Below, one piece after another: positions 1-64,000 of a DNA stretch of 64,000 bases. This DNA comes from Bacteroidota bacterium. Its GTDB lineage: Bacteria > Bacteroidota > Bacteroidia > Bacteroidales > FEN-979. Position numbers and translations under genes: made by a program. Every line of letters begins with the position of its first letter. Within the stretch, counting starts at the first letter, position 1. Where the stretch lies: contig JAPLDF010000043.1 of NCBI GenBank assembly GCA_026391835.1, positions 1 through 64,000 on the forward strand. The letters are read 5' to 3'. Below the pieces are notes generated by a model, which was not told the origin of the DNA, did no database searches, and saw only the letters and a program-made list of their open reading frames with translations.

Positions 1-2
1 AA

Positions 3-134
3 GGATGGTTCAATTGGTTGATTGAAAAAACAGATTTTCAAAGAGCGAGTAAAGTGCGATCAGCCAAAGGCCTTCTTGTTCATGTTTTCGGTAAGTTGGC
101 TGCCGCGTTTATTTATTTGATTTTTAACCCTTGA
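3..134 (+). CDS. C-terminal end of an unidentified protein (cut by window edge)
   Basis: An open frame enters from the left edge and stops with TGA at 132-134, giving 43 residues. The tail has a basic stretch followed by a hydrophobic segment ending in FIYLIFNP, which would suit the end of a membrane-associated protein. It lies just upstream of, and on the same strand as, the glycosyltransferase gene, so it may belong to a polysaccharide or envelope cluster to the left. The family cannot be named from this fragment. Confidence rests only on the open frame and its plausible composition. Confidence 0.5.
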   Translation, partial: GWFNWLIEKTDFQRASKVRSAKGLLVHVFGKLAAAFIYLIFNP

Positions 135-167
135 TTCACATGATTAACATGATTATATGAAGGAATT

Positions 168-199
168 TTGTAATACAATCAAATGTGAATATAATTTTG
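168..199 (+). promoter_or_regulatory. Bacteroidota-type promoter of the glycosyltransferase gene
   Basis: TTG at 168-170 is followed after 21 bases by TAATTTTG at 192-199, matching the -33 TTG and -7 TAnnTTTG elements of the Bacteroidota primary sigma factor. Transcription would begin near 205, leaving a leader of about 45 bases before the ATG at 252. Confidence 0.55.
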
Positions 200-251
200 C
201 ATTATGTGAAAAAATAAAATATTTTTGTCATCCAAAAAATATTGGTAACCA

Positions 252-1019
252 ATGATATTGAATAAGAAAATTATCGTTGTACTTCCTGCATATAATGCTG
301 AAAGAACTCTTGAGAATACTTTTCGTGAAATTCCATCGAATATTGTAGATGAAATCATTTTATGCGATGATAAAAGCACCGATGCCACATTAGAGGTTGC
401 AAAATCAATTGGTATTAAACATGTTATCCTTCATGAAAAAAACATGGGATATGGGGCAAATCAGAAATCCTGTTACAAGTTAGCATTGGATTTAAATGCA
501 GATATTGTTATTATGCTTCACCCTGATTTTCAATACACCCCGAAACTAATCCCATCAATGGTCTACCTGATTGCATACGATTTGTATGATGTCGTTCTTG
601 GATCCAGAATATTAAATGGAAAACCAATAAAACAGGGGATGCCTCCATATAAATATATTGCCAACCGGGCTTTAACACTGATACAGAATTTTTTTTTCTG
701 CATAAAATTGTCAGAGTACCATTCAGGTTATAGGGCCTATTCACGTAAAGTTTTACTAAAAATTGACTTTAGGTTCAATGATAACGATTTTGTCTTTGAC
801 AATCAATTCTTATCTCAGGTGATTTTTAAAAAATTCAGGATTGCTGAAATACCTTGTCCAACATCCTATCATGAAAATGCTTCATCCATTGGTTTTTCGA
901 AAAGTGTTGTTTATGGATTGGGCGTCTTGAAAAACTGTATCAAGCACCTTTTACATAAACTTGGAGTTATGGATAATCACATTTACAGGGAGTTGTTGCC
1001 AGCAGAGTCCCAGCCCTGA
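252..1019 (+). CDS. Family 2 glycosyltransferase (polyprenyl-phosphate sugar transferase-like)
   Basis: 255-residue GT-A fold glycosyltransferase of the GT2 / dolichol-phosphate mannosyltransferase-like group. Visible motifs are the N-terminal VVLPAYNAE strand (about 9-17), the nucleotide-binding DD at 39-40 and HPDFQY at 90-95, which stands where most relatives have a DADLQ-type metal motif. Such enzymes move a sugar from a nucleotide donor to a lipid carrier or glycan at the inner face of the cytoplasmic membrane. There is no clear C-terminal membrane anchor, so it is probably soluble or peripheral. It has its own promoter and is convergent with the giant NTPase gene, 15 bases away. The acceptor cannot be read from sequence. 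Confidence 0.85.
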   Translation: MILNKKIIVVLPAYNAERTLENTFREIPSNIVDEIILCDDKSTDATLEVAKSIGIKHVILHEKNMGYGANQKSCYKLALDLNADIVIMLHPDFQYTPKLIPSMVYLIAYDLYDVVLGSRILNGKPIKQGMPPYKYIANRALTLIQNFFFCIKLSEYHSGYRAYSRKVLLKIDFRFNDNDFVFDNQFLSQVIFKKFRIAEIPCPTSYHENASSIGFSKSVVYGLGVLKNCIKHLLHKLGVMDNHIYRELLPAESQP

Positions 1020-1034
1020 TAAATGGCGACTCGT

Positions 1035-4000
1035 TTACTCGTTAGGTATTTCGGCTAGCTGGGTCATACTGTACTTTTCCGCATTAAAAATATCAGACAA
1101 ATGATGATTTCTTTTTAATTTAGAAATTAATCCCCTGATTAATTTATGATTGATTTTAAATCGTTCATTGGCCGCTGAAAAGTGATATTGCCTGTCGTTA
1201 AAGTCGTCATTGTTGAATGACATAAATTCGATCAGGTTTTTATAGGCTTTGCCTTCTGTATGCATTTCTACAGACATATAGAAATTTCTTATGGCTTCGC
1301 TTTTCTGATACCTGGCAGTAATAAAAGGAAGGTTATTTTCCTCAATGAGTTTCCCGAGAGTTTCGCGTATTCTGTCGTTGTTAGCTTTCATACTTGAAAT
1401 ACGCCTAAATTCAATGAATTTCTCCTGCAACTCATCAATTTTCATTTTGAGTGAATCATCATTTATTGAAGAGTTGATTTTTGTTTGGATATACTCGCCG
1501 ATTTTATTCAATTCATCATGAACCTGCGCTCCATTTTTACTCTTGTCAGCTTTGGAAAGAATAAAATGAAATTTCCGATAATAATAATAAATCTGTGACC
1601 AGAATGCCAATTTTTTATGAGTACTTCCAATAAAAGAATAGTTCAGGATGTAGGATACGCTATAGGTATTACAAAGCTTGATTATTTCCTGGAGGCAATA
1701 AATCGAATCAGTAATAATAAATTCTAGGGTTTCAAAAAAGATTTCGAGACTATCTGCCGCTGAGTTTGCTGATTTTTCGTTTAATACATTTATGAAATCC
1801 GAGTATAAACTATTAAATGAGTTTAATTTATCATTCTCACAGGGCAAATCAAGTAAAGAAGAAAAAAAGTCAAATGCAATCATGTCCTCTGATTTTTCAG
1901 CATTAAATAACTTCTTAAATACCTCATAGTTAAGCATTGCTTTGAAACGCAGATTCAACAGCCGGTTAAATACACTTTCATTCAATGAATAGGGTGAAAT
2001 CAGGTTTGCTTTATACAGTTCAATTAGATATTCACGCGATTCGATTTCAGGCAGGCATTTTAATTTAATTTCTTCAAAAACCAGAATTATTTCAGTAATA
2101 TCAACATTTATTGAGGATCTGTTTAGTGAAATATCAGGGCCGGTATTATTAATGCTAAATATGTCTTTATATTTATTGATTTCAAAAAGGTGTATATTTT
2201 CATAGGCATTGTAAATTGCCTTAATGGCCGAATTCACCAGGGAGTCTCTAATATTATCCAGAATACCCATGGTTATGGCATTTTTTAGGTTTTTATCAGT
2301 TGTAAGATTTGTCCTTATCAGGTAAAGTATTTTTGTTAATTGAATAGCATATTTCTTGTGCTCATTTGCTTTTTTGAAGAAAATCGCTGAAAAATAATAG
2401 TTCAGGAATACCAGATCGGTTTTTGAAGGAGGTATTGAGCCGTCACCTGAAAGAATATTCAGTACATTCTCAAAATTGGTTGAACCCTTTGTTTTCGATT
2501 CTTTTAAAGTTTTTATAAACAAAACAAAGAATTCTGTATTGATTGATTGTTCTCCAACACAACAGCTGAAAAATATATCACCCCTGTCGGATAACAGTTT
2601 AGCCAGAATCTTATAGGTTATTGCTTTTGGATCCTGGAACGCCATTTTATCATTTAACCCCCTATTTAATTTTATATAATCAGCTAGATTTGAGTCATCA
2701 ATAGGTTTATCAAAGTCAATAATTTGCTGCAATAAAAGCGATAGTCCTTTGTAATTGAAATAACATGCCCAGCATGAGGGTTTACTCCCTGCCTTGATTA
2801 TCTCCTTAATGGTAGCGCTGCAGTGAATCTGGTGATTGTTGCATCTACAATGGAAATTTCTGATCTGGGTTATCTCCGTGTCAGTGTAATAGCCACTGTT
2901 TTTGCAAATTTCAAGTAGTTGTGATGGGAAGTCAGATTCGATAATTCCATTTTTATAAAATAAAATATCGCTAACCTTTCCATAAAAATCAGCCTGCATT
3001 AAAAATTTCTCTTCACTCTTTACTGCTTTAATTAAAAAGGTAAACTCTTTCTCAAGCCGGAAAATATTTTCTTTGGTTATCCCATCCAGGTGGCTTTTTT
3101 CGAGTATCTGAAATTTTGCCAGGATGGGCTGGTATAACAATTTGATTCCTTCAAAGGATGAAATTTTAAAGATGATATCCTGTATCTGAGGGGTAAGTCG
3201 TCGTGAAATCGTTTGCAGGAAAGTCTTGATTTTGTCATTTTCCTTGAGTTGGTCTGAGTTATTTACATAGCAGATTTCATGGTCGTTATAAGGGTCAAAT
3301 TCTCGTGGTTCAATGTTTTGTTCAAATAATGTTTCTGCTCTGTTGCTGTCTTTTATAATAATTATCCCCCTATTATTTTCTTTTGCAACGAGGGTTTCTT
3401 GCAACCCTATTTCCGAGAGGTTTATATCTCTGTACGAGATAAGCAAACTGGTCAATTCTCCATAAGTAAGGTATGCAGAATCGTACGATTTTCGTTTTTC
3501 ATAGGTATAGCCAAGTTTTAACATATTTCGCACCAGCAGCACCATTAAAGGGACATTCAGATCATTTTTTGGTAAATTCCTAAGGATCTGTAGACTGTCG
3601 AGATATTCAACAACGGCTTCGGTCAACTCTTCATCATAAAAATGGAGATCACCCAGAATCATGTGAATATAGGATATTGAGTTCACATAATTCTGTTTAT
3701 CTACGCCACCCGATGGTTGGTTATACCTGTTTTCTAAAATCACAAGGTATTTCCTGAAATATTGTTTAAGCGAAAGTGATTCATCAAGTGAGAAACTGAA
3801 CGAAGCAGAGGCTCTTTCGGAGGTTTTAGTTAAAAATGAAATTTCATGGGTGATCTTTTTTGAAAACCTGAATTCATGCAGACCACTGATAATCTCTTGA
3901 ATGTGTGTGAGTGAAAGGAATTGCAGAATATCGGTAATGAAATTTCTTAACTCGGTGGGCTTGCTGAAGTCGATCAGTTCAGGAGTAAGTTCAATATTTC

Positions 4001-7000
4001 TCCAAGAAAATGAGTGTTTGTGAAATTTGAAGATCTGGTCCAGTAAAAAGGATGTTGCCACTAGAAGCCGGTCACCATGCTTTTTATTACTGTTGCTGAT
4101 ATTCAATATGATCGGATTTGCAAGATAGTTGATAATCCCAATTGTAAATTGCTCAAAGTAATCAAAGGCAAGGAATGCATTAGAGTTTTTAAACTTTTGA
4201 ACTATAAGTTTTTCATTGTCGGCAAGGCCATTTAGGGATTCATTTTCAATAAAATCTTCAAATAATTTTGTTATTTTCTTAGGGGCGCCATTGCTTGAAT
4301 GGGTTAAATACGTAATAAACTGTTGCAATATTGAGATGATCTTTTCCCGTTTCTGCCGGGCAATTATTTGTTCCTGTTTTGTTTTATTGAATTCATTTTG
4401 TTCATTTAATTCAGGAAATGTAGAGTATAGGTATCTGTTATATTCACTTAAATTGTAAATCCCGTTGCATTTGAAATTATAAGGAAACAAAAACTGGCAA
4501 ACATATTCTTCAGTCATACTTGTTATATCTGAGAAACTAGGATCAGAATCATCAGACAGGAAACTTGGAATGTATATTACATCATGAAAAATACTACCAA
4601 TGAAGTAGTTGCGATCTGAAACATCGGCTAACGATGCATCGTATATTTCCTTGCCAGCGATAAAAATAAATTTAGCCTGGGCTGTTGTTAAAAAATATTT
4701 TAAATTTGACAATAAGCTTAAGATGGCATGTTTACGGTTCCTTGCAGCATCCGGCGAAAAATAATGCGGTGAATTACTGTTAAAAGGTTCCTCCGTATCA
4801 CTATGCAAATTATTCGGCAACGGCTCAATTTTATCCAGTTCGTCAAAAATTATAATTATATCAGGGCGAGTATATACCCTCGGTATTTTTTGTATCATTT
4901 CAAATACCGAGATCAGCCTCTTTTCAATTTCCCTTACATCGGCAATCGGATACGATCTTTCCCGTTTTCTGTTCACAGAAAAATTGAACAGGGTATTTGA
5001 TTTTTCAATTTTGGTGTTCATTCCTTCAGTAATCTGTGCGTTAATCTGTTCTTCTATATTGCTTAATTCTCTGATAACCATACTATGAGTTACTAATCCA
5101 TAGTTGAACAGTTTGAATGACAGTTTAATTAAAAACATTACGAGAAACAGAAAAACAATGAAAGCATAATCAGGATGTATTGGAAAAAATTTATATAGTT
5201 GGGAATTTGTATTGAACGCGAAATTCAAATAATTTATATCTATAAAGTTACCGAAAATCAACAATTTAGATATAATTACAGAAAATTGAAAAATAATGGA
5301 TTTAAGCAATTCAAATATTTTTATAATTATCAGGTCGACAAAATTGAAAATGTTTAATAGGACAGACCTTTTTTCAAGTCTCGAAAATGTCAGGTAATCA
5401 GTCAAAATATTTGCACTATTTGGTTGAATTGTATTGTAAATAACTGATCGGTTACCAGATTTGTTGACTGAAAATATAGCTGTTTTAAGTGTTAAACTAT
5501 CGTCGTTTATTTGATGGTTCTGATTGTTAAATTTCAACAGTTTTTCAATATATTCATCTTTGCCTTTTGTTTTAAGAATATAGGGATATTTTATAGGAGC
5601 ATTCCAACTACTTGCATTTGCAATTTGATTCGATCCCGATAACAGGTTTATTTTAATGGTATCCTGTTGGGCACTTTCACAGGCTTGGTAGATAGCCTTC
5701 ATAACAAAAAAACTGTTGCATATATCCACCGCTGAAGGAGGCAGTTGATGCCGATATGCATCTTCGAAATCAGGTACTAAAATTTTATGGTTATTTGCAA
5801 AATGGATTAACTCATTAATGTCAATTCCCGAATAATTATTTGATATTAGATTATTACTTTTCTTTGAATATAGCCCTATAGTGGATTTGTAATTAGTAAT
5901 ATTATTAGCGTTTGAACTAGCAACCTGCTGCGATGGCAAAGCGAGATAGTAATAAGAATAGGGCGCAAGATATGATCTAACGGAAGTTGAAAAGTAATTG
6001 TAGAAAAGAAAACCGCAGATAAAGTAGAACACTATAATATTAAGCACTTTCCATGTAAAATTTTTTCTTAATGAGGCTTTATGGGCCTTGTATTTTGACA
6101 ATATATTTTTTGTAAGGAGTACAAGGATATCTTTTTCTTTTAGATCATCATGGCCCAAATTAATTTTAATACATATTCTTGAGGAATAATTAAAATATTG
6201 CTGCACTGCTTTTTTAAAGGTTATGAGGAGGTTAGTAAAAAGCCAGTACCATTCCCTTATTGAAGGATGTTTGCGTATATATTGCTTATTTAAATTCTTG
6301 GATTTGAACAGGAAATAAGTGCTGAATGCAATGGTAATGTATAATGAGGGAAATTTTATCCACGATGCACAATAGGCATTGGAGATAGTGGAATGCCTGT
6401 AAAAGATAAAGAAAAAAAAGTAAATGGATGATATAACGGCTAATAGAAATTCAAATATAAAGTAGAATTGGCATTTGATTTCTAAATACCTGATCATTTT
6501 CCGATTTTTTGGTGCAAACACAATTGAACATAAATTCACTATGAGAACTATTAAAATGGGTATAATCGTAATTAAAAAGACCATCATAAAATGTACCTGC
6601 TTCGTTACATGATGTTCTGGTGGATTAACCATTGCTGGAAATTCAATTTTGCAGACTTGGTAAATAACAAAAAATAAAAATATCAAACTAAAATCCTGAC
6701 AAATTGTCGAAAAAATTTGTTTTGCTGATTTATTACTTTTAATAAGAATAAAATCAAAATAAACCGGGAGGTTCTTGAAGAAATTTGAATTCTTCAGCAA
6801 AACATTGTCATTGTTTTTAAAATATAATCTTGAAAAAATGATGAAAAGTGAGAGTGCACAACCAAGGATGATCTCATTCTGTAGCGTATTTTTTAAAAAA
6901 TTATCGATAAAAAAGCAGAGAAGGACAATGAGAAAATAAATTCTCAGATAGCGTGAGAAAATATAAAATGGTTTATGGGCTGAACTTATTTCATCAATAG

Positions 7001-7247
7001 TTTTGGAGACAAAGCTAGATTTGCCGACACCACGTTGTCCAGTAACTAAATATGCCCCCGATTTTGACCCACTATTTGTTAATAAGGCCTGCAACCTCTT
7101 GATCAGCTTTTCCCGACCAATGAAGCGGCTGTCGATATTATCGATCTCTGAGGGACCGTGAAAATAGGAATACCGATGTAATTCAATATAGACTTTTTTG
7201 ATCTTTGAAGAATAATTATGAGACAAGAACTTGGTAAAATCAGCCAT
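1035..7247 (-). CDS. Giant transmembrane P-loop NTPase, KAP/STAND-like, with split ATPase core
   Basis: 2070-residue protein. It starts with a short cytosolic part (RFIGREKLIKRL at 41-52) and Walker A GQRGVGKS at 70-77. About 720 residues follow before Walker B IIIIFDELD at 797-805. That insert has hydrophobic segments near 101-117, 122-140, 185-200, 218-243, 260-282, 300-314, 398-418, 630-665 and 692-712, with a hydrophilic Asn/Ser-rich block at about 420-625 that is probably extracytoplasmic. FIFIAGKE near 860 resembles a sensor strand. Membrane helices between Walker A and B are the hallmark of KAP NTPases, whose bacterial member PifA excludes phage T7. The last 1150 residues are mostly helical, TPR-like, with a Cys/His cluster at 1466-1495. 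It is a lone gene and visibly AT-rich. A defence or signalling role is inferred; the exact family is uncertain. Confidence 0.8.
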   Translation of the reverse strand: MADFTKFLSHNYSSKIKKVYIELHRYSYFHGPSEIDNIDSRFIGREKLIKRLQALLTNSGSKSGAYLVTGQRGVGKSSFVSKTIDEISSAHKPFYIFSRYLRIYFLIVLLCFFIDNFLKNTLQNEIILGCALSLFIIFSRLYFKNNDNVLLKNSNFFKNLPVYFDFILIKSNKSAKQIFSTICQDFSLIFLFFVIYQVCKIEFPAMVNPPEHHVTKQVHFMMVFLITIIPILIVLIVNLCSIVFAPKNRKMIRYLEIKCQFYFIFEFLLAVISSIYFFFFIFYRHSTISNAYCASWIKFPSLYITIAFSTYFLFKSKNLNKQYIRKHPSIREWYWLFTNLLITFKKAVQQYFNYSSRICIKINLGHDDLKEKDILVLLTKNILSKYKAHKASLRKNFTWKVLNIIVFYFICGFLFYNYFSTSVRSYLAPYSYYYLALPSQQVASSNANNITNYKSTIGLYSKKSNNLISNNYSGIDINELIHFANNHKILVPDFEDAYRHQLPPSAVDICNSFFVMKAIYQACESAQQDTIKINLLSGSNQIANASSWNAPIKYPYILKTKGKDEYIEKLLKFNNQNHQINDDSLTLKTAIFSVNKSGNRSVIYNTIQPNSANILTDYLTFSRLEKRSVLLNIFNFVDLIIIKIFELLKSIIFQFSVIISKLLIFGNFIDINYLNFAFNTNSQLYKFFPIHPDYAFIVFLFLVMFLIKLSFKLFNYGLVTHSMVIRELSNIEEQINAQITEGMNTKIEKSNTLFNFSVNRKRERSYPIADVREIEKRLISVFEMIQKIPRVYTRPDIIIIFDELDKIEPLPNNLHSDTEEPFNSNSPHYFSPDAARNRKHAILSLLSNLKYFLTTAQAKFIFIAGKEIYDASLADVSDRNYFIGSIFHDVIYIPSFLSDDSDPSFSDITSMTEEYVCQFLFPYNFKCNGIYNLSEYNRYLYSTFPELNEQNEFNKTKQEQIIARQKREKIISILQQFITYLTHSSNGAPKKITKLFEDFIENESLNGLADNEKLIVQKFKNSNAFLAFDYFEQFTIGIINYLANPIILNISNSNKKHGDRLLVATSFLLDQIFKFHKHSFSWRNIELTPELIDFSKPTELRNFITDILQFLSLTHIQEIISGLHEFRFSKKITHEISFLTKTSERASASFSFSLDESLSLKQYFRKYLVILENRYNQPSGGVDKQNYVNSISYIHMILGDLHFYDEELTEAVVEYLDSLQILRNLPKNDLNVPLMVLLVRNMLKLGYTYEKRKSYDSAYLTYGELTSLLISYRDINLSEIGLQETLVAKENNRGIIIIKDSNRAETLFEQNIEPREFDPYNDHEICYVNNSDQLKENDKIKTFLQTISRRLTPQIQDIIFKISSFEGIKLLYQPILAKFQILEKSHLDGITKENIFRLEKEFTFLIKAVKSEEKFLMQADFYGKVSDILFYKNGIIESDFPSQLLEICKNSGYYTDTEITQIRNFHCRCNNHQIHCSATIKEIIKAGSKPSCWACYFNYKGLSLLLQQIIDFDKPIDDSNLADYIKLNRGLNDKMAFQDPKAITYKILAKLLSDRGDIFFSCCVGEQSINTEFFVLFIKTLKESKTKGSTNFENVLNILSGDGSIPPSKTDLVFLNYYFSAIFFKKANEHKKYAIQLTKILYLIRTNLTTDKNLKNAITMGILDNIRDSLVNSAIKAIYNAYENIHLFEINKYKDIFSINNTGPDISLNRSSINVDITEIILVFEEIKLKCLPEIESREYLIELYKANLISPYSLNESVFNRLLNLRFKAMLNYEVFKKLFNAEKSEDMIAFDFFSSLLDLPCENDKLNSFNSLYSDFINVLNEKSANSAADSLEIFFETLEFIITDSIYCLQEIIKLCNTYSVSYILNYSFIGSTHKKLAFWSQIYYYYRKFHFILSKADKSKNGAQVHDELNKIGEYIQTKINSSINDDSLKMKIDELQEKFIEFRRISSMKANNDRIRETLGKLIEENNLPFITARYQKSEAIRNFYMSVEMHTEGKAYKNLIEFMSFNNDDFNDRQYHFSAANERFKINHKLIRGLISKLKRNHHLSDIFNAEKYSMTQLAEIPNE

Positions 7248-7740
7248 ACGCCTTGAGTTAGATGTGTGGATATCAGTTTTATTTGAAGATTAACTTTTAA
7301 TGTGGCAGAACGTTGAAATCTAAAGCCAGAAAGACGTAATTTTTGTTCATTGCCCAATGGTTCTGTATTTGATCAAGATTAATACATTAGACACCATTAT
7401 TATTCCCCTAGAACTGCCAATAATACACGATTCATATGTGTCATTTTACAAAGTAAAATTAAAACAAAATTTAAATGTTAAACTGTTTTGTAAAATTTAC
7501 AGTAATTATTATTTCCCATTTTTGAAAAACTATTACCACTAACCTCGAAGTGGCTGTCCATAATAACTGTCTTCCTGGTCTGATAATAATTTATTTAAGG
7601 TAGTCAATTTAAAACCGTGGAAGGCGGGCGATCTAATCAGCGTATCCTTTATAATAACCGTGTTCAGGATAACAGCTGTTCACACCAGAAAACAGAATCT
7701 GTTATAATTTGAAACGGATAACGAATAAAAAACCAAATTC
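7248..7740. other. AT-rich intergenic stretch
   Basis: No credible gene was found between the giant NTPase and the pullulanase. The only ORF, on the plus strand at 7357-7542, encodes a low-complexity, hydrophobic peptide with no recognisable motif. A 10-bp palindrome AACAGCTGTT lies at 7671-7680. AT content falls towards the right end, so the stretch may mark the border of the AT-rich segment. Confidence 0.5.
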
Positions 7741-7746
7741 ATGGGT

Positions 7747-7810
7747 GTTGGGATATGCCGTGGTGTAGGGACATGCCATGGTGTAGGGACATGCCATGGC
7801 ATGTCCCTAC
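7747..7810. repeat. Palindromic repeat cluster before the pullulanase gene
   Basis: Two identical 18-bp tandem units (7763-7780 and 7781-7798) carry the core GTAGGGACATGCCATG, and a degenerate third copy precedes them at 7747-7762. The last unit runs into its own reverse complement, making a perfect 28-bp palindrome at 7783-7810 whose left half is GTAGGGACATGCCA. The element resembles dispersed REP-like palindromes. It sits just upstream of the predicted pullulanase -7 box and could form a hairpin or bind a protein. Confidence 0.85.
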
Positions 7811-7831
7811 GGTTCGTCAACCGATTTATAA

Positions 7832-7839
7832 TAACTTTG
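7832..7839 (+). promoter_or_regulatory. -7 promoter element of the pullulanase gene
   Basis: TAACTTTG matches the Bacteroidota TAnnTTTG element exactly. It lies 25 bases before the chosen ATG at 7864 and just after the 28-bp palindrome. No good -33 TTG is seen at the usual distance, because that position falls at the edge of the palindrome. Confidence 0.45.
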
Positions 7840-7863
7840 CTCCTGCATCAAATAATACCACCC

Positions 7864-9906
7864 ATGATGAAAACCAAAATGATATTTGTCCTGATCTTTT
7901 CGGGCGTGCTGTTTTCCTGTACATCAAATCTGCGTTCGCAGACACTGCCTTCAAATGCCGCAATCGGCATCAAATCACTGGCGTATGACCCGTTTGTCAA
8001 TTATCCTGTTTATGACAGGAACGATTTGGGGGTGACATATTCCCGGTCGGCAACCATCCTGAAAATATGGTCTCCCCCGGCACAGGAGATGAAGTTGAGG
8101 CTTTACAAAACTTCATCCGGCAATGAGTTGCTGGAAGAAATCGGTTGCCAAAAGGATGGAGATGGGGTGTGGAAGGCGGAACTGCCGGGGGATCGCAGGA
8201 ACATCTATTATACGTTCCAGGCATTGATCAACGGTAAGTGGAATGATGAAAACCCCGATCCGTATGCCAGGGCAGTTGGCGTTAACGGGAAACGCGGCCA
8301 GATCATCGATTTGAATGAAACAAATCCACCGGGATGGAAAAACGATAAGTCACCTGCCATGAAACAACAGGTGGATGCAATCGTGTATGAGATCCATGTC
8401 CGGGATATGTCCATTGCGGCCAATTCCGGGATCCAGCATAAGGGCAAATTCCTGGGACTTGCCGAAACAGGCACCAAAAACAACCAGGGGCTGAGCACAG
8501 GGATCGACCACATTGCCGAACTGGGCGTCACCCATGTGCAGGTGCTCCCGGCCTTCGATTTTTGCTACGTGGATGAGTCAAAATTGAATGTCCCTCAATA
8601 CAACTGGGGGTACGACCCTCAAAATTATAACACGCCGGAGGGGTCCTATTCAACAAACCCGGAAGATGGGAAGGTTCGTATCCTGGAGTTCAAGAAAATG
8701 GTCCAGGCGATGCATCAGAAGGGACTCCGGGTGGTGATGGATGTGGTATACAACCATACAGGTTTTACGAAAAACTCGAATTTCGACCAGCTGGTTCCGG
8801 GTTATTATTACCGCCAATGGGAAAAGGACGGAAACTACAGCAATGCCTCCGGCTGCGGCAACGAGACGGCCTCCGACCGCCCGATGGTCAGGAAATTCAT
8901 CATCGAGTCGGTCCTGTACTGGGTGAAGGAGTACCATGTGGATGGCTTTCGTGTCGACCTGATGGCCATTCATGATATGGAAACCATGGATGAGGTTTCC
9001 AAAGCGCTTCATGCCATTGATCCTTCCATCATTATTTATGGAGAAGGCTGGACGGCGGGAGATTCACCTTTGCCGGAAACATACCGGTCGTTGAAAAGGA
9101 ATGCAAAAAAACTGAACGGCGTGGCGGTTTTCAGCGATGATATCCGTGATGGGATAAAAGGCAGTGTGTTTGAGGAGAAGAGCACCGGTTTTGCAAGCGG
9201 CGCCAAAAACATGAGCGAGTCGGTTAAATTCGGCATTGTTGCGGCAGGAATGCACCCGCAACTCGATTATGCGAAGGTCAACTACTCCAAACAGCCATAT
9301 ACGAAAAGTCCCGGCGAAGTGATCAACTATGTTTCGTGCCACGACAACCATACCTTATACGACAAATTAAAGGTTTCGCGCCCGGATGCGTCGGAAGCAG
9401 ATCGTGAAAAAATGGACAAGCTTGCCAATACCATTGTCCTGACATCGCAGGGGATCCCGTTTTTACATGCCGGCGTTGAGATGAAAAGAACAAAAGGCGG
9501 GGACCATAATTCGTACAACAAGCCCGATTCGGTAAACCGGATCAACTGGGACTGGAAATTTGAGAACAGGGAACAGGTTGCATATTATCACGACCTGATA
9601 GCCCTCAGGAAAGCGCATCCTGCGTTCAGGATGCCCGGGAATGAAATGATCAGGAAACAGTTGGTTTTCCTGCAAACAGACGATCCGCAGGTCGTTGCCT
9701 GCCAGCTGAAAGATCATGCCAACAATGATCCATGGCAGCAGATCATCGTTATTTTTAATGGCGCAGAAAGCGAAAAGAAGATCGTCTTACCCGGGGGTAC
9801 ATGGAAAGTTGCTCTTGAAAACTACGAGTTCAAAGGTTATACGAAACTCTATTCAGGCTCAGCAAATGCAGCCCCGTATTCAGCGATGATTTTGTACCAG
9901 GAGTAG
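7864..9906 (+). CDS. pulA: Type I pullulanase (GH13), surface lipoprotein
   Basis: 680-residue glycoside hydrolase family 13 enzyme predicted to cleave alpha-1,6 branches of pullulan, glycogen or starch. It begins with a lipoprotein signal (lipobox LFSC, Cys19), then a CBM48-like beta domain (about 45-165). The catalytic barrel has the pullulanase signature YNWGYDP (from 247), MDVVYNH (from 291), GFRVDL with nucleophile Asp365, YGEGW with acid/base Glu394, and CHDNH with Asp494. A C-terminal beta domain follows. The frame stays open back to 7741, but that would put the palindromic repeat in the protein; the ATG at 7864 follows a -7 box and begins a proper signal peptide. No SusC/D genes are nearby. 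Confidence 0.93.
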   Translation: MMKTKMIFVLIFSGVLFSCTSNLRSQTLPSNAAIGIKSLAYDPFVNYPVYDRNDLGVTYSRSATILKIWSPPAQEMKLRLYKTSSGNELLEEIGCQKDGDGVWKAELPGDRRNIYYTFQALINGKWNDENPDPYARAVGVNGKRGQIIDLNETNPPGWKNDKSPAMKQQVDAIVYEIHVRDMSIAANSGIQHKGKFLGLAETGTKNNQGLSTGIDHIAELGVTHVQVLPAFDFCYVDESKLNVPQYNWGYDPQNYNTPEGSYSTNPEDGKVRILEFKKMVQAMHQKGLRVVMDVVYNHTGFTKNSNFDQLVPGYYYRQWEKDGNYSNASGCGNETASDRPMVRKFIIESVLYWVKEYHVDGFRVDLMAIHDMETMDEVSKALHAIDPSIIIYGEGWTAGDSPLPETYRSLKRNAKKLNGVAVFSDDIRDGIKGSVFEEKSTGFASGAKNMSESVKFGIVAAGMHPQLDYAKVNYSKQPYTKSPGEVINYVSCHDNHTLYDKLKVSRPDASEADREKMDKLANTIVLTSQGIPFLHAGVEMKRTKGGDHNSYNKPDSVNRINWDWKFENREQVAYYHDLIALRKAHPAFRMPGNEMIRKQLVFLQTDDPQVVACQLKDHANNDPWQQIIVIFNGAESEKKIVLPGGTWKVALENYEFKGYTKLYSGSANAAPYSAMILYQE

Positions 9907-10009
9907 GCGTCCGGTATCCTGTTAACGGACTTTCAAGGTTTATTTCAAAAAAATGTTGCAATTTTGAGTTCCATTTTTTATCATGCCACCATTAAGAAAA
10001 ACAAGCTAC

Positions 10010-11527
10010 ATGAAAGCAATCTCCTTTTTTTGTATCGTCCTTCTTGGTATTTTCCTGGTAAATTGTAAAAAGGATGATAACCCGGTTAAAACACTGCCGG
10101 TTCATATTTATTCCCCAGTCGACGGGGCTATGGTTCACGACACCGTACCGATCTTGTTTTCAGTCAGCAATGCGCTCAGTGTGGAACGAATAGAATGCTA
10201 TGTTGATTATCAATTATCCAATGTCTTTGATACGGTACCTTCAACGTTGTATTTTTATTCAAACCTCTATACCAGGGGGTCCACGCATCATTACAGCATG
10301 ACGGTCTTTACCACTGATGGAAAAGCATTCAATTCAAACACGATTGCCATGACCATCAGCATGCTTATGAAACCAAGGGTATCGGTTAATTCCACATCCA
10401 AATCTTCTCTGACGCTATCATGGAGTGATAATTCATATGACAGGCTTGGTTATCGTGTCAAACGAAAGGAGGGGAACAGCAGTTTTTCTGTGATCGCAAA
10501 CCTGACCCCGATTACGAATTCCTATACAGATCATACGATCGACACAGCAAGGACATATTCATACCTGGTTGAAGTGTTTTCGTCGGAGGAGATGATCGAT
10601 TCGGATACCTTGCATGTAGCCTATTTCCTGGACAGGTATCATTTTTTGAGTGAGTATGATGTGCCAACCGCTGCTGATGGCAAGGTCCTCTTTTCACCCG
10701 ATGGCCTGAAGATCGTCGTCACCAACTATTGGGACGATAATTTTACCGTCATCAACACTTTAAACGGATCGAAGACAAGTTTACCTGAAACGGGCGGCAC
10801 GCTGGGACTTGCCATGAGCCATTCCGGGAGTTTCTTTGTTACGGGTGGCACGCACGATTGGGACCTCATCAAAATCTGGGATCTGAATACCCTGTCATTG
10901 ATCAGGCAATTTGACTCAGAATCAGCAAACTATTCATTGCTCGTGAACAATGCCGATGATCAGCTCGTTGTCGGCGGCGAACCTGTGAGGATTTATAACA
11001 TCGGGGACGGCAGCGTGGTGAAAACGTTTTCGGTAGAGAATGCCTATTGCCGGGCGGCCCAATTTTCGCAGGATGAAAGCATATTGCTGACAGGGGGGAA
11101 TGACAACCTGGTGAAGATCTACAATACTGCGTCAGGTGCCTTGATCAGGACCTTTACAGGCCATACCAGGCAAGTCGGCTCTACCGTTTTCAGCACGGAT
11201 GAATTAAAAATAATAAGCGGAAGCTACGAAGACCGGATGATAAACTTCTGGGATGTTAACTCCGGAAACCTCCTTAAAACAATTACAGCAACTTCGGAAA
11301 CCGTTTCAATCTGCAAGGGAAAAAACGGGGATATCATCATTGCAGCCAACAATGGAACAATAACAATCATGGACCAGGACGGGAAGGTGAAGCAGGTATT
11401 CAAAGAGTTTAACCACCTGTTGTCTGCCGATTTCAATGATCAGCTCGATTTAATAGCAGGGTATGGCAGCCTGACAGGTAACGGGGTAAAGATTTTTAAA
11501 AAATACGGGCATTGGGAAGTGATATAA
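10010..11527 (+). CDS. Lipoprotein with Ig/FN3-like domains and a WD40-type propeller
   Basis: 505 residues from the ATG at 10010; an upstream ATG at 9983 is in frame but would delay the signal peptide. The lipobox is LVNC with Cys19, followed by KKDD, typical of Bacteroidota surface lipoproteins. An Ig-like domain (about 28-120) and a fibronectin type III-like domain (about 125-205) precede repeats such as FSQDESILLTGG...VKIYNTASG and FSTDELKIISGS...INFWDVNSG, characteristic of WD40 blades. No catalytic residues are evident, so binding or scaffolding at the cell surface is likely. Its stop lies 5 bases from the convergent toxin gene. Confidence 0.8.
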   Translation: MKAISFFCIVLLGIFLVNCKKDDNPVKTLPVHIYSPVDGAMVHDTVPILFSVSNALSVERIECYVDYQLSNVFDTVPSTLYFYSNLYTRGSTHHYSMTVFTTDGKAFNSNTIAMTISMLMKPRVSVNSTSKSSLTLSWSDNSYDRLGYRVKRKEGNSSFSVIANLTPITNSYTDHTIDTARTYSYLVEVFSSEEMIDSDTLHVAYFLDRYHFLSEYDVPTAADGKVLFSPDGLKIVVTNYWDDNFTVINTLNGSKTSLPETGGTLGLAMSHSGSFFVTGGTHDWDLIKIWDLNTLSLIRQFDSESANYSLLVNNADDQLVVGGEPVRIYNIGDGSVVKTFSVENAYCRAAQFSQDESILLTGGNDNLVKIYNTASGALIRTFTGHTRQVGSTVFSTDELKIISGSYEDRMINFWDVNSGNLLKTITATSETVSICKGKNGDIIIAANNGTITIMDQDGKVKQVFKEFNHLLSADFNDQLDLIAGYGSLTGNGVKIFKKYGHWEVI

Positions 11528-11531
11528 GAGG

Positions 11532-11855
11532 TTAATCCACAAAGATTTCTTTAATAATTGATTTGACTTTTTTTATTTCTTTTGCATCAAGTTCTCCGAT
11601 ACTTTTTATAATCCTGGTCAAATCAATGGTTCGGATTTGATCAAGCGCAATCCAATTATCATGCCCTTCGAGTTTAAATTTGACCCTCGTCGGGTAATCC
11701 TTTGACGCGGATGTGACAGGCGCAATGGTTATTGTTCTCAAATGTTTATTCATCTCATTGGGTGAGATGACAATACATGGCCTTGTTTTTCTTATTTCAC
11801 TTCCAACTGTCGGATCCAGGTTGACGATAATAATTTGATATTGTTTTATCTCCAT
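11532..11855 (-). CDS. mazF: MazF/PemK-type endoribonuclease toxin
   Basis: 107-residue toxin of a type II toxin-antitoxin pair. The family motifs are present: an N-terminal strand followed by VGSEIRKTRPCIVIS (about 17-31), the central TIAPVTS strand, and DQIRTIDLTRI (about 73-83). MazF-family toxins cut mRNA at short sequences and stop growth when the labile antitoxin is lost. The start codon lies inside the end of the antitoxin gene (10-bp overlap), so translation is coupled. The RNA target sequence cannot be predicted here. Confidence 0.9.
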   Translation of the reverse strand: MEIKQYQIIIVNLDPTVGSEIRKTRPCIVISPNEMNKHLRTITIAPVTSASKDYPTRVKFKLEGHDNWIALDQIRTIDLTRIIKSIGELDAKEIKKVKSIIKEIFVD

Positions 11856-12091
11856 TCCTCAAGATTTTCGTCGTTAAAGATGTCATCTATCAACAGCCTG
11901 TCATCACCATTTGCAGCCATCTCCTGAAATGATTTGTCCCAGCCTTGCCTTGGGCTTGACACGGGTTTTAAAATAATCCGGCCTTTTTCCAGAACCAATT
12001 CGACTTTATCTTTGATGTCATACTTCTCCAATAGATTTTTTGTCAACCTGATCCCCTTGGAATTCCCGATGTCGATCACTGATATTTGCAT
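11846..12091 (-). CDS. mazE: MazE-type AbrB-fold antitoxin
   Basis: 81-residue antitoxin. The N-terminal half (QISVIDIGNSKGIRLTKNLL) is the swapped-hairpin AbrB/MazE DNA-binding fold, and the acidic, flexible C-terminus is the usual toxin-binding tail. I chose the ATG at 12091 because the AbrB domain starts there; an in-frame ATG at 12112 would add seven residues and overlap the putative operator. The pair is probably self-repressed: a 12-bp palindrome and a -7 box lie directly upstream. Confidence 0.87.
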   Translation of the reverse strand: MQISVIDIGNSKGIRLTKNLLEKYDIKDKVELVLEKGRIILKPVSSPRQGWDKSFQEMAANGDDRLLIDDIFNDENLEEWR

Positions 12092-12113
12092 ACGTTCCGT
12101 GTTTATAATCACA

Positions 12114-12130
12114 TTGTAATTACAAAAGTA
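12114..12130 (-). promoter_or_regulatory. mazEF promoter element with overlapping palindromic operator
   Basis: On the minus strand TACTTTTG (12123-12130) matches TAnnTTTG. The perfect palindrome TTGTAATTACAA (12114-12125) overlaps its downstream end, where a bound MazE or MazEF complex would block transcription. The element is seen directly; its use as an operator is inferred from how MazEF operons are generally autoregulated. Confidence 0.5.
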
Positions 12131-12322
12131 AACAATATTTCATTCGATCCCACATCCCGGTTTTTATTTTTACAGTTGGTAATTTGTTGTAGGTGCATAT
12201 TCCAGTGCAGCAGACCATGTGGTGCCAATCGAAACGGCCAGGTGTAGCGGTAATATTATCAGTCGTTTATAGTGGTTAGCTAAAATCGTCGCAAGGTGCT
12301 CAAATGGGCCGGTTTTTCCACC

Positions 12323-12330
12323 TATCTTTG
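12323..12330 (+). promoter_or_regulatory. -7 promoter element of the ABC transporter operon
   Basis: TATCTTTG matches TAnnTTTG and lies 44 bases before the ATG at 12375. AAGGA at 12363-12367 is a weak ribosome-binding site. No riboswitch or T-box fold was recognised in the short leader. The 190 bases between this box and the mazEF promoter show nothing further. Confidence 0.45.
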
Positions 12331-12374
12331 CTATGAGTGATTGCATTGCGTGTAAACGTAAATAAGGAAATCCA

Positions 12375-13400
12375 ATGAAACAATCCCCGGCTGTTTCCGC
12401 CCGGACCTCCATCCGGCCGCTTTTAAAGATGCTGGTTATCATCGTGGCCATCTCAGCGGCACTGTTGCTCACCGACAGATTTTCAGGCAGGGACAACAGT
12501 ACCCGGAAGCGGTTTTCGCTTATCCAGTATAACGACTCCCCGCTGTCGGAATTGTCGGGGCAGGGCATCGTCGACGGGCTGGCATCCCTGGGCCTGGTCA
12601 AAGGCAAAGATTACGACCTTGACGTGGCGAATGCGCAGGGGGATATCGCCACGCTGAACCTGATGCTGGATGAAGCAGTGAACGATCGCCCGGAAATACT
12701 TTTCATCTCCTCGACACCCACCCTGCAGGCAGCCGTGAAAAAGATCAGCGCGCTGCCGGTCATTTTTACGGTCGTTGCCGATCCTGTACTTGCGGGAGCC
12801 GGTTCCTCGTTTAAAGATCATCTTCCCAACATCACGGGAATTTCAACGCTGGGAGATTATGAAGGCATGATCAGGTGGGTGAAGATCATCCTGCCCCACG
12901 CGAGGCTGATCGGGACATTGTTCTCCCCGGGAGAATCGAACTCTGTAAAAAACATGAATGTGCTCAAAATTTCGGCGGAGCAGGCAGGACTGGAACTGAT
13001 CGCGGTTCCGGTCAACAGCAGCCAGGAGGTTACGGATGCAGCATTTTCGCTGGCATCCCGAAGGCCGGATGTCATCTGCCAGATCGTGGACAATCTCACC
13101 TCTGCATCAGCCGGAAGCATCATCAGGATCGCCCGCGATCAGAAAATCCCGGTATTCGGATTTGTCAGCGACCAATCCAAAGCAGGTGCGGTGCTTGTTG
13201 TTTCACGCGATTACCACCAGGCCGGGGCGGATGCTGCCCGGCTCGCCAAAAGGGTGCTGGACGGCGAAAGTCCTGCGAAAATTCCTTTTGAATTTGTGAG
13301 CAAAACCGATTTGCTGATAAACCCGTCGGCCGCTGCGTTTTTCAGAATACACTTCCCAAAGGAGATATTCCTGCAAAAAGACCTCATCATCACAAAATAA
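12375..13400 (+). CDS. ABC transporter substrate-binding protein (TrpX-like family)
   Basis: 341 residues with an N-terminal signal anchor (about 16-35) and no lipobox, followed by a two-lobed periplasmic binding fold of the ABC_sub_bind / DUF534 family. Family features include the opening FSLIQYNDSPLSELSGQGIVDGL, FTVVADPVLAGAGSS, GISTLGDY and the closing AARLAKRVLDGESPAKIP. Some relatives (TrpX in streptococci) bind tryptophan; many have no known ligand. It heads a tight operon with a STAS protein, a permease and an ATPase (gaps of 5 and 12 bases, then an overlap). It presumably delivers a small molecule, possibly an amino acid, to the permease. Confidence 0.85.
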   Translation: MKQSPAVSARTSIRPLLKMLVIIVAISAALLLTDRFSGRDNSTRKRFSLIQYNDSPLSELSGQGIVDGLASLGLVKGKDYDLDVANAQGDIATLNLMLDEAVNDRPEILFISSTPTLQAAVKKISALPVIFTVVADPVLAGAGSSFKDHLPNITGISTLGDYEGMIRWVKIILPHARLIGTLFSPGESNSVKNMNVLKISAEQAGLELIAVPVNSSQEVTDAAFSLASRRPDVICQIVDNLTSASAGSIIRIARDQKIPVFGFVSDQSKAGAVLVVSRDYHQAGADAARLAKRVLDGESPAKIPFEFVSKTDLLINPSAAAFFRIHFPKEIFLQKDLIITK

Positions 13401-13405
13401 GTTTT

Positions 13406-14641
13406 ATGGAGGAGAAACTCGATATTACCCGGGAGGAGCGCGACGAATATTCGCTCCTGAAAATCGACGGGAGAATTGACGGATCCTGGTCAAAACACCT
13501 TGATGAATACCTGGATGAGATGCTTAACGCAGGCACTTACAATGTTGCCCTAGACCTCGGGAGTGTTCACTACATGAGTTCCATGGGCATCAGGGTAATC
13601 ATGAAATATGCCAAACTGTACCGCCAGGTGAACGGGGGATTCGGCATCCTGTCTGCGTCGAAAAACGTGGATGATATCCTGGAAATGGCAGGATTAAAGA
13701 CCATCCTGCAATGGCAGGCCAAAGCGGCGGAAGCCCCGGCAGAAGAAGTGACGAAAACAGTTGAGTCGGCCGGGGTGAGTTATACCATTTCCAGTTTACC
13801 GGGCAGCCAGCCAATGCAATGCAGGTTCACGGGCGATCCGGCAAAAATAAGGAATGGTGGCTTTACCGGCGACGACTGCATCAACCTGGAATCCGGCAGA
13901 AAACATTATGGCATAGGGCTGGGAGCGATCGGCCTTGATTTTGAAGATTGCAAAAACAGGTTCGGAGAATTCATCGCACTTGGCGATGCTGTTGCCTGTT
14001 GCCCGGCCGGAAATGCCAAAAGCCCCGACTACATGCTTAAAACAGGGCGGCTCATCCCGGCCGTCAGGTTGCTGTACGGCGTTTCCTTCAAGGGAGACTT
14101 TGACAAAACGGTACGTTTTTCACCTGACCGGCAGAATGAACCTGTCAGGTTCAGCCGGCTGATCACCGAATTGATCCGGATCACGGGATATGAGCGGTTC
14201 GCCATGGTCATGCTGGCCGAAACGTCGGGACTTGTGGGCCTTTCAATCAACACACCTGTCGCTGCCGGGGAGAACCGCCCCTTAAATCCGTTCATGTTCC
14301 CTGAGGTAAGGGAAAACGTCAATTTCACCACCGGGCCTGAGTATAAAAAAATGATGACCATTACGGTGGGAATTGTCTCTGGGGCGGGGGATGATTTTAG
14401 GGAATTCACCCGGCCGCTTTCACCCGGCAGTGCGGTATGGCAGCATTTCCATACGGCGGTGTTCTCTTATCATGCGTTCAAAAAGACCAACATCGATCCT
14501 GACGAAACCATTTCCACGTTGTTTGAGCAGGAGGAACTCCTTGACGTGCTCCACCTGATCAATGATACCCGGGAATTTACCGGGGCAGGGGAGAGTGATT
14601 TTAAAAACGGTGTGTGCTGGATCGGCCATATTCAATCATAA
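13406..14641 (+). CDS. STAS-domain protein inside an ABC transporter operon
   Basis: 411 residues. The first ~105 form a STAS domain like anti-sigma-factor antagonists: the strand VALDLGSVHYMSSMGIRVIM has Ser58/Ser59 where SpoIIAA-type proteins are phosphorylated. A Pro/Ala/Glu linker (about 108-125) leads to a ~280-residue C-terminal domain with five Cys that I cannot assign; it has segments such as GIGLGAIGLDFEDC and LGDAVACCPAG. The gene sits between the binding protein and permease genes, so it may regulate transport, but no partner kinase is in the window. No signal peptide is present, implying a cytosolic protein. Confidence 0.75.
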   Translation: MEEKLDITREERDEYSLLKIDGRIDGSWSKHLDEYLDEMLNAGTYNVALDLGSVHYMSSMGIRVIMKYAKLYRQVNGGFGILSASKNVDDILEMAGLKTILQWQAKAAEAPAEEVTKTVESAGVSYTISSLPGSQPMQCRFTGDPAKIRNGGFTGDDCINLESGRKHYGIGLGAIGLDFEDCKNRFGEFIALGDAVACCPAGNAKSPDYMLKTGRLIPAVRLLYGVSFKGDFDKTVRFSPDRQNEPVRFSRLITELIRITGYERFAMVMLAETSGLVGLSINTPVAAGENRPLNPFMFPEVRENVNFTTGPEYKKMMTITVGIVSGAGDDFREFTRPLSPGSAVWQHFHTAVFSYHAFKKTNIDPDETISTLFEQEELLDVLHLINDTREFTGAGESDFKNGVCWIGHIQS

Positions 14642-14653
14642 AAAGCAAGCAAG

Positions 14654-15589
14654 ATGTCACTTCTGATAGGGACTTTCACCATTGGACTCATCCTGGCGCT
14701 TTTGTCGCTGGGTGTGTTTATTAGTTTCAGGATCTTCAATTTTCCCGACATCACTACCGAGGGGTCGATCACGCTGGGCGCATCGATTTCGGCAGCGATG
14801 ATCGTTGGCGGGTTTGATCCATGGGTGGCTACCCTCGTGGCCCTGGCCGGCGGGTTCATGGCCGGCGCCCTTACCGGGATCATCCATACCCGGTTTGCTG
14901 TCAACGGGCTGCTGTCGGGAATCCTTGTCATGACCGCCCTGTACTCTGTCAACCTGCATGTGATGGGCAAAAGCAATGTACCCCTCATGTCGGACAAGAC
15001 CATCATCACCACTATTGAAAACCTGGGAATGTCGGTATTCCGCGTATCGGGAGATATAACCCTTTTCGGCAGCACAGTTCCGGTAAAAGATGTTTTCACG
15101 CTGGCTTCTGTTCTTTTTATCGTCCTGGTCCTGGGACTTTTGCTGTACCTGTTCCTGAAATCCAACCTTGGAACGGCCATGCGTGCCACCGGGAACAACC
15201 AGCAGATGATCCGTGCGCTGGGGGTAAATACGAATGTCATGATCATCCTCGGACTGGGGATTTCCAATGCCCTTATTGCCCTGTCGGGGGCCGTGCTTGC
15301 CCAGTTCCAGGGGTTTGCCGATGTACAGATGGGCATCGGGATGCTGGTGCTCGGGCTGGCAAGTGTGATCATCGGGGAGGCGCTGATCAGCGACAAATCA
15401 CTCGGCTACATGATTGCCGGCGCCATTGGCGGATCGCTGATATTCAGGTTGCTGGTTGCGGTGGCTCTGCGGCTTGGCATGAATCCCAATGATCTGAAAC
15501 TGATCACGGCGGTGTTTGTGTTCATCGCACTTGTACTTCCGATGGTTCTGAAGAAATATAAAAGGAGAGGAGCGCAGTCAAAATGTTAG
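14654..15589 (+). CDS. ABC transporter permease (BPD_transp_2 / LivH-like)
   Basis: 311-residue integral membrane protein with about eight or nine hydrophobic helices over its whole length. It belongs to the branched-chain amino acid / simple sugar type permeases paired with TrpX-like binding proteins. The coupling-helix region lies around AMRATGNNQQMIRALGVNT (about 175-193), the EAA-like loop that contacts the ATPase. The C-terminus is basic (KKYKRRG). The last 7 bases overlap the ATPase gene, indicating translational coupling. A long antisense ORF here is only a GC-rich shadow. Confidence 0.9.
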   Translation: MSLLIGTFTIGLILALLSLGVFISFRIFNFPDITTEGSITLGASISAAMIVGGFDPWVATLVALAGGFMAGALTGIIHTRFAVNGLLSGILVMTALYSVNLHVMGKSNVPLMSDKTIITTIENLGMSVFRVSGDITLFGSTVPVKDVFTLASVLFIVLVLGLLLYLFLKSNLGTAMRATGNNQQMIRALGVNTNVMIILGLGISNALIALSGAVLAQFQGFADVQMGIGMLVLGLASVIIGEALISDKSLGYMIAGAIGGSLIFRLLVAVALRLGMNPNDLKLITAVFVFIALVLPMVLKKYKRRGAQSKC

Positions 15590-16395
15590 AAATCAAAAAT
15601 ATAAGTAAAACATTTAACCCTGATACGGTCAGCGAGGTGAAATCGCTCAGCGATATATCCTGCACGATCGAAGCGGAGAGCTTTGTCGTGCTTGTGGGTA
15701 CCAACGGGTCGGGAAAATCGACCCTGCTGAATGCCATCGCGGGGAATTTCTTTCCCGACCGGGGGACAATCGTGCTCGATGGAACCGACCTTACCAAAAT
15801 GCCCGAACACAAACGTGCAAAATATATCGGGAGGGTGTTTCAGAATCCTTTTTCCGGCACCGCGCCCGACATGACCATTGCGGAGAACCTCGCACTTGCC
15901 GCGAAAAGGGGGGCATCGAGGAGCCTTGGATGGGCGCTCACGCATACACTCACCGGGGAGTTCCGCGAACGGGTGAGGCCGCTCAATATGGAACTTGAAG
16001 ACCGGCTCGACAGCCCGATCGGGAAATTGTCGGGTGGACAGCGGCAGGCGCTCACATTGCTGATGGCCTCCTGGATCAAACCCAAATTGCTGCTGCTCGA
16101 TGAACACACCGCAGCCCTCGATCCAAAAACTGCCGGCACAGTCATCAGGATGACCGAGGAAATTGTGAACAGGGAACGCCTTACAACCCTGATGGTTACC
16201 CACTCCATGCAGCAGGCAGTCAGCATGGGCACCCGGATCCTCATGATGCACAAGGGAAGGATCGTACACGACTTCAAAGGGCAGGAGAAACGACGGTTAA
16301 AAGCTGCCGACCTGCTGGCCCTGTTTGATGATATCCGCAAAAAGGAGCTGATCGATCCGGCGGCGGCAGAAATGATCAACCAGTTATATGTTTGA
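15583..16395 (+). CDS. ABC transporter ATP-binding protein
   Basis: 270 residues with the complete ABC ATPase set: Walker A GTNGSGKST at 39-47, Q-loop in RVFQNPF (about 84-90), signature LSGGQ at 149-153, Walker B LLLLDEH (about 166-172, His directly after the catalytic Glu), D-loop AALDP and switch His in VTHSM (about 206-210). It drives the preceding permease. It is the last gene of the operon and converges on the gene ending at 16411. Substrate is not predictable beyond the operon context. Confidence 0.92.
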   Translation: MLEIKNISKTFNPDTVSEVKSLSDISCTIEAESFVVLVGTNGSGKSTLLNAIAGNFFPDRGTIVLDGTDLTKMPEHKRAKYIGRVFQNPFSGTAPDMTIAENLALAAKRGASRSLGWALTHTLTGEFRERVRPLNMELEDRLDSPIGKLSGGQRQALTLLMASWIKPKLLLLDEHTAALDPKTAGTVIRMTEEIVNRERLTTLMVTHSMQQAVSMGTRILMMHKGRIVHDFKGQEKRRLKAADLLALFDDIRKKELIDPAAAEMINQLYV

Positions 16396-16410
16396 GAAAC
16401 CTGGCTGACA

Positions 16411-16998
16411 TCAGCATCCCTGCAGGTACCTTCCTGTAAGGAACATGAGGGAGAAATTTTCATGTATCTTAAAAATTTCATCCAGCATGGTCTCCCCGGC
16501 CGGTTTGACGTCAATGACCTTAATGTCGACATTGCCTTTTGATTCCACACTGTTGTCGCTTTTCACAGTACCTGAAATAAACAGGACATAATATTTGCCG
16601 GGCATCAGGTTCAATGTATAATTACCCTTCCCGTTTGCCGAAGCCCTGGCAACAGCAGGTAATTTTTTAAACCTGGTGATATATTTGGCGGTAATCTCCG
16701 ACACGGTATCAAAGTAATCCTGCGCCTGTTTAACTCTTCCGGGATCTACCGTGTTAAACACAGCTTGTGAATAATCCGATTTGCTCATCATGAAACGCCC
16801 GATGACCTTTGCCACGTCGCCATATTGTGCCGACCGGGCATCCGCCTGGCTGATGGCATAAATTTCACCTCCCGCATCTGCCTGGTTTGACGATTCGTAA
16901 GAGTCCTTATACGTCACCAAGCCCGACAGTTTCCCGTTTTCCGTGGTGAAGGAGAGTGTAACAACAAGCAATGCAAGCCCGATAAGTATATTTTTCAT
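16411..16998 (-). CDS. Secreted protein with carboxypeptidase-regulatory-like fold, function unknown
   Basis: 195 residues with an N-terminal signal peptide (about 1-19). A beta-rich opening, GKLSGLVTYKDSYESSNQADAGGEIYAIS, looks like the start of a carboxypeptidase-regulatory-like sandwich and is interrupted by a helical stretch (about 55-95). A further segment, GKGNYTLNLMPGKYYVLFISG, completes the pattern. No catalytic residues are seen. It is divergent from the sensor-kinase/regulator pair with a shared 136-bp control region, so it may be a target of that system; this is inference from position. Confidence 0.6.
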   Translation of the reverse strand: MKNILIGLALLVVTLSFTTENGKLSGLVTYKDSYESSNQADAGGEIYAISQADARSAQYGDVAKVIGRFMMSKSDYSQAVFNTVDPGRVKQAQDYFDTVSEITAKYITRFKKLPAVARASANGKGNYTLNLMPGKYYVLFISGTVKSDNSVESKGNVDIKVIDVKPAGETMLDEIFKIHENFSLMFLTGRYLQGC

Positions 16999-17023
16999 GG
17001 TTTATAGTTTTAAATTGTTTCGG

Positions 17024-17125
17024 CAAAATTAGTTCTAATTCAAAGGAGTCGTGTTACCGAGTAGTTATTGATTTGTTAATGACTTGTTAATGCAGTTTAT
17101 ATGCCATGGAAAATGGCTAATTTTG
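17024..17125. promoter_or_regulatory. Divergent control region with two -7 boxes and an OmpR-type tandem site
   Basis: A minus-strand TAATTTTG (17024-17031) serves the secreted-protein gene and a plus-strand TAATTTTG (17118-17125) serves the kinase gene. Between them lie adjacent 11-bp direct repeats, TGATTTGTTAA (17069-17079) and TGACTTGTTAA (17080-17090), one mismatch apart. OmpR/PhoB regulators bind tandem repeats with 11-bp periodicity, so this is a good candidate site for the neighbouring regulator. The plus-strand box predicts a very short leader or none before the ATG at 17135. Confidence 0.5.
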
Positions 17126-17134
17126 CTGCCGTAT

Positions 17135-18388
17135 ATGAAAACGAACCGGACCTGGCTGTTTGTCGCAATTTCTTCCCTCGCGTTATTCATCGTGCTGGTT
17201 ATCCAGGTGAACTGGATCTTCCGGACTGCGAAAATCAAGGAGGAACTTTTCAATGAAAAGGCGAACATGGTTCTTTCGAGAACAACCGACGCGCTGCGTT
17301 CCGATAAGGAAACCTGCAGGAAGATCGGGGCTTGTGCTGAATTGGACAGTTCCCCCGGGACTGCCGTGAAACTGGGGGCAAATGAAGTTCATAAAATAGA
17401 TTCGCTGTTCAGGCATTATATGAGGTTTTACAACTTTCATATCGGCTACTCTTTTGTGATCACAAAACCGGGATCCCTGGCATCTATAAATGAAACAGGT
17501 TTAAAGAATTATACCTATAACAAAGCCCTGGAAGATGAGGGCAGTAAAAATGAGATAGAACTGAAACTCACTTTCCCGGAGAAAAAACAATTTATGATGG
17601 CGGAGATGGGGCCCCTGTTCATCACGTCTGTCATCCTGATACTCGTAGTGCTTGTTTTATTCTGGCGGACTATTTTGTCGCTCATCCGGGAGCAAAAAAT
17701 ATCGGAACATACGACCGACTTTTTAAACAACATGACCCATGAATTCAAGACTCCCCTGACAAATATTGCCCTGGCAGGGAAAATGATATTGAAGGATCCG
17801 GCTGTAAAGGAGGGAGCTAAAATAAAGCATTACTCGGGGATCATACTTGAAGAGAATGAGAAACTGAGGCTCCAGGTGGAGCAGGTGTTGAGTATGACCG
17901 CACTTGAACGGGGTGAAATCCCTTTGCGGAAAACGGAGCTTGATTTTCACGGGCTGATCAGGGAAGCTTTGCAATGCATGAGCATCCAGATCGAGAACAG
18001 GCAGGGGCGTTTGAACTTAACCCTGGATGCCGACCGGTTTGTGGTGACGGGCGACAGAACACATCTTGTAAATGCTATGTGCAACCTGGTCGACAACGCG
18101 ATAAAATATTCCGGGGAAAAACCGGAATTGTCCGTTCAAACCTCCAACAGTGGAAAAAATATAATTGTTGTAGTTTCCGACAAGGGGATCGGCATCGAAA
18201 AGGAGTTTCAAAAGCAAGTGTTCGACAAATTTTTCAGGGTTCCCACCGGGGATGTGCATGATGTAAAAGGATTCGGCCTCGGCCTGGCATACATAAAAAA
18301 GATTGTTGAGTTTCACGCCGGCACAATTGAACTTCAGAGTGAAAAGGGTAACGGAACGACATTCACAATGACATTTCCCAATGTTTAA
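17135..18388 (+). CDS. Two-component sensor histidine kinase
   Basis: 417 residues from the ATG at 17135, which places the first membrane helix (about 7-27) at the N-terminus; an earlier ATG at 17084 is in frame but precedes the promoter element. A periplasmic domain of about 125 residues with two cysteines follows, then a second helix (about 155-177). HisKA has the phosphoacceptor His202 in THEFKTPLTNIA. The HATPase domain has N-box NLVDNAIKYS, G1 DKGIGI and G2 GFGLGLAY. It is an EnvZ/BaeS-like class I kinase. The stimulus is unknown. Its end overlaps the regulator gene by 8 bases. Confidence 0.93.
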   Translation: MKTNRTWLFVAISSLALFIVLVIQVNWIFRTAKIKEELFNEKANMVLSRTTDALRSDKETCRKIGACAELDSSPGTAVKLGANEVHKIDSLFRHYMRFYNFHIGYSFVITKPGSLASINETGLKNYTYNKALEDEGSKNEIELKLTFPEKKQFMMAEMGPLFITSVILILVVLVLFWRTILSLIREQKISEHTTDFLNNMTHEFKTPLTNIALAGKMILKDPAVKEGAKIKHYSGIILEENEKLRLQVEQVLSMTALERGEIPLRKTELDFHGLIREALQCMSIQIENRQGRLNLTLDADRFVVTGDRTHLVNAMCNLVDNAIKYSGEKPELSVQTSNSGKNIIVVVSDKGIGIEKEFQKQVFDKFFRVPTGDVHDVKGFGLGLAYIKKIVEFHAGTIELQSEKGNGTTFTMTFPNV

Positions 18389-19079
18389 GGAAAGGTTGAA
18401 AATATTGCTGGCGGAGGATGATCTTAATTTAGGGGTCCTCCTGGTTGATTACCTGGAGACCGAAGGGTTTGATGTGAAACTTTGCAAAGACGGGGAGCTG
18501 GCCTTAAAAGTATTTCAGGGCAACCAGTTTGACCTGTGCCTGCTGGATGTGATGATGCCGAAAATGGATGGGTTCTCCCTGGCAAAAGAGATCAGGCTGA
18601 AGGACAAAAAAGTGCCGCTCATTTTTATCACGGCAAGGTCATTAAAGGAGGATAAGTTAAAAGGGTATGGCCTGGGTGCCGATGATTACATCACAAAGCC
18701 ATTTGACGAAGAGGAACTGCTCTGGAAAATCAAAGCCGTTGTTCGCAGGATCCCGGAAAGTCAAGGCGACAACAGGAAAGAGATTGTTTCTATCGGGAAA
18801 TATGCATTTGACTTTAACAACCAGTCCCTGGCGATCGGAGGAAAAACAAAACGGATCACAGAAAGGGAGAGCGATATCCTGAACTATTTATCGGCCCACC
18901 GGAACCATGTCATAAAGCGTGAAGAACTGTTGAAAGCCCTCTGGGGGGAAAACGATTATTTTTTCGGCAGGAGCCTGGATGTGTTTATCACCAAAATACG
19001 CAAATACCTGAAGGAAGATCCGGCTTTGAGTATTGAGAATGTCTTTGGCGTCGGGTTCATTTTCAATGTTCCTGCATAA
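18381..19079 (+). CDS. OmpR/PhoB-family response regulator
   Basis: 232 residues. The receiver domain (about 6-120) has acidic residues AEDD at 11-14, the phosphorylation site Asp56 in LLDVMMP, a conserved Thr in FITARS and Lys in ITKPFD. The winged-helix output domain (about 135-230) ends in the family pattern RSLDVFITKIRKYLKEDP...IENVFGVGFIF. It is translationally coupled to the kinase and is presumably phosphorylated by it. The tandem 11-bp repeat upstream of the kinase is a likely binding site, making the pair autoregulatory and possibly controlling the divergent gene. Confidence 0.93.
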   Translation: MFKERLKILLAEDDLNLGVLLVDYLETEGFDVKLCKDGELALKVFQGNQFDLCLLDVMMPKMDGFSLAKEIRLKDKKVPLIFITARSLKEDKLKGYGLGADDYITKPFDEEELLWKIKAVVRRIPESQGDNRKEIVSIGKYAFDFNNQSLAIGGKTKRITERESDILNYLSAHRNHVIKREELLKALWGENDYFFGRSLDVFITKIRKYLKEDPALSIENVFGVGFIFNVPA

Positions 19080-19166
19080 CTGGCGATGTGATGGTTTAAG
19101 CTGGCAGGCCTATGACAATTGCCATCCCAGGGCGGTTGTCTTTGACCTGTTGCCTGCCGGGATCTT

Positions 19167-19874
19167 TTAATCCTTGATGCATCGCACAGAATAACCAGTT
19201 CCCTTTGTGCCTTTTCCTGCATTCAAATATGCGTTTCCATAGTTGATGTTCCGCTTCCAGGCATTGTCAGCAGAGTACTCCGATGAACTCCACCAGGAAC
19301 CGAGTTCACTAAGGTCTTGGAATGTGCCACCAATGTAGCGATCTCCTCCCGGAAGGGCTGTAAAACCTATCTCATTGGTAGCTCCGGCATTGGTGCTTTG
19401 CCAATGAACCGTACCGGTTTCTTTCAGTTTGCCGCCGGCAACAGCTTCGCCTCCCAAAAAGGTTGCAAGTGCTGTCCATTCAGCATCCGTGGGTACATGC
19501 CAGCCAACAGGAGCAAGTTTGCCGGTGTTTACTGCGAACCAGTTGTACAGGGCGCCATAAGTATTTTTGTATGTGGCGGGATCATTGTTATACCAGCAAT
19601 ACCCCGGGGCAGCAAGATCACTCCATGTAGCCGGTTCTGTGACCAAAGGGATTGCTGTTCCATCATTATATTTGGTGGTTTTCAGGTTTTCAACCATCCA
19701 AACCTGCGTCCCAATGGTAACCTGGTGATATACATTGCCGTCTTTATCAGTAATCGTTGCGGATTCCGGTACAGGGTTGCTGCTTTCCTCTTTTTTCTTA
19801 CAACTGCCTGAGAGCATCAAAACCACTCCTAATAACAAGAATGAACACGTCCAGATTTTAGTTCCCTTTTGCAT
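19167..19874 (-). CDS. FISUMP-domain lipoprotein
   Basis: 235 residues with a lipoprotein signal ending in LSGSC (Cys25), then a Fibrobacter succinogenes major paralogous domain (about 40-235). Hallmarks are DKDGNVYHQVTIGTQVWMVENLKTTKYNDG, GYCWYNND, YGALYNWFAV, APVGWHVPTDAEWTAL, LPGGDRY, WWSSSEYS and the closing GYSVRCIKD. The family is common on Bacteroidota cell surfaces; its biochemical role is not established. A one-mismatch -7 box (TAGCTTTA) lies upstream. It is convergent with the response regulator gene. Confidence 0.9.
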   Translation of the reverse strand: MQKGTKIWTCSFLLLGVVLMLSGSCKKKEESSNPVPESATITDKDGNVYHQVTIGTQVWMVENLKTTKYNDGTAIPLVTEPATWSDLAAPGYCWYNNDPATYKNTYGALYNWFAVNTGKLAPVGWHVPTDAEWTALATFLGGEAVAGGKLKETGTVHWQSTNAGATNEIGFTALPGGDRYIGGTFQDLSELGSWWSSSEYSADNAWKRNINYGNAYLNAGKGTKGTGYSVRCIKD

Positions 19875-20077
19875 ATCTGTGAATTTTATGTAAAGCTAAA
19901 ATATTTATTCATTTCTGTCTTTGTTTTTTTACCTGTTCGTCCTGATTTGTAAATGTTGTCAGCGAGGTATGCAGGTTGATGATTGTGAAGGCGGCAACTA
20001 TTTCACAAATATAAGTCTCCTCCGATGTCAGCGTTGCAATTGCAGGAATACTCCTGTATCATTAATTCTATTATTCT

Positions 20078-20212
20078 ATGGAACTGCAGATTAAATTAAA
20101 GCCAGATGTTCTAAAGCAGGTATTAAGATGTGTTAAAGACGACTCTTTATATACATCTTTTAATCAAGACCTGCCGAAGCTAATCCTTAATGATTGGATT
20201 TCTGCAAGTTGA
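20078..20212 (+). CDS. Possible 44-residue small protein
   Basis: An ATG-initiated frame starts MELQIKLKPDVLKQV and ends NDWISAS, then TGA. Composition is balanced and amphipathic, unlike translated non-coding DNA, and a Leu/Val heptad-like spacing suggests helices. There is no visible promoter or ribosome-binding site, and I do not recognise the family. It could be the remnant of a longer regulator-type protein. It stands alone between two surface-protein genes and directly before the REP-like hairpin. Confidence 0.3.
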   Translation: MELQIKLKPDVLKQVLRCVKDDSLYTSFNQDLPKLILNDWISAS

Positions 20213-20231
20213 ATCACAAGCTTGTACAACC

Positions 20232-20298
20232 CCTGCCGGGGCTGACAACAGGAGGATCTTGCACCCACGGTTATTGAAATCGGGCCCTTTCAGGGCCC
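20232..20298. repeat. REP-like hairpin element
   Basis: CCCCTGCCGGGG (around 20232) and the inverted repeat GGGCCCT-TTC-AGGGCCC (20282-20298) flank an intervening CCCACGGTTATTGAAATC segment. The second hairpin has a 7-bp GC stem and 3-base loop. It lacks a T-run, so it is less like a terminator than a dispersed palindromic element of the kind found between genes in this phylum. Confidence 0.45.
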
Positions 20299-20721
20299 TG
20301 CCTTAGGCTTAGATATCATTGACAAATCAGGATGAGTTAGTGAAATTACGATCAATCGAATTGTTCGTTGTTCATACAGAATAGGTGAAATCCGGAGGTT
20401 ATTTAACAGGTAAAAAGATGTGTATGAAGAGTATCCTCCAAGGGGTCTGGGAAGGGTCATTATAAATAAAGAATTTGATAAAAATTAAACAGTCTCTTAA
20501 TGCCAGAGCGGATTTAGGTAATATATTAATTAGCTTTAATGGATGCAGGATTGAAATAAAATTCAGGCTTTATGGAAAAAGTGAAATTGTAGTGGAGCGA
20601 ACAAAAACCGGAGTTTCTGAATCTCCTGAGACCCAATTGGTAACCCGGCAAATCCCCGCTTTATTTTTTTTCATAACTTTATGCGGTGAAAAGAAGTTCC
20701 TTTTCCTCAAAAATCAGCAGC

Positions 20722-23715
20722 ATGAACAGATTTACTTTCTCCGGGGGGGCCGTCACTTTTTTTATAGGGATGGCGGCATTGTTATTTTCATTCCAGGTCC
20801 GTGCACAGGTTGGCGATGATCCCAACCGTGACCAGGTTCCCGGGTACCTGCGGGAACTGGCGGGACAACATACCGATCTCCCGCTTTCGACCACCATCAC
20901 CATAAACAACTATGATAATTTCAATCTCGGTGTTGATTTTGGGGAGAGCAACATGGCTGAAAATCCGCTGGTTCCGGCCTGGTTTTTTACGGCATACAAC
21001 ACCAATACGGACCATCATACGGAGAACGGGCTTGACTGGGCAACCGACAGCCCGTCATTTGGTTCAACCATGCAGGGCGATCCTGTTGTTGCGTTCGACA
21101 GTCTCGGCAACTTGTTTTATGAGAATATGTACGGCTCCATCTCCGGCGTGAAGGTGATGAAATCGACCAACAACGGCGCAACATGGGGTGCTTCCGTTAC
21201 CGCGGTTGCAGGGGTTGACAAAAACTGGATGGCATGCGATCAGACAAACGGTCCGAATGCAAACAACGTTTATGTTTGCATGACAGCCAACTCGGGCGGG
21301 AATTTCGCCCGCAGCACCGACCACGGATCAACGTTCACCACCACCTTCACGCCTTCCACCCAGTCCATTCCCGGGATGATGGTGTGCGTTGGCGCAAACG
21401 GCAATGTCCAGGGGAAGTCGGTGTATATTGTTACAAACAGCGGGAGCTCCTTTGGTTCCACCTATACTTTCTACCGTTCGCTGGATGGCGGCCTTACCTT
21501 CACCCAGATGTCGGCCCAAACGTTTTCAAACTATGTGGGAACGAACGTCGGCGGCAGGAATTCCGTTCAGAACATGCGTACCAGGCCCTACCCGATGATC
21601 GCTGCCGACAATAGTTATGGAACGCACCGCGGCCGGTTTTACTGTGTGTACGCCTCCAATGATCCTCCGGGGGACGGAAACAAGCCGGATATCTGGTGCC
21701 GCTCCTCCGACGACGGGGGAACTACATGGTCAGCGGCCACCCTGGTAAATGATGATCCGAGCCCTCAAACCCATCACCAGTGGCACCCGGCTATCTGGTG
21801 CGACAAACAGACCGGCCGCCTCTATGCCATGTGGATGGATACCCGGAACTGCCCGACCAGCGACAGCGCCCTCATCTATGCTTCCTATTCCGACAACGGG
21901 GGCGCTACCTGGGCGGCGAACCAGGCCCTCTCGAACCAGAAGATGAAAATCGACTGCCCCTCCTGCGGGGGCGGGGGAACGCCGCGATACGAAGGAGACT
22001 ACAACGGCATAGTATCCAACAAAAAAGCCGGTATGGCAGGCTGGACGGATTTCCGCCAGGGCACCTTTATGAGCGTGACCTCCTATTTCCCCGATTTTGC
22101 CATGGCGATCAACAACACCAGCGGCAGCCTTTATGTGCCGAATGACAGCGTTGATTTCATTGTCAGTGTTCCGGGTGTCAAGCTTTACACGGATACGGTT
22201 GTCCTGTCGGGCCAGATATCACCCTCCCCTGCAACCGGCAGCATCACCTTTACCTATCCGCAGGGAAACACGATCACCTCGTTCCCCGGTTCAAAAATCG
22301 TTCGTCTCAAACTTAGCGGAAATGTGCCGCTGTCGACCTACCAGGCGCTCTTCTTTGCCAAAGGGCCCAACGGAACGCCCGCACACCAGCGCAACGCCAC
22401 CATTACGGTAATGGCTTCCCTGGGGCTGGCCGTTGCTGTTACAGCGAACCCCTCTGCCGTGTGCACAGGGAATTCAACCCAGCTGCAGGCATTTGCAAGC
22501 GGGGGAACCGGTCCCTATACCTATGCCTGGGCATCCAACCCGGCGGGCTTCAGCTCCACGCTGCCCAATCCCACTGCAACCCCGGGAGCCAACACCTGGT
22601 ACATCTGCACGGTGAATGACAACGCAGCGCATGTGAAAAAGGACAGCGTGTATGTTACGATCATTACCGCGCCTGCCACTCCCGGCGTCATTTCGGGGAA
22701 TATTACGCCCTGCATGGGCGCCACCGAAAATTACAGCATTGCTTACGTTCCTGCTGCGACATCCTATAACTGGACCGTCCCGGGAGGGGCTTCCATCCTT
22801 TCAGGGCAGGGCACAACCAACATTTCCGTTCTCTGGGGGACGACCCCCGGCAGCGTATCGGTCACATCGGGGAACAATTGCGGAAACAGCGCTGCGAGCC
22901 AGCTTGCCGTTACGCCTGCTCCCATGCCGGCAACCCCGGCACCTGTCAACGGCCCTTCGATAGTATGCACCGGCACAACGGTGGACTTCAGCGTTCCGGC
23001 GGTGCCAGGGGTGTCAAATACCTGGACAGTTCCTCCCGATGCAACCATTACCGCGGGACAGGGGACCAATGCCATCACGGTCCTATGGGGCATCAGCGCC
23101 GGTTTTGTCAGTGTAACCGCACAGTCGGGAGCCTGCATCAGTTCCCCGGGTATCCTGGGGGTTAATGTGGAAACCATCCCCGGCACAGCCCAGGCCATAT
23201 CGGGCGACGATACTGTTTGCCAGGGCGTGGATGGATACCAGTACAGCATCCCGGCAATATCCAATGCATCATCCTACACCTGGATGCTGCCGGTAGGCGC
23301 TGTTATATCGCAGGGACAGGGTACGAACGTTGTCAGTGTTGATTTCAGCGGTACAGCCGTTTCAGGAGATATCAGGGCAGCAGGAATCAATATGTGTGGC
23401 ACCGGCGTTGAAAGTTCAATCTATGTGAATGTGATGGTATGCACCGGGATCACCGGGAATATGCTCCATTCCGGTATCCGGATCTTTCCCAACCCGGTAC
23501 ATGGACTTCTCAGCCTTTCCATCAAAGGAACGGAGAAGCAATTGCGGGTTCAGATCACGGATATAAGCGGTCGCAGTGTCTATGACAACGTGTTCGACAA
23601 CCTGCCGGCCGATTGCGAACGGCAAATCGATGTCAGCAGGTTTGCAAAGGGTGCATACCTGATCAAACTTACCAACGATTCCCGGGCATTTATCGGGAAG
23701 TTCGAGGTTGACTGA
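20722..23715 (+). CDS. Secreted Asp-box (sialidase-like propeller) protein with T9SS sorting domain
   Basis: 997 residues from the ATG at 20722, which begins directly with a signal peptide (about 1-29, ending VRAQ). The N-terminal half has Asp-box motifs (S-x-D-x-G-x-T-W type) such as STNNGATW near 146, SLDGGLTF near 253, SSDDGGTTW near 329 and YSDNGGATW near 389, typical of sialidase/BNR propellers. The catalytic Arg triad and Tyr of a sialidase cannot be assigned, so activity is uncertain. Then come Ig/PKD-like repeats (about 570-910) and a type A T9SS C-terminal domain (last ~80, RIFPNPVHG...GAYLIKL). It would be exported by T9SS and anchored or released at the surface. Confidence 0.85.
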   Translation: MNRFTFSGGAVTFFIGMAALLFSFQVRAQVGDDPNRDQVPGYLRELAGQHTDLPLSTTITINNYDNFNLGVDFGESNMAENPLVPAWFFTAYNTNTDHHTENGLDWATDSPSFGSTMQGDPVVAFDSLGNLFYENMYGSISGVKVMKSTNNGATWGASVTAVAGVDKNWMACDQTNGPNANNVYVCMTANSGGNFARSTDHGSTFTTTFTPSTQSIPGMMVCVGANGNVQGKSVYIVTNSGSSFGSTYTFYRSLDGGLTFTQMSAQTFSNYVGTNVGGRNSVQNMRTRPYPMIAADNSYGTHRGRFYCVYASNDPPGDGNKPDIWCRSSDDGGTTWSAATLVNDDPSPQTHHQWHPAIWCDKQTGRLYAMWMDTRNCPTSDSALIYASYSDNGGATWAANQALSNQKMKIDCPSCGGGGTPRYEGDYNGIVSNKKAGMAGWTDFRQGTFMSVTSYFPDFAMAINNTSGSLYVPNDSVDFIVSVPGVKLYTDTVVLSGQISPSPATGSITFTYPQGNTITSFPGSKIVRLKLSGNVPLSTYQALFFAKGPNGTPAHQRNATITVMASLGLAVAVTANPSAVCTGNSTQLQAFASGGTGPYTYAWASNPAGFSSTLPNPTATPGANTWYICTVNDNAAHVKKDSVYVTIITAPATPGVISGNITPCMGATENYSIAYVPAATSYNWTVPGGASILSGQGTTNISVLWGTTPGSVSVTSGNNCGNSAASQLAVTPAPMPATPAPVNGPSIVCTGTTVDFSVPAVPGVSNTWTVPPDATITAGQGTNAITVLWGISAGFVSVTAQSGACISSPGILGVNVETIPGTAQAISGDDTVCQGVDGYQYSIPAISNASSYTWMLPVGAVISQGQGTNVVSVDFSGTAVSGDIRAAGINMCGTGVESSIYVNVMVCTGITGNMLHSGIRIFPNPVHGLLSLSIKGTEKQLRVQITDISGRSVYDNVFDNLPADCERQIDVSRFAKGAYLIKLTNDSRAFIGKFEVD

Positions 23716-23761
23716 AAATATTAAAAAAAATGTATCTTTAATGTGTCTAAAAATTACGGCC

Positions 23762-24082
23762 ATGAAAATCAGGAATTTATTATTTGTAATGTTGGTTTTA
23801 ATCCCGGCGCTCACTTTTGCCGGGGATATTTTTGGAACCATCACCAAAAGCGGGAAGCCATTTGCGAAACAACCTGTAAAAATCACCACCATTGATGGTA
23901 AATTAGTAAAATCAGACAGTACGGATGCTTTCGGGTACTTCTCATTCACCATCAAACAGGTCGGCCAGTTCAAGTTGCATGCCGGCGGGGATGTGGCAGA
24001 TGTTTCTTCAAACAACAGCCCGACCGGGTATAAATTCGAACTTATCCAAAATAATTCGAAATGGCAGCTGATCAAAAAATAG
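23762..24082 (+). CDS. Small periplasmic beta-sandwich protein
   Basis: 106 residues from the ATG at 23762, giving a clean signal peptide (MKIRNLLFVMLVLIPALTFA). The mature part, GDIFGTITKSGKPFAKQPVKI...DSTDAFGYFSFTI, has the strand pattern of a carboxypeptidase-regulatory/transthyretin-like domain. It overlaps the next gene by 22 bases in another frame, so the two are translationally linked and probably act together. Function is unknown. Confidence 0.6.
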   Translation: MKIRNLLFVMLVLIPALTFAGDIFGTITKSGKPFAKQPVKITTIDGKLVKSDSTDAFGYFSFTIKQVGQFKLHAGGDVADVSSNNSPTGYKFELIQNNSKWQLIKK

Positions 24083-25101
24083 ACCATGTTGTACACAAGA
24101 AAGACCGCTGGGAAAAGGCAGATATCATTTTGCGTCCCATTGGTGCCCTGATCACTGCCCTTACGATTGCGTATGTGAGTTATGCGGCCTCCGATTACCT
24201 GAGCAAAGGCCAGGAAAAAGATGCCCGGACCAAGCTGTACACCGAGTTGATGACCAAGCGTGAAGACTCTGAAAGCGCGCTGCGAAAGGATATGTTCAAC
24301 TCCATCATGAGCAATATCCTGAAAGATAAAGCCAGCGTGTCACTTGATGAAAAGATCCTCCAGCTTGAACTGCTGACCTATAACTTCCATGAATCGCTTA
24401 ACCTGATGCCACTGTTTGAATACCTGAACAGGTGCAACAATGTGGAAAAAAATGATCCGGCTGTAAGACAGGCATACAAAAACAGGTTGATCAAGATGTC
24501 GAAAGCCACCATTTCAAAGCAGATATCCACGCTCGAAGCTGTATCAAAACCGATCACCTTAACGTATGAGGATACTTTGTTTACTTATAAGAACAAGAAA
24601 GAATACAAGACAGACAGTGCATTCAGGGCACGCATCGATGACCTGTATGAGCAAAATTCAATTGCGTTGAACGGCAGTGATCCATTCTGCATGTATACCG
24701 ATTCGGTTTTCAATGGAAAGACCTATGATTCCCTCCAACAGGTTGTACGGATAAAAATCCTGGATTACGATACAACTGAAGCTTCTGTAAGGGTACGGCT
24801 GACCATACAGTCAATTCACCCGGGCAAAAATGCCACCTCCGAAATGCCACGGCAAACCGAGTTTATCGTCAACTATTTCGAGTTCCCGATGATCGACAAC
24901 ACCCGGCTTAAAAATGACATGCGGCTTGCCGTCGTGCTGAACAGCATGGTCAGCGAAAATAAGTTAGACGAGACTGGCCACCCGGCAACAAAGAGCAACA
25001 GGATTGAGTTAAAGGTCATCTATTTTCCGGGCTCCCGCTCAAGCCTTAAGGAAAAGCCTTATTTCGACGACATTGTTTCGAAACTCCTGCTGAAGAATTA
25101 A
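24061..25101 (+). CDS. Single-pass membrane protein, function unknown
   Basis: 346 residues. A short cytosolic N-terminus precedes one membrane helix (IILRPIGALITALTIAYVSYAA, about 22-43). A charged helical region follows (about 45-165) and a mixed beta domain fills the C-terminal half (about 165-340). I find no enzymatic motif and no known family. The start overlaps the end of the small beta-sandwich gene by 22 bases. The pair is downstream of the T9SS Asp-box protein on the same strand. Confidence 0.6.
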   Translation: MAADQKIDHVVHKKDRWEKADIILRPIGALITALTIAYVSYAASDYLSKGQEKDARTKLYTELMTKREDSESALRKDMFNSIMSNILKDKASVSLDEKILQLELLTYNFHESLNLMPLFEYLNRCNNVEKNDPAVRQAYKNRLIKMSKATISKQISTLEAVSKPITLTYEDTLFTYKNKKEYKTDSAFRARIDDLYEQNSIALNGSDPFCMYTDSVFNGKTYDSLQQVVRIKILDYDTTEASVRVRLTIQSIHPGKNATSEMPRQTEFIVNYFEFPMIDNTRLKNDMRLAVVLNSMVSENKLDETGHPATKSNRIELKVIYFPGSRSSLKEKPYFDDIVSKLLLKN

Positions 25102-25151
25102 TCGGTGCAACAATAAAATAAATGCTCTCCTTCGTTGGTCTTTTTAGCAGG

Positions 25152-27092
25152 TCAGTTGAGTATGACTTTCCTGGCTGTTGTGCCGGTATCCGTTACAATG
25201 AACAGCAAATACAATCCCTTTGAGATTGCATCGCATCTCAGTTCAACCGGGGCATGACCCTCCAAAATCCTTCTCAATACGATATTCCCTGAAATGTCGG
25301 ACAATTTGATCTCCGTCGTGTTTTCGGGAATGCCCGTGATTGTGAAACAGCCGGCTGAGGGATTTGGGAAGATCCCGATGCCGGGTTGCTCCCTGTTCAA
25401 ACCCCCTGTTGCAGATGTAAGATCGTATTCGTCGGCGCCAATGTCGGGAGGGTTGCTCCTGGGGTTCCCGTCAATATCGTCCAAAACGCCCAGGCCAGCC
25501 CCGTTGACGTAATACCCATCCTGAATGTGCAGGTCAGCCACGGATATAAATCCCGGGTCCTGGTTCAGCGAATTGCCATCCTGGCCGGTAGCCGTTTGCC
25601 ATTCCGCAAAGGTCAGGCCTGTTGTGAGCGGTTTAAACCTGCCGGCATAGTTGTAATCCTGGCCGGTGTCGTCATAAATATTGTGATCGAGGCTGCCCGG
25701 GGCAAAAGGATCTCTGGTCGTTGATGCGCTGTATATTCCGTAGGCTTCAGATCCGTTAAACCCGGAGCCGGTTTCCCCGATGTTGATCCGGATGATGTTG
25801 TTCCTGAAATCGATCACCCCCGAACCGGCCGTCGTTCCGCCGATCCCGACGCCAACATACATTCCCATGGCGAAAGCCATATTCGGGTTTAAACCGTGCA
25901 CGTTATCCGGCGTAAGCCAGATCGAATTGTGCCGGATACTGATGGTCCCGGTGGTAATATTTGTCGAACTCCGGTATATATAAATTCCAACAGGGGCATA
26001 GGTATCGATGGTCGAAAACAAGGTGTGCGAGGTCCCGGTTCCCAGGTGCCAGATCATATTGTTAATGACCGAAATGTCAGGATTGTTGTCTGTCAGCATC
26101 AGGTAGATCCCTTTTCCGCCCATCCCGTCCACACAGGTGCTGTACAGGTCATGTACCTTGTTTTTTTCGATTCTCAGCACCTGGTTGAGCATGGCTGGTA
26201 CAAAGATCCCTTCGGGGGTGTTTGATTTTTTATCCCTGATTATGAAAAAAATTTCATTCCCTGTGATCTCCAGGATTTGTGAGTTTGCACAGTAGATGCC
26301 GAATGTTGAAATATGCTCCAGGCTGTCGCCTACAAGGTTATTCAAAATTCTGGTTCCGGTTGAAAAACCGGAAGAGCCGGGAGCAAAAATATCGATCCCT
26401 TCATAGGCATTGAAAATGTGATTGTTCATGATCAGTGTGGAATCACATCCTGCCCCCTTGACCAGGATACCGATATCGGCGGTGCTGTCGTTGGCGAATG
26501 ACCTGACGATACAATTCCTGATGGTGTTGTTGTCAGCCGAATTGGTGAGGAAAAAGACACTGCCGTGGGTGTTGCCCAGTTTATATGTCATATCCCTGGT
26601 AGCGGTGCCGTTGTTTGACCCGTCAAAGACAATGTAATCCGCTCCGTCGAGTTTTATTCCCCACTGGGCTGTTGCCGTTGCGCTGAGGGTTATTTGCGGG
26701 CTGACCCCGGCGGCAGGTTTAAAGATGACCACGCTTGCAGCATTGCCCTGTGCCGTGATTGTTAGCGGATGGGTTTCGGTATAGGAGGCATCTGTAAGCA
26801 GGAAAGTCACTCCCCCCTCACCAACGCCATTGGCATTGAGGGCTGCCACAGCCATTGTAATTGTCGTGTAGCTGCCGCCGGTGCCAACGGTTTTATTCCC
26901 TGTGAGGGGTTGAGAGGCTGCTATGTTGGTGATTAATAAAAATCCGGGGATCAGCAGCAAAGCCAGGTAAAGTGCGGGTTTCAGAGTGGAACTTACCTCA
27001 ATCCTGTTTCCGGGCCAGGTAAAATTGCCGCTGGCCAGGCGGATGCCGGCACCCAATCCTGAACAATGTGGTTTTCTTTGGACGGGTTTCAT
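25152..27092 (-). CDS. Secreted right-handed beta-helix protein with T9SS sorting domain
   Basis: 646 residues. A 35-residue N-terminal extension precedes a hydrophobic signal segment (about 38-60). The body (about 65-540) carries many short N/G-rich turns such as NNTIRNCIVRS, STLIMNNHIFNAYEGIDI, ILEITGNEIFFI and VLRIEKNKVHDL, the ladder of a pectate-lyase-like parallel beta-helix. A type A T9SS sorting domain ends the protein (GIFPNPSAGCFTITG...GLYLLFIVTD). No catalytic residues can be assigned; polysaccharide binding or lyase activity is possible. A perfect minus-strand -7 box lies about 67 bases upstream. Confidence 0.83.
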   Translation of the reverse strand: MKPVQRKPHCSGLGAGIRLASGNFTWPGNRIEVSSTLKPALYLALLLIPGFLLITNIAASQPLTGNKTVGTGGSYTTITMAVAALNANGVGEGGVTFLLTDASYTETHPLTITAQGNAASVVIFKPAAGVSPQITLSATATAQWGIKLDGADYIVFDGSNNGTATRDMTYKLGNTHGSVFFLTNSADNNTIRNCIVRSFANDSTADIGILVKGAGCDSTLIMNNHIFNAYEGIDIFAPGSSGFSTGTRILNNLVGDSLEHISTFGIYCANSQILEITGNEIFFIIRDKKSNTPEGIFVPAMLNQVLRIEKNKVHDLYSTCVDGMGGKGIYLMLTDNNPDISVINNMIWHLGTGTSHTLFSTIDTYAPVGIYIYRSSTNITTGTISIRHNSIWLTPDNVHGLNPNMAFAMGMYVGVGIGGTTAGSGVIDFRNNIIRINIGETGSGFNGSEAYGIYSASTTRDPFAPGSLDHNIYDDTGQDYNYAGRFKPLTTGLTFAEWQTATGQDGNSLNQDPGFISVADLHIQDGYYVNGAGLGVLDDIDGNPRSNPPDIGADEYDLTSATGGLNREQPGIGIFPNPSAGCFTITGIPENTTEIKLSDISGNIVLRRILEGHAPVELRCDAISKGLYLLFIVTDTGTTARKVILN

Positions 27093-27158
27093 GGTTTTGT
27101 GTTATTTCGGTTTGTTGCTTTTTTTAACCAGGCGAACCCGGCGCAGAAGTCGTTCCTT

Positions 27159-27166
27159 CAAAGATA
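27159..27166 (-). promoter_or_regulatory. -7 promoter element of the beta-helix protein gene
   Basis: Minus-strand TATCTTTG matches TAnnTTTG exactly. It predicts a leader of about 60 bases. The -33 region is not recognisable. Confidence 0.4.
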
Positions 27167-27370
27167 ATGGTTTTATGTTCCGAATACGGGAAAATGAGTC
27201 CATGGCATTTTCCTTTTTTCTGGTTTTTCGGAGTAGCCCCAATACTATCGTGGTTTACGGGAACCTCACCCAAAAAAATCCTGGATTTTTACCGTAACAT
27301 TTCATTCAAAAATTAGGTTATTAACAAGATATGCCTAATTTAGTGGTCTTATTGCTTATTGTTTTCTTAT

Positions 27371-27385
27371 CAGGAGGTAAAAATG
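27371..27385 (+). promoter_or_regulatory. Strong Shine-Dalgarno site that sets the PAS kinase start
   Basis: AGGAGGT at 27372-27378 lies 4 bases before ATG at 27383, so 27383 is preferred over the in-frame ATG at 27359. Such a full anti-SD match is uncommon in this window, where most genes have none. Confidence 0.6.
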
Positions 27386-30190
27386 GGGAATACCGGTCAT
27401 TTATTGGAATCTGAAATCCTTCGGCACCGGGCTGAGGAGTTGTTGAAGAAAAAACCACCCAGGCAGGTGTCACGGCTTTCGGGAGCTGAAATTGAGAAAC
27501 TTATTTATGATATTGACCTGCGGCAGACGGAACTTGAGTTACAAAACGAAGAACTCCGGCATTTATGGGCAAAGACAGAAGTAATAAATGATAAATATAC
27601 AGGCATATACGATTTTACGCCGACAGGTTATTTTATGCTTTCCCATGAAGGAAAGATCATCGAGTTGAACCTCAGCGGGGCGAATATGCTGGGCAACGAC
27701 CGTATGCGGTTAAAAAACAGCAGGTTTAGCTATTTTATTGCGGATGAGACAAAACCAATCTTCAACCTCTTCCTGGGGACGGTATTTTCCGGCAGGGAGA
27801 AAGAATCGTGCGAAGTGGTATTGTCACTGAATGAAAACACGCAAATGTTTGTGCACCTTACAGGCATTGCTCCAGGGAACGGGAAACAATGCCTGGTCAC
27901 AATGATCGATATTTCCGAGCGCAAACGGGCGGAGGAAGCGCTGCGGGAGCGGGAAGAGCGGTACCGTATCATTACCGACCAGTCGCCCGTTGCCATTGAG
28001 TTTTACAACCCGGAAGGATTGCTGGTGAGTATGAACCCGGCCTGTATGGAGCTCTTCGGGATTTTCGATACAGAAGAAATATACCGGTTGTCTCTTTTTA
28101 ATGACCCGAACATTCCCGACGAGAATAAAAATGATTTAAGGCAGGGTAAAAATGTGCATTACCAGGCTGTTTTTGATTTTGACAAGGTGCGGGAACTCAA
28201 TACCTATCAAACATCAAAATCCGGGAAGATCTGGCTTGATATATTGATTTCGATCACAAAAGACAGTTCAAACGCTCGCAATGGATATTTGTTTCAGATC
28301 CAGGATATCACTGAACGCAAACTGGCGGAGGATATGTTACAGCAAACCAGGGACAATTATGAAACCTTTTTCAATACAATTGATGATTTTCTGTTTGTTC
28401 TTGATACACAGGGAAATATCATTCACACCAACAATACTGTTACCGGGCGGCTTGGGTACACGCGTGAGGAACTGCTCGGAAAACCAGTGCTCATGGTCCA
28501 TCCGCCCGAACGGCGGGAAGAAGCTGCCAGGATTGTTGGTGAAATGTTGAACGGGAGCACAGCATTTTGTCCTGTTCCGGTTCTTACAAAATCGGGAGTG
28601 AGCATTCCTGTTGAAACAAGGGTGTCGCATGGCTTTTGGGATGGCAATCCCGTGATTTTCGGTGTTACAAAGGATATTTCAAAAGTCCAGCTGTCGGAAG
28701 AGAAATTTTCGAAGCTGTTTCACATCAATCCATCTGCCTGTGGTTTAAGTGATATGGAAAACCACCAATACATTGAGGTCAATGAAGCATTTTATAAATT
28801 GTTCGGATTTGAGAAAAACGAAGTAATCGGCAAGACGGTTATGGAACTGGGGATTTTACCCGTTGAAGCCATCGAAACCATCCTTCGTGAAGCCGACAGC
28901 AATGGGAATGTCATTGAAGCAGCCGCTGATTTAAGGGCAAAGAACGGCGAAATCAAACATGTACTGTTATCATCTGAAAACATTTTCATCCAGGAAAGAA
29001 AATACCGTTACACGGCAGTACATGATATCACGGAAAGGAGGAAATCGGAGGTGTCGTTGCGGGAGAGTGAAGACAAATACCGCAGCCTGATCCAGTACTC
29101 CAGCGACCCGATCTTCAGTTTCAACCCCGATGAAACGTATAAATTTGTAAACGAAGCGTTCGCAAGGGTTTTCGGGTTTAAGCCGGAAGAACTCAGCGGA
29201 AAATCACCCCACTTTATTTTTTCGTACGATGAAGCTGAAAGACGTCTTGGAGCGGTGCGGCAGGTATTTAAGTCGGGCCAGAAAGGAGAAATCGAAGTAA
29301 AGGTTGTCCCGAAATCGGGGAATGATCTCTATTTCCTGACGATGCTGGATCCGGTAAAAAATGAATCGGGAGAAGTGCTTTTTGTTACGTGTATCTCAAA
29401 GGATATCACCGAACGCAAGCTGGCAGAAAACGAGATCAGGAAACTCAACGAAACCCTCGAACAACGCGTAGCCGAGCGTACATGCCAGCTTGAAGCGGCC
29501 AACAGGGACCTTGCCATTCATGCGGGTGAAATAGGGCAGTTTTCATACATAGCCTCCCACGACCTCCAGGAACCGCTGCGTACCCTTACCAATTTCACCC
29601 AGCTTCTCAGGGAAGAATATTCCGGGAAACTTGAGGATGAAGGAAACAGGTACATTGATTTCATTTCCGCTTCAGCCAACAAGATGCATGAACTCGTAAA
29701 GGGGCTGCTTGAATATTCGTTGCTGGGGAAAGAACGGGTAATGACAATGGTCGACTGCAACCAGGTGGTGGCAGAAGTCCTGGCGGATATGGCTGATTCT
29801 ATATGTGTAAGTCAGGCGGATATTACCGTTCAGGAACTCCCCGTATTAACCGGCTATGCCACGGAATTAAGGCTCCTGTTTCAAAACCTGATAGACAACG
29901 CGGTCAAATTCAGAAAGAAGGAATTGGGTACGGAGATAAAAATTTCGGCCGAAAGTCGCGAAAACGAATGGATCGTCAAAATAGCGGATAACGGAATAGG
30001 CATTGATGAGAAAAACAGGGAAAAGATTTTCATTCTCTTCAAGAGGATGCATAACCGCAATGAATATGCGGGAACGGGAATTGGCCTTTCGCTCTGCAAA
30101 AAGATCGTTGAACTGCATGGCGGAACGATTTGGGTTGAATCCACCAGCGGTGAAGGCAGTACCTTCATTTTTTCAATCCCCAAACGATAA
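27383..30190 (+). CDS. Cytosolic multi-PAS sensor histidine kinase
   Basis: 935 residues with no membrane helix. An N-terminal coiled coil (about 10-70, DLRQTELELQNEELRHLW) leads to about five PAS domains (roughly 70-180, 190-315, 325-435, 440-555, 560-680), each closed by a PAC-type D-I-[ST]-E-R-K pattern. A coiled linker (ETLEQRVAERTCQLEAANRDL) leads to HisKA with phosphoacceptor His726 in IASHDLQEPLRTL, then an HATPase domain with NLIDNAVKF, DNGIGID and GTGIGLSLCK. It resembles phytochrome-like/HWE-distant kinases that sense small molecules or redox state. No receiver domain is fused and no regulator gene is adjacent, so it is an orphan. Confidence 0.92.
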   Translation: MGNTGHLLESEILRHRAEELLKKKPPRQVSRLSGAEIEKLIYDIDLRQTELELQNEELRHLWAKTEVINDKYTGIYDFTPTGYFMLSHEGKIIELNLSGANMLGNDRMRLKNSRFSYFIADETKPIFNLFLGTVFSGREKESCEVVLSLNENTQMFVHLTGIAPGNGKQCLVTMIDISERKRAEEALREREERYRIITDQSPVAIEFYNPEGLLVSMNPACMELFGIFDTEEIYRLSLFNDPNIPDENKNDLRQGKNVHYQAVFDFDKVRELNTYQTSKSGKIWLDILISITKDSSNARNGYLFQIQDITERKLAEDMLQQTRDNYETFFNTIDDFLFVLDTQGNIIHTNNTVTGRLGYTREELLGKPVLMVHPPERREEAARIVGEMLNGSTAFCPVPVLTKSGVSIPVETRVSHGFWDGNPVIFGVTKDISKVQLSEEKFSKLFHINPSACGLSDMENHQYIEVNEAFYKLFGFEKNEVIGKTVMELGILPVEAIETILREADSNGNVIEAAADLRAKNGEIKHVLLSSENIFIQERKYRYTAVHDITERRKSEVSLRESEDKYRSLIQYSSDPIFSFNPDETYKFVNEAFARVFGFKPEELSGKSPHFIFSYDEAERRLGAVRQVFKSGQKGEIEVKVVPKSGNDLYFLTMLDPVKNESGEVLFVTCISKDITERKLAENEIRKLNETLEQRVAERTCQLEAANRDLAIHAGEIGQFSYIASHDLQEPLRTLTNFTQLLREEYSGKLEDEGNRYIDFISASANKMHELVKGLLEYSLLGKERVMTMVDCNQVVAEVLADMADSICVSQADITVQELPVLTGYATELRLLFQNLIDNAVKFRKKELGTEIKISAESRENEWIVKIADNGIGIDEKNREKIFILFKRMHNRNEYAGTGIGLSLCKKIVELHGGTIWVESTSGEGSTFIFSIPKR

Positions 30191-30191
30191 C

Positions 30192-30638
30192 TTACACTTT
30201 CTTCACGCCCACGGCACTCATACCTTTGAAGCCGCGCTCGAGCTCAAATGTGACCATGTCGTTTTCCTTGATTTCGTCGATCAGGCCGTTGACGTGTACA
30301 AAGAATTTCTCCTGGCTGTCAACTTCTTTGATAAAACCAAACCCTTTCTGGTGGTTGAAAAATTCAACCCTGCCTTTACGGATGGAGGGGACCTCTACAT
30401 TTTCCCTTTTGGGAACGCCGATTTCGATACTTCCTGCATCAATTTTTGTCCTGTTTGCCGGATTGGGAGGAGTATCTGTGATATTCCCGTTTTCATCGAC
30501 ATAGGCGATCATGTTCTCAAGTCCACCGCCCGGTGAGTTTGCCTTGCGTTCGGCAAGCTTTTGTTGCTTGTCAAGCCGTTTTTTTAATCTTTTTTTCTCC
30601 TGGTCTCTTTTGTTATAGGTTTCTTGTGAACTCGCCAT
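30192..30638 (-). CDS. Cold-shock-domain RNA-binding protein with basic coiled-coil leader
   Basis: 148 residues from the ATG at 30638. A Lys/Arg-rich helical N-terminus (about 5-30) and an unstructured middle precede a cold-shock domain (about 85-148) with RNP1-like KGFGFI and RNP2-like FFVHV, ending GMSAVGVKKV. Such proteins bind single-stranded RNA or DNA and act as RNA chaperones. A perfect -7 box TACCTTTG (minus strand, 30674-30681) lies 36 bases upstream of the start. It is convergent with the PAS kinase gene, with a single base between the stops. Confidence 0.9.
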   Translation of the reverse strand: MASSQETYNKRDQEKKRLKKRLDKQQKLAERKANSPGGGLENMIAYVDENGNITDTPPNPANRTKIDAGSIEIGVPKRENVEVPSIRKGRVEFFNHQKGFGFIKEVDSQEKFFVHVNGLIDEIKENDMVTFELERGFKGMSAVGVKKV

Positions 30639-30673
30639 TAATATTTTGTTTAAATGAGATAAAATGTGTTGTG

Positions 30674-30681
30674 CAAAGGTA
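30674..30681 (-). promoter_or_regulatory. -7 promoter element of the cold-shock gene
   Basis: Minus-strand TACCTTTG matches TAnnTTTG and predicts a leader of about 30 bases. Confidence 0.45.
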
Positions 30682-30898
30682 CGATAATAAATCAGAACCA
30701 TTTTTCAGATGATTTGTGGCGAAATTGCAGGGAACCTTGATCAGTTCAGGTAAAGGCCGAAAATGAGGTTATTTCGGGACATTGAAAAATATTGGTTAAT
30801 TTTACAAAATGATCCGGGACCGGCCGACAGGGAAGACACCTGGAGGTGTTTTGTCACAGGAGGGGTGGTTTACCGGCAGGACCTTAACAATACCGATT

Positions 30899-31978
30899 AT
30901 GAACCGAAACGACATTAAATTTGACTTTGATGATATCCTGATCAGCCCGGCAGTGACCAGCAGCATTCATTCCAGGAAAACAGTGCGGTTCCTGGACGAC
31001 AAAGGGATGCTGCCCTTGTTTACAGCCCCCATGGATACGGTCATAGAACTCGAACACCGGAAAATATTTACAGAAAACCAGATCTATCCGATCATTCCAA
31101 GGACGCAGACGAAATTTTTCAATGCAGACGACTGCCTGCGTGTGAACGACTGGGTTTCCCTGAGCCTTGACCAGTTTGAAAAGCTGTTTCTTGCCGGAAA
31201 TTCACCGCAAATTTCCCAGCCGGTCAGCATATGCATTGATATTGCCAACGGCCACATGCAGCGGTTGCTGGATGCGGTGATCAGCGCCCGAAAAAAATTC
31301 GACCACCAGTTGATCCTGATGGTTGGAAATGTGGCGAACCCGCAGACATACATTGAGTTATCCAAGGCAGGCGCCGATTATGTGCGGGTGGGCATCGGGA
31401 ATGGTTCAGGCTGCAGTACTTCCGTTCACACCGGTATCGGGTACCCGCTCGCCTCCCTGATTCACGACATCAACAATGAAAAAGAGAACCATTCCATGAA
31501 GTTTGCCAGGGTGGTTGCCGACGGGGGAATAAAAAAATATGCCGACATCATCAAAGTGCTGGCACTTGGCGCCGATTATGTGATGTGCGGCGGCATTTTC
31601 AACAAAGCGCTTGAGTCGGCCGGCAATACCTATGCTGCAAATAAGAAATTCGAAGGGTATACTGTACCGGGCGACCAGGTGGATCAATACAGCGATGAGG
31701 TTAAAACGGCGTTCAAAATGGGCTCGCTCTTTTACAAGAAGTTCCGCGGAATGAGTACCAAGGAGGTCCAGGCTCACCTGGGAAACGAGCTGCGGTCTTC
31801 GGAAGGAGTCACCAGGATGATCCAGGTGGAATATACTATTTCGGGCTGGGTGGATAATTTTAAAGATTATCTCTCTTCTGCGATGTCATATACCGACAGC
31901 AAGGACCTTGCAGGTTTTATCGGCAAGCCTGACTGGAATTTAATAACACAAAACAGCCTGAACAGGTTTAATAAGTAG
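30899..31978 (+). CDS. IMP dehydrogenase / GMP reductase family enzyme
   Basis: 359 residues from the ATG at 30899, which begins the family sequence NDIKFDFDDILI; the frame is open back to 30809. It is a TIM barrel with the early LFTAPMDTV strand, GADYVRVGIGNGSGCSTS containing the catalytic Cys172, the VVADGGIKKYADIIKVLALGADYVMCGGIF phosphate-binding strands, and the GMSTKE loop. It lacks the CBS pair of typical GuaB. It should act on purine nucleotides, converting GMP to IMP (GuaC) or IMP to XMP; the choice cannot be made safely. It is followed closely by an NmrA-like gene (6-bp gap). Confidence 0.88.
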   Translation: MNRNDIKFDFDDILISPAVTSSIHSRKTVRFLDDKGMLPLFTAPMDTVIELEHRKIFTENQIYPIIPRTQTKFFNADDCLRVNDWVSLSLDQFEKLFLAGNSPQISQPVSICIDIANGHMQRLLDAVISARKKFDHQLILMVGNVANPQTYIELSKAGADYVRVGIGNGSGCSTSVHTGIGYPLASLIHDINNEKENHSMKFARVVADGGIKKYADIIKVLALGADYVMCGGIFNKALESAGNTYAANKKFEGYTVPGDQVDQYSDEVKTAFKMGSLFYKKFRGMSTKEVQAHLGNELRSSEGVTRMIQVEYTISGWVDNFKDYLSSAMSYTDSKDLAGFIGKPDWNLITQNSLNRFNK

Positions 31979-31984
31979 AGAACT

Positions 31985-32602
31985 ATGAAAATTGCCGTAT
32001 TTGGCGCAAGTGGAAAAACCGGAATCCTGATTGTTTACCAGGCGCTTCACCAGGGCCACACCGTCACAGCTTTTACACGCCAAACCTCTAAAGTAACCAT
32101 TCAGCATAACAACCTGGTTGTTATCCAGGGTGATGTACTGGATTACAACCAGGTCCTGCAGGCTGTTGAAGGCCAGGATGCAGTGCTTTGCGCACTTGGA
32201 GTGGATAAAAACAAACCCAACACCATCCTGTCCGAAGGAACCCGGAACATCCTCAAAGCCATGGCATCGGCAGGAGTGAAGCGGTTTATCTGCATGTCTT
32301 CGGCCGGTATCCTCGGGAATGACGGGGGATTTTGGTTTGGCAGGATCATTATGCCGCTCTTCCTGAAACATATTTTTGAAGATAAAAAGCGGCAGGTACA
32401 GGTGATCCGGGAGAGCAGTGCCGCCTGGGTAATCATCCGGCCGGTTGGGCTGACCGATGCACCAAAAACCAACACCTACAAGATAAACCCGGGAGTGCCT
32501 ACGTCGAAAACCATTCCCAGGGCTGATGTGGCGGATTTCATGCTGAAGCTGTTGACCAATAAAAATTATGATGGGCAGATGCCTGCAATTTCAAGTTCTT
32601 AA
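31985..32602 (+). CDS. NAD(P)-binding NmrA-like oxidoreductase/epimerase
   Basis: 205 residues with a Rossmann fold opening MKIAVFGASGKTGILIV (GxSGxTG dinucleotide site at 7-13) and NmrA-like features VLCALGVDK, ICMSSAGILGN and VIIRPVGLTD. It belongs to the atypical short-chain dehydrogenases that often act as redox sensors or flavin/biliverdin reductase relatives. It is the middle gene of a three-gene run with the IMPDH/GMPR-type enzyme and the DUF169 gene. The substrate is unknown. Confidence 0.85.
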   Translation: MKIAVFGASGKTGILIVYQALHQGHTVTAFTRQTSKVTIQHNNLVVIQGDVLDYNQVLQAVEGQDAVLCALGVDKNKPNTILSEGTRNILKAMASAGVKRFICMSSAGILGNDGGFWFGRIIMPLFLKHIFEDKKRQVQVIRESSAAWVIIRPVGLTDAPKTNTYKINPGVPTSKTIPRADVADFMLKLLTNKNYDGQMPAISSS

Positions 32603-32622
32603 CCCGGATAATTCGAAAAACC

Positions 32623-33366
32623 ATGGACATAACCTTTAGAAATACGTTTCTTGAAAAATGGGCAAAATACTTTGCCGACAGCGATCTGCCGATCGCTTTT
32701 TATTATGCGGAAGATCCGGGCGATGTGTCACGGGCCAATCTCCCCACCGAACACAGCTGCATTGTGTGTGAATTGGCCCTGGTGCGCAAAGGCCGCCCGC
32801 TTGCCTGGAATGTTCAGTCGCTGGGGTGTGGCGGTGCACGGCGGTACCTCGGTTATACGGAAAAGATGAGGCCAAATTTTGAATACTTCCTGTCTCATGG
32901 AATCCCGGGAGAGATGGAAGGGGAGCGGTATATCCAGACCCCTGAAATGGTGAAGGAGCTCATGTCAGGTTTAAGCTGTATTCCGGCAAAAGGAAAATAT
33001 ATCGTATTCAAACGGTTTGACCAGCTGACGCCGGATGACAACCCTGACGCCGTCATCTTTTTCGCCAAACCGGATGTTCTTTCGGGGCTCTTTACCCTCG
33101 CCAACTTTGACCAGCCCGACGGAAACGGCGTTATCTCGCCATTCGGTTCGGGATGTGGTGCCATTGTGTACCAGCCATTGCTCCAGAATGACCAGGAAAA
33201 TCCGAAAGCGATCCTCGGGATGTTTGATGTGTCGGCCAGGCCCTGTGTTCCCAAAGACGCACTTTCATTCTCCATCCCCATGAAGAAGTTTGTCACCATG
33301 GTCGGGAACATGGATGAAAGTTTCCTGGTCACCGAAACCTGGAATACTGTAAAAAAGCGGCTCTGA
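32623..33366 (+). CDS. DUF169 family protein
   Basis: 247 residues. The family pattern is clear: LPIAFYY, HSCIVCELALVRKGRPLAW, GCGGARRYLGY, IPAKGKYIVFKRFD, ISPFGSGCGAIVYQPLLQ and the late SARPCVPKDALSFSIPMKKF. The six conserved Cys in short clusters (CIVC, GCGG, GCG, PCVP) could bind metal, but no function is established for DUF169. No signal peptide is present. It ends the run of three plus-strand genes. Confidence 0.87.
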   Translation: MDITFRNTFLEKWAKYFADSDLPIAFYYAEDPGDVSRANLPTEHSCIVCELALVRKGRPLAWNVQSLGCGGARRYLGYTEKMRPNFEYFLSHGIPGEMEGERYIQTPEMVKELMSGLSCIPAKGKYIVFKRFDQLTPDDNPDAVIFFAKPDVLSGLFTLANFDQPDGNGVISPFGSGCGAIVYQPLLQNDQENPKAILGMFDVSARPCVPKDALSFSIPMKKFVTMVGNMDESFLVTETWNTVKKRL

Positions 33367-33389
33367 TTTCGTACAAATTTTCACTTTGT

Positions 33390-34181
33390 CTAACCTCTTT
33401 TTTCACAAAGGTCAAACAAAGTTTCAACTGCCTGGTGATCCCTTGAAAACGGGCATGCAGCAGGCCTGAGGTGTTCGTAATATTTCCCGGTGATTCCCCT
33501 GGCCTCTTCGGAGAGGGAGAGGAACAATGGCGTTGCAGCACCCTGTTCGGGCGATTCGGAGCCGCCAAACCCAAAGGCGTTGCTGAGTTTTGAGTTGACA
33601 TCTCCCGGGTGGCATGCATTCACCGTGATTCCTTTTGACTTCAACCTGCCGGCGTAAGCCACCGAGAGCATCCTGTCGGCCTGTTTGGCCTGCCGGTATG
33701 CCGTGTCGTTGTCGTAAGGCCTGGAGTGGAACTCGGTATCGCCGGGATCCATCCCGCCTGCCCAGTAACTGGCAACATTCACAATGCGGGCATCGTCAAG
33801 CCCTTCCATAAAAGGATGAAAATATTTTATCATCCAGAAGTACCCCAGTACATTGGTTGCCCATTGTACTTCAATTCCTTCAGGGGTTTCGGTCCGCCGC
33901 TTCGGGGCTGTGGCGGCGTTGTTGACAAGCAGGTGCACCGGACGGTCCCGGCGCCTGCTGAATTCCAGGATTTCAGCCTGGCGGCCGAGATCGACTGTTT
34001 CAAAAGAGATCCCGGGGTTTGATGTGCGCCGGATGATGGTTGTGCATGCTGTTTCAAGCCGTGATTTATCACGTCCGACCAGGGTGACATGAAATCCTTT
34101 TGCAGCGAGTCCCTCTGCAATGGCCATTCCAATGGCCCCGTATGCCCCGGTGACGATTGCGTTTTTTTGTTGCTGTAACAT
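33390..34181 (-). CDS. Short-chain dehydrogenase/reductase (retinol dehydrogenase-like)
   Basis: 263 residues from the ATG at 34181. Classical SDR features are the cofactor loop TGAYGAIG (about 11-18), NNAAT in place of NNAG, the catalytic Ser strand IVNVASYW and the YxxxK motif AYRQAK with HPGDVNS downstream. The pattern resembles WW-oxidoreductase/retinol dehydrogenase-like SDRs. It reduces or oxidises a carbonyl with NAD(P)H; the substrate is unknown. The in-frame ATG at 34208 is possible but adds only nine unconserved residues. Confidence 0.88.
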   Translation of the reverse strand: MLQQQKNAIVTGAYGAIGMAIAEGLAAKGFHVTLVGRDKSRLETACTTIIRRTSNPGISFETVDLGRQAEILEFSRRRDRPVHLLVNNAATAPKRRTETPEGIEVQWATNVLGYFWMIKYFHPFMEGLDDARIVNVASYWAGGMDPGDTEFHSRPYDNDTAYRQAKQADRMLSVAYAGRLKSKGITVNACHPGDVNSKLSNAFGFGGSESPEQGAATPLFLSLSEEARGITGKYYEHLRPAACPFSRDHQAVETLFDLCEKRG

Positions 34182-34295
34182 GGTTTGTATTGTTATTCCA
34201 GTTTGCAAAGATGAAAAAAAACTTCATGATACCTTAAATTGACATCACTTTGATAATGTTGTATATTGCACGCTGAATTCCAAAACGGCCACGCC

Positions 34296-34685
34296 ATGAA
34301 AACAAGCATCAGGATTATTCACTGGATTCCAAGGGTGATTTGCATCCTGGCCATCCTGTTCGTAAGTATGTTTGCCCTCGATTCTTTCGCACCGGGGATG
34401 CCGCTGTGGCAGCAAATAGGAGGGTTCTTCATGCACCTGATCCCCAGTTTTGTGCTGATCCTTTTTTTGATTATTGCCTGGAAGTGGGAACTCATCGGGG
34501 GAATTATGTTTGTAATCATCGGCCTCGGTCTGCTGCCATTCATCTACATGATGAACTACCAGATGAATCATTCGGTGATGATGAGCCTGGGGGTGGTACT
34601 GGTGATCAATTTCCCGTTCATCCTTGTTGGAATCCTGTTTGTTCTGAGTCATTTTCTTAAAAGTAAAAACGTAAAAACCGACTAA
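34296..34685 (+). CDS. Four-helix membrane protein, function unknown
   Basis: 129 residues from the ATG at 34296. Four hydrophobic helices are visible (about 10-28, 38-58, 64-84, 98-118), with short loops and a basic C-terminus (KSKNVKTD). It resembles small uncharacterised Bacteroidota inner-membrane proteins. It is 3 bases upstream of the next membrane protein gene and probably cotranscribed with it. Confidence 0.7.
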   Translation: MKTSIRIIHWIPRVICILAILFVSMFALDSFAPGMPLWQQIGGFFMHLIPSFVLILFLIIAWKWELIGGIMFVIIGLGLLPFIYMMNYQMNHSVMMSLGVVLVINFPFILVGILFVLSHFLKSKNVKTD

Positions 34686-34688
34686 AAA

Positions 34689-35843
34689 ATGAAAATCAAA
34701 CCATATCTCAAATTCATCATAGGGACATTCCTGCTTATAACCACCATGGGTTATGGCGCGAACCCGGCGGAAAAGGGGGATACCCTTAACCCGCAACAAA
34801 TGTTAAAACAGCTGGACTCGATCCGTGAAAAGCTCCAGGCTGCAGTGTTAGCCGGCAAGTCCCAGTCATCCTCACTCATGCTGCCGACGGTCATTGGCAT
34901 TGAATCTTCGCTAAGGTCCGGCAAACTTGCAGTGTATGGTGATTACATCAGTATTAAAATCGACAGCATTGATGCCATGATCGCCCTGACCGACTCCATT
35001 GCAGGAGTGAATAAAGACACGCTGGGCGAAGTGATCCTGTATATCAACGGCAATCCCATGCGCGACATCGGGGTGATGAATATCGACCGGCAGGAGCACG
35101 AACTCATCTTCCACCTCGACCGCCATTCGAAATACCTGTTGAAATTCTACCCCGAATTTCCCTACCTGTGGTCGTCCATCCCGGTCACCATCAGCGCCGG
35201 GTACCGGAGCGGGCTCATCCTGCCTGTTGCACCGGCGTTCAGGGAAATTAACCTTAAATACGTCAGTTACTGGTCCATGGTGTTTTCCATGCTGTTCATC
35301 CTGACCATCATGGTCAGTTTTGTCGTCCTTGCCGCTAAAACCAACCTCATCCGGATCGGAAATGACAACAGCCCGTTCAGCCTGGCACTTACACAGCTTT
35401 CTTTCTGGTCCATCGTGGTCGCATCCTCGTTTATCTACATCTGGATTGTTACCGAAGAACTCCCGCCAATCACAGGATCAACGCTGATACTGATTTCGGT
35501 AAGTGCCCTTACCACCGCTGGATCGCGGCTCGTGGATATCCGCACGAAAACGAAAGGCGATCTCCTGCAGCAGTCCGACAGTTTCCTTGAGGACATTCTC
35601 CAGGATGAGTTGGGATACAGCGTTCACCGTGCCCAGATGTTCATGTGGACAGTGATCATGGGAATTATCTTTGTTGTAAGTGTGATCCGCCTGCAGCAGA
35701 TCCCGCAGCTCGACGAAAGCCTGCTGGGCCTGATGGGGATCAGTTCAGGCGCCTATGTTGGATTAAAAACCATGGAAAATAAGAAGGATCCGGAGACAGA
35801 GGGAAAGGAAGAGGGGAAAGAGGATGCACCCAAAACGGAGTAG
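34689..35843 (+). CDS. Membrane protein with periplasmic N-domain, function unknown
   Basis: 384 residues with an N-terminal signal (about 1-24), a periplasmic domain (about 25-190) containing a predicted coil and DEVILYINGNPM-like beta part, then about five hydrophobic segments (near 198-220, 236-257, 262-282, 315-335, 340-358) and a charged, Glu/Lys-rich tail. No enzyme motif was found. Its stop lies 6 bases before a short array of the octamer repeat. It is paired with the four-helix membrane protein upstream. Confidence 0.65.
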   Translation: MKIKPYLKFIIGTFLLITTMGYGANPAEKGDTLNPQQMLKQLDSIREKLQAAVLAGKSQSSSLMLPTVIGIESSLRSGKLAVYGDYISIKIDSIDAMIALTDSIAGVNKDTLGEVILYINGNPMRDIGVMNIDRQEHELIFHLDRHSKYLLKFYPEFPYLWSSIPVTISAGYRSGLILPVAPAFREINLKYVSYWSMVFSMLFILTIMVSFVVLAAKTNLIRIGNDNSPFSLALTQLSFWSIVVASSFIYIWIVTEELPPITGSTLILISVSALTTAGSRLVDIRTKTKGDLLQQSDSFLEDILQDELGYSVHRAQMFMWTVIMGIIFVVSVIRLQQIPQLDESLLGLMGISSGAYVGLKTMENKKDPETEGKEEGKEDAPKTE

Positions 35844-35848
35844 GAGGT

Positions 35849-35888
35849 GGTGAACGGGTAAACGGGTGAACGGGTAAACGGGTGGACG
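35849..35888 (+). repeat. Octamer array A (5 units of GGTRAACG, last GGTGGACG)
   Basis: Five phased 8-bp units fill the gap between two convergent genes: GGTGAACG, GGTAAACG, GGTGAACG, GGTAAACG, GGTGGACG. The last unit links the GGTRAACR form (arrays D, E) to the GGYGGACR form (arrays B, C), showing that these are one family. Confidence 0.85.
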
Positions 35889-35900
35889 GGAAAGGAGCAA

Positions 35901-37802
35901 TTATCCTTCGAGCAGGATGCCTGCGCTCCTGATGATTCCTTCGGTGTCAAAGCCGCATTCATGATGGAGTTGCGCCACGGAGCCCTGTTCGATAAAAAGA
36001 TCGGGAATCCCGAGCCGCCGGACTTTTGCCGCATAGCCATGGTCGGCCATGAATTCAAGCACGGCAGATCCCATGCCACCCATGATGGCGCCATCTTCGA
36101 CGGTGATGATTTTATTGAATTTCCCGAAAATCCCGTGCAGCAGTTCTTCGTCAAGAGGTTTGAGGAAACGGAGATCGTAAATCGCAACCGAATGCCCCGA
36201 TTTTTCGAGGGCATTGCACGCTTCAATGGCATAATTTCCCATATGGCCAAGGGTGATGATGGCAGCATCTTTCCCGTCGCGGATCATGCGCCCCCTGCCA
36301 ACTTCAAGCCGGGTCATTGGTGTTTTCCACTTTGGCATGACACCCCTGCCTTTCGGGTAGCGGATGGCAAACGGCCCCATGTCTTTTAATTGTGCCGTGA
36401 ACATCATGTTGCGGAGTTCCTCTTCGTTCATGGGAGAAGCCACAACCAGGTTTGGAATGCACCGCAGGTAAACAAGGTCATACGCGCCGTGATGGGTTGC
36501 CCCGTCTTCGCCAACCAGACCGCCGCGGTCGAGGCAAAACACCACATTCAGTTTCTGGAGGGCAACATCGTGGATCACCTGGTCATAGCCGCGCTGCATG
36601 AAGGTGGAGTATATGTTGCAGAAGGGGACGTATCCCGATGCGGCCATCCCGGCGCTGAAGGTAACGGCGTGCTGTTCGGCAATGCCCACATCAAAGGTGC
36701 GGTCGGGCATTTTGGCCATCATCAGGTTGAGCGAACACCCGGTTGACATGGCAGGGGTGATGCCGACTATTTTTGGATTTTCTTCGGCAAGTTCAATGAT
36801 GGTACGCCCGAAAACAGTCTGGTATTTTGGCGCAAGGCCCTGGCATTTATCTTCCCTGAGCGTGCCGGTTGTTTTGTCAAATACGCCGGGAGCATGGTAT
36901 ACTGTCTGATCCTTCTCGGCTTTTTCGAATCCTTTGCCCTTCACCGTGTGTATATGCAGCAGTTTCGGACCCTTGATGTCGTTCATGTCTTTTAGCAGCT
37001 TCACCATGCGGATCACGTCATTCCCGTCAACCGGGCCGAAATACCGGAAGTTGAAGGCTTCGAACAGGTTGCCGCTCTTGAGCAAAGTTGTCTTCAGGGC
37101 ATTCCCCAGTTGCTTGACGATTGCCCTTGAATTTTTTCCATACTTGGTGCCGCCGCCCATCGCCAGCCAGATCTTGTCACGAAACTTGTTGTATGTGCGG
37201 GAGGTAACGATGTCGGCAAGGTAATCTTTGATGGCCCCTACATTTTTGTCGATGGCGATCTGGTTGTCATTGAGGATCACCATGAGGTTGGCATTCGAAA
37301 CGCCGGCATTGTTAAGTGCTTCCATGGCCATTCCCCCGGTCATGGCGCCATCACCGATCACGGCCACATGATGCCGCTCTGTTTGTCCGCCGAGTTTGGC
37401 GGCTACCGCCATTCCAAGGGCAGCAGAAATGGAGGTGGAGGAGTGCCCGACACCGAAAGCATCAAAGTCACTTTCGGCCATCTTCGGGAATCCGCTGATC
37501 CCCTTGTAGGTGCGGATGGTGTCAAACCGTTCTTTCCGCCCGGTAAGGATTTTGTGCGCGTAGGCCTGGTGCCCTACATCCCAGATGATCTTGTCGAACG
37601 GGGCATCGTACACGTAATGCAGTGCCACGGCCAGTTCAACGGCACCCAGGCTGGCACCGAGGTGGCCGGGATTGACGGCCATTACCTCAATGATAAATTG
37701 CCGGATCTCTTCACATAACTTCGGCAGCTCGTCCAGTTTAAGCCTCTTGAGATCTGCCGGGAAATTTATAAGGGTTAACAGTGGTCCTGTAAGCGGGGTC
37801 AT
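35901..37802 (-). CDS. dxs: 1-deoxy-D-xylulose-5-phosphate synthase
   Basis: 633 residues from the ATG at 37802; the frame is open to 37889 but that overlaps the sufT gene. The enzyme condenses pyruvate and glyceraldehyde 3-phosphate with thiamine diphosphate, the first step of the MEP isoprenoid pathway, in the cytosol. Motifs include NPGHLGASLGAVELAVALH, WDVGHQAYAHKILTGR, the ThDP/Mg site GDGAMTGGMAMEALN...NDNQIAI, DVGIAEQHAVTFSAGMA and LDRGGLVGEDGATHHG. It follows sufT with a 10-bp gap; the pathway's last enzymes, IspG and IspH, are Fe-S proteins, which gives the pairing sense. Confidence 0.97.
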   Translation of the reverse strand: MTPLTGPLLTLINFPADLKRLKLDELPKLCEEIRQFIIEVMAVNPGHLGASLGAVELAVALHYVYDAPFDKIIWDVGHQAYAHKILTGRKERFDTIRTYKGISGFPKMAESDFDAFGVGHSSTSISAALGMAVAAKLGGQTERHHVAVIGDGAMTGGMAMEALNNAGVSNANLMVILNDNQIAIDKNVGAIKDYLADIVTSRTYNKFRDKIWLAMGGGTKYGKNSRAIVKQLGNALKTTLLKSGNLFEAFNFRYFGPVDGNDVIRMVKLLKDMNDIKGPKLLHIHTVKGKGFEKAEKDQTVYHAPGVFDKTTGTLREDKCQGLAPKYQTVFGRTIIELAEENPKIVGITPAMSTGCSLNLMMAKMPDRTFDVGIAEQHAVTFSAGMAASGYVPFCNIYSTFMQRGYDQVIHDVALQKLNVVFCLDRGGLVGEDGATHHGAYDLVYLRCIPNLVVASPMNEEELRNMMFTAQLKDMGPFAIRYPKGRGVMPKWKTPMTRLEVGRGRMIRDGKDAAIITLGHMGNYAIEACNALEKSGHSVAIYDLRFLKPLDEELLHGIFGKFNKIITVEDGAIMGGMGSAVLEFMADHGYAAKVRRLGIPDLFIEQGSVAQLHHECGFDTEGIIRSAGILLEG

Positions 37803-37812
37803 TTTCCTTGAT

Positions 37813-38145
37813 TTATAGTAGGCCAAGTTCCAGGAGGGCGGATTCTGACAGCATATCCTTGTCCCAGGGCGGTTCAAAAGTGAGTTCAACCTTTACGGCT
37901 CCGACACCTTCCACCATTTTTACCGTCTCCTGGACCTGCAGGGGCATATCTTCAGCAACCGGGCAGTTGGGGGAGGTCAAGGTCATAAGGATGTACACAT
38001 CGTTGGTTTGATCATTGACCTGCAGGTTGTAGATCAGCCCGAGATCATAGATGTTGACCGGGATTTCCGGATCAAAAACGGACCTGAGTGCAGCGATAAT
38101 TTTTGCCTCAAAGGGACTGTGGTGAATTTGATTGTTGGATGCCAC
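37813..38145 (-). CDS. sufT: SufT-like DUF59/MIP18 Fe-S maturation protein
   Basis: 110 residues of the DUF59 (MIP18/PaaD) family: DPEIPVNIYDLGLIYNL (about 24-40), TLTSPNCPVAEDMP with the conserved Cys near 62, and VELTFEPPWDKDMLSESALLELGL. The family assists Fe-S cluster delivery to target proteins; SufT is the usual bacterial name. It is cotranscribed with dxs rather than with the suf genes 8 kb away. A perfect -7 box is seen directly upstream on the minus strand, and ATG at 38145 starts the domain. Confidence 0.9.
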   Translation of the reverse strand: MASNNQIHHSPFEAKIIAALRSVFDPEIPVNIYDLGLIYNLQVNDQTNDVYILMTLTSPNCPVAEDMPLQVQETVKMVEGVGAVKVELTFEPPWDKDMLSESALLELGLL

Positions 38146-38156
38146 GATTTTTTTTT

Positions 38157-38164
38157 ACAAAGAT
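38157..38164 (-). promoter_or_regulatory. -7 promoter element of sufT-dxs
   Basis: Minus-strand TATCTTTG lies about 12 bases upstream of the sufT ATG, so the transcript would have a very short leader. No -33 TTG at the standard distance. Confidence 0.4.
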
Positions 38165-38279
38165 AAGGTTATTCTCACAATAGAATAGGCACGGATATCC
38201 TGAAAAGCGTCAATTCGACAAACCGGACAAAGGATGTTTTTGAATCGGGGAAACACTAATCCCTGTCATTGGGAGAAAA

Positions 38280-38355
38280 TGCCACAAAGGCACCAAGGTA
38301 TAATCAAAAGCATCGTATTCCTGGTGAATCGTTGTGCCTTAGTGACCTTGTGGCA
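38280..38355. repeat. 76-bp imperfect inverted repeat
   Basis: The 19-base arms TGCCACAAAGGCACCAAGG (38280-38298) and, read inverted, 38337-38355 match at 16 of 19 positions around a 38-base centre. The sequence resembles the CACAAAGGCAC-type dispersed repeats common between genes in this phylum. No gene lies in 38165-38398. Confidence 0.6.
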
Positions 38356-38398
38356 ATAAATGCTTTGAAAAAATCCGAAGTATTGAGCAGCAGCCAGA

Positions 38399-38851
38399 CT
38401 ATCTGTCCAGGATGATCGGGCTGGTCACATCGCATATCGGCGGGCACGGGCTCAAACCCCTGGCATCGGTATTGATAATCGAATTCCTGACGGCATCTTT
38501 CCCTGTATTGTCCACCCCGACGACAATTCCGACAGTCCTGGAATTATTGTCCCTGCCGAGGTAAATCCTGAAGGCTGTCAGGGCCGTGTTTTCCCTGGCA
38601 ATGAGGTTCATGGCATCCAGCTGTGTTTTGTCGATCGTAAAACCCTTGATGACCTGGTTGAGGGGAACTGCATCCGCCTTGTAATTTTTATAATAGCTGT
38701 TTGCCACGGCCGATGTTATTGGTTCCGGCGGGGAACTTTCCGTGGAAACCTGGGGTGTACTTGAAAATGAAAGCAGGCCGATGATTGAAATTCCCAGCAG
38801 CAAGCCACTTGCGAAGCCTACGGATGTAAAAAAATATTTATTTGTTTTCAT
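38399..38851 (-). CDS. Small membrane-anchored extracytoplasmic protein, function unknown
   Basis: 150 residues. One hydrophobic helix (about 9-30) anchors a Ser/Pro-rich linker and a soluble domain (about 45-150) with FTIDKTQLDAMNLIARENTALTAFRIYLGRDNN and SPCPPICDVTSPIIL near the end, holding two Cys. No known family recognised. A perfect -7 box TATCTTTG lies 46 bases upstream (minus strand, 38897-38904), divergent from the TPR protein gene. Confidence 0.6.
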   Translation of the reverse strand: MKTNKYFFTSVGFASGLLLGISIIGLLSFSSTPQVSTESSPPEPITSAVANSYYKNYKADAVPLNQVIKGFTIDKTQLDAMNLIARENTALTAFRIYLGRDNNSRTVGIVVGVDNTGKDAVRNSIINTDARGLSPCPPICDVTSPIILDR

Positions 38852-38896
38852 GGGATTTTAATTTAGAATGATATTAAATAAATGATTAATTTTGTT

Positions 38897-38904
38897 CAAA
38901 GATA
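38897..38904 (-). promoter_or_regulatory. -7 promoter element of the 38399-38851 gene
   Basis: Minus-strand TATCTTTG, exact TAnnTTTG. A minus-strand TTG lies 16 bases further upstream (38921-38923), somewhat closer than usual. Confidence 0.4.
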
Positions 38905-38936
38905 AATGATTATGGTCATTCAACATATACTTTTTT

Positions 38937-40925
38937 ATGGATATGAAGGTTGATGGCGACATGGGTGCGAATGATCGGGCTAATATAGGTAAATATATTA
39001 TTAAAATCAATATTTTTTTCTTTTTCCTGCTCATAATCCCGGCCTTTGCATTATTTGGGCAGTCTGATCCCCTGGTGTATACAAGGAAATTGTTGCAGGA
39101 GTGCAATGTCACAAAAAATGACAGTATTAAAATCGAAAAACTCTGCAACCTTGCATTCTTTTACTACGATTATCTTGGCAACAATAAAGTTGCCGACAGT
39201 CTTGGTGAAGCTGCCATCGAGGCTGGCGAAAAAAGCCACCGCCCTGAACTGCTGTACCTGGCATACAACAGGTATGTTGAATCCAACGACCTGCACGAAA
39301 ACTACAGGAAGGCCCTTGATTATATGCAGAAGGCCGAGCAGCTTTCGTTAACCGGCAACAACCCGGAAGCAGATTTCCGGAATTTCAAAAACCTGGCATC
39401 CGTGTACCTCGCCGGGTATGAATACGACAGGGCGCTGGAGTACAGTTACAAAATATTGTCAATAGCCGGTACTTCCGAAAACAACGGATTGAAAGCTGAA
39501 AGTTACCTCTTTATCGGGCAATGCCTGGAGGGGAAAAATCAAAAAATCGAAGCCTTCAGGAATTACCTGAACGCGGTAGGACTGGCTGAAAGGATGAATG
39601 ATGCCAGGTTGCTCGGTGAATGTTATTCGCGGTTATCAAGCTTTTACAGCTTTAATAAATTATTTGGCAAGGCAAACCATTATAAATTGCTGCAGCGTGA
39701 CCTGGTTTTAAAGGCCAACCCGGTTGATTCCGTTGCGCTTATGTGGATAGAGTATGATTTGCAGGTGGTCGACATCAGCTCCGACAATAACCAGCTGTAT
39801 GAACGCAACATGCAGGAGATCCTTGGGTTTGCTATGCGCCACACGGCCAGCCGGCTGTTGAATTTTGAAATCGCACTCATCCGCACGCATTACATTGAAG
39901 CGAATAAGATTAACCAGCTGCATGATCTTTATTATAAGAAATTCCCGCATGAACTTGCCCGGCTGGCTTCCGAAAATCCCGCGCTGTATTTCAGGCTTAA
40001 GGCATTTTTTTGTGAGGAGGGGAATGTCCCTGATTCCGCCCTCTATTATTTTAATAAAGCCGAAAAATTGCTGCAAAGCGATCGCAATATCATCCTCCAG
40101 GCAAATTTTTACAGCAGGTTCGGGCAGTTTCTGATGCGGCACGGCCTGAAAGACAAAGCCATTGAAAAGTTTTCAAAATCACTCGAACTGGCCAAAGCCG
40201 CATCGTACATTGACTACATGATTGCAGCAGCCAAACAACTCGAAACGATCTATGCAGTGAAGGGCGATTATAAAAATGCGTTCAACTTTTCGGTGTTGAA
40301 CAAGGTTCTAAGCGACAGCATCAACAACATGTCGAAAAAAGACCAGTTGCTTATCATGGAGATTGACCATGAAACCAGGCAACGGGACCTTGTTGCAGAA
40401 CAGGAAAAACAGTCTACCCTCCGAAGGCATTATTTGCAATATACGGCCATCACCATTGGGATTCTTACCGTATTTATTGTCCTGATCATGCTTGGCAGCC
40501 TGAAGGTGCCGGAGTGGATCATCAGGATGCTGGGGTTCTTTTCGTTCATTTTCCTGTTTGAATTCATTGTGTTGCTGGCCGATCACAAGATCGAGGAGAT
40601 CACCAACGGGGAGCCGTGGAAGGTGCTGCTTATCAAGATATTTCTCATTGCCATCCTCCTTCCCCTTCACCACGGTATCGAAAAACGGGTGATCACTTAT
40701 TTGCTGAACCACAAGCTGCTTGATATTTCGAGGTTTTCTGCCTTGGTCAGGATTAAGGAACGGGTGGACAGGTGGACGGGTGGACAGGCGGACAGGCGGA
40801 CGGGCGGACAGGCGGACAAGCGGACGGGCGGACAGGCGGACAAGCGGACGGGCGGACAAGCGGACAAGCGGACGGGCGGACAGGCGGACAGGCGGACGGG
40901 CGGACGGGCGGACGGGCGGACTTAA
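38937..40925 (+). CDS. TPR-rich membrane protein with minisatellite-encoded C-terminus
   Basis: 662 residues. A hydrophobic N-terminal segment (about 24-42) is followed by TPR-type helical repeats (about 55-480; e.g. ALDYMQKAEQLSL, ALEYSYKILSIAG, ALYYFNKAEKLL, AIEKFSKSLELA) and a charged coil. Three membrane helices (about 503-523, 530-548, 562-580) lie where relatives usually carry a kinase or DNA-binding output, which is absent. From about residue 607 the sequence becomes a repeating octapeptide (TGGQADRR-like) encoded by the octamer array, so the original stop was probably lost. Function: perhaps a sensor or scaffold; unknown. An alternative start is the ATG at 38961. Confidence 0.75.
   Translation: MDMKVDGDMGANDRANIGKYIIKINIFFFFLLIIPAFALFGQSDPLVYTRKLLQECNVTKNDSIKIEKLCNLAFFYYDYLGNNKVADSLGEAAIEAGEKSHRPELLYLAYNRYVESNDLHENYRKALDYMQKAEQLSLTGNNPEADFRNFKNLASVYLAGYEYDRALEYSYKILSIAGTSENNGLKAESYLFIGQCLEGKNQKIEAFRNYLNAVGLAERMNDARLLGECYSRLSSFYSFNKLFGKANHYKLLQRDLVLKANPVDSVALMWIEYDLQVVDISSDNNQLYERNMQEILGFAMRHTASRLLNFEIALIRTHYIEANKINQLHDLYYKKFPHELARLASENPALYFRLKAFFCEEGNVPDSALYYFNKAEKLLQSDRNIILQANFYSRFGQFLMRHGLKDKAIEKFSKSLELAKAASYIDYMIAAAKQLETIYAVKGDYKNAFNFSVLNKVLSDSINNMSKKDQLLIMEIDHETRQRDLVAEQEKQSTLRRHYLQYTAITIGILTVFIVLIMLGSLKVPEWIIRMLGFFSFIFLFEFIVLLADHKIEEITNGEPWKVLLIKIFLIAILLPLHHGIEKRVITYLLNHKLLDISRFSALVRIKERVDRWTGGQADRRTGGQADKRTGGQADKRTGGQADKRTGGQADRRTGGRADGRT
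40763..40922 (+). repeat. Octamer array B (20 units of RGYGGACR), translated
   Basis: Twenty phased 8-bp units with no length change, such as GGTGGACA, GGCGGACA, GGCGGACG and AGCGGACA; the last ends in T. Three units make 24 bases, i.e. 8 codons, so the array encodes an octapeptide repeat at the end of the TPR protein. The unit has no stop codon in any plus-strand frame. Confidence 0.92.
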
Positions 40926-41007
40926 GGGTTTTTATCAGGGCAAGCATATTTCTTTAATAATAGCAGGATAAATTGCAGTAACATTCACCAAATAAACAGC
41001 AGCAACT

Positions 41008-41652
41008 ATGAAAACAAAAATTGGAATTTTAGGATCAGGTGTGGTTGCCCAGGTGCTGGGCAGCGGGTTTCTGAAACATGGATATGATGTAATGATGGGG
41101 ACGAGAGACATTGCAAAGCTAGCCGAATGGCAGAAAGAGAATAAGGCAGGCGTTGGGAGTTTCAGCGAAGCTGCAGCTTTCGGGGAGATTGTTGTGCTGG
41201 CCTCCAAAGGAACAGCGGCCCAGTCTGCCCTGCAACTGGCCGGTGCCGGCAATCTTGCCGGAAAAGTTGTGATTGACACAACCAACCCTATTGCTGATGC
41301 TGCACCTGTGAATGGCGTGCTTCAATATTATACCAGCCTTGGCGATTCGCAGATGGAACAGCTGCAGGCTGCATTTCCGGATGCCCGTTTTGTCAAGGCC
41401 TTTAACAGCGTTGGCAATCACTTTATGATCAACCCCGATTTCGGAGGGATCAAACCAACCATGTTTATCTGCGGCAATGATGCGGAAGCAAAAAAACAGG
41501 TGACCACCATCCTTGACCAGTTTGGCTGGGAAACAGAAGACATGGGTGCTTCAGAAGCAGCGAGGGCCATCGAACCGCTCTGTATTTTATGGTGCATCCC
41601 GGGATTCCTGAGAAATGAATGGATGCATGCGTTTAAATTGCTGAAGAAATAA
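41008..41652 (+). CDS. NAD(P)-binding oxidoreductase (F420/NADP oxidoreductase-like)
   Basis: 214 residues with an N-terminal Rossmann site KIGILGSGVVAQVLGSGFLKHGYDV (GxGxxA at 9-14), the MGTRD cofactor-phosphate loop, VVIDTTNPI and VKAFNSVGNHFM. It matches the NADPH-dependent F420 reductase / 6-phosphogluconate-dehydrogenase-like N-domain proteins found widely in bacteria lacking F420. The substrate is unknown. It is a single gene, 85 bases after the repeat-tailed TPR gene. Confidence 0.83.
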   Translation: MKTKIGILGSGVVAQVLGSGFLKHGYDVMMGTRDIAKLAEWQKENKAGVGSFSEAAAFGEIVVLASKGTAAQSALQLAGAGNLAGKVVIDTTNPIADAAPVNGVLQYYTSLGDSQMEQLQAAFPDARFVKAFNSVGNHFMINPDFGGIKPTMFICGNDAEAKKQVTTILDQFGWETEDMGASEAARAIEPLCILWCIPGFLRNEWMHAFKLLKK

Positions 41653-41772
41653 GGCAAAAAACAGGGAGGTACGACGGCATCATACAGGAAATTTCTTTGT
41701 ACTTTTATGGAGGTGCAGGCCAACCGTTTTGCTTGTCAATCTGAAATGGTCCAATGGTTATAATTTCCCGTC

Positions 41773-43143
41773 ATGAAAAAGCTTTTATCCATCCTGTTAT
41801 TTTTGGTACCTCCAGGTGTGTTTTCCCAACCGGCCCGGGATGGAAACCCCACTGCTCAATATTCCTGGCAAAATATCGGGAATGCCGGTTTCTCTTCATC
41901 CCAGATTCGCTATATGAATCTTTTATTCAGTCCGGCCGGGCAGCCCTATGTCGCATTTTCCGATCTTGACAACTCCTATAAGGCAACTGTTATGAAATAT
42001 GACGGGGCAAAATGGGTACTTGTCGGGTCAGCCGGTTTTTCCGAAGGACAGGCAGACTATTTAACATTTGCATTTGGTCCATCCGGACAGCCGTATGTTG
42101 CATTCCAGGATTATGGAAATTCATACAAAGCCACCGTCATGAAGTTTGACGGAACCAGCTGGGTAACCATCGGAGTGGCGGGATTTTCAGCTGGATTTGC
42201 TGACTGGACAAGCCTGGCCGTAAGCCCCGCAGGGGAACCCTGTGTGGCATTCCGGGATTGGACAAATGGTGAGAAGGCAACCGTGATGAAGTTTGACGGA
42301 TTCGGCTGGGTAACTGTTGGAAATTCAGCCCCGTCTTCCGGTCAGGCCTGTTTCAACAGCCTGGTATTCAGTCCGTCGGGCCAACTCTATTTTGCCTACA
42401 GGGATTTTGGGAATTCCAGCGGGGTAACCGTGAAAAAATTAGCGGGAAACGATTGGACCAGTGTTGGAAATCCTGGCTTTTCATCGTCCACCTCCGGGGA
42501 GGTAATCCTTGCTTTCAGTCCTGCCGGGCAGCCCTGGGTGGCTTATTCAAATTATGATCCTGTTAACAAGGCAGAGGTAATGAAGTTTGATGGAACCAGC
42601 TGGGTGAAAGCAGGAAGTGTTGATGTTCCGGGTTCCGGATGGTCCCAGAGCTTTGCAATGAGCCCGTCCGGCCAGCCTTACCTTGCTTACGAAGATATGA
42701 GCCTGTCAGGAAAGGCGACAGTTGTTAAATACGATGGCGTTGACTGGGTATACGAAGGATCAGCAGGTTTTTCTGCAGGACAGGTTGGGTATACAAGTAT
42801 TGCATTCAGTCCGACCGGCCAGCCATATGTCGGTTATGCGGATGAAAACCTGGAAGCAACCGTTATGTATTATAACTCGCCCTCTGGTATTGGCGAACCT
42901 GCACAGTCGGCCATTTCAGTATACCCGGATCCGGCAACCACCTCGGTGACAGTCGATGTTAACATTCCCGGGAATAATCGCCATAAACTCGAAATTTTCG
43001 ATACCAGGGGAAATAAAATAATGGAAACGGAAGCCAATGAAAAAATGATTACCATTGCCGTGAACGATTTTCAGCCGGGAATCTATTTTGTTACAGTGAA
43101 AACACCGGATTCGTTTTACGTGGAAAAGTTTTGTAAACAGTAA
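41773..43143 (+). CDS. Secreted repeat-propeller protein with T9SS sorting domain
   Basis: 456 residues: signal peptide (about 1-18), then about seven repeats of about 47 residues with the pattern FSP-[AS]-GQPYVAFxD...KATVMKFDGTSWVTIGxAGFS (about 28-370), probably blades of a beta-propeller. A type A T9SS domain closes the protein (ISVYPDPATTSVTVDV...GIYFVTVKT). The blades are close to each other in sequence, suggesting recent duplication. Ligand and activity unknown. Confidence 0.85.
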   Translation: MKKLLSILLFLVPPGVFSQPARDGNPTAQYSWQNIGNAGFSSSQIRYMNLLFSPAGQPYVAFSDLDNSYKATVMKYDGAKWVLVGSAGFSEGQADYLTFAFGPSGQPYVAFQDYGNSYKATVMKFDGTSWVTIGVAGFSAGFADWTSLAVSPAGEPCVAFRDWTNGEKATVMKFDGFGWVTVGNSAPSSGQACFNSLVFSPSGQLYFAYRDFGNSSGVTVKKLAGNDWTSVGNPGFSSSTSGEVILAFSPAGQPWVAYSNYDPVNKAEVMKFDGTSWVKAGSVDVPGSGWSQSFAMSPSGQPYLAYEDMSLSGKATVVKYDGVDWVYEGSAGFSAGQVGYTSIAFSPTGQPYVGYADENLEATVMYYNSPSGIGEPAQSAISVYPDPATTSVTVDVNIPGNNRHKLEIFDTRGNKIMETEANEKMITIAVNDFQPGIYFVTVKTPDSFYVEKFCKQ

Positions 43144-43175
43144 AAATGTCTCGTCAGATTACCTAAAAATCCAGG

Positions 43176-44486
43176 ATGATTAAAAAAATACTAGAGAATT
43201 TCAAAATCGCCTCGTTGAATGCCATGCAGCTTGCTGCCATAGAAGCTGCGAAGAAATCAGCAAACCTTGTACTCCTTTCTCCAACCGGGTCGGGGAAAAC
43301 GCTTGCTTTTCTGCTTCCTGTTTTAAGCAGGTTAAAAGCTGACAAAACTGAGGTGCAGGCCCTGATCCTGGTCCCGTCACGTGAACTTGCCTTACAGATT
43401 GAGCAGGTTTTCAAGCTGATGAACACGGGGTTCAAGGTGAACTGCTTTTATGGCGGGCATTTGACCAAAACAGAAAAGAATAATTTATCGCATCCCCCGG
43501 CGGTCCTGGTTGGGACACCCGGCAGGGTGGCCTTTCATTTACGTCATGAAAATTTCGGGACCGGCGGCATTCACACGCTGATATTGGATGAATTTGACAA
43601 AGCGCTGGAATTCGGGTTCAAGGAGGATATGTCGTATATCATTGGCCAGTTGAAAAAGGTGAATCATCGTATCCTTACTTCTGCAACGGCGATGGGGGAG
43701 ATCCCATCCTTTACCGGAATAAAAAACCCGGTGGAACTGAATTTTTTAAACAGTGCCTCCCCGACAACGGCCGGATTAAAAGTAAAATATATCAGGGCTG
43801 CCGATGCCGACAAACTACAAATCCTGTTTGCACTGATCTGCAAACTTCAAAACAAACCGACGCTGGTGTTTTGCAACCACAGGGAAGCTGTTGAACGCAT
43901 CGGGCAGCTATTGTCGGACAAGGGACTGGCGTATGGAATTTTTCATGGAGGAATGGAGCAGGAGGATCGGGAGCGTGCGCTGATAAAATTCAGAAATGGC
44001 AGCCACCGTTTGCTGGTCACCACCGATCTTGCTTCCCGCGGGCTTGACATACCTGAGATAGAGGCTGTGGTGCATTATCAGCTGCCTGCCACCCAGGATA
44101 TTTTCACCCACCGGAACGGGCGGACTGCACGGATGAATGCTGCAGGTACTTCGTACCTGTTGTTATCCGCGGCTGACCATATGCCGCCATTTATCGGGGA
44201 AACTCCTGGTGCAGAAGTCTTGCCTGAGAAACCTGTTTTGCCCGGGAAATCGCCCTGGCGAACCTTGTTCATTGCAGCCGGCAAAAAGGAAAAGATCAAC
44301 AAAATGGATATTGTCGGCATGCTGCTGCAAAAAGGAAAACTGGCAAAAGAGGAACTGGGATTGGTTGAAGTACTGGATCACGCATCATATGTGGCGGTGC
44401 GTGCCGACAAGATTGAAAAAGTTGTTGATCTGATCAGAAATGAGAAGATCAAGAATAAAAAAGTCAGGATCGAAATATCCTGGTGA
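43176..44486 (+). CDS. DEAD-type ATP-dependent RNA helicase (DEFD variant)
   Basis: 436 residues with the full helicase set: Q-motif region, motif I PTGSGKT (36-42), Ia PSRELALQ, Ib TPGR, motif II DEFD (138-141, Phe in place of Ala), III SAT, IV LVFCNHR, V TTDLASRGLDI and VI HRNGRTAR. The C-terminal ~70 residues (KKEKINKMDIVGMLLQKGKLAKEELG...VRIEISW) resemble the DbpA-type RNA-binding domain, which targets 23S rRNA, so a role in ribosome assembly is plausible. It follows the propeller gene by 32 bases but is unlikely to be functionally tied to it. Confidence 0.92.
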   Translation: MIKKILENFKIASLNAMQLAAIEAAKKSANLVLLSPTGSGKTLAFLLPVLSRLKADKTEVQALILVPSRELALQIEQVFKLMNTGFKVNCFYGGHLTKTEKNNLSHPPAVLVGTPGRVAFHLRHENFGTGGIHTLILDEFDKALEFGFKEDMSYIIGQLKKVNHRILTSATAMGEIPSFTGIKNPVELNFLNSASPTTAGLKVKYIRAADADKLQILFALICKLQNKPTLVFCNHREAVERIGQLLSDKGLAYGIFHGGMEQEDRERALIKFRNGSHRLLVTTDLASRGLDIPEIEAVVHYQLPATQDIFTHRNGRTARMNAAGTSYLLLSAADHMPPFIGETPGAEVLPEKPVLPGKSPWRTLFIAAGKKEKINKMDIVGMLLQKGKLAKEELGLVEVLDHASYVAVRADKIEKVVDLIRNEKIKNKKVRIEISW

Positions 44487-44495
44487 TTACCCGGA

Positions 44496-44597
44496 CTATT
44501 TCTTAGCCTTTTTTTCCTTTTTTTCCAGTCTTTTTTCTTTCAGCGACTTCGTCGGCTCTTTTTTGACCTCTTTTTTTTGATCTTGTCCTTTTGACAT
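44496..44597 (-). CDS. 33-residue Lys-rich small protein
   Basis: A minus-strand ATG frame encodes a peptide starting MSKGQDQKKEVKKEP and ending KKEKKAKK, then TAG. More than half the residues are Lys or Glu. It lies 41 bases downstream of the DUF3127 gene on the same strand. Short Lys-rich peptides of this type are conserved in Bacteroidota as I recall, and it may bind RNA or the ribosome; this is inference. No separate promoter is visible. Confidence 0.55.
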   Translation of the reverse strand: MSKGQDQKKEVKKEPTKSLKEKRLEKKEKKAKK

Positions 44598-44638
44598 GGC
44601 TTTGGGTATTAAGGTTAATTCACTTGGTTTATTGATGA

Positions 44639-44983
44639 TTAAAAGGGCATTCCGTCATCCGGAGGCATCTCGTAGTAACCTGGCAGAGGCTCCTGTTCTG
44701 GAGGTATGGATTGCCCGGCACTTTTCTTGACCATCTTCCAGGCCTTCGCTTCGGTATACCAGCGGTTGTTGAATTCACGGCTTTCGAGGTCGAAGGATAC
44801 TTCGGCTTCTTCGCCTTCGGCCAGTTTGAACTGGTCAATTTTGTCACCCCAGAGGGAAAAACAGATTTTCCTGGGTATCTGCGCCGCAGTTTCGAGTATA
44901 AATTCCTGCTTTTTCCAGGTTCCGTTCTTTCCTTCGCCCGACTGAAGCTGCAATATTTTGATGATCCTTCCTGTTATTTCCAT
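44639..44983 (-). CDS. DUF3127 protein (single-strand-DNA-binding-like OB fold)
   Basis: 114 residues from the ATG at 44983 (three codons more if 44992 is used). Family features are MEITGRIIKILQLQSGEGKNGTWKKQEFILETA, the KICFSLWGDKID strand, and FNNRWYTEAKAWKM, followed by a Pro-rich acidic tail ending DDGMPF, similar to SSB-type tips. DUF3127 is found in Bacteroidota and is of unknown function. The OB-like body and the tail suggest nucleic acid or SSB-partner binding. Confidence 0.85.
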   Translation of the reverse strand: MEITGRIIKILQLQSGEGKNGTWKKQEFILETAAQIPRKICFSLWGDKIDQFKLAEGEEAEVSFDLESREFNNRWYTEAKAWKMVKKSAGQSIPPEQEPLPGYYEMPPDDGMPF

Positions 44984-45074
44984 GGTAATCAATTGCTTAA
45001 TAAACGAATTCCTTGGTGAGATCCGCTCAACGAAATTAAAACAATTTGAATTACGAAATCCAATTGTTGATAAT

Positions 45075-45105
45075 TTTGGGTTGTCGGGTTATTCTGGTAC
45101 TTTTG
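45075..45105 (+). promoter_or_regulatory. Full promoter of the trypsin-like lipoprotein gene
   Basis: TTTG (45075-45078), 19 bases, then TACTTTTG (45098-45105): both Bacteroidota promoter elements match the consensus at ideal spacing. The ATG at 45125 follows after about 19 bases, so the leader is very short. Confidence 0.65.
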
Positions 45106-45124
45106 AATATCCAATTTTTTTCAA

Positions 45125-46168
45125 ATGGGGAGGTGGATTTTCTGGCTTGGGTTGGTTGCCGCGGTTCTTGTTTCATCATGCGTGAAAACAAAAATTGCCT
45201 CGACCGGTAAAGATACCGGTGCACACCGGTATATCAGCGAGTTCCCGGAAAAACATGCATCTGATGAGATCGGAAAAATCACCGGTTCCGTCAAAAAGCT
45301 GTACAGCGTATCATCATATACCACCTACCAGTTCAAACGGGAAGCAAAGATCACAGGTTACAGCATACATATGGGAACCTGCCAGAAATCAGCATGGGGT
45401 GTGATTACGACGAACGAGACCGTTTTCGGAACTGCCACCATCATCGGGTATGAAAATTCAAGGGTGGCACTGCTCACCTGTGCACATGTCGTAAATTCTC
45501 CCGATACCCTGGTCAGCTATTTTGAATCGACCGACGAGGATCCTTCGCAATATGTTCAGAGTTTTTCCATCAAAGAGAAGCAGGAGAACTGGGTGAAAGG
45601 TTTGTCCTCCTGCGGCCCCTTTACTGTGCTGGCTTCCGACATCCCAAACGATATCGCCATCATCGGGAAGAATTGTGAAAGCCTTGCCGATACGGTAAAC
45701 CCGTTCACCAATCCTGCCGGGCGCGCCAGGGAACTGGCCTGGGGCAGTTTTGTCTATGTTTTCGGGTTTCCGCTGGGAAACCTGGTTATTACCCGGGGGA
45801 TCGTGAGCCTTGCCGGGAAACGGCCGATGGGGGAGTTCTCCATTGATGCTTTGCTGAACAAGGGCTACAGCGGCGGGATCATTGTGGCTCTTCGCCATGA
45901 CGCGCCTGATTTTGAACTGGTGGGGATGGTAAAAACCGTGAACTCCACGCATGAAGATTTTCTCAAACCGGCATCCGGCCAGCAACGTACCCCTGACTGG
46001 CTGCCCTACAGGGGGGATGTTTATGTTGGCGCGACCGACCATATTGAGTATGGTCTCAACGCGGTAGTTCCGTTTGAAGCAATCCTTGGTTTTTATCAGA
46101 AAAACCGACCGCGGTTGATCCTTGATGGCTATAATCTTGATAGGTTCTTTCTCCCTGTTAAACCGTGA
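45125..46168 (+). CDS. Trypsin-like serine protease lipoprotein
   Basis: 347 residues with lipobox LVSSC (Cys19). A chymotrypsin/HtrA-type fold is supported by the ordered triad: His121 in LLTCAHVV, Asp176 in NDIAII and Ser249 in NKGYSGGIIV. There is no PDZ domain. It is probably an outer-membrane or periplasmic protease for protein quality control or nutrient proteins. A consensus promoter lies just upstream, and octamer array C lies after the stop. Confidence 0.82.
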   Translation: MGRWIFWLGLVAAVLVSSCVKTKIASTGKDTGAHRYISEFPEKHASDEIGKITGSVKKLYSVSSYTTYQFKREAKITGYSIHMGTCQKSAWGVITTNETVFGTATIIGYENSRVALLTCAHVVNSPDTLVSYFESTDEDPSQYVQSFSIKEKQENWVKGLSSCGPFTVLASDIPNDIAIIGKNCESLADTVNPFTNPAGRARELAWGSFVYVFGFPLGNLVITRGIVSLAGKRPMGEFSIDALLNKGYSGGIIVALRHDAPDFELVGMVKTVNSTHEDFLKPASGQQRTPDWLPYRGDVYVGATDHIEYGLNAVVPFEAILGFYQKNRPRLILDGYNLDRFFLPVKP

Positions 46169-46172
46169 GGGG

Positions 46173-46204
46173 ATTTACGAATTACGATTTACGAATTACG
46201 ATTT
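46173..46204. repeat. TTTACGA-type repeat, copy 1
   Basis: Two perfect 14-bp units ATTTACGAATTACG (46173-46186 and 46187-46200) plus ATTT. The same motif recurs after sufB and after sufD. Confidence 0.8.
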
Positions 46205-46222
46205 GGGGTTTGCATGGGCGTT

Positions 46223-46302
46223 TGTCCGCCCGTCCGCCTGTCCGCCTGTCCGCCTGTCCGCCTGTCCGCTTGTCTGCCCGTCCGCCTGTCCGCTTGTCCG
46301 CC
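46223..46302 (-). repeat. Octamer array C (10 units, minus orientation)
   Basis: Ten phased units of YGTCYGCY, the reverse complement of RGYGGACR. The array ends in a run of T, just before the predicted suf promoter at 46341. Confidence 0.92.
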
Positions 46303-46340
46303 TTTTTTTCCAAACAGGCATTCCAATACCTGAATTGTTG

Positions 46341-46348
46341 TATCTTTG
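46341..46348 (+). promoter_or_regulatory. -7 promoter element of sufB
   Basis: TATCTTTG matches TAnnTTTG, 69 bases before the sufB ATG. The -33 position lies in the short stretch after octamer array C. Confidence 0.45.
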
Positions 46349-46416
46349 CCCGACAATGTGTCAGACCTGTTGCAGTGGCACGAAAAATGACTAGATTTGT
46401 TCTAAATTACTGATCA

Positions 46417-47874
46417 ATGGAATCCCAAGCAAACAAGATACTGGATGAAGTAACGCAGGGTGATTACAAGTATGGCTTTGTTACCGATATCGATACAGAA
46501 TTTGCGCCTGTCGGGCTTTCTGAAGATACCATCCACTATATCTCGGCGAAAAAAAACGAACCTGCATTCATGCTTGAATTCAGGCTGAAGGCTTACCGGC
46601 ACTGGCTTACAATGTCACAGCCCAAATGGGCCCACCTGAATATCAGCCCGATCAATTTCCAGGAAATCATCTTTTACGCCGCACCAAAGAAAAAAAAGGA
46701 GCTGTCAAGTCTTGATGAGGTTGACCCGGAGTTGCTGGCAACCTTTAACAAACTGGGCATTTCGCTCGATGAGCAGAAAAAACTTGCCGGAGTCGCAGGG
46801 GTTGCCGTGGATGCTGTGATTGACAGTGTTTCGGTGAAAACAACCTTTTCTGAAACGCTCTCAAAACACGGCATCATTTTTTGTTCCTTCAGTGAAGCGG
46901 TTCAGAACCATCCCGACCTGGTAAAGCAATACATGGGATCGGTGGTGCCGTATACCGACAACTATTTTGCCGCGCTCAATTCGGCGGTATTCAGCGATGG
47001 CTCCTTCTGCTATATTCCAAAAGGGGTTCGCTGCCCGATGGAATTGTCCACCTATTTCAGGATCAATGCCGCCAATACCGGGCAATTTGAGCGTACCCTC
47101 ATCGTTGCCGAGGAGGGTGCCTATGTGAGTTATATGGAGGGTTGTACTGCGCCCCAGCGCGACGAAAACCAGCTTCATGCAGCCATCGTGGAGATCGTGG
47201 CCATGAAAGATGCCTCTGTGAAATATTCCACGGTGCAAAACTGGTATCCCGGTGATAAAAACGGGCTGGGAGGGATTTATAATTTCGTCACAAAACGCGG
47301 GATCTGCAAGGGAAGCAATTCCAAGATAAGCTGGACCCAGGTGGAAACCGGCTCGGCCATCACCTGGAAATACCCGAGTTGCATCCTGCTGGGAGATCAT
47401 TCGGTAGGTGAATTCTACTCGGTCGCAGTCACCAACAACCATCAGCAGGCAGATACCGGTACAAAAATGATGCACCTGGGTAAGAATACCCGCAGTACGA
47501 TTATTTCAAAAGGAATTTCGGCTGGGCAGAGCAACAACTCATACCGGGGGCTGGTGAGGATTTCGAAGAATGCCGTCAATTCGCGCAATTACAGCCAGTG
47601 CGATTCGCTGTTGCTCGGCGCCAGGTGCGGGGCACACACCTATCCTTACATCCAGGTTGACAATAAATCCTCGATCGTGGAACATGAAGCCACAACCTCG
47701 AAAATTTCGGAAGACCAGCTGTTTTACTGCCAGCAGCGCGGCATCTCCAACGAAAGTGCCATCGGGCTGATTGTGAATGGCTATGCCAAGGAGGTACTGA
47801 AACAACTTCCGATGGAATTTGCCGTGGAAGCGCAAAAGTTGCTGTCGATCAGCCTTGAAGGAAGCGTTGGTTGA
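46417..47874 (+). CDS. sufB: Fe-S cluster assembly scaffold subunit SufB
   Basis: 485 residues, the usual length. Family sequences include [20 protein letters not shown] at the start, [63 protein letters not shown], the core [24 protein letters not shown] and the end region with [26 protein letters not shown]. With SufC and SufD it forms the cytosolic scaffold that builds Fe-S clusters. It leads sufC (75-bp gap) and sufD, and has its own upstream -7 box. Confidence 0.97.
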
Positions 47875-47906
47875 TTTACAATTTACGATTTTAGATTTAC
47901 GATTTG
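47874..47906. repeat. TTTACGA-type repeat, copy 2
   Basis: GATTTACAATTTACGATTT followed by AGATTTACGATTTGA fills the sufB-sufC gap. It is a degenerate copy of the motif before sufB. Confidence 0.6.
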
Positions 47907-47949
47907 AGTTTAATTTTGATTTTTGTATTTTGAATTTTGCATTTCTATT

Positions 47950-48702
47950 ATGTTGCTACAAATTAAAAACTTACATGCCGGCATCAACGGCAAAGAAATT
48001 CTCCGGGGTGTTGACCTCGAAGTGAACGCAGGCGAAGTGCATGCCATCATGGGTCCGAATGGAACCGGTAAAAGCACGCTGGCTTCGGTCATTGCCGGGC
48101 GGGAAGTGTTTGACGTAACGGCCGGGGAGATTTTTTACAAGGGGAAAGACCTGCAGAAACTCTCCATCGAGGACCGTGCCCGCGAAGGCATATTCCTTGG
48201 GTTTCAATACCCGGTGGAAATTCCGGGCGTGAGCATCACCAACTTCATGCGCACAGCCGTGAACGAGGTACGGAAATTCAAAGGACTCGACCCGTTGCCT
48301 GCCGGCGAATTTCTCCGGCTCATGGAAGAGAAAAAGCAGTTGGTGGAGATCACCTCAAATCTCACCAATCGCTCTGTGAATGAGGGATTTTCGGGTGGCG
48401 AAAAGAAAAAGAATGAAATTTTCCAGATGGCCATGCTCGAACCCACACTGGCAATTCTCGATGAAACGGATTCCGGTCTCGACATCGATGCCCTGCGCAT
48501 TGTGGCCAATGGCGTGAACAAGCTGCGCCGCCCCGACAACGCGTTCGTGGTGATCACCCACTACCAGCGGCTGCTCGATTACATCGTTCCCGACTTTGTA
48601 CATGTTTTATTCGAGGGTAAGATTGTCAAATCAGGCGGCAAAGAGCTGGCGCTCGAACTCGAGGAAAAAGGTTACGACTGGATAAAGAAAGAACAAGAGT
48701 AG
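47950..48702 (+). CDS. sufC: Fe-S cluster assembly ATPase SufC
   Basis: 250 residues from the ATG at 47950, which begins the standard MLLQIKNLHAGINGKEIL. ABC ATPase motifs: Walker A GPNGTGKST, the SufC-specific signature FSGGEKKKNEIFQMAML, Walker B LAILDETDSGLDIDAL and the switch His in VITHYQRLL. It powers conformational change of the SufBCD complex. It follows sufB and precedes sufD; a small inverted repeat occupies the gap to sufD. Confidence 0.97.
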   Translation: MLLQIKNLHAGINGKEILRGVDLEVNAGEVHAIMGPNGTGKSTLASVIAGREVFDVTAGEIFYKGKDLQKLSIEDRAREGIFLGFQYPVEIPGVSITNFMRTAVNEVRKFKGLDPLPAGEFLRLMEEKKQLVEITSNLTNRSVNEGFSGGEKKKNEIFQMAMLEPTLAILDETDSGLDIDALRIVANGVNKLRRPDNAFVVITHYQRLLDYIVPDFVHVLFEGKIVKSGGKELALELEEKGYDWIKKEQE

Positions 48703-48707
48703 CACAT

Positions 48708-48740
48708 CTCACCCCTCTCCCGGGAAAGGGGCCGGGTGAG
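48708..48740. repeat. Short inverted repeat between sufC and sufD
   Basis: CTCACCC (48708-48714) pairs with GGGTGAG (48734-48740) and the CCCC and GGGG blocks inside add to the stem. It is similar to intergenic CTCACCCCTCTCCC-type palindromes found repeatedly in bacteria. It could be an RNA hairpin that tunes sufD expression. Confidence 0.6.
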
Positions 48741-48755
48741 GTAAAAAACGTTGCA

Positions 48756-50165
48756 ATGCAATCCGAACATAAAGAGATCATCACCAAAGAGCGGTTCCTT
48801 GACCTGTTCGAAAAGAACAGGGCGTTACTGACAAAAAACGATACGGCACTTCTTGCTGGTACCAGGGAGAAGGCCATTGCCACTTTTGCCAGGCTGGGAT
48901 TCCCCGATACCAGCCTGGAAACATGGAACCTGACCAGTCTTGAGGAGAGTTTTAACAGGGGATATGATTATTACCTGCGTCCTTCGGAGGAGGTTGATGT
49001 TCAAAAAGTTTTCCGCTGCAACATCCCTCACCTGGATACGGCCGTGATCGGCCAATTGAACGGTTGGTACGTTTCAAAAGATGTTCCGCTGATGGAACTT
49101 GGAAACGGGATCATCATGGGAAGCCTGGCCGAAGCCCGTAAAAAATATCCGCAGCTGATTGAAAAGTACTTTGGCACCGTGGCTGATGACGCCGGCGATG
49201 GCTTTACCGCGTTGAACACTGCTTTTGCGCAGGACGGGGTGTTCATTTATGTGCCCGACAACGTGAAGAGCCCCAAACCGGTACAGTTGATCAACGTGAT
49301 CCATCATGATGAGAACATATTCCTGCAATCGCGCAACCTGATCGTGGTTGGTGCCAATGCAAAACTGTCGCTGGTTCATTGCGATGATTCATACAACCAC
49401 CAGGCCAGCTTTTCGAACATCGTCACGGAGATCCATGTGGGCGAACACGGGGTGATGGACCATTACAAACTTCAGAATCTCAACAACAACAGCACCCTTA
49501 TCAGTTCGGTCTTTTTCCGGCTTGAGGACTCGGCCAGCCTTGAGTCGCATTACATTTCCCTGAATGGCGGACTCCTTCGCAACAACATCAGGGTCCGTTT
49601 CAATGCCCCGCACGGGCGTGCCAACATTTACGGACTTTATCTCATGGACCGCAAGCAGCATGTCGACAACCAGGTGTTTATTGATCACGCTTATCCCGAT
49701 TGCACCAGCAGTGAGACCTTCAAAGGGATCCTCGATGAAAATGCCCGCGCCATCTTTAACGGGCATGTGCTGGTTCGCCGTGATGCCGTTAAGACAGATG
49801 CGCGCCAGAGCAACAAGAATATTTTGCTGACCGACACGGCCAGGGTGAATTCAAAGCCATTCCTGGAGATATACAATGATGACGTCAAATGCTCGCATGG
49901 CTCCACCACCGGTCAGATTGACCAGGAATCGATGTTTTACCTGCGCCAGCGCGGGATCGGGGAGGAGACTGCCCGTATGCTGCTGATGTTTGCCTTTGCC
50001 GATGAGATCGTGACCAGGATCGATATTCCGCAGCTCCGCCAGCGCATCGAAGATATGGTGAAGAAACGGCTGCAGGGCGAACTCCAGATCTGTGAGCAGT
50101 GCGTGCTTCATTGCAGTACGCCGGAACACCCGGTGGAGTTTCAGATAGATCTTAGCAAGATATAG
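48756..50165 (+). CDS. sufD: Fe-S cluster assembly scaffold subunit SufD
   Basis: 469 residues. Conserved SufD parts are the N-terminal helical domain with RLGFPDTSLETWNLTSL, DDAGDGFTALNTAFAQDGVFIYVPDN, the beta-helix core with HAYPDCTSSETFKGILDENARAIFNGHVLVRRDAVKTDARQSN and the tail with EIYNDDVKCSHGSTTGQIDQESMFYLRQRGI (Cys near the SufB interface). It completes the SufBCD scaffold. The gap to the next gene holds a TTTACGA repeat. Confidence 0.95.
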   Translation: MQSEHKEIITKERFLDLFEKNRALLTKNDTALLAGTREKAIATFARLGFPDTSLETWNLTSLEESFNRGYDYYLRPSEEVDVQKVFRCNIPHLDTAVIGQLNGWYVSKDVPLMELGNGIIMGSLAEARKKYPQLIEKYFGTVADDAGDGFTALNTAFAQDGVFIYVPDNVKSPKPVQLINVIHHDENIFLQSRNLIVVGANAKLSLVHCDDSYNHQASFSNIVTEIHVGEHGVMDHYKLQNLNNNSTLISSVFFRLEDSASLESHYISLNGGLLRNNIRVRFNAPHGRANIYGLYLMDRKQHVDNQVFIDHAYPDCTSSETFKGILDENARAIFNGHVLVRRDAVKTDARQSNKNILLTDTARVNSKPFLEIYNDDVKCSHGSTTGQIDQESMFYLRQRGIGEETARMLLMFAFADEIVTRIDIPQLRQRIEDMVKKRLQGELQICEQCVLHCSTPEHPVEFQIDLSKI

Positions 50166-50167
50166 GA

Positions 50168-50202
50168 TATTTACGATTTTTGATTTACGATTTACGATTT
50201 TT
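50168..50202. repeat. TTTACGA-type repeat, copy 3
   Basis: ATTTACGATTTTTG, ATTTACG and ATTTACGATTTTT occur in tandem directly after sufD. A TTG-initiated frame through this repeat is not a credible start for the next gene. Confidence 0.65.
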
Positions 50203-50266
50203 CCGATGGCAGAGGGGCCGCCAGGTTCATAAATCAGCAGTCATTTTAATCTCAACATTTTCAGAT

Positions 50267-52087
50267 ATGGTATCTCCTCATGTAACATACCAACAGCGTA
50301 TCGGGGAGTTCACCTCCGGGATTGAGAGATTTCGGAAACCACTCTGGTGGATTCCATGGCTGAGGCTTCTGCTTTTTATACTCTCCGGATTTTCTGTATT
50401 TTATGCCGTGAAATACCCGGGAGTATTGTTCGTGGTTGCAGCGGTGGTGGCATTTTGCGGATTCCTGTTGGCGGGATGGTATGACAACCAACTGAAAACG
50501 GCGATCAAACGGCTGGAAAACCTGGTCGTGATCAATGAGCAGGAAATCGGGTCAATAGGAGGAAACTGGTCAGGCTTTGAACCTGGAAACAGGTTTATCA
50601 ACCAGGACCATCCCTATACCCACGACCTGGATATTTTCGGAACCGGCTCACTGTTCCAGTATGTAAACCGCACCTCGACTGTTTTCGGAATGGAAAGGCT
50701 GGCGGACTACTTCAGCAATGCATTTGAATACAGGGACGAGATTTTGCCGCGTCAAAAGGCGGTTTCGGAACTTGCCGCCAATGTTGAATTCCGGCAGCAA
50801 CTCCAGCTGATTTTCCATGGACAGGAGACCTCCCGCAATGACCTTGCCGCATTGAATGAGTGGCTGAAAAGCAGTGACCGCAATACCTGGAAGCGTCCTG
50901 TGAAGATTTTATCCTTTGTGCTTCCCGTGACCACCGTGGGCATGATTGCCTTTTCTTTTGCCGGGTTCCTGCCATACCAGCTGCCTGTGATGATGGTCCT
51001 GCTGCAGATGCTGATCGTATTTGCCTATGGGCGCAAAACCCAGGTGGTTCACCAGGCAGTATCATCCCAGGTCGGGATATTGCGGAAATATTCCATGGCA
51101 CTTTCGCTGATCTGGGATATGGCTTTCACCGCCGAATTCAACCGGCAGTTGCACAATGATCTCAGGTCAGGCTTGCAGGGGATGCCCGGGCAGGTCATCA
51201 AAAGGCTCTCGAACCTGCTGAATATGATGGATTCGAACCTCAACCTCCTGGTATCGGTGATCATGAACGGGCTTTTCATGTTTAATATCCATATCCTGAT
51301 CGCTGTTGAAAAGTGGCGGTTAACATACCGTGACCTGGTTCCTGAATGGTTCAGGGTGCTGGCGGAAACTGATGCCCTGTCGAGTTTGGGAACTTATGCG
51401 TTCAACAACCCGCAATACATTTTCCCTGAGCCGGTTACAGATGAATTTCAGTTCATTGCCGAAAAAATCGGGCATCCGCTCATCCCGGTTGAAGCCTGTG
51501 TCACGAACGACATTCAGATCGAGGGCTGGAGACAGTTCCGCATCATAACCGGGGCCAACATGTCGGGGAAGAGCACATTCCTGCGCACCATCGGAACAAA
51601 CCTGGTACTTGCCATGACGGGTGCTCCTGTTTTTGCCACAAGGCTCACTTTTTACCCGATTGAAATCCATAGCAGCATCCGCACCAATGATTCGCTTGCG
51701 AAGCGGGAATCCTATTTTTACGCGGAACTCAGGAGGCTGAAGGAGATCATTGCCGATCTTGAAAACGGGCGGCAAAAGCTGATCCTCCTGGATGAAATCC
51801 TGAAGGGGACCAATTCATCGGACAAGCAAACCGGGTCGATCGCCCTGATCAGGCAACTGATGAAATACAAACTCGCAGGATTGTTTGCCACCCATGACCT
51901 CGCGCTGGGCGACCTGATCAACCATTACCCGGACAACATCCGCAATCTTTGTTTCGAGATTCAGATTACCGGCGACAGGATGGAGATCGATTACAAACTT
52001 TCACCCGGCGTATGCCGGACCCTCAACGCCTCGTTTCTGATGAAAAACATGGGGATCCTCCTGGAGGAAGATCCCCAAATTCGCTGA
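50267..52087 (+). CDS. Membrane-anchored MutS-like ATPase
   Basis: 606 residues from the ATG at 50267. Two hydrophobic segments near the N-terminus (about 22-60) and a second pair (about 208-250) suggest membrane attachment, unusual for a MutS relative. A helical clamp-like middle leads to a MutS-type ATPase domain with Walker A GANMSGKST (429-437), Walker B LILLDE (about 505) and the dimerisation motif GTNSSDKQTGSIAL, followed by THD. There is no mismatch-recognition domain (no N-terminal Phe-x-Glu). It is related to the family annotated in Bacteroidota as MutS-like; a role in mismatch repair is doubtful. It follows sufD. Confidence 0.83.
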   Translation: MVSPHVTYQQRIGEFTSGIERFRKPLWWIPWLRLLLFILSGFSVFYAVKYPGVLFVVAAVVAFCGFLLAGWYDNQLKTAIKRLENLVVINEQEIGSIGGNWSGFEPGNRFINQDHPYTHDLDIFGTGSLFQYVNRTSTVFGMERLADYFSNAFEYRDEILPRQKAVSELAANVEFRQQLQLIFHGQETSRNDLAALNEWLKSSDRNTWKRPVKILSFVLPVTTVGMIAFSFAGFLPYQLPVMMVLLQMLIVFAYGRKTQVVHQAVSSQVGILRKYSMALSLIWDMAFTAEFNRQLHNDLRSGLQGMPGQVIKRLSNLLNMMDSNLNLLVSVIMNGLFMFNIHILIAVEKWRLTYRDLVPEWFRVLAETDALSSLGTYAFNNPQYIFPEPVTDEFQFIAEKIGHPLIPVEACVTNDIQIEGWRQFRIITGANMSGKSTFLRTIGTNLVLAMTGAPVFATRLTFYPIEIHSSIRTNDSLAKRESYFYAELRRLKEIIADLENGRQKLILLDEILKGTNSSDKQTGSIALIRQLMKYKLAGLFATHDLALGDLINHYPDNIRNLCFEIQITGDRMEIDYKLSPGVCRTLNASFLMKNMGILLEEDPQIR

Positions 52088-52095
52088 AATATTTC

Positions 52096-54900
52096 CTATT
52101 TTTTGTCAACCAGGACCGGTTTCCCAAAACCGATCTTTTCAAGAGGATCCAACTGTGTTTTGGCATCGCCGGCAACGATGTAATACATTTTGGACGGATC
52201 GACGTATTTCTTGGCAAGGGCTTTAAGCTGATCAATTGTCATGTTTTTCACGATCTCCTGCTCTCCCTTCACATAATCGACAGGCAGGTTATACAAGCTT
52301 ATGTCGCTCAGCATGTCAAGTTTATCTCCAAGAGTTTCAAAATCCCTGGCATATCCTTTAATCAGGGAGTTGCTTGTAAATTCAAGATCATCGGGCGTGA
52401 AAGCCGCTCCGTATTTTGTCATCAGGTCTTTGAATATCTCAACTGATTCCAGGGTGGCCGAGGAGCGTACACTTGCACTGGCCATGAAGGAGCCGGGGAT
52501 AATCCCACCGGAGAAATTTGTCCGTGCACCATAGGTAAAGCCTTTTTCTTCACGCAACACCAGGTTCACATTGCCGTTGAACGATCCGCCCAGTTTGTAA
52601 TTCATCACTGTTGCCGGGAAATAGTCCTTGTCCTTGCGTGCCAGTCCCAGGCATCCGATGTTGATAACCGACTGTTTTGCCCCTGGAACATCCACGAAGT
52701 AAATCTTCGACTGCTGTATAGGCGCAGGGAGTTCATATTGAGGGAACACGACCGCTTTTGCCTTCCATGCCGTGGCCAGTGACTGCAGGGAGGCAACCAC
52801 CTTGTCCCTGTTGATGCTGCCGGCAACCTGGAAGGATGCCACCGACGGGGAAAATGTTTTGGCATAAAACGCTTTCAGGTCATCAATGGTTATGGCGGCA
52901 ACGGATGCTTCCGTTCCCAGGCGATCGGTGGCAAGGATATGGTCCTTACCGTAGATCAGCTCATTGAACTCATTCCGGGCAAGGGTGGTGGGATTGGCCT
53001 TCTGGCGTTTGATCATGTTGAGAATCCGTGTTTTGGCCATGGCAAATTCCGATTCGTCCCACCTTGGTTCGAGCAGCATTTCCTGCGCCAGGGCAAGCAC
53101 CTGGTCGAAATTACGGGTTAACGAGTTCGCCGACAGGGTAATAGAGTTGTTTGACGCATCAATGTTGATGGTAGCTCCCAGTTTGTCAAGGGCTTCCTCG
53201 AGGTCGAGCGGGGTCCGGTTTTTTGTTCCCTCCACCATCAGTTCGCACACAAGTTTTGCGACGCCGGGTTTTGCGATCGGATCAAGGAAATGTCCACCCT
53301 TGAGTTCCACCGAAAACTGGACCAGCGGCAGTTCATCCTGTTCAATACCGTATACCTGCATCCCGTTGGAGAGTTTTGTATTCCATACCACCGGCAGTAT
53401 CAGCGATGGATTTGGTCCGTCGGCCGGCATCACCGAGCGATCGATGAGGGTTTTCGTTTTGGTATACACGTCTTCGTCCGTGCCTTTAATTTCAACCTGT
53501 GCGGCATCCGTGATGCTCTCCTCTTTTACACCGGCTTTTTCGGAACCTTCAACGATCATGTTCAGCTGGCCTTTTGGAACAAAGCTGGTAACAAGACAGG
53601 GCCTGTTCTTAATGTACTTTTCGTAAACCCTGAGAATGTCAGCTTTGGTAACTGCTTTGAGCCGGTCAATGTCAGTCCTGTAGTACCCGGGATCGCCTTT
53701 GTCTTCATTATAGGATGCCAGCTGGTACGATTTCCCCAGGATGCTGCTGATCCCGTTGTAGAAATCGGTCTCCTGGCTCGCCTTGATGCGCTCCACATCT
53801 TCGTCGGTAAAACCATCTTTCTCGAACATTGTAAACGCTTCAAACACGCTTTTCTCAATATCGTTCAGGCTGACACCTTCATTGGCGGTGGCGCTGATGA
53901 CAAAAGTCCCTGCGATCTCCTGTGAACCATTGTACGCACGCTGGCTGGAAGAGAGCTTCTTCTCCTTTTCGAGAATTTTGTAAAGGGGGGCTTTTTTCCC
54001 GCGCGACAGCAACTGCCCGAGATATTCCAGGGGATATGAGTCATCCTGGTAGGCTTCAACAGTTGGCCAGATCATCCTGATCTGTGAAGCTTTGGCGAAA
54101 TTATCTTCATGGTACACCTTAATTGTTTTCGCAAGGGTAACCGGGATGGGTTTGGGATCTGAAACATCCTTGCCCCGCTTGATCTCGCCGAAATATTTTT
54201 CAATGAGTTTTTTAGCGGTCTTTACATCAAAATCGCCGGTGAGCACAAGGGTTGCATTGTTCGGGATATAATAGGTGTCGTGAAATGCTTTAACATCGTC
54301 GACCGTTGCATTTTTAAGATCTTCCATCTCCCCGATCACGGTCCAGCTATAGGGATGCCCTTTCGGGTAGAGATTTTTGGCTACCACCCAGCTTGTAAAA
54401 CCGTACGGCTGGTTGTCGTAGGATTGACGTTTTTCGTTCTGGACAACATTCTGCTGGTTGCTGAAAGCTTTTTCGGTAACTGTATTGATCATGTAACCCA
54501 TCCTGTCCGATTCCATCCACAGCACTTTTTCGAGCGCATTTTTGGGCACGATTTCGTAATAGGTCGTCGCATCATTGCTGGTACCGCCGTTGAGGGTCCC
54601 GCCCGCATTCTGGACGATTTTGAAGAACTGGTCCTCAGGCACATTTTCTGACCTCTGGAACATCATGTGTTCAAAAAGGTGTGCAAAGCCGGTACGGCCT
54701 TCAACTTCACGGTTTGACCCTACATGAAAGCGGATGGCAAGGGCTACGATCGGGTCGGAGCGGTCGATGGAAAGGATTACATCGAGACCGTTCGGGAGTG
54801 TGTACTTTTCAAAATCAATTTTAAGCTCGGTCTTTTGCTGGCTGAACCCGGTTTGGAGCAGCATGCTGAATACGAATAGCAGGAAGAAGATTCTTTTCAT
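52096..54900 (-). CDS. M16 family zinc metallopeptidase (two-repeat, secreted)
   Basis: 934 residues with a signal peptide (about 1-20). The inverted zinc motif HLFEH at 74-78, with a downstream Glu around 150 (LEKVLWMESDRM), marks an active first half. The second half (about 490-920) is the inactive partner repeat. It resembles insulinase/pitrilysin-like peptidases such as PqqL and digests peptides in the periplasm. It is divergent from sufS, with a minus-strand -7 box TAGTTTTG at 54933-54940. It converges on the MutS-like gene with a gap of 8 bases. Confidence 0.93.
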   Translation of the reverse strand: MKRIFFLLFVFSMLLQTGFSQQKTELKIDFEKYTLPNGLDVILSIDRSDPIVALAIRFHVGSNREVEGRTGFAHLFEHMMFQRSENVPEDQFFKIVQNAGGTLNGGTSNDATTYYEIVPKNALEKVLWMESDRMGYMINTVTEKAFSNQQNVVQNEKRQSYDNQPYGFTSWVVAKNLYPKGHPYSWTVIGEMEDLKNATVDDVKAFHDTYYIPNNATLVLTGDFDVKTAKKLIEKYFGEIKRGKDVSDPKPIPVTLAKTIKVYHEDNFAKASQIRMIWPTVEAYQDDSYPLEYLGQLLSRGKKAPLYKILEKEKKLSSSQRAYNGSQEIAGTFVISATANEGVSLNDIEKSVFEAFTMFEKDGFTDEDVERIKASQETDFYNGISSILGKSYQLASYNEDKGDPGYYRTDIDRLKAVTKADILRVYEKYIKNRPCLVTSFVPKGQLNMIVEGSEKAGVKEESITDAAQVEIKGTDEDVYTKTKTLIDRSVMPADGPNPSLILPVVWNTKLSNGMQVYGIEQDELPLVQFSVELKGGHFLDPIAKPGVAKLVCELMVEGTKNRTPLDLEEALDKLGATINIDASNNSITLSANSLTRNFDQVLALAQEMLLEPRWDESEFAMAKTRILNMIKRQKANPTTLARNEFNELIYGKDHILATDRLGTEASVAAITIDDLKAFYAKTFSPSVASFQVAGSINRDKVVASLQSLATAWKAKAVVFPQYELPAPIQQSKIYFVDVPGAKQSVINIGCLGLARKDKDYFPATVMNYKLGGSFNGNVNLVLREEKGFTYGARTNFSGGIIPGSFMASASVRSSATLESVEIFKDLMTKYGAAFTPDDLEFTSNSLIKGYARDFETLGDKLDMLSDISLYNLPVDYVKGEQEIVKNMTIDQLKALAKKYVDPSKMYYIVAGDAKTQLDPLEKIGFGKPVLVDKK

Positions 54901-54932
54901 AATGAATAATTTTGGTGAAGGGGAACAGGCGG

Positions 54933-54993
54933 CAAAACTACGATTTTTTTGAGATTATCCGGTCATACCACATCACTGAACTTCGTACCTTTG
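54933..54993. promoter_or_regulatory. Divergent -7 elements of the M16 peptidase gene and sufS
   Basis: TAGTTTTG on the minus strand (54933-54940) serves the peptidase gene, and TACCTTTG on the plus strand (54986-54993) serves sufS, 31 bases before its ATG. Both match TAnnTTTG; -33 boxes are not clear. Confidence 0.45.
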
Positions 54994-55023
54994 CGCATTA
55001 GAAATTCATTCCTGAACGCAACC

Positions 55024-56238
55024 ATGGATATTAACAAGATAAGAGCTGATTTCCCGATTCTTAGCCAGCAAATATACAACCGCCCACTGGTGTATCTCGA
55101 CAATGCGGCTTCGACCCAGAAACCCAGGCAGGTCATTGATGCCATTGTAAAATATTACGAACACGACAACTGCAACATCCACCGCGGCGTGCATTACCTG
55201 AGTGTGAAGGCCACCGAGGCCTATGAAGAGGCGCGCAGGGAGGTAAGGCAGTTCATCAACGCGAAGAGCACCTGTGAGATCATCTTCACCAAAGGCGCAA
55301 CAGAATCGCTGAACCTGGTTGCTTCATCATTTGGAAAGCAATATGTAAAGGCAGGAGATGAGGTGATCACTTCCATCATGGAGCATCACTCCAACTTTGT
55401 CCCCTGGCAGCAGATGTGCCTTGAGCGGGGCGCCACCCTGCGCGTGGCGGGCATCAACCCGCAGGGCGAACTTGACCTGGACGAATTAAAAGGCATGCTG
55501 AACGGCAAAACCCGCCTGGTTGCACTGACACATGTCTCAAATGTACTGGGTACCATCAACCCGGTGAAAGAGATCATTGCCCTTGCGCACCTGCATGGCA
55601 TACCGGTGCTGATCGACGGGGCACAGGGGGTGTCGCACCTGCCGGTTGATGTGCAGGAGATGGATTGCGATTTTTATTGTTTCTCGGGTCATAAAATGTA
55701 CGCACCTATGGGGGCCGGCGTGTTGTACGGCAAGGAGAAGTTCCTTGAAGAAATGCCGCCATACCAGATGGGAGGGGAGATGATCAAAGATGTTTATCTC
55801 GATCATACCACGTTTAACGAGTTGCCGTTCAAGTTTGAAGCCGGCACACCCAATGTCGGGGGGGTAATGGGTCTTCATGCCGCCATCCTCTACCTGAACG
55901 GGCTGGGTATGGAAAACATTGCAGCTTATGAGGACCAGCTCCTGAAGTATGCAACAGAAAAACTGTCGGCAATCAACGACATCAGGTTTTTTGGTACTTC
56001 CCGGCACAAAGCCAGCCTGGTCTCTTTTCTAATCGGCAATATCCATCCCTACGACACGGGGATGATCATTGATAAGATGGGAATTGCCGTCAGGACAGGC
56101 CACCACTGCGCCATGCCGCTGATGGATTACCTGAAGATCCCGGGAACAGTACGGGCGTCATTTGCGTTTTACAACACCTTCGAAGAGGTTGACCAGCTTG
56201 TAGCCGCCATTGGCAAAGCCCGGGAAATGCTTTCCTGA
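55024..56238 (+). CDS. sufS: Cysteine desulfurase SufS
   Basis: 404 residues from the ATG at 55024; the frame is open to 54949 but that start lies upstream of the -7 box. It is a group II PLP-dependent cysteine desulfurase that hands sulfur to SufE. Motifs are VYLDNAASTQKP, IMEHHSNFVPWQ, the PLP Lys224 in FSGHKMYAP and catalytic Cys362 in RTGHHCAMPLM. It is separated from sufBCD by the MutS-like and M16 genes. Confidence 0.96.
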   Translation: MDINKIRADFPILSQQIYNRPLVYLDNAASTQKPRQVIDAIVKYYEHDNCNIHRGVHYLSVKATEAYEEARREVRQFINAKSTCEIIFTKGATESLNLVASSFGKQYVKAGDEVITSIMEHHSNFVPWQQMCLERGATLRVAGINPQGELDLDELKGMLNGKTRLVALTHVSNVLGTINPVKEIIALAHLHGIPVLIDGAQGVSHLPVDVQEMDCDFYCFSGHKMYAPMGAGVLYGKEKFLEEMPPYQMGGEMIKDVYLDHTTFNELPFKFEAGTPNVGGVMGLHAAILYLNGLGMENIAAYEDQLLKYATEKLSAINDIRFFGTSRHKASLVSFLIGNIHPYDTGMIIDKMGIAVRTGHHCAMPLMDYLKIPGTVRASFAFYNTFEEVDQLVAAIGKAREMLS

Positions 56239-56263
56239 GTTGAACCTGTCCAGCCCAGGATGC

Positions 56264-57892
56264 TTATTTTCTGACGGTCACAATTGAAGTAGTATCCCCC
56301 TTGACTTTAATATAATCTGTTCCGGGGCTGACTTCGAGACCATTTTCAGTCATGAGAAAGGTCGATTTGTCGGATGAATTCAACAGGTAATACCAGTAAG
56401 GTTTCAGGTCGCGGAGGCTCGGGTCGATATGGATGAATTTTCCCCTGGGTACACGAACCACGAGGTCAACGATCTCCCCGCGCCAGCATTCTCCCCTGGG
56501 CAGTCTTACAAACGGGCTGATTTTCAGGGTAGACCCGGAGGTTGCAGACTGGAACCGCAGCCCTGTAAGATGCTCGTGTGCCTCAAGCCGTGATTTCCCC
56601 CGGGCAATGGTGACCTGTGAAATAGAAAAGATGCTGTCGTCCGATTGTTCAATCCTGATCTTTGGTACGACATAGAGTTCCTTCTTTTCCGTAATGATTG
56701 TTTTCAGGTCGCCCACGAGGGCATATTTTTCATTCCGGAGATATTTCAGACCGGGGTCATCGTCCATCAGCGTTATATTCAGGGTGTCGGCTGCAGGTTT
56801 TTCAAGGGCGATCTCAATCTGTTTTTCCTCCTGGAATTTATAGAGGTTGTAAATCTTTACTCCTGACCAGGCCAGGAAGAAAACGCCAACCACCCAGATG
56901 TTGAACATGGTGAGGCCGAGGTACCTGATCCGGTCGAACCGGAACAACATCCTCATGCCGCTGTACAGGAGCATGAACAGCGGAATTCCAAGAACGATCA
57001 GGATAATTATCTGCAGGTAGAACACTGGCATGCTGCATCCGACCAAAAACCTGGCAAGTGCGGGGAAGGAGAGGACTGTCAGGTCAAAGTCGGAATAAAT
57101 GCCACCGGTCCAGCCAAGGGTATAAGCCAGCAGGGTCAGGAGCAAGGCTATTCCAACCAGGACCAGGATGATGCCGGCAAGGAACACAAGCACTTTGCCG
57201 GTGAATGCCAGGACTTCAACAATTCCTTTCATGATTACTTCGAAAAATGACGCGGCCCCTGCCCCGGAGCGTTTGATTGTTTCAGCAGATTTGCCGGCCA
57301 TGGCACCGATTCGTCCGGAAAGCTCAGAGACCTCCGCACGCATCGTTTTTTCGATGTTTGAAATGTTTATTTTTTTGCCTCGCATTTCCAGTTTATCGGA
57401 GGTTGTTTGTGCTTCAGGGATGACAAACCAGAGCACCAGGTAGATCAGGATTCCTGAACCACCAGCAGCAATAAAGATCAAAAAGATCAGCCTTACCCAT
57501 ACCGGGTCAAGGTGGAAATAGGCAGCAATCCCGGAACAAACGCCGGCAATAACCTTTTCGTCGGGATTCCTGAAGAAGCGTTTATCTCCCTTATCCACAC
57601 CAGACGCATTTTGGCCGGGGGCGTTTTCTTCTCCATCGATTTCAACAGGTTGTCCCATGATGGCCATTACCCCGGTCACATCATCAATGGTTATCACCTG
57701 CTTTGCTTCGGACTGTTTCTCAGTGAGGATTTCGGCGATCCGCGATTCTATGTCGTTGAGGATATCCCGGTATCCTTCCTGTTTTTTGAAATAGGTTGCC
57801 AGGTTTTCCAGGTACTGATGCAGCAATAGATAAGCATCTTCGTCGATATGGAATACAATGCCGCCCAGGTTGATTGTCAATGTTTTTTTCAT
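56264..57892 (-). CDS. PspC-domain membrane protein
   Basis: 542 residues. An N-terminal cytosolic helical domain (about 1-85) is followed by a PspC domain (about 104-162; FFRNPDEKVIAGVCSGIAAYFHLDPVWVRLIFLI) with a transmembrane helix pair. Further hydrophobic helices lie near 230-265, 285-305 and 325-350, and a C-terminal beta domain (about 365-540) contains the repeated GKSRLEAHEHLTGL-like strands. PspC proteins sense envelope stress and bind PspA/B partners elsewhere; no such partner is here. It is cotranscribed with the PadR regulator (48-bp gap). Confidence 0.9.
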   Translation of the reverse strand: MKKTLTINLGGIVFHIDEDAYLLLHQYLENLATYFKKQEGYRDILNDIESRIAEILTEKQSEAKQVITIDDVTGVMAIMGQPVEIDGEENAPGQNASGVDKGDKRFFRNPDEKVIAGVCSGIAAYFHLDPVWVRLIFLIFIAAGGSGILIYLVLWFVIPEAQTTSDKLEMRGKKINISNIEKTMRAEVSELSGRIGAMAGKSAETIKRSGAGAASFFEVIMKGIVEVLAFTGKVLVFLAGIILVLVGIALLLTLLAYTLGWTGGIYSDFDLTVLSFPALARFLVGCSMPVFYLQIIILIVLGIPLFMLLYSGMRMLFRFDRIRYLGLTMFNIWVVGVFFLAWSGVKIYNLYKFQEEKQIEIALEKPAADTLNITLMDDDPGLKYLRNEKYALVGDLKTIITEKKELYVVPKIRIEQSDDSIFSISQVTIARGKSRLEAHEHLTGLRFQSATSGSTLKISPFVRLPRGECWRGEIVDLVVRVPRGKFIHIDPSLRDLKPYWYYLLNSSDKSTFLMTENGLEVSPGTDYIKVKGDTTSIVTVRK

Positions 57893-57940
57893 GGATGTTT
57901 TATGTAGATAATGGGTATTTTGTTAGTGTGAGTTCAGAAA

Positions 57941-58285
57941 TTACCCGTTTCGGGGTGATGAGGTTTTAATAATTTTCTCGACCGATTCGACCAGATCCAG
58001 CCAGTCGGTTTTAAGTTCTTCAAGGTTCTTCATGCCCAGGTCAGTAATCTGATGATATTTTCGAGGGGGGCCCGATTTCGACTCTTCCCAGCGGTACACT
58101 GTAAGGCCTTCGTTTTTTAATCTTGTCAGCAACGGATATAATGTTCCTTCGACCACGATGAGTCTGGCTTCCTTTAACTTCATGATGATGTCGGAAGCAT
58201 ATGCGTCCTGTGTCGCGATGATCGCAAGGATACAGAGTTCAAGAACTCCTTTTCGCATCTGGGCATTTGGGTTTTCTGTGTTCAT
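57941..58285 (-). CDS. PadR-family transcriptional regulator
   Basis: 114 residues from the ATG at 58285. Winged-helix PadR features: the VLELCILAIIATQDAYASDI start, VEGTLYPLLTRLKNEGL recognition region, and SGPPRKYHQITDLG wing, then a C-terminal dimerisation helix. It is probably the repressor of its own operon with pspC. An upstream -7 box would start the transcript almost at the ATG, and an inverted repeat overlies the promoter's upstream side. Confidence 0.93.
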   Translation of the reverse strand: MNTENPNAQMRKGVLELCILAIIATQDAYASDIIMKLKEARLIVVEGTLYPLLTRLKNEGLTVYRWEESKSGPPRKYHQITDLGMKNLEELKTDWLDLVESVEKIIKTSSPRNG

Positions 58286-58289
58286 GCGG

Positions 58290-58334
58290 CAAATATAATA
58301 CATTATTTAGTACTATGTAATGCATGGTACTAAA
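58290..58334 (-). promoter_or_regulatory. padR-pspC promoter and candidate PadR operator
   Basis: Minus-strand TATATTTG (58290-58297) is an exact -7 box about 5 bases from the ATG, implying a leaderless or nearly leaderless mRNA. Inverted arms TTTAGTAC (58306-58313) and GTACTAAA (58327-58334), and an overlapping TACAT/ATGTA pair (58299-58303, 58315-58319), resemble the GTAC/ATGTAC half-sites PadR proteins bind. Confidence 0.5.
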
Positions 58335-58357
58335 TTTTATGATATTTTAACAATTGG

Positions 58358-58485
58358 GGTGAACAGGTAAACGGGTGAACAGGTAAACGGGTAAACAGGT
58401 GAACGGGTAAACAGGTGAACGGGTAAACAGGTGAACGGGTGAACGGGTGAACGGGTGAACGGGTGAGCAGGTGAACAATAAGTTA
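58358..58485 (+). repeat. Octamer array D (16 units of GGTRARCR)
   Basis: Sixteen phased 8-bp units, mostly GGTGAACG, GGTAAACA and GGTAAACG, with one GGTGAGCA. It lies 50 bases upstream of the four-helix-bundle gene. The minus strand has no stops, which creates spurious PVHPFTRS-like ORFs. Confidence 0.92.
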
Positions 58486-58535
58486 TTAACATAGGGTAAA
58501 CGATTCATTGATTTTCCGATTAAGCTGAAAAAACA

Positions 58536-58934
58536 ATGTTTGCACATAAAAAATTATCGGCATGGCAGGGAAGTATGGAAATCGCGGTTATGATTTACCG
58601 GATCACTTCAGTTTTTCCAAAAAGTGAATTGTTTGGATTATCCAGCCAGATAAGAAGATCTGCTGGTTCAATTCCAGCCAACATCAGTGAAGGTGCAGCG
58701 CGCGGCACTCCTAAAGAGTTTATCCGGTTTTTAAGAATTGCCTCAGGAAGCCTTTCGGAACTGGATACGCATATAGACCTGGCATTTCGCCTGAATTATA
58801 TCGATAAAGATTCATTTTATGATCTTCAAGAGAAAACCAGGAAAATCAGTGCTCAAATTTCCGGACTTATCAAATCGATTGAACAAAAATCAAAACCTGG
58901 ACAATCATCGCCGTCAAATGATTTTCAAAAATAA
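58536..58934 (+). CDS. Four-helix-bundle protein (S23/IVP family)
   Basis: 132 residues matching the S23 / 23S rRNA intervening-sequence protein family: HKKLSAWQGSMEIAVMIYRIT, FPKSELFGLSSQIRRSAGSIPANISEGAARGTPKEFIRFLRIASGSLSELDTHI and a last helix around LQEKTRKISAQISGLI. Members are small basic bundles, related in fold to Avd of diversity-generating retroelements, and often occur in rRNA insertions or as free-standing genes of unknown role. Here it stands free, bracketed by octamer array D (plus orientation) on its left and array E (minus orientation) on its right, suggesting a mobile or repeat-associated unit. Confidence 0.9.
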   Translation: MFAHKKLSAWQGSMEIAVMIYRITSVFPKSELFGLSSQIRRSAGSIPANISEGAARGTPKEFIRFLRIASGSLSELDTHIDLAFRLNYIDKDSFYDLQEKTRKISAQISGLIKSIEQKSKPGQSSPSNDFQK

Positions 58935-58949
58935 TGTTCAACCGCCCCC

Positions 58950-59005
58950 CGTTTACCCGTTTACCTGTTCAACCGTTCACCCGTTTACCTGTTTACCCGT
59001 TCACC
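58950..59005 (-). repeat. Octamer array E (7 units, minus orientation)
   Basis: Seven phased units of YGTTYACC, the reverse complement of GGTRAACR, with one TGTTCAAC. It faces array D across the four-helix-bundle gene and lies just before the sufE promoter. Confidence 0.9.
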
Positions 59006-59013
59006 ATTTTCCG

Positions 59014-59021
59014 TATCTTCG
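59014..59021 (+). promoter_or_regulatory. Near-consensus -7 element of sufE
   Basis: TATCTTCG differs from TAnnTTTG by one base and is 19 bases before the sufE ATG. Octamer array E occupies the position of the -33 element. Confidence 0.35.
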
Positions 59022-59040
59022 CCAACCCAAAACCACCGCC

Positions 59041-59463
59041 ATGCAAATCTCCGAAACAGAAACCCAGATCACCAGCGAATTCGCCATGTTCGACGACTGG
59101 CTTGATAAATACAACTACCTGATTGAACTGGGGAAAGGTCTGCCGGTCATTGAGGACCAGTATAAAACCGATCAGTACCTGATTACCGGGTGCCAGTCGA
59201 AGGTGTGGCTTCACGCCTCCCTGGAGGACGGGAAGGTTATTTTCAGGGGCGACAGCGATGCCATCATTACCAAGGGTATCGTAAGCCTGCTGATCAGGGT
59301 ACTTTCGGGTCAGACGCCCGGGGACATTATCCAGGCTAAGATGGAATTCATCGACCAGGTCGGGTTGCAGGAACACCTCTCGCCGACGAGAAGCAACGGG
59401 TTGTCGGCGATGATCAAGCAGATGAAGCTTTATGCAACCGTATTCAAAATGAAGGGAGCCTGA
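59041..59463 (+). CDS. sufE: Sulfur acceptor protein SufE
   Basis: 140 residues. The ATG at 59041 starts the known fold; the frame is open upstream only through the octamer repeat. Features are FDDWLDKYNYLIELGK, the loop with the sulfur-accepting Cys51 in ITGCQSKVW, RGDSDAIITKGIVSLLIRVLSGQTP and LSPTRSNGLSAMIKQM. It takes persulfide from SufS and passes it to SufBCD. It is 3 kb from sufS, separated by PspC, PadR and the four-helix-bundle gene. Confidence 0.95.
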   Translation: MQISETETQITSEFAMFDDWLDKYNYLIELGKGLPVIEDQYKTDQYLITGCQSKVWLHASLEDGKVIFRGDSDAIITKGIVSLLIRVLSGQTPGDIIQAKMEFIDQVGLQEHLSPTRSNGLSAMIKQMKLYATVFKMKGA

Positions 59464-59496
59464 AACTCAGTTCCCTTCATCATGTACTCCTTATAA

Positions 59497-62400
59497 TTAT
59501 TGCCTGATGATCTTTGCAGTTCCGGCAACTTTCCCCGAAATAACCCGGATGAAGTAAACGCCTGCCGGTTTCCCTGCCAGTGACAAATCATATTTTTTCA
59601 TTCCTTTCAATGCTGCAGCATAGACACGATCTCCATGCATGCCATACATTTCGACACTGACCTCCTCTGTTTCGCCGATACCTGTAAATTCAAGCGAAAA
59701 TCCGCCCGTGGTCGGGTTCGGATAAACGATGAAGAGGGCTTTAACGGGCACCGGATCAAGCTCAGTTGATCCTTCGGGTGCCGCGACAATGGATGCGGAT
59801 TTTTCGCCGCACCAGGGGCCGCCGGATGCGATAAACCCGTTCATATAACCACCTGAAACGACTATGGTTCCGGTATAATAAATGATGTTCTGCCCGGCGA
59901 TCATGGTCACATGGCCGCCATTGAGCACATAAAACAGGGAGGGGCTTGCCGACGGAGGTCCGGCCACATAGATGGTTTGTGCCGCATTGTAACACCGGGT
60001 ATCAGCCACCAGGATATTTTGCACAATAAGCTGGGATGAGAATGGCGGATTGATGGTGATGGTAGCGACATTGGTATAACCCGAACCGCATCCGTTTGCT
60101 GAAGATTGAAACAAGCGGTAATACGTTGCTGATATCAATGCCCCTGGTGCGTAGTACAGGTTTGTTGCGCCGGCGATGTCGGTGAATTCGCCGGATGTAG
60201 TTGAAACCTGCCATTGGTAATCATATGGCCCGGTTCCCCCGGTTGGTTCTGACCCGGTGAGCATGGCGGGAATTGTCCCGGCTTCGATGACCTGGCTGGG
60301 GGCAATAGTCCCTGGTATAAATCCGGCGGGGGAACTGGGACAGTAGATAATTTCCATAGCATAATCCTCGACTTCGCCATCCAGGACAAGGCCCTCGTAG
60401 CTTACCGGTGTGTTATCGGTCCGGAACCTGAACCGTGCGTACGACTGTCCGAGAACAGCATTGGAAGGTACCTGGAAATAGAGGAGATTCTGCCCAGGCA
60501 TTGCGACGAGCGACTGGTTGGTGAAAATATGGTCTGCCGGGCCATCCCAGCTTTTATCCCCGTCGAAGTCTATCCAGGCGTCAAGATATCCCGGCACGGA
60601 TGCCGTTACAGTAATCTGCATCAGGGCCCCGCGCCATATAAAGGCTGGCATTGTCACACCATCTTCATCATCAGGGATTCCGTACGAGTCATCTCCATCG
60701 GCAGATTTTGTAGGTTGCCCGTCGGTTTCCTGATCTATGTTGTTGCCCAGGTGGACTGACAGATCAATGATATGACGTGCCCCGTTGCCTGCCAGGTTGG
60801 TCTTGTAATTGCCCGGCAACGGGTCGTCGGGTGCGTCGCCAAAATCAAAAAGACAATCTTTGGAATCGAGGCACAACACTCCCCTGGAATCCTGGCAGCC
60901 GAAATTGTTGTATACCTTAACCGAAACCTGGTGGAGGCCGGTAACGTTCGTGGAATATGAAACTTGATGGCCGCTTGCAAACGGCAGTGAATTGTCATAC
61001 CAGGCAATATAGGGATAGGCATTTGGGTATATGTCGCCGGGCGGCAGCTCGTTTAGAGGCAATGGTACATAAAGTTGTATCGGGGTATTGTTGCAAATGG
61101 GGTAGCAGCCGAGCGGGAACAAGCTTAAATCAGGTTTAGGATAGATAAAGCCGGCATCAGCTGAAGCCATGCAACCCGATTCCTTATCGGTGATGGTCAA
61201 ACTGTAAAAACCTGGTGCCATTGCGGTTATATCCGGCGTTGTTGCACCGTTGCTCCACTGGTAGTAATAGCTGCCCGCAGGGGATGGAGAGGAGGCCAGG
61301 GGAAAAGCCGGACCTTCGCAGGTATACAGGAGCGGCACCGTAACGACCGGCTTCCGGTAAAATGTGATGCAAATGGTATCCCTCGCTTCACACCAGGAAT
61401 CTATATCGGTAACAGTGACGATAAAGTTGTAAGTTACAGGGAGTACAGCAGGCAAGGTAACATCCACATCGATTTGAACCGCCTGGTAACTGTTGTTCCA
61501 GGGAGGAAATGTGGCAGTTGCGTCGCTGCTCCAGTTATAGGTATACGAAGTTATATCGGGCTTGCACCTCAACTTCACAATAACATGGCCGGATGGCAGG
61601 ACGCAAAAATGGTCGTCGCCAACAATTTCAATTTTTGCCACAGGAGGAGTTATCTTATAAATATAGATATGGTTTGAAGTGCTGGTGCAGCTGATCCCAC
61701 CTGAAATGTACGAACCTTCGAGCCAGTATTCGCCCGGTACGGATGCAGTATAATCTTGCCCGTTTGCCCCGGAAATACTGCTTCCATCTCTATACCACTG
61801 GTAGGTGTCCATCCCTGAACAACCTGAAAAAATAACGGATTTCCCGGGACAGAATGCGGTATTCGAAACTGTTATCGTGCAGGGGGGCGAAGGATTGACC
61901 ACGATTTGCTTTGTGGTAATCGGGGAAATACAACCCTTCAGATCATAAGTAATTAGTGAAATGTCATAGGTGCTTGCCGGGGTAAATGCATGTTCGGTAT
62001 TTGCCGTGAATGATTTGCTGCCATCACCAAACTTCCAGTAAAATTGATAAAAGGGGCTGTTTTGATTTGCCTGGAAAGAGGTCGGCGTGTTTTCGCACAC
62101 AGGTGTTGAATAGGTGAAGTCGGAGAGGGGCAAGTCTACAATTACTGTTTCTGAATGCGTCGTAGAACACGTAGCAGAGAAAACTTCAAGTGTTACGGTG
62201 TATGTTCCGGAGGCATCAACGGTCAAACCCGGTTCACGGGGACTGTATGGGGTTGAATAATCAAACGTTTCGTGACCCGGCGGGGTAACCGTCCATAGGT
62301 AACTGGTAATACTGGCACCATAGAAAACTTCGGATTTTTCTTTTAGCAGGATACGGTTACATATCGGATATGCCCTGAAATAAGCCACAGTCGGACATGG

Positions 62401-64000
62401 AATTCCATTGCAATGACAACTTCCAATGCCTCCCTGGCAATCTTCAATAACAACCTCTACAAAATTTGAGGTGGCATCACAGCCGTCGAGCACTATCCTG
62501 ACATAATATTTATAAGTACCTAAATATAGATTATTTATATTGATTGGTTCGGCTGCACTATTTCCTGGAAGTATTATGTCATTGCCGGCAGGATCAATCT
62601 GGTGCCATTCATAAGAGTCAGCCGCCGATGCAGTTGAAAGGGTAAGCGTTTCGTTGGCCAAATGACAAAAAACGGGTGTCTTGTCGAAAGTCACCGTTAC
62701 TGGTGGCGGGCCGTTGACTACAACCGTGTATGTATCACTGCCGCCGCAGGTTGTCACTTTAAGTGTTGCCGCAGGATTTGTCGTGGAATTCCAGCGGATA
62801 TTCACCGAGTTTAATCCTTGTCCGGATTCGATGGTTCCCTGTTCCGGCGGCGTGATCGTCCATTCAAACCCGCCGGGCGGTGTCGGGCCGCTTGCAGTAT
62901 ACATGTTGGGGAGATCATCGATACATACCGGTGACGGGCCTGAGATGACCGGCGTCCCATATGCGTTTACCAGAAGTGTCTGTGTTGCTGAATTGCATGG
63001 AACGCCGGGATTTATCTCCATTTCCTGGTACACGCTTATGGTCCATGGCGAAGTTCCCGCAAACTGGAATATCGCTGAATCCTGGTCCGGGCCAAACTGC
63101 CCCAGGATGTTGGTGGGGCCCCCGGAGAACGTCCAGTTAAACAAGGCGCCATCGGTGTCAGAAATGATGCTGTAAAGGTAACCCTTGTCAGGGCAAACAT
63201 CGGTGGGACCGGTAATACTGCCGAGAACCGGCCGGGCAATGACCTGGACCACTTTCGTGGCGTTTGCATTGCAGAAATCAGACGGTACCAGGGGTGTTGC
63301 CGTAATGGTATATATTCCCGGTAAATTCCAGGAAACGTTTATTGTGTTTCCCGGCGACCCGCTGATTGAGGCCCCTGAAGGGGTAATCGTCCATGTTGCA
63401 GGTCCATTGGTACTGTATGACGCGGGTGTCCCCTCGCAAACCTTCTCGTCCAGGTAAGAAATGGAGAACACCGGCAGTACACTTACCGTGGTGGTGCTTA
63501 TCCCGGGGGGGCATCCCGCAAGGGGGTTGTTGTAACTGCATGTGACCGTATACGTTCCCGGGGAATAAAAAGTAATGTTTACAGTGGGTACATTCCTGTC
63601 TGCCAGGTTAAAAGAATAGAAACCACCTGTTACAGACCAGGTGTAATTTGTGCCGGGCATCGTTGGCAGGGAAAAACTGCCCGATGACCCGGCACATAAT
63701 ATGGCCGGGCCATCCATGGCAAGGTCGGGATACATTACCGGTACATACATGGTGGTATTGCCGGGGCAGGGTGCGGTGGGGCACCCGGGCGTGGAGAGGG
63801 TTACCCTGGTCGGTATGTGCGGATTGTTTTGATCCCATTTTACCTTGATACAATTTGTGTTGACTCCGGAGACGATCGTTCCGCCATAAGCGGTCCAGTT
63901 ATAGGGTGTACAAACCACCGACGTGCAAAATGTTGAATAGTAACCCGGGCAAATCGTCCCATACTGGCAGGGGTCCCCAAAGCAGCAGTAACTGGTTATG
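59497..64000 (-). CDS. Very large secreted PKD/GEVED protein with T9SS sorting domain (5' end outside window)
   Basis: At least 1500 residues; the reading frame is open to the right edge with no stop, so the start is outside. Many PKD/Ig-like domains run through the N-terminal two-thirds (repeats such as TYTVTCSYNNPLAGC, YTITATPLVP, PVCENTPTSFQANQNSPFYQFYWKFGDGS). A GEVED domain follows (DFGDAPDDPLPGNY...DGEVEDYAM), then another Ig-like part and a type A T9SS domain (FIVYPNPTTGGFSLEF...AGVYFIRVIS). It is Cys-rich, which suggests disulfides. It is probably a surface adhesin or a secreted matrix protein. A GTG at 63918 has been used as a start by frame-finding, but the frame is coding-like before it. 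Confidence 0.85.
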   Translation of the reverse strand, partial: ITSYCCFGDPCQYGTICPGYYSTFCTSVVCTPYNWTAYGGTIVSGVNTNCIKVKWDQNNPHIPTRVTLSTPGCPTAPCPGNTTMYVPVMYPDLAMDGPAILCAGSSGSFSLPTMPGTNYTWSVTGGFYSFNLADRNVPTVNITFYSPGTYTVTCSYNNPLAGCPPGISTTTVSVLPVFSISYLDEKVCEGTPASYSTNGPATWTITPSGASISGSPGNTINVSWNLPGIYTITATPLVPSDFCNANATKVVQVIARPVLGSITGPTDVCPDKGYLYSIISDTDGALFNWTFSGGPTNILGQFGPDQDSAIFQFAGTSPWTISVYQEMEINPGVPCNSATQTLLVNAYGTPVISGPSPVCIDDLPNMYTASGPTPPGGFEWTITPPEQGTIESGQGLNSVNIRWNSTTNPAATLKVTTCGGSDTYTVVVNGPPPVTVTFDKTPVFCHLANETLTLSTASAADSYEWHQIDPAGNDIILPGNSAAEPININNLYLGTYKYYVRIVLDGCDATSNFVEVVIEDCQGGIGSCHCNGIPCPTVAYFRAYPICNRILLKEKSEVFYGASITSYLWTVTPPGHETFDYSTPYSPREPGLTVDASGTYTVTLEVFSATCSTTHSETVIVDLPLSDFTYSTPVCENTPTSFQANQNSPFYQFYWKFGDGSKSFTANTEHAFTPASTYDISLITYDLKGCISPITTKQIVVNPSPPCTITVSNTAFCPGKSVIFSGCSGMDTYQWYRDGSSISGANGQDYTASVPGEYWLEGSYISGGISCTSTSNHIYIYKITPPVAKIEIVGDDHFCVLPSGHVIVKLRCKPDITSYTYNWSSDATATFPPWNNSYQAVQIDVDVTLPAVLPVTYNFIVTVTDIDSWCEARDTICITFYRKPVVTVPLLYTCEGPAFPLASSPSPAGSYYYQWSNGATTPDITAMAPGFYSLTITDKESGCMASADAGFIYPKPDLSLFPLGCYPICNNTPIQLYVPLPLNELPPGDIYPNAYPYIAWYDNSLPFASGHQVSYSTNVTGLHQVSVKVYNNFGCQDSRGVLCLDSKDCLFDFGDAPDDPLPGNYKTNLAGNGARHIIDLSVHLGNNIDQETDGQPTKSADGDDSYGIPDDEDGVTMPAFIWRGALMQITVTASVPGYLDAWIDFDGDKSWDGPADHIFTNQSLVAMPGQNLLYFQVPSNAVLGQSYARFRFRTDNTPVSYEGLVLDGEVEDYAMEIIYCPSSPAGFIPGTIAPSQVIEAGTIPAMLTGSEPTGGTGPYDYQWQVSTTSGEFTDIAGATNLYYAPGALISATYYRLFQSSANGCGSGYTNVATITINPPFSSQLIVQNILVADTRCYNAAQTIYVAGPPSASPSLFYVLNGGHVTMIAGQNIIYYTGTIVVSGGYMNGFIASGGPWCGEKSASIVAAPEGSTELDPVPVKALFIVYPNPTTGGFSLEFTGIGETEEVSVEMYGMHGDRVYAAALKGMKKYDLSLAGKPAGVYFIRVISGKVAGTAKIIRQ

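Follow-up and report, generated by a model that had tools for sequence, protein, structure and literature searches.

A rare family of giant Bacteroidota NTPases with a KAP-like core predicted to be split by membrane segments at two sites

Analysis of 64,000 nucleotides of Bacteroidota DNA (assembly GCA_026391835.1, contig JAPLDF010000043.1, positions 1 to 64,000; hereafter the window) identified a giant membrane NTPase gene (1035..7247, minus strand; all protein features below lie on this strand and are given in window positions) whose P-loop core is, on sequence evidence, interrupted twice by membrane segments, the inserts being variable and the core conserved. The reading frame encodes 2070 residues with zero internal stops and was aligned with seven full-length homologues (alignment A4). 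Compared with the KAP NTPases analyzed here, the family has a second insertion site located before beta2; membrane-like windows after beta2 occur in some of these KAPs as well.

A preliminary description of the window had placed Walker A at residues 70-77 and Walker B at residues 797-805 of this single 2070-residue frame, and both assignments were borne out by the reading frame and by motif conservation. Walker A (GQRGVGKS, 7017..7040) follows the pattern G.RG.GK[ST], and Walker B (IIIIFDELD, 4833..4859) lies within residues 726-925, which form the Walker-B half of the NTPase (4473..5072; mean identity 44.0%). Because G.RG.GK[ST] and FDELDK are present in all eight aligned homologues, which diverge to pairwise identities of 24.5-56.5%, the Walker motifs of the window protein are not chance occurrences. 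Further downstream is an NGAPKK motif (residues 977-1001, 4245..4319), with N986, G987, P989 and K991 invariant in 8/8 members, which we take by analogy to be lid/sensor-2-like.

Walker A and Walker B of the window protein are 732 residues apart, and nine hydrophobic windows (19 residues, Kyte-Doolittle >=1.4, and likewise nine when repeated at 1.6) were counted between them, in agreement with the at least eight hydrophobic segments first described. However, in place of the single insert of ~720 residues that had been proposed, two inserts (261 and 337 residues) were found around a conserved NTPase element (beta2 and a helix; residues 355-388, 6084..6185). Insert 1 (residues 94-354, 6186..6968) contains five of the hydrophobic windows and a sixth helix placed by eye at about residues 298-318, and insert 2 (residues 389-725, 5073..6083) has windows at residues 397, 629, 651 and 696. 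The 34-residue element separating them is 32-35 residues long in 8/8 members with a mean identity of 41.8%, compared with 15.1% (mean pairwise) for insert 1, which ranges from 91 to 263 residues across the eight members, and 16-21% for insert 2. Judged by hydropathy only, both sites are filled in every member: insert 1 has at least two hydrophobic windows at either threshold, and insert 2 has at least one at 1.6 and at least two at 1.4. Insert 2 of the window protein also carries a predicted extracytoplasmic block (residues 419-626, 5370..5993), for which sidedness was deduced from charge counts and helix ends were set by eye; its 208 hydrophilic residues contain zero hydrophobic windows, matching the hydrophilic stretch originally placed at 420-625, and its counterparts span 8-260 residues across the family. 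The filling of the two sites is graded, from two windows per site in the G952 and G1118 relatives up to nine windows plus the 208-residue outer block in the window protein.

By profile comparison the core appears nearest to KAP NTPases (PF07693); the matched regions are Walker A with beta2, and Walker B. Alignment of the core with 25 KAP domains using hhalign gave a probability of 96.1, whereas one reversed and five column-shuffled controls gave <=0.5; the Walker-B half (residues 726-1005) aligned in register with a probability of 21.9, a modest value to be read against its six controls (<=0.3). In the profile alignment, element 355-388 pairs with KAP beta2 (IKFN.W), keeping the KAP asparagine with the following tryptophan absent, and Walker B reads FDELDK in 8/8 members as opposed to D[DE]LDR in the KAP set. 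Walker A and B are separated by 301-758 residues in the eight members and by 111-195 residues in 25 KAPs. Like the family, KAPs can have membrane-like windows after beta2 (11/29 at a threshold of 1.6 and 13/29 at 1.4), while the extra insert before beta2 occurs in 8/8 members and 0/29 KAPs, these 29 being the proteins with a located beta2 among 31 parsed from 35 loci (one of the two without it has membrane-like windows, and the beta2 match of L098 is doubtful). The KAP-like split NTPase originally suggested therefore stood as regards profile affinity and the position of insert 2 at the KAP site, but not for insert 1, which occupies a site that is empty in the 29 KAPs.

The same comparisons bear on two other readings of the core. 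If the protein is not a KAP relative but a STAND-type NTPase (kin of AAA_16/NACHT with a TPR tail) that acquired membrane inserts, several features would be accounted for; we hold this reading to be rather doubtful. AAA_16 matches 5/5 members and ranks first among the families matched by the window protein (31.7 bits at residues 41-98, below the cut-off of 32.6; nSTAND1 reaches 17.5 against a cut-off of 27.1), and the core gave a probability of 95.4 against 15 AAA_16 proteins, 12 of which look like one subfamily. An AAA_16-like Walker A region, the NGxPKK motif and a TPR-like tail fit this reading as well. However, membrane inserts within the NTPase set the window protein apart from STAND NTPases, and the AAA_16 match is confined to the Walker A side: against the AAA_16 set used, the Walker-B half gave 0.1, compared with 21.9 against KAP. 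The two comparison sets, KAP and AAA_16, match each other at 96.6. Pfam searches of natural sequences left the window protein unmatched by the KAP model at E <= 10, and one of five members matched that model (E 0.0053), with none above the cut-off. A joined-core search, as proposed in the preliminary description, did put the window protein above the AAA_16 and KAP cut-offs (the cut points used were a few residues away from those in the later hydropathy and profile work), but proves nothing because control sequences pass too (AAA_16 4/4, KAP 3/4); with inserts removed, KAP exceeded 20 bits in 3/6 cores and also in 3/4 controls. Far less probable still is a fusion protein with Walker A and Walker B in two separate domains. 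The 732 residues and nine hydrophobic windows between the motifs would suit such an arrangement, as would the failure of AlphaFold2 to fold the region (mean pLDDT 32 for residues 1-1189, three sequences), but once insert 1 is omitted element 355-388 directly follows the Walker A helix and pairs there with KAP beta2, and in two relatives the Walker motifs are just 301 and 347 residues apart.

The most conserved block of the protein follows the core (residues 1022-1160, 3768..4184; mean identity 51.0%, 138-139 residues in 8/8 members) and is winged-helix-like by position only. TPR-like helical repeats were placed by eye at residues 1187-1290 (3378..3689; mean identity 41.9%), where a low-confidence AlphaFold2 model of residues 1022-1420 (three sequences, mean pLDDT 42) showed helix pairs with pLDDT of about 60. 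TPR_1 and TPR_2 matched one of five members (TPR_1 E 0.0033; match position not given), and residues 1100-2070 gave zero Pfam matches above cut-off. The C-terminal region (residues 1291-2070, 1038..3377) contains the invariant residues C1492, C1495 and C1562.

This NTPase family is rare and patchily distributed. The seven full-length relatives (1757-2209 aa) come from other Bacteroidota genomes, and members occur in 3/43 genomes of the taxonomic family and 0/18 others of the genus. Of two scans of genome contigs the first yielded none and the second two members; C-terminal remnants were found in G490 and G1084, and weak matches in G716, G730, G762, G820, G413, G920 and G1075 (E 2.6e-5 to 8.2e-4) were not counted as members. 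No relatives were found in phages, plasmids or viral contigs (the last by pattern scan). The window protein itself had no NCBIfam match above cut-off, no useful match in PHROGs and no PADLOC family at E <= 1 (the PADLOC library presumably includes a Tmn model), and a PDB sequence search left family profile A1 (E <= 1) and one KAP protein (E <= 0.1) unmatched. The gene has a GC content of 0.328, against 0.484 for the window outside it. Horizontal transfer was not shown by the tree, in which a same-family trio stays together (75/88) and an other-class trio is not rejected (p-AU 0.22).

Defence models are enriched around family members. At E <= 1e-10, 40 PADLOC families (25 of the 40 listed) matched 98 neighbour proteins from eight loci, versus five in 132 control proteins; these counts are of families and not proteins, as several models can match one protein (11 PycC models matched a single one), and some neighbour matches (RtcR, mad3) look generic. 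The neighbour set excluded ORFs of <100 aa or >900 aa and both remnant loci, and the control set came from 10 regions in nine genomes, on contigs shared with members or remnants and none from the genome of the window. The G226 relative lies about 5 kb from PycC (Pycsar cyclase, E 4.8e-108), and PycTM is among the neighbour-set matches listed. In the G952 relative, a close-set gene run beginning 12 bp on includes Metallophos, DO-GTPase2, DO-GTPase1 and GAP1-N1; no GASH protein was recognised in it, and both GTPases and GAP1 were without a PADLOC match. DO-GTPase1 was above cut-off in only this one of 10 genomes searched, with no match in the genome of the window (G000). The neighbourhood of the window NTPase itself looks mostly housekeeping-like and says little on role: a glycosyltransferase-like and a GH13-like enzyme were recognised by eye, and a PemK/MazF gene lies 4.3 kb away. 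The link to defence raised at the outset is accordingly carried by the neighbours of the family and not by those in the window.

Some relatives sit among anti-virus genes, and therefore the giant NTPase may help to resist viruses; we consider a conflict or defence role somewhat probable. The patchy distribution, the low GC content of the gene and the phage inhibition by the KAP system Tmn favour such a role; the housekeeping-like neighbours in the window, the tree result and the lack of relatives among the phages, plasmids and pattern-scanned viral contigs count against it. We lean slightly towards a membrane switch of the KAP kind, encoded by a single gene and serving in conflicts with phages or other invaders. 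In such a switch, the NTPase would sit on the cytoplasmic face, and the helical TPR-like tail, perhaps together with the ectodomain, would sense infection or envelope damage. Binding or hydrolysis of ATP would then rearrange the core, and this change could reach the membrane because both membrane bundles appear to hang directly on nucleotide-binding elements. The output might be loss of membrane integrity with growth arrest; alternatively, the switch might recruit partner effectors, for example the GAP1/double-GTPase set of one relative. That the membrane itself is the effector is conceivable, at less than an even chance. More speculatively, the protein may be a single-polypeptide transmembrane signal converter in which two membrane bundles, set into the catalytic loops of a single P-loop domain, mechanically couple an extracytoplasmic event to nucleotide state; it would then be a new class of defence sensor that could also act as a front end to GAP1-type conflict systems. 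We regard this as unlikely. Equally unlikely in our estimation is a patchy membrane NTPase of signalling or envelope maintenance (e.g., surface polysaccharide or envelope stress) that has no part in defence. Such a role would be consistent with the large variable outer block, with the neighbouring family-2 glycosyltransferase-like gene (252-1019, by eye), which shares the low GC3 (0.324 vs 0.341), and with an MBOAT-like gene (by eye) 18 bp after the G1118 relative. Against it, defence models are commoner near members than in control regions, and no shared partner gene emerged when five full-length loci and a remnant locus were searched all against all (three later members left out): apart from the NTPase, the few matches were weak and generic.

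PifA is a KAP NTPase that matters in phage exclusion. More broadly, KAP NTPases, including Tmn and Kidins220, are important both for phage exclusion and for signalling in neurons, and the giant NTPase is a candidate defence protein missed by current defence models. Tmn is described as an NTPase of the KAP family whose two transmembrane domains are unusual; it inhibits phages by a mechanism called unexplored (PMC11846954); the window protein, without a PADLOC match, resembles it by description only. Kidins220/ARMS, an animal scaffold with ankyrin repeats, has four transmembrane segments flanked by Walker A and B (PMC10707181, PMC4632323), and is again likened to the window protein by description only. 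The available parts of the literature on Tmn and Kidins220 offer no explanation of how KAP membrane segments are coupled to the NTPase, for which a two-site family with graded inserts would provide a natural test set. A likeness to GAP1-N1 double-GTPase conflict systems exists through the G952 gene run only (1/8 members); sections 27 and 28 of the source name no such NTPase, and the make-up described there is largely matched by the G952 run (PMC7159879).

The giant membrane NTPase is read from a minus-strand ORF of 2070 open codons (1035-7247), in which Walker A (residues 70-77) and Walker B (residues 797-805) were confirmed at the positions assigned in the preliminary description. A single insert of ~720 residues had been proposed between the two motifs; the inter-Walker stretch was upheld, but an alignment of eight members resolved it into two inserts. 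Mean pairwise identity over this alignment was 43.6% for residues 10-93, 15.1% for insert 1 (residues 94-354; 91-263 residues long across the eight) and 16.5-20.6% for parts of insert 2 (residues 389-725; 64-383 residues long), with an element of 32-35 residues in all eight members (residues 355-388; 41.8%) lying between the inserts. Identity was 44.0% for residues 726-925, and the best conserved part of the protein was a block of 138-139 residues (1022-1160; 51%). In hydropathy scans, every member presented at least two membrane-like windows per insert at a threshold of 1.4; at 1.6, every insert 1 still had two or more and every insert 2 one or more. With helix ends set by eye, 16 lysine and arginine residues were counted in loop 319-396 versus 0-2 in the short outer loops, and the predicted cytoplasmic ends of the helices fit these charge counts. 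The hydrophilic block comprises 208 residues here, 260 in the G226 relative and 8 in the G1118 relative. TPR models matched one of five members, and a cysteine cluster in the tail (residues 1448-1563; window 2559-2906), in which C1492, C1495 and C1562 are invariant in all eight, is a possible metal site.

Pfam coverage of the protein is confined to its first part, with the STAND-type model AAA_16 scoring 31.7 bits at residues 41-98, slightly below the cut-off of 32.6. NCBIfam and PHROGs matches were weak only, no PADLOC family matched at E ≤ 1, and no account of the family was found in the literature searched, a set without most subscription papers. When the two core halves were joined for Pfam search, as previously suggested, the AAA_16 and KAP (PF07693) cut-offs were passed, but controls passed as well (4/4 for AAA_16 and 3/4 for KAP), which voids this test. 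The KAP-like character of the core was instead discriminated by profile-profile comparison (hhalign), whose pairwise figures are meaningful only beside their controls: against 25 KAP domains the core reached a probability of 96.1, spanning Walker A and the NTPase strand beta2, versus at most 0.5 for one reversed and five column-shuffled controls. The Walker-B half alone reached 21.9 (six controls, at most 0.3), placing FDELDKIEP opposite the KAP DDLDR stretch with the following strand in register. Against 15 AAA_16 proteins, which appear to be mostly one subfamily and are therefore not representative of all STAND proteins, the core reached 95.4 through a match confined to the Walker A side, and the Walker-B half scored 0.1. 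Among 31 KAP proteins surveyed, beta2 was located in 29, none of which had a membrane-like window before it, whereas 11 (threshold 1.6) or 13 (threshold 1.4) had one after it. By this comparison, insert 2 occupies the KAP site and insert 1 is extra relative to the 29 KAPs, four-helix Kidins220 lying outside the set. Overall, the sequence evidence shows a split KAP-like core, two predicted membrane inserts, a variable, putatively outer block and a long tail.

With the window protein as query, two relatives were recovered from genomes of its own family (3/43 genomes, including its own) and none from 18 other genomes of its genus. Five further full-length members (in G226, G494, G733, G952 and G1118) were recovered with two family profiles (A1 and A2). 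Matches were obtained in 2 of 395 genomes of the phylum (G226 found), 3 of 60 relatives of G226 (two members and one remnant; G494 found), 7 of 391 genomes of the G494 class (three members, one remnant, three weak; G733 found) and 9 of 393 genomes in the order survey (four members, one remnant, four weak; G952 and G1118 found); these samples overlap. The remnant in G490 is a 57-residue frame, and that in G1084 is a C-terminal stretch with an internal stop (158 residues open at L059 9611-10087), 7-9 kb from two genes judged tyrosine-recombinase-like by eye. No relative was found in the viral contigs (pattern scan), phages and plasmids searched. Two members are Bacteroidetes MAGs whose records are labelled LacPavin.

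A link of the family to defence genes was supported by the neighbourhoods: at E ≤ 1e-10, 40 PADLOC families were matched among 98 neighbour proteins compared with 5 among 132 control proteins, an excess that is smaller in proteins than in families because several models match one protein, and some of the families appear generic. PycC, PycTM, PD-Lambda-2 A and B, PDC-S01 and PDC-M72A are among the 25 of the 40 families listed. In G226, a Pycsar cyclase lies ~5 kb upstream of the relative (L064 3682-5847; E 4.8e-108), and the adjoining small membrane protein gene probably encodes its effector. In G020, the relative and a type I restriction fragment are divergently oriented; a HigB/HigA-like pair recognized by eye nearby (L017 18484-19248) is perhaps the source of the PD-Lambda-2 A and B matches. 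The G733 relative is directly followed (L062 234-5035) by a membrane protein whose trypsin-like match is weak (E 0.0015, under the cut-off) and then by an exported-looking protein of 860 aa with no Pfam match. In G952, a close-set gene run starting 12 bp after the relative includes Metallophos, DO-GTPase2, DO-GTPase1 and GAP1-N1, which is much of the composition of GAP1-N1 conflict systems as set out in the main text of PMC7159879, where the whole word KAP is absent; Pfam recognized no GASH protein in the run. Mechanistically, the tail or outer block could act as sensor, nucleotide would drive switching, and the membrane or a partner may be the effector. A defence role is plausible by analogy with Tmn, a KAP system that has membrane domains and inhibits phages, its mechanism being described as unexplored (PMC11846954); this precedent proves nothing here.

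The NTPase gene lies at the contig start in a stretch with a GC content of 0.328 versus 0.484 elsewhere in the window, and when the window was scanned in 116 sliding 6.2-kb windows, the four with the lowest GC all overlapped the gene. Its GC3 is 0.341; among 31 other listed ORFs, one is lower (0.324), the adjoining gene at 252-1019, glycosyltransferase-2-like by eye, and the contig's first 7.2 kb may have been acquired as a single stretch. Gene GC falls below that of the flanks in 7/8 family loci, the exception being G952. Patchy distribution and GC suggest horizontal transfer; in the tree, the three same-family proteins grouped weakly (75/88) and an other-class grouping was not rejected (p-AU 0.22), and neither patchiness, GC nor tree demonstrates transfer. 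Elsewhere in the window, a PemK/MazF toxin gene (11532-12112) is overlapped by an antitoxin gene judged MazE-like by eye. Short proteins of two genomes (window 38399-38851 and L012 2303-2815) also share, by eye, an N-terminal stretch (MKTNKYF..VGF..G), and the products of the larger genes divergent to them likewise start alike.
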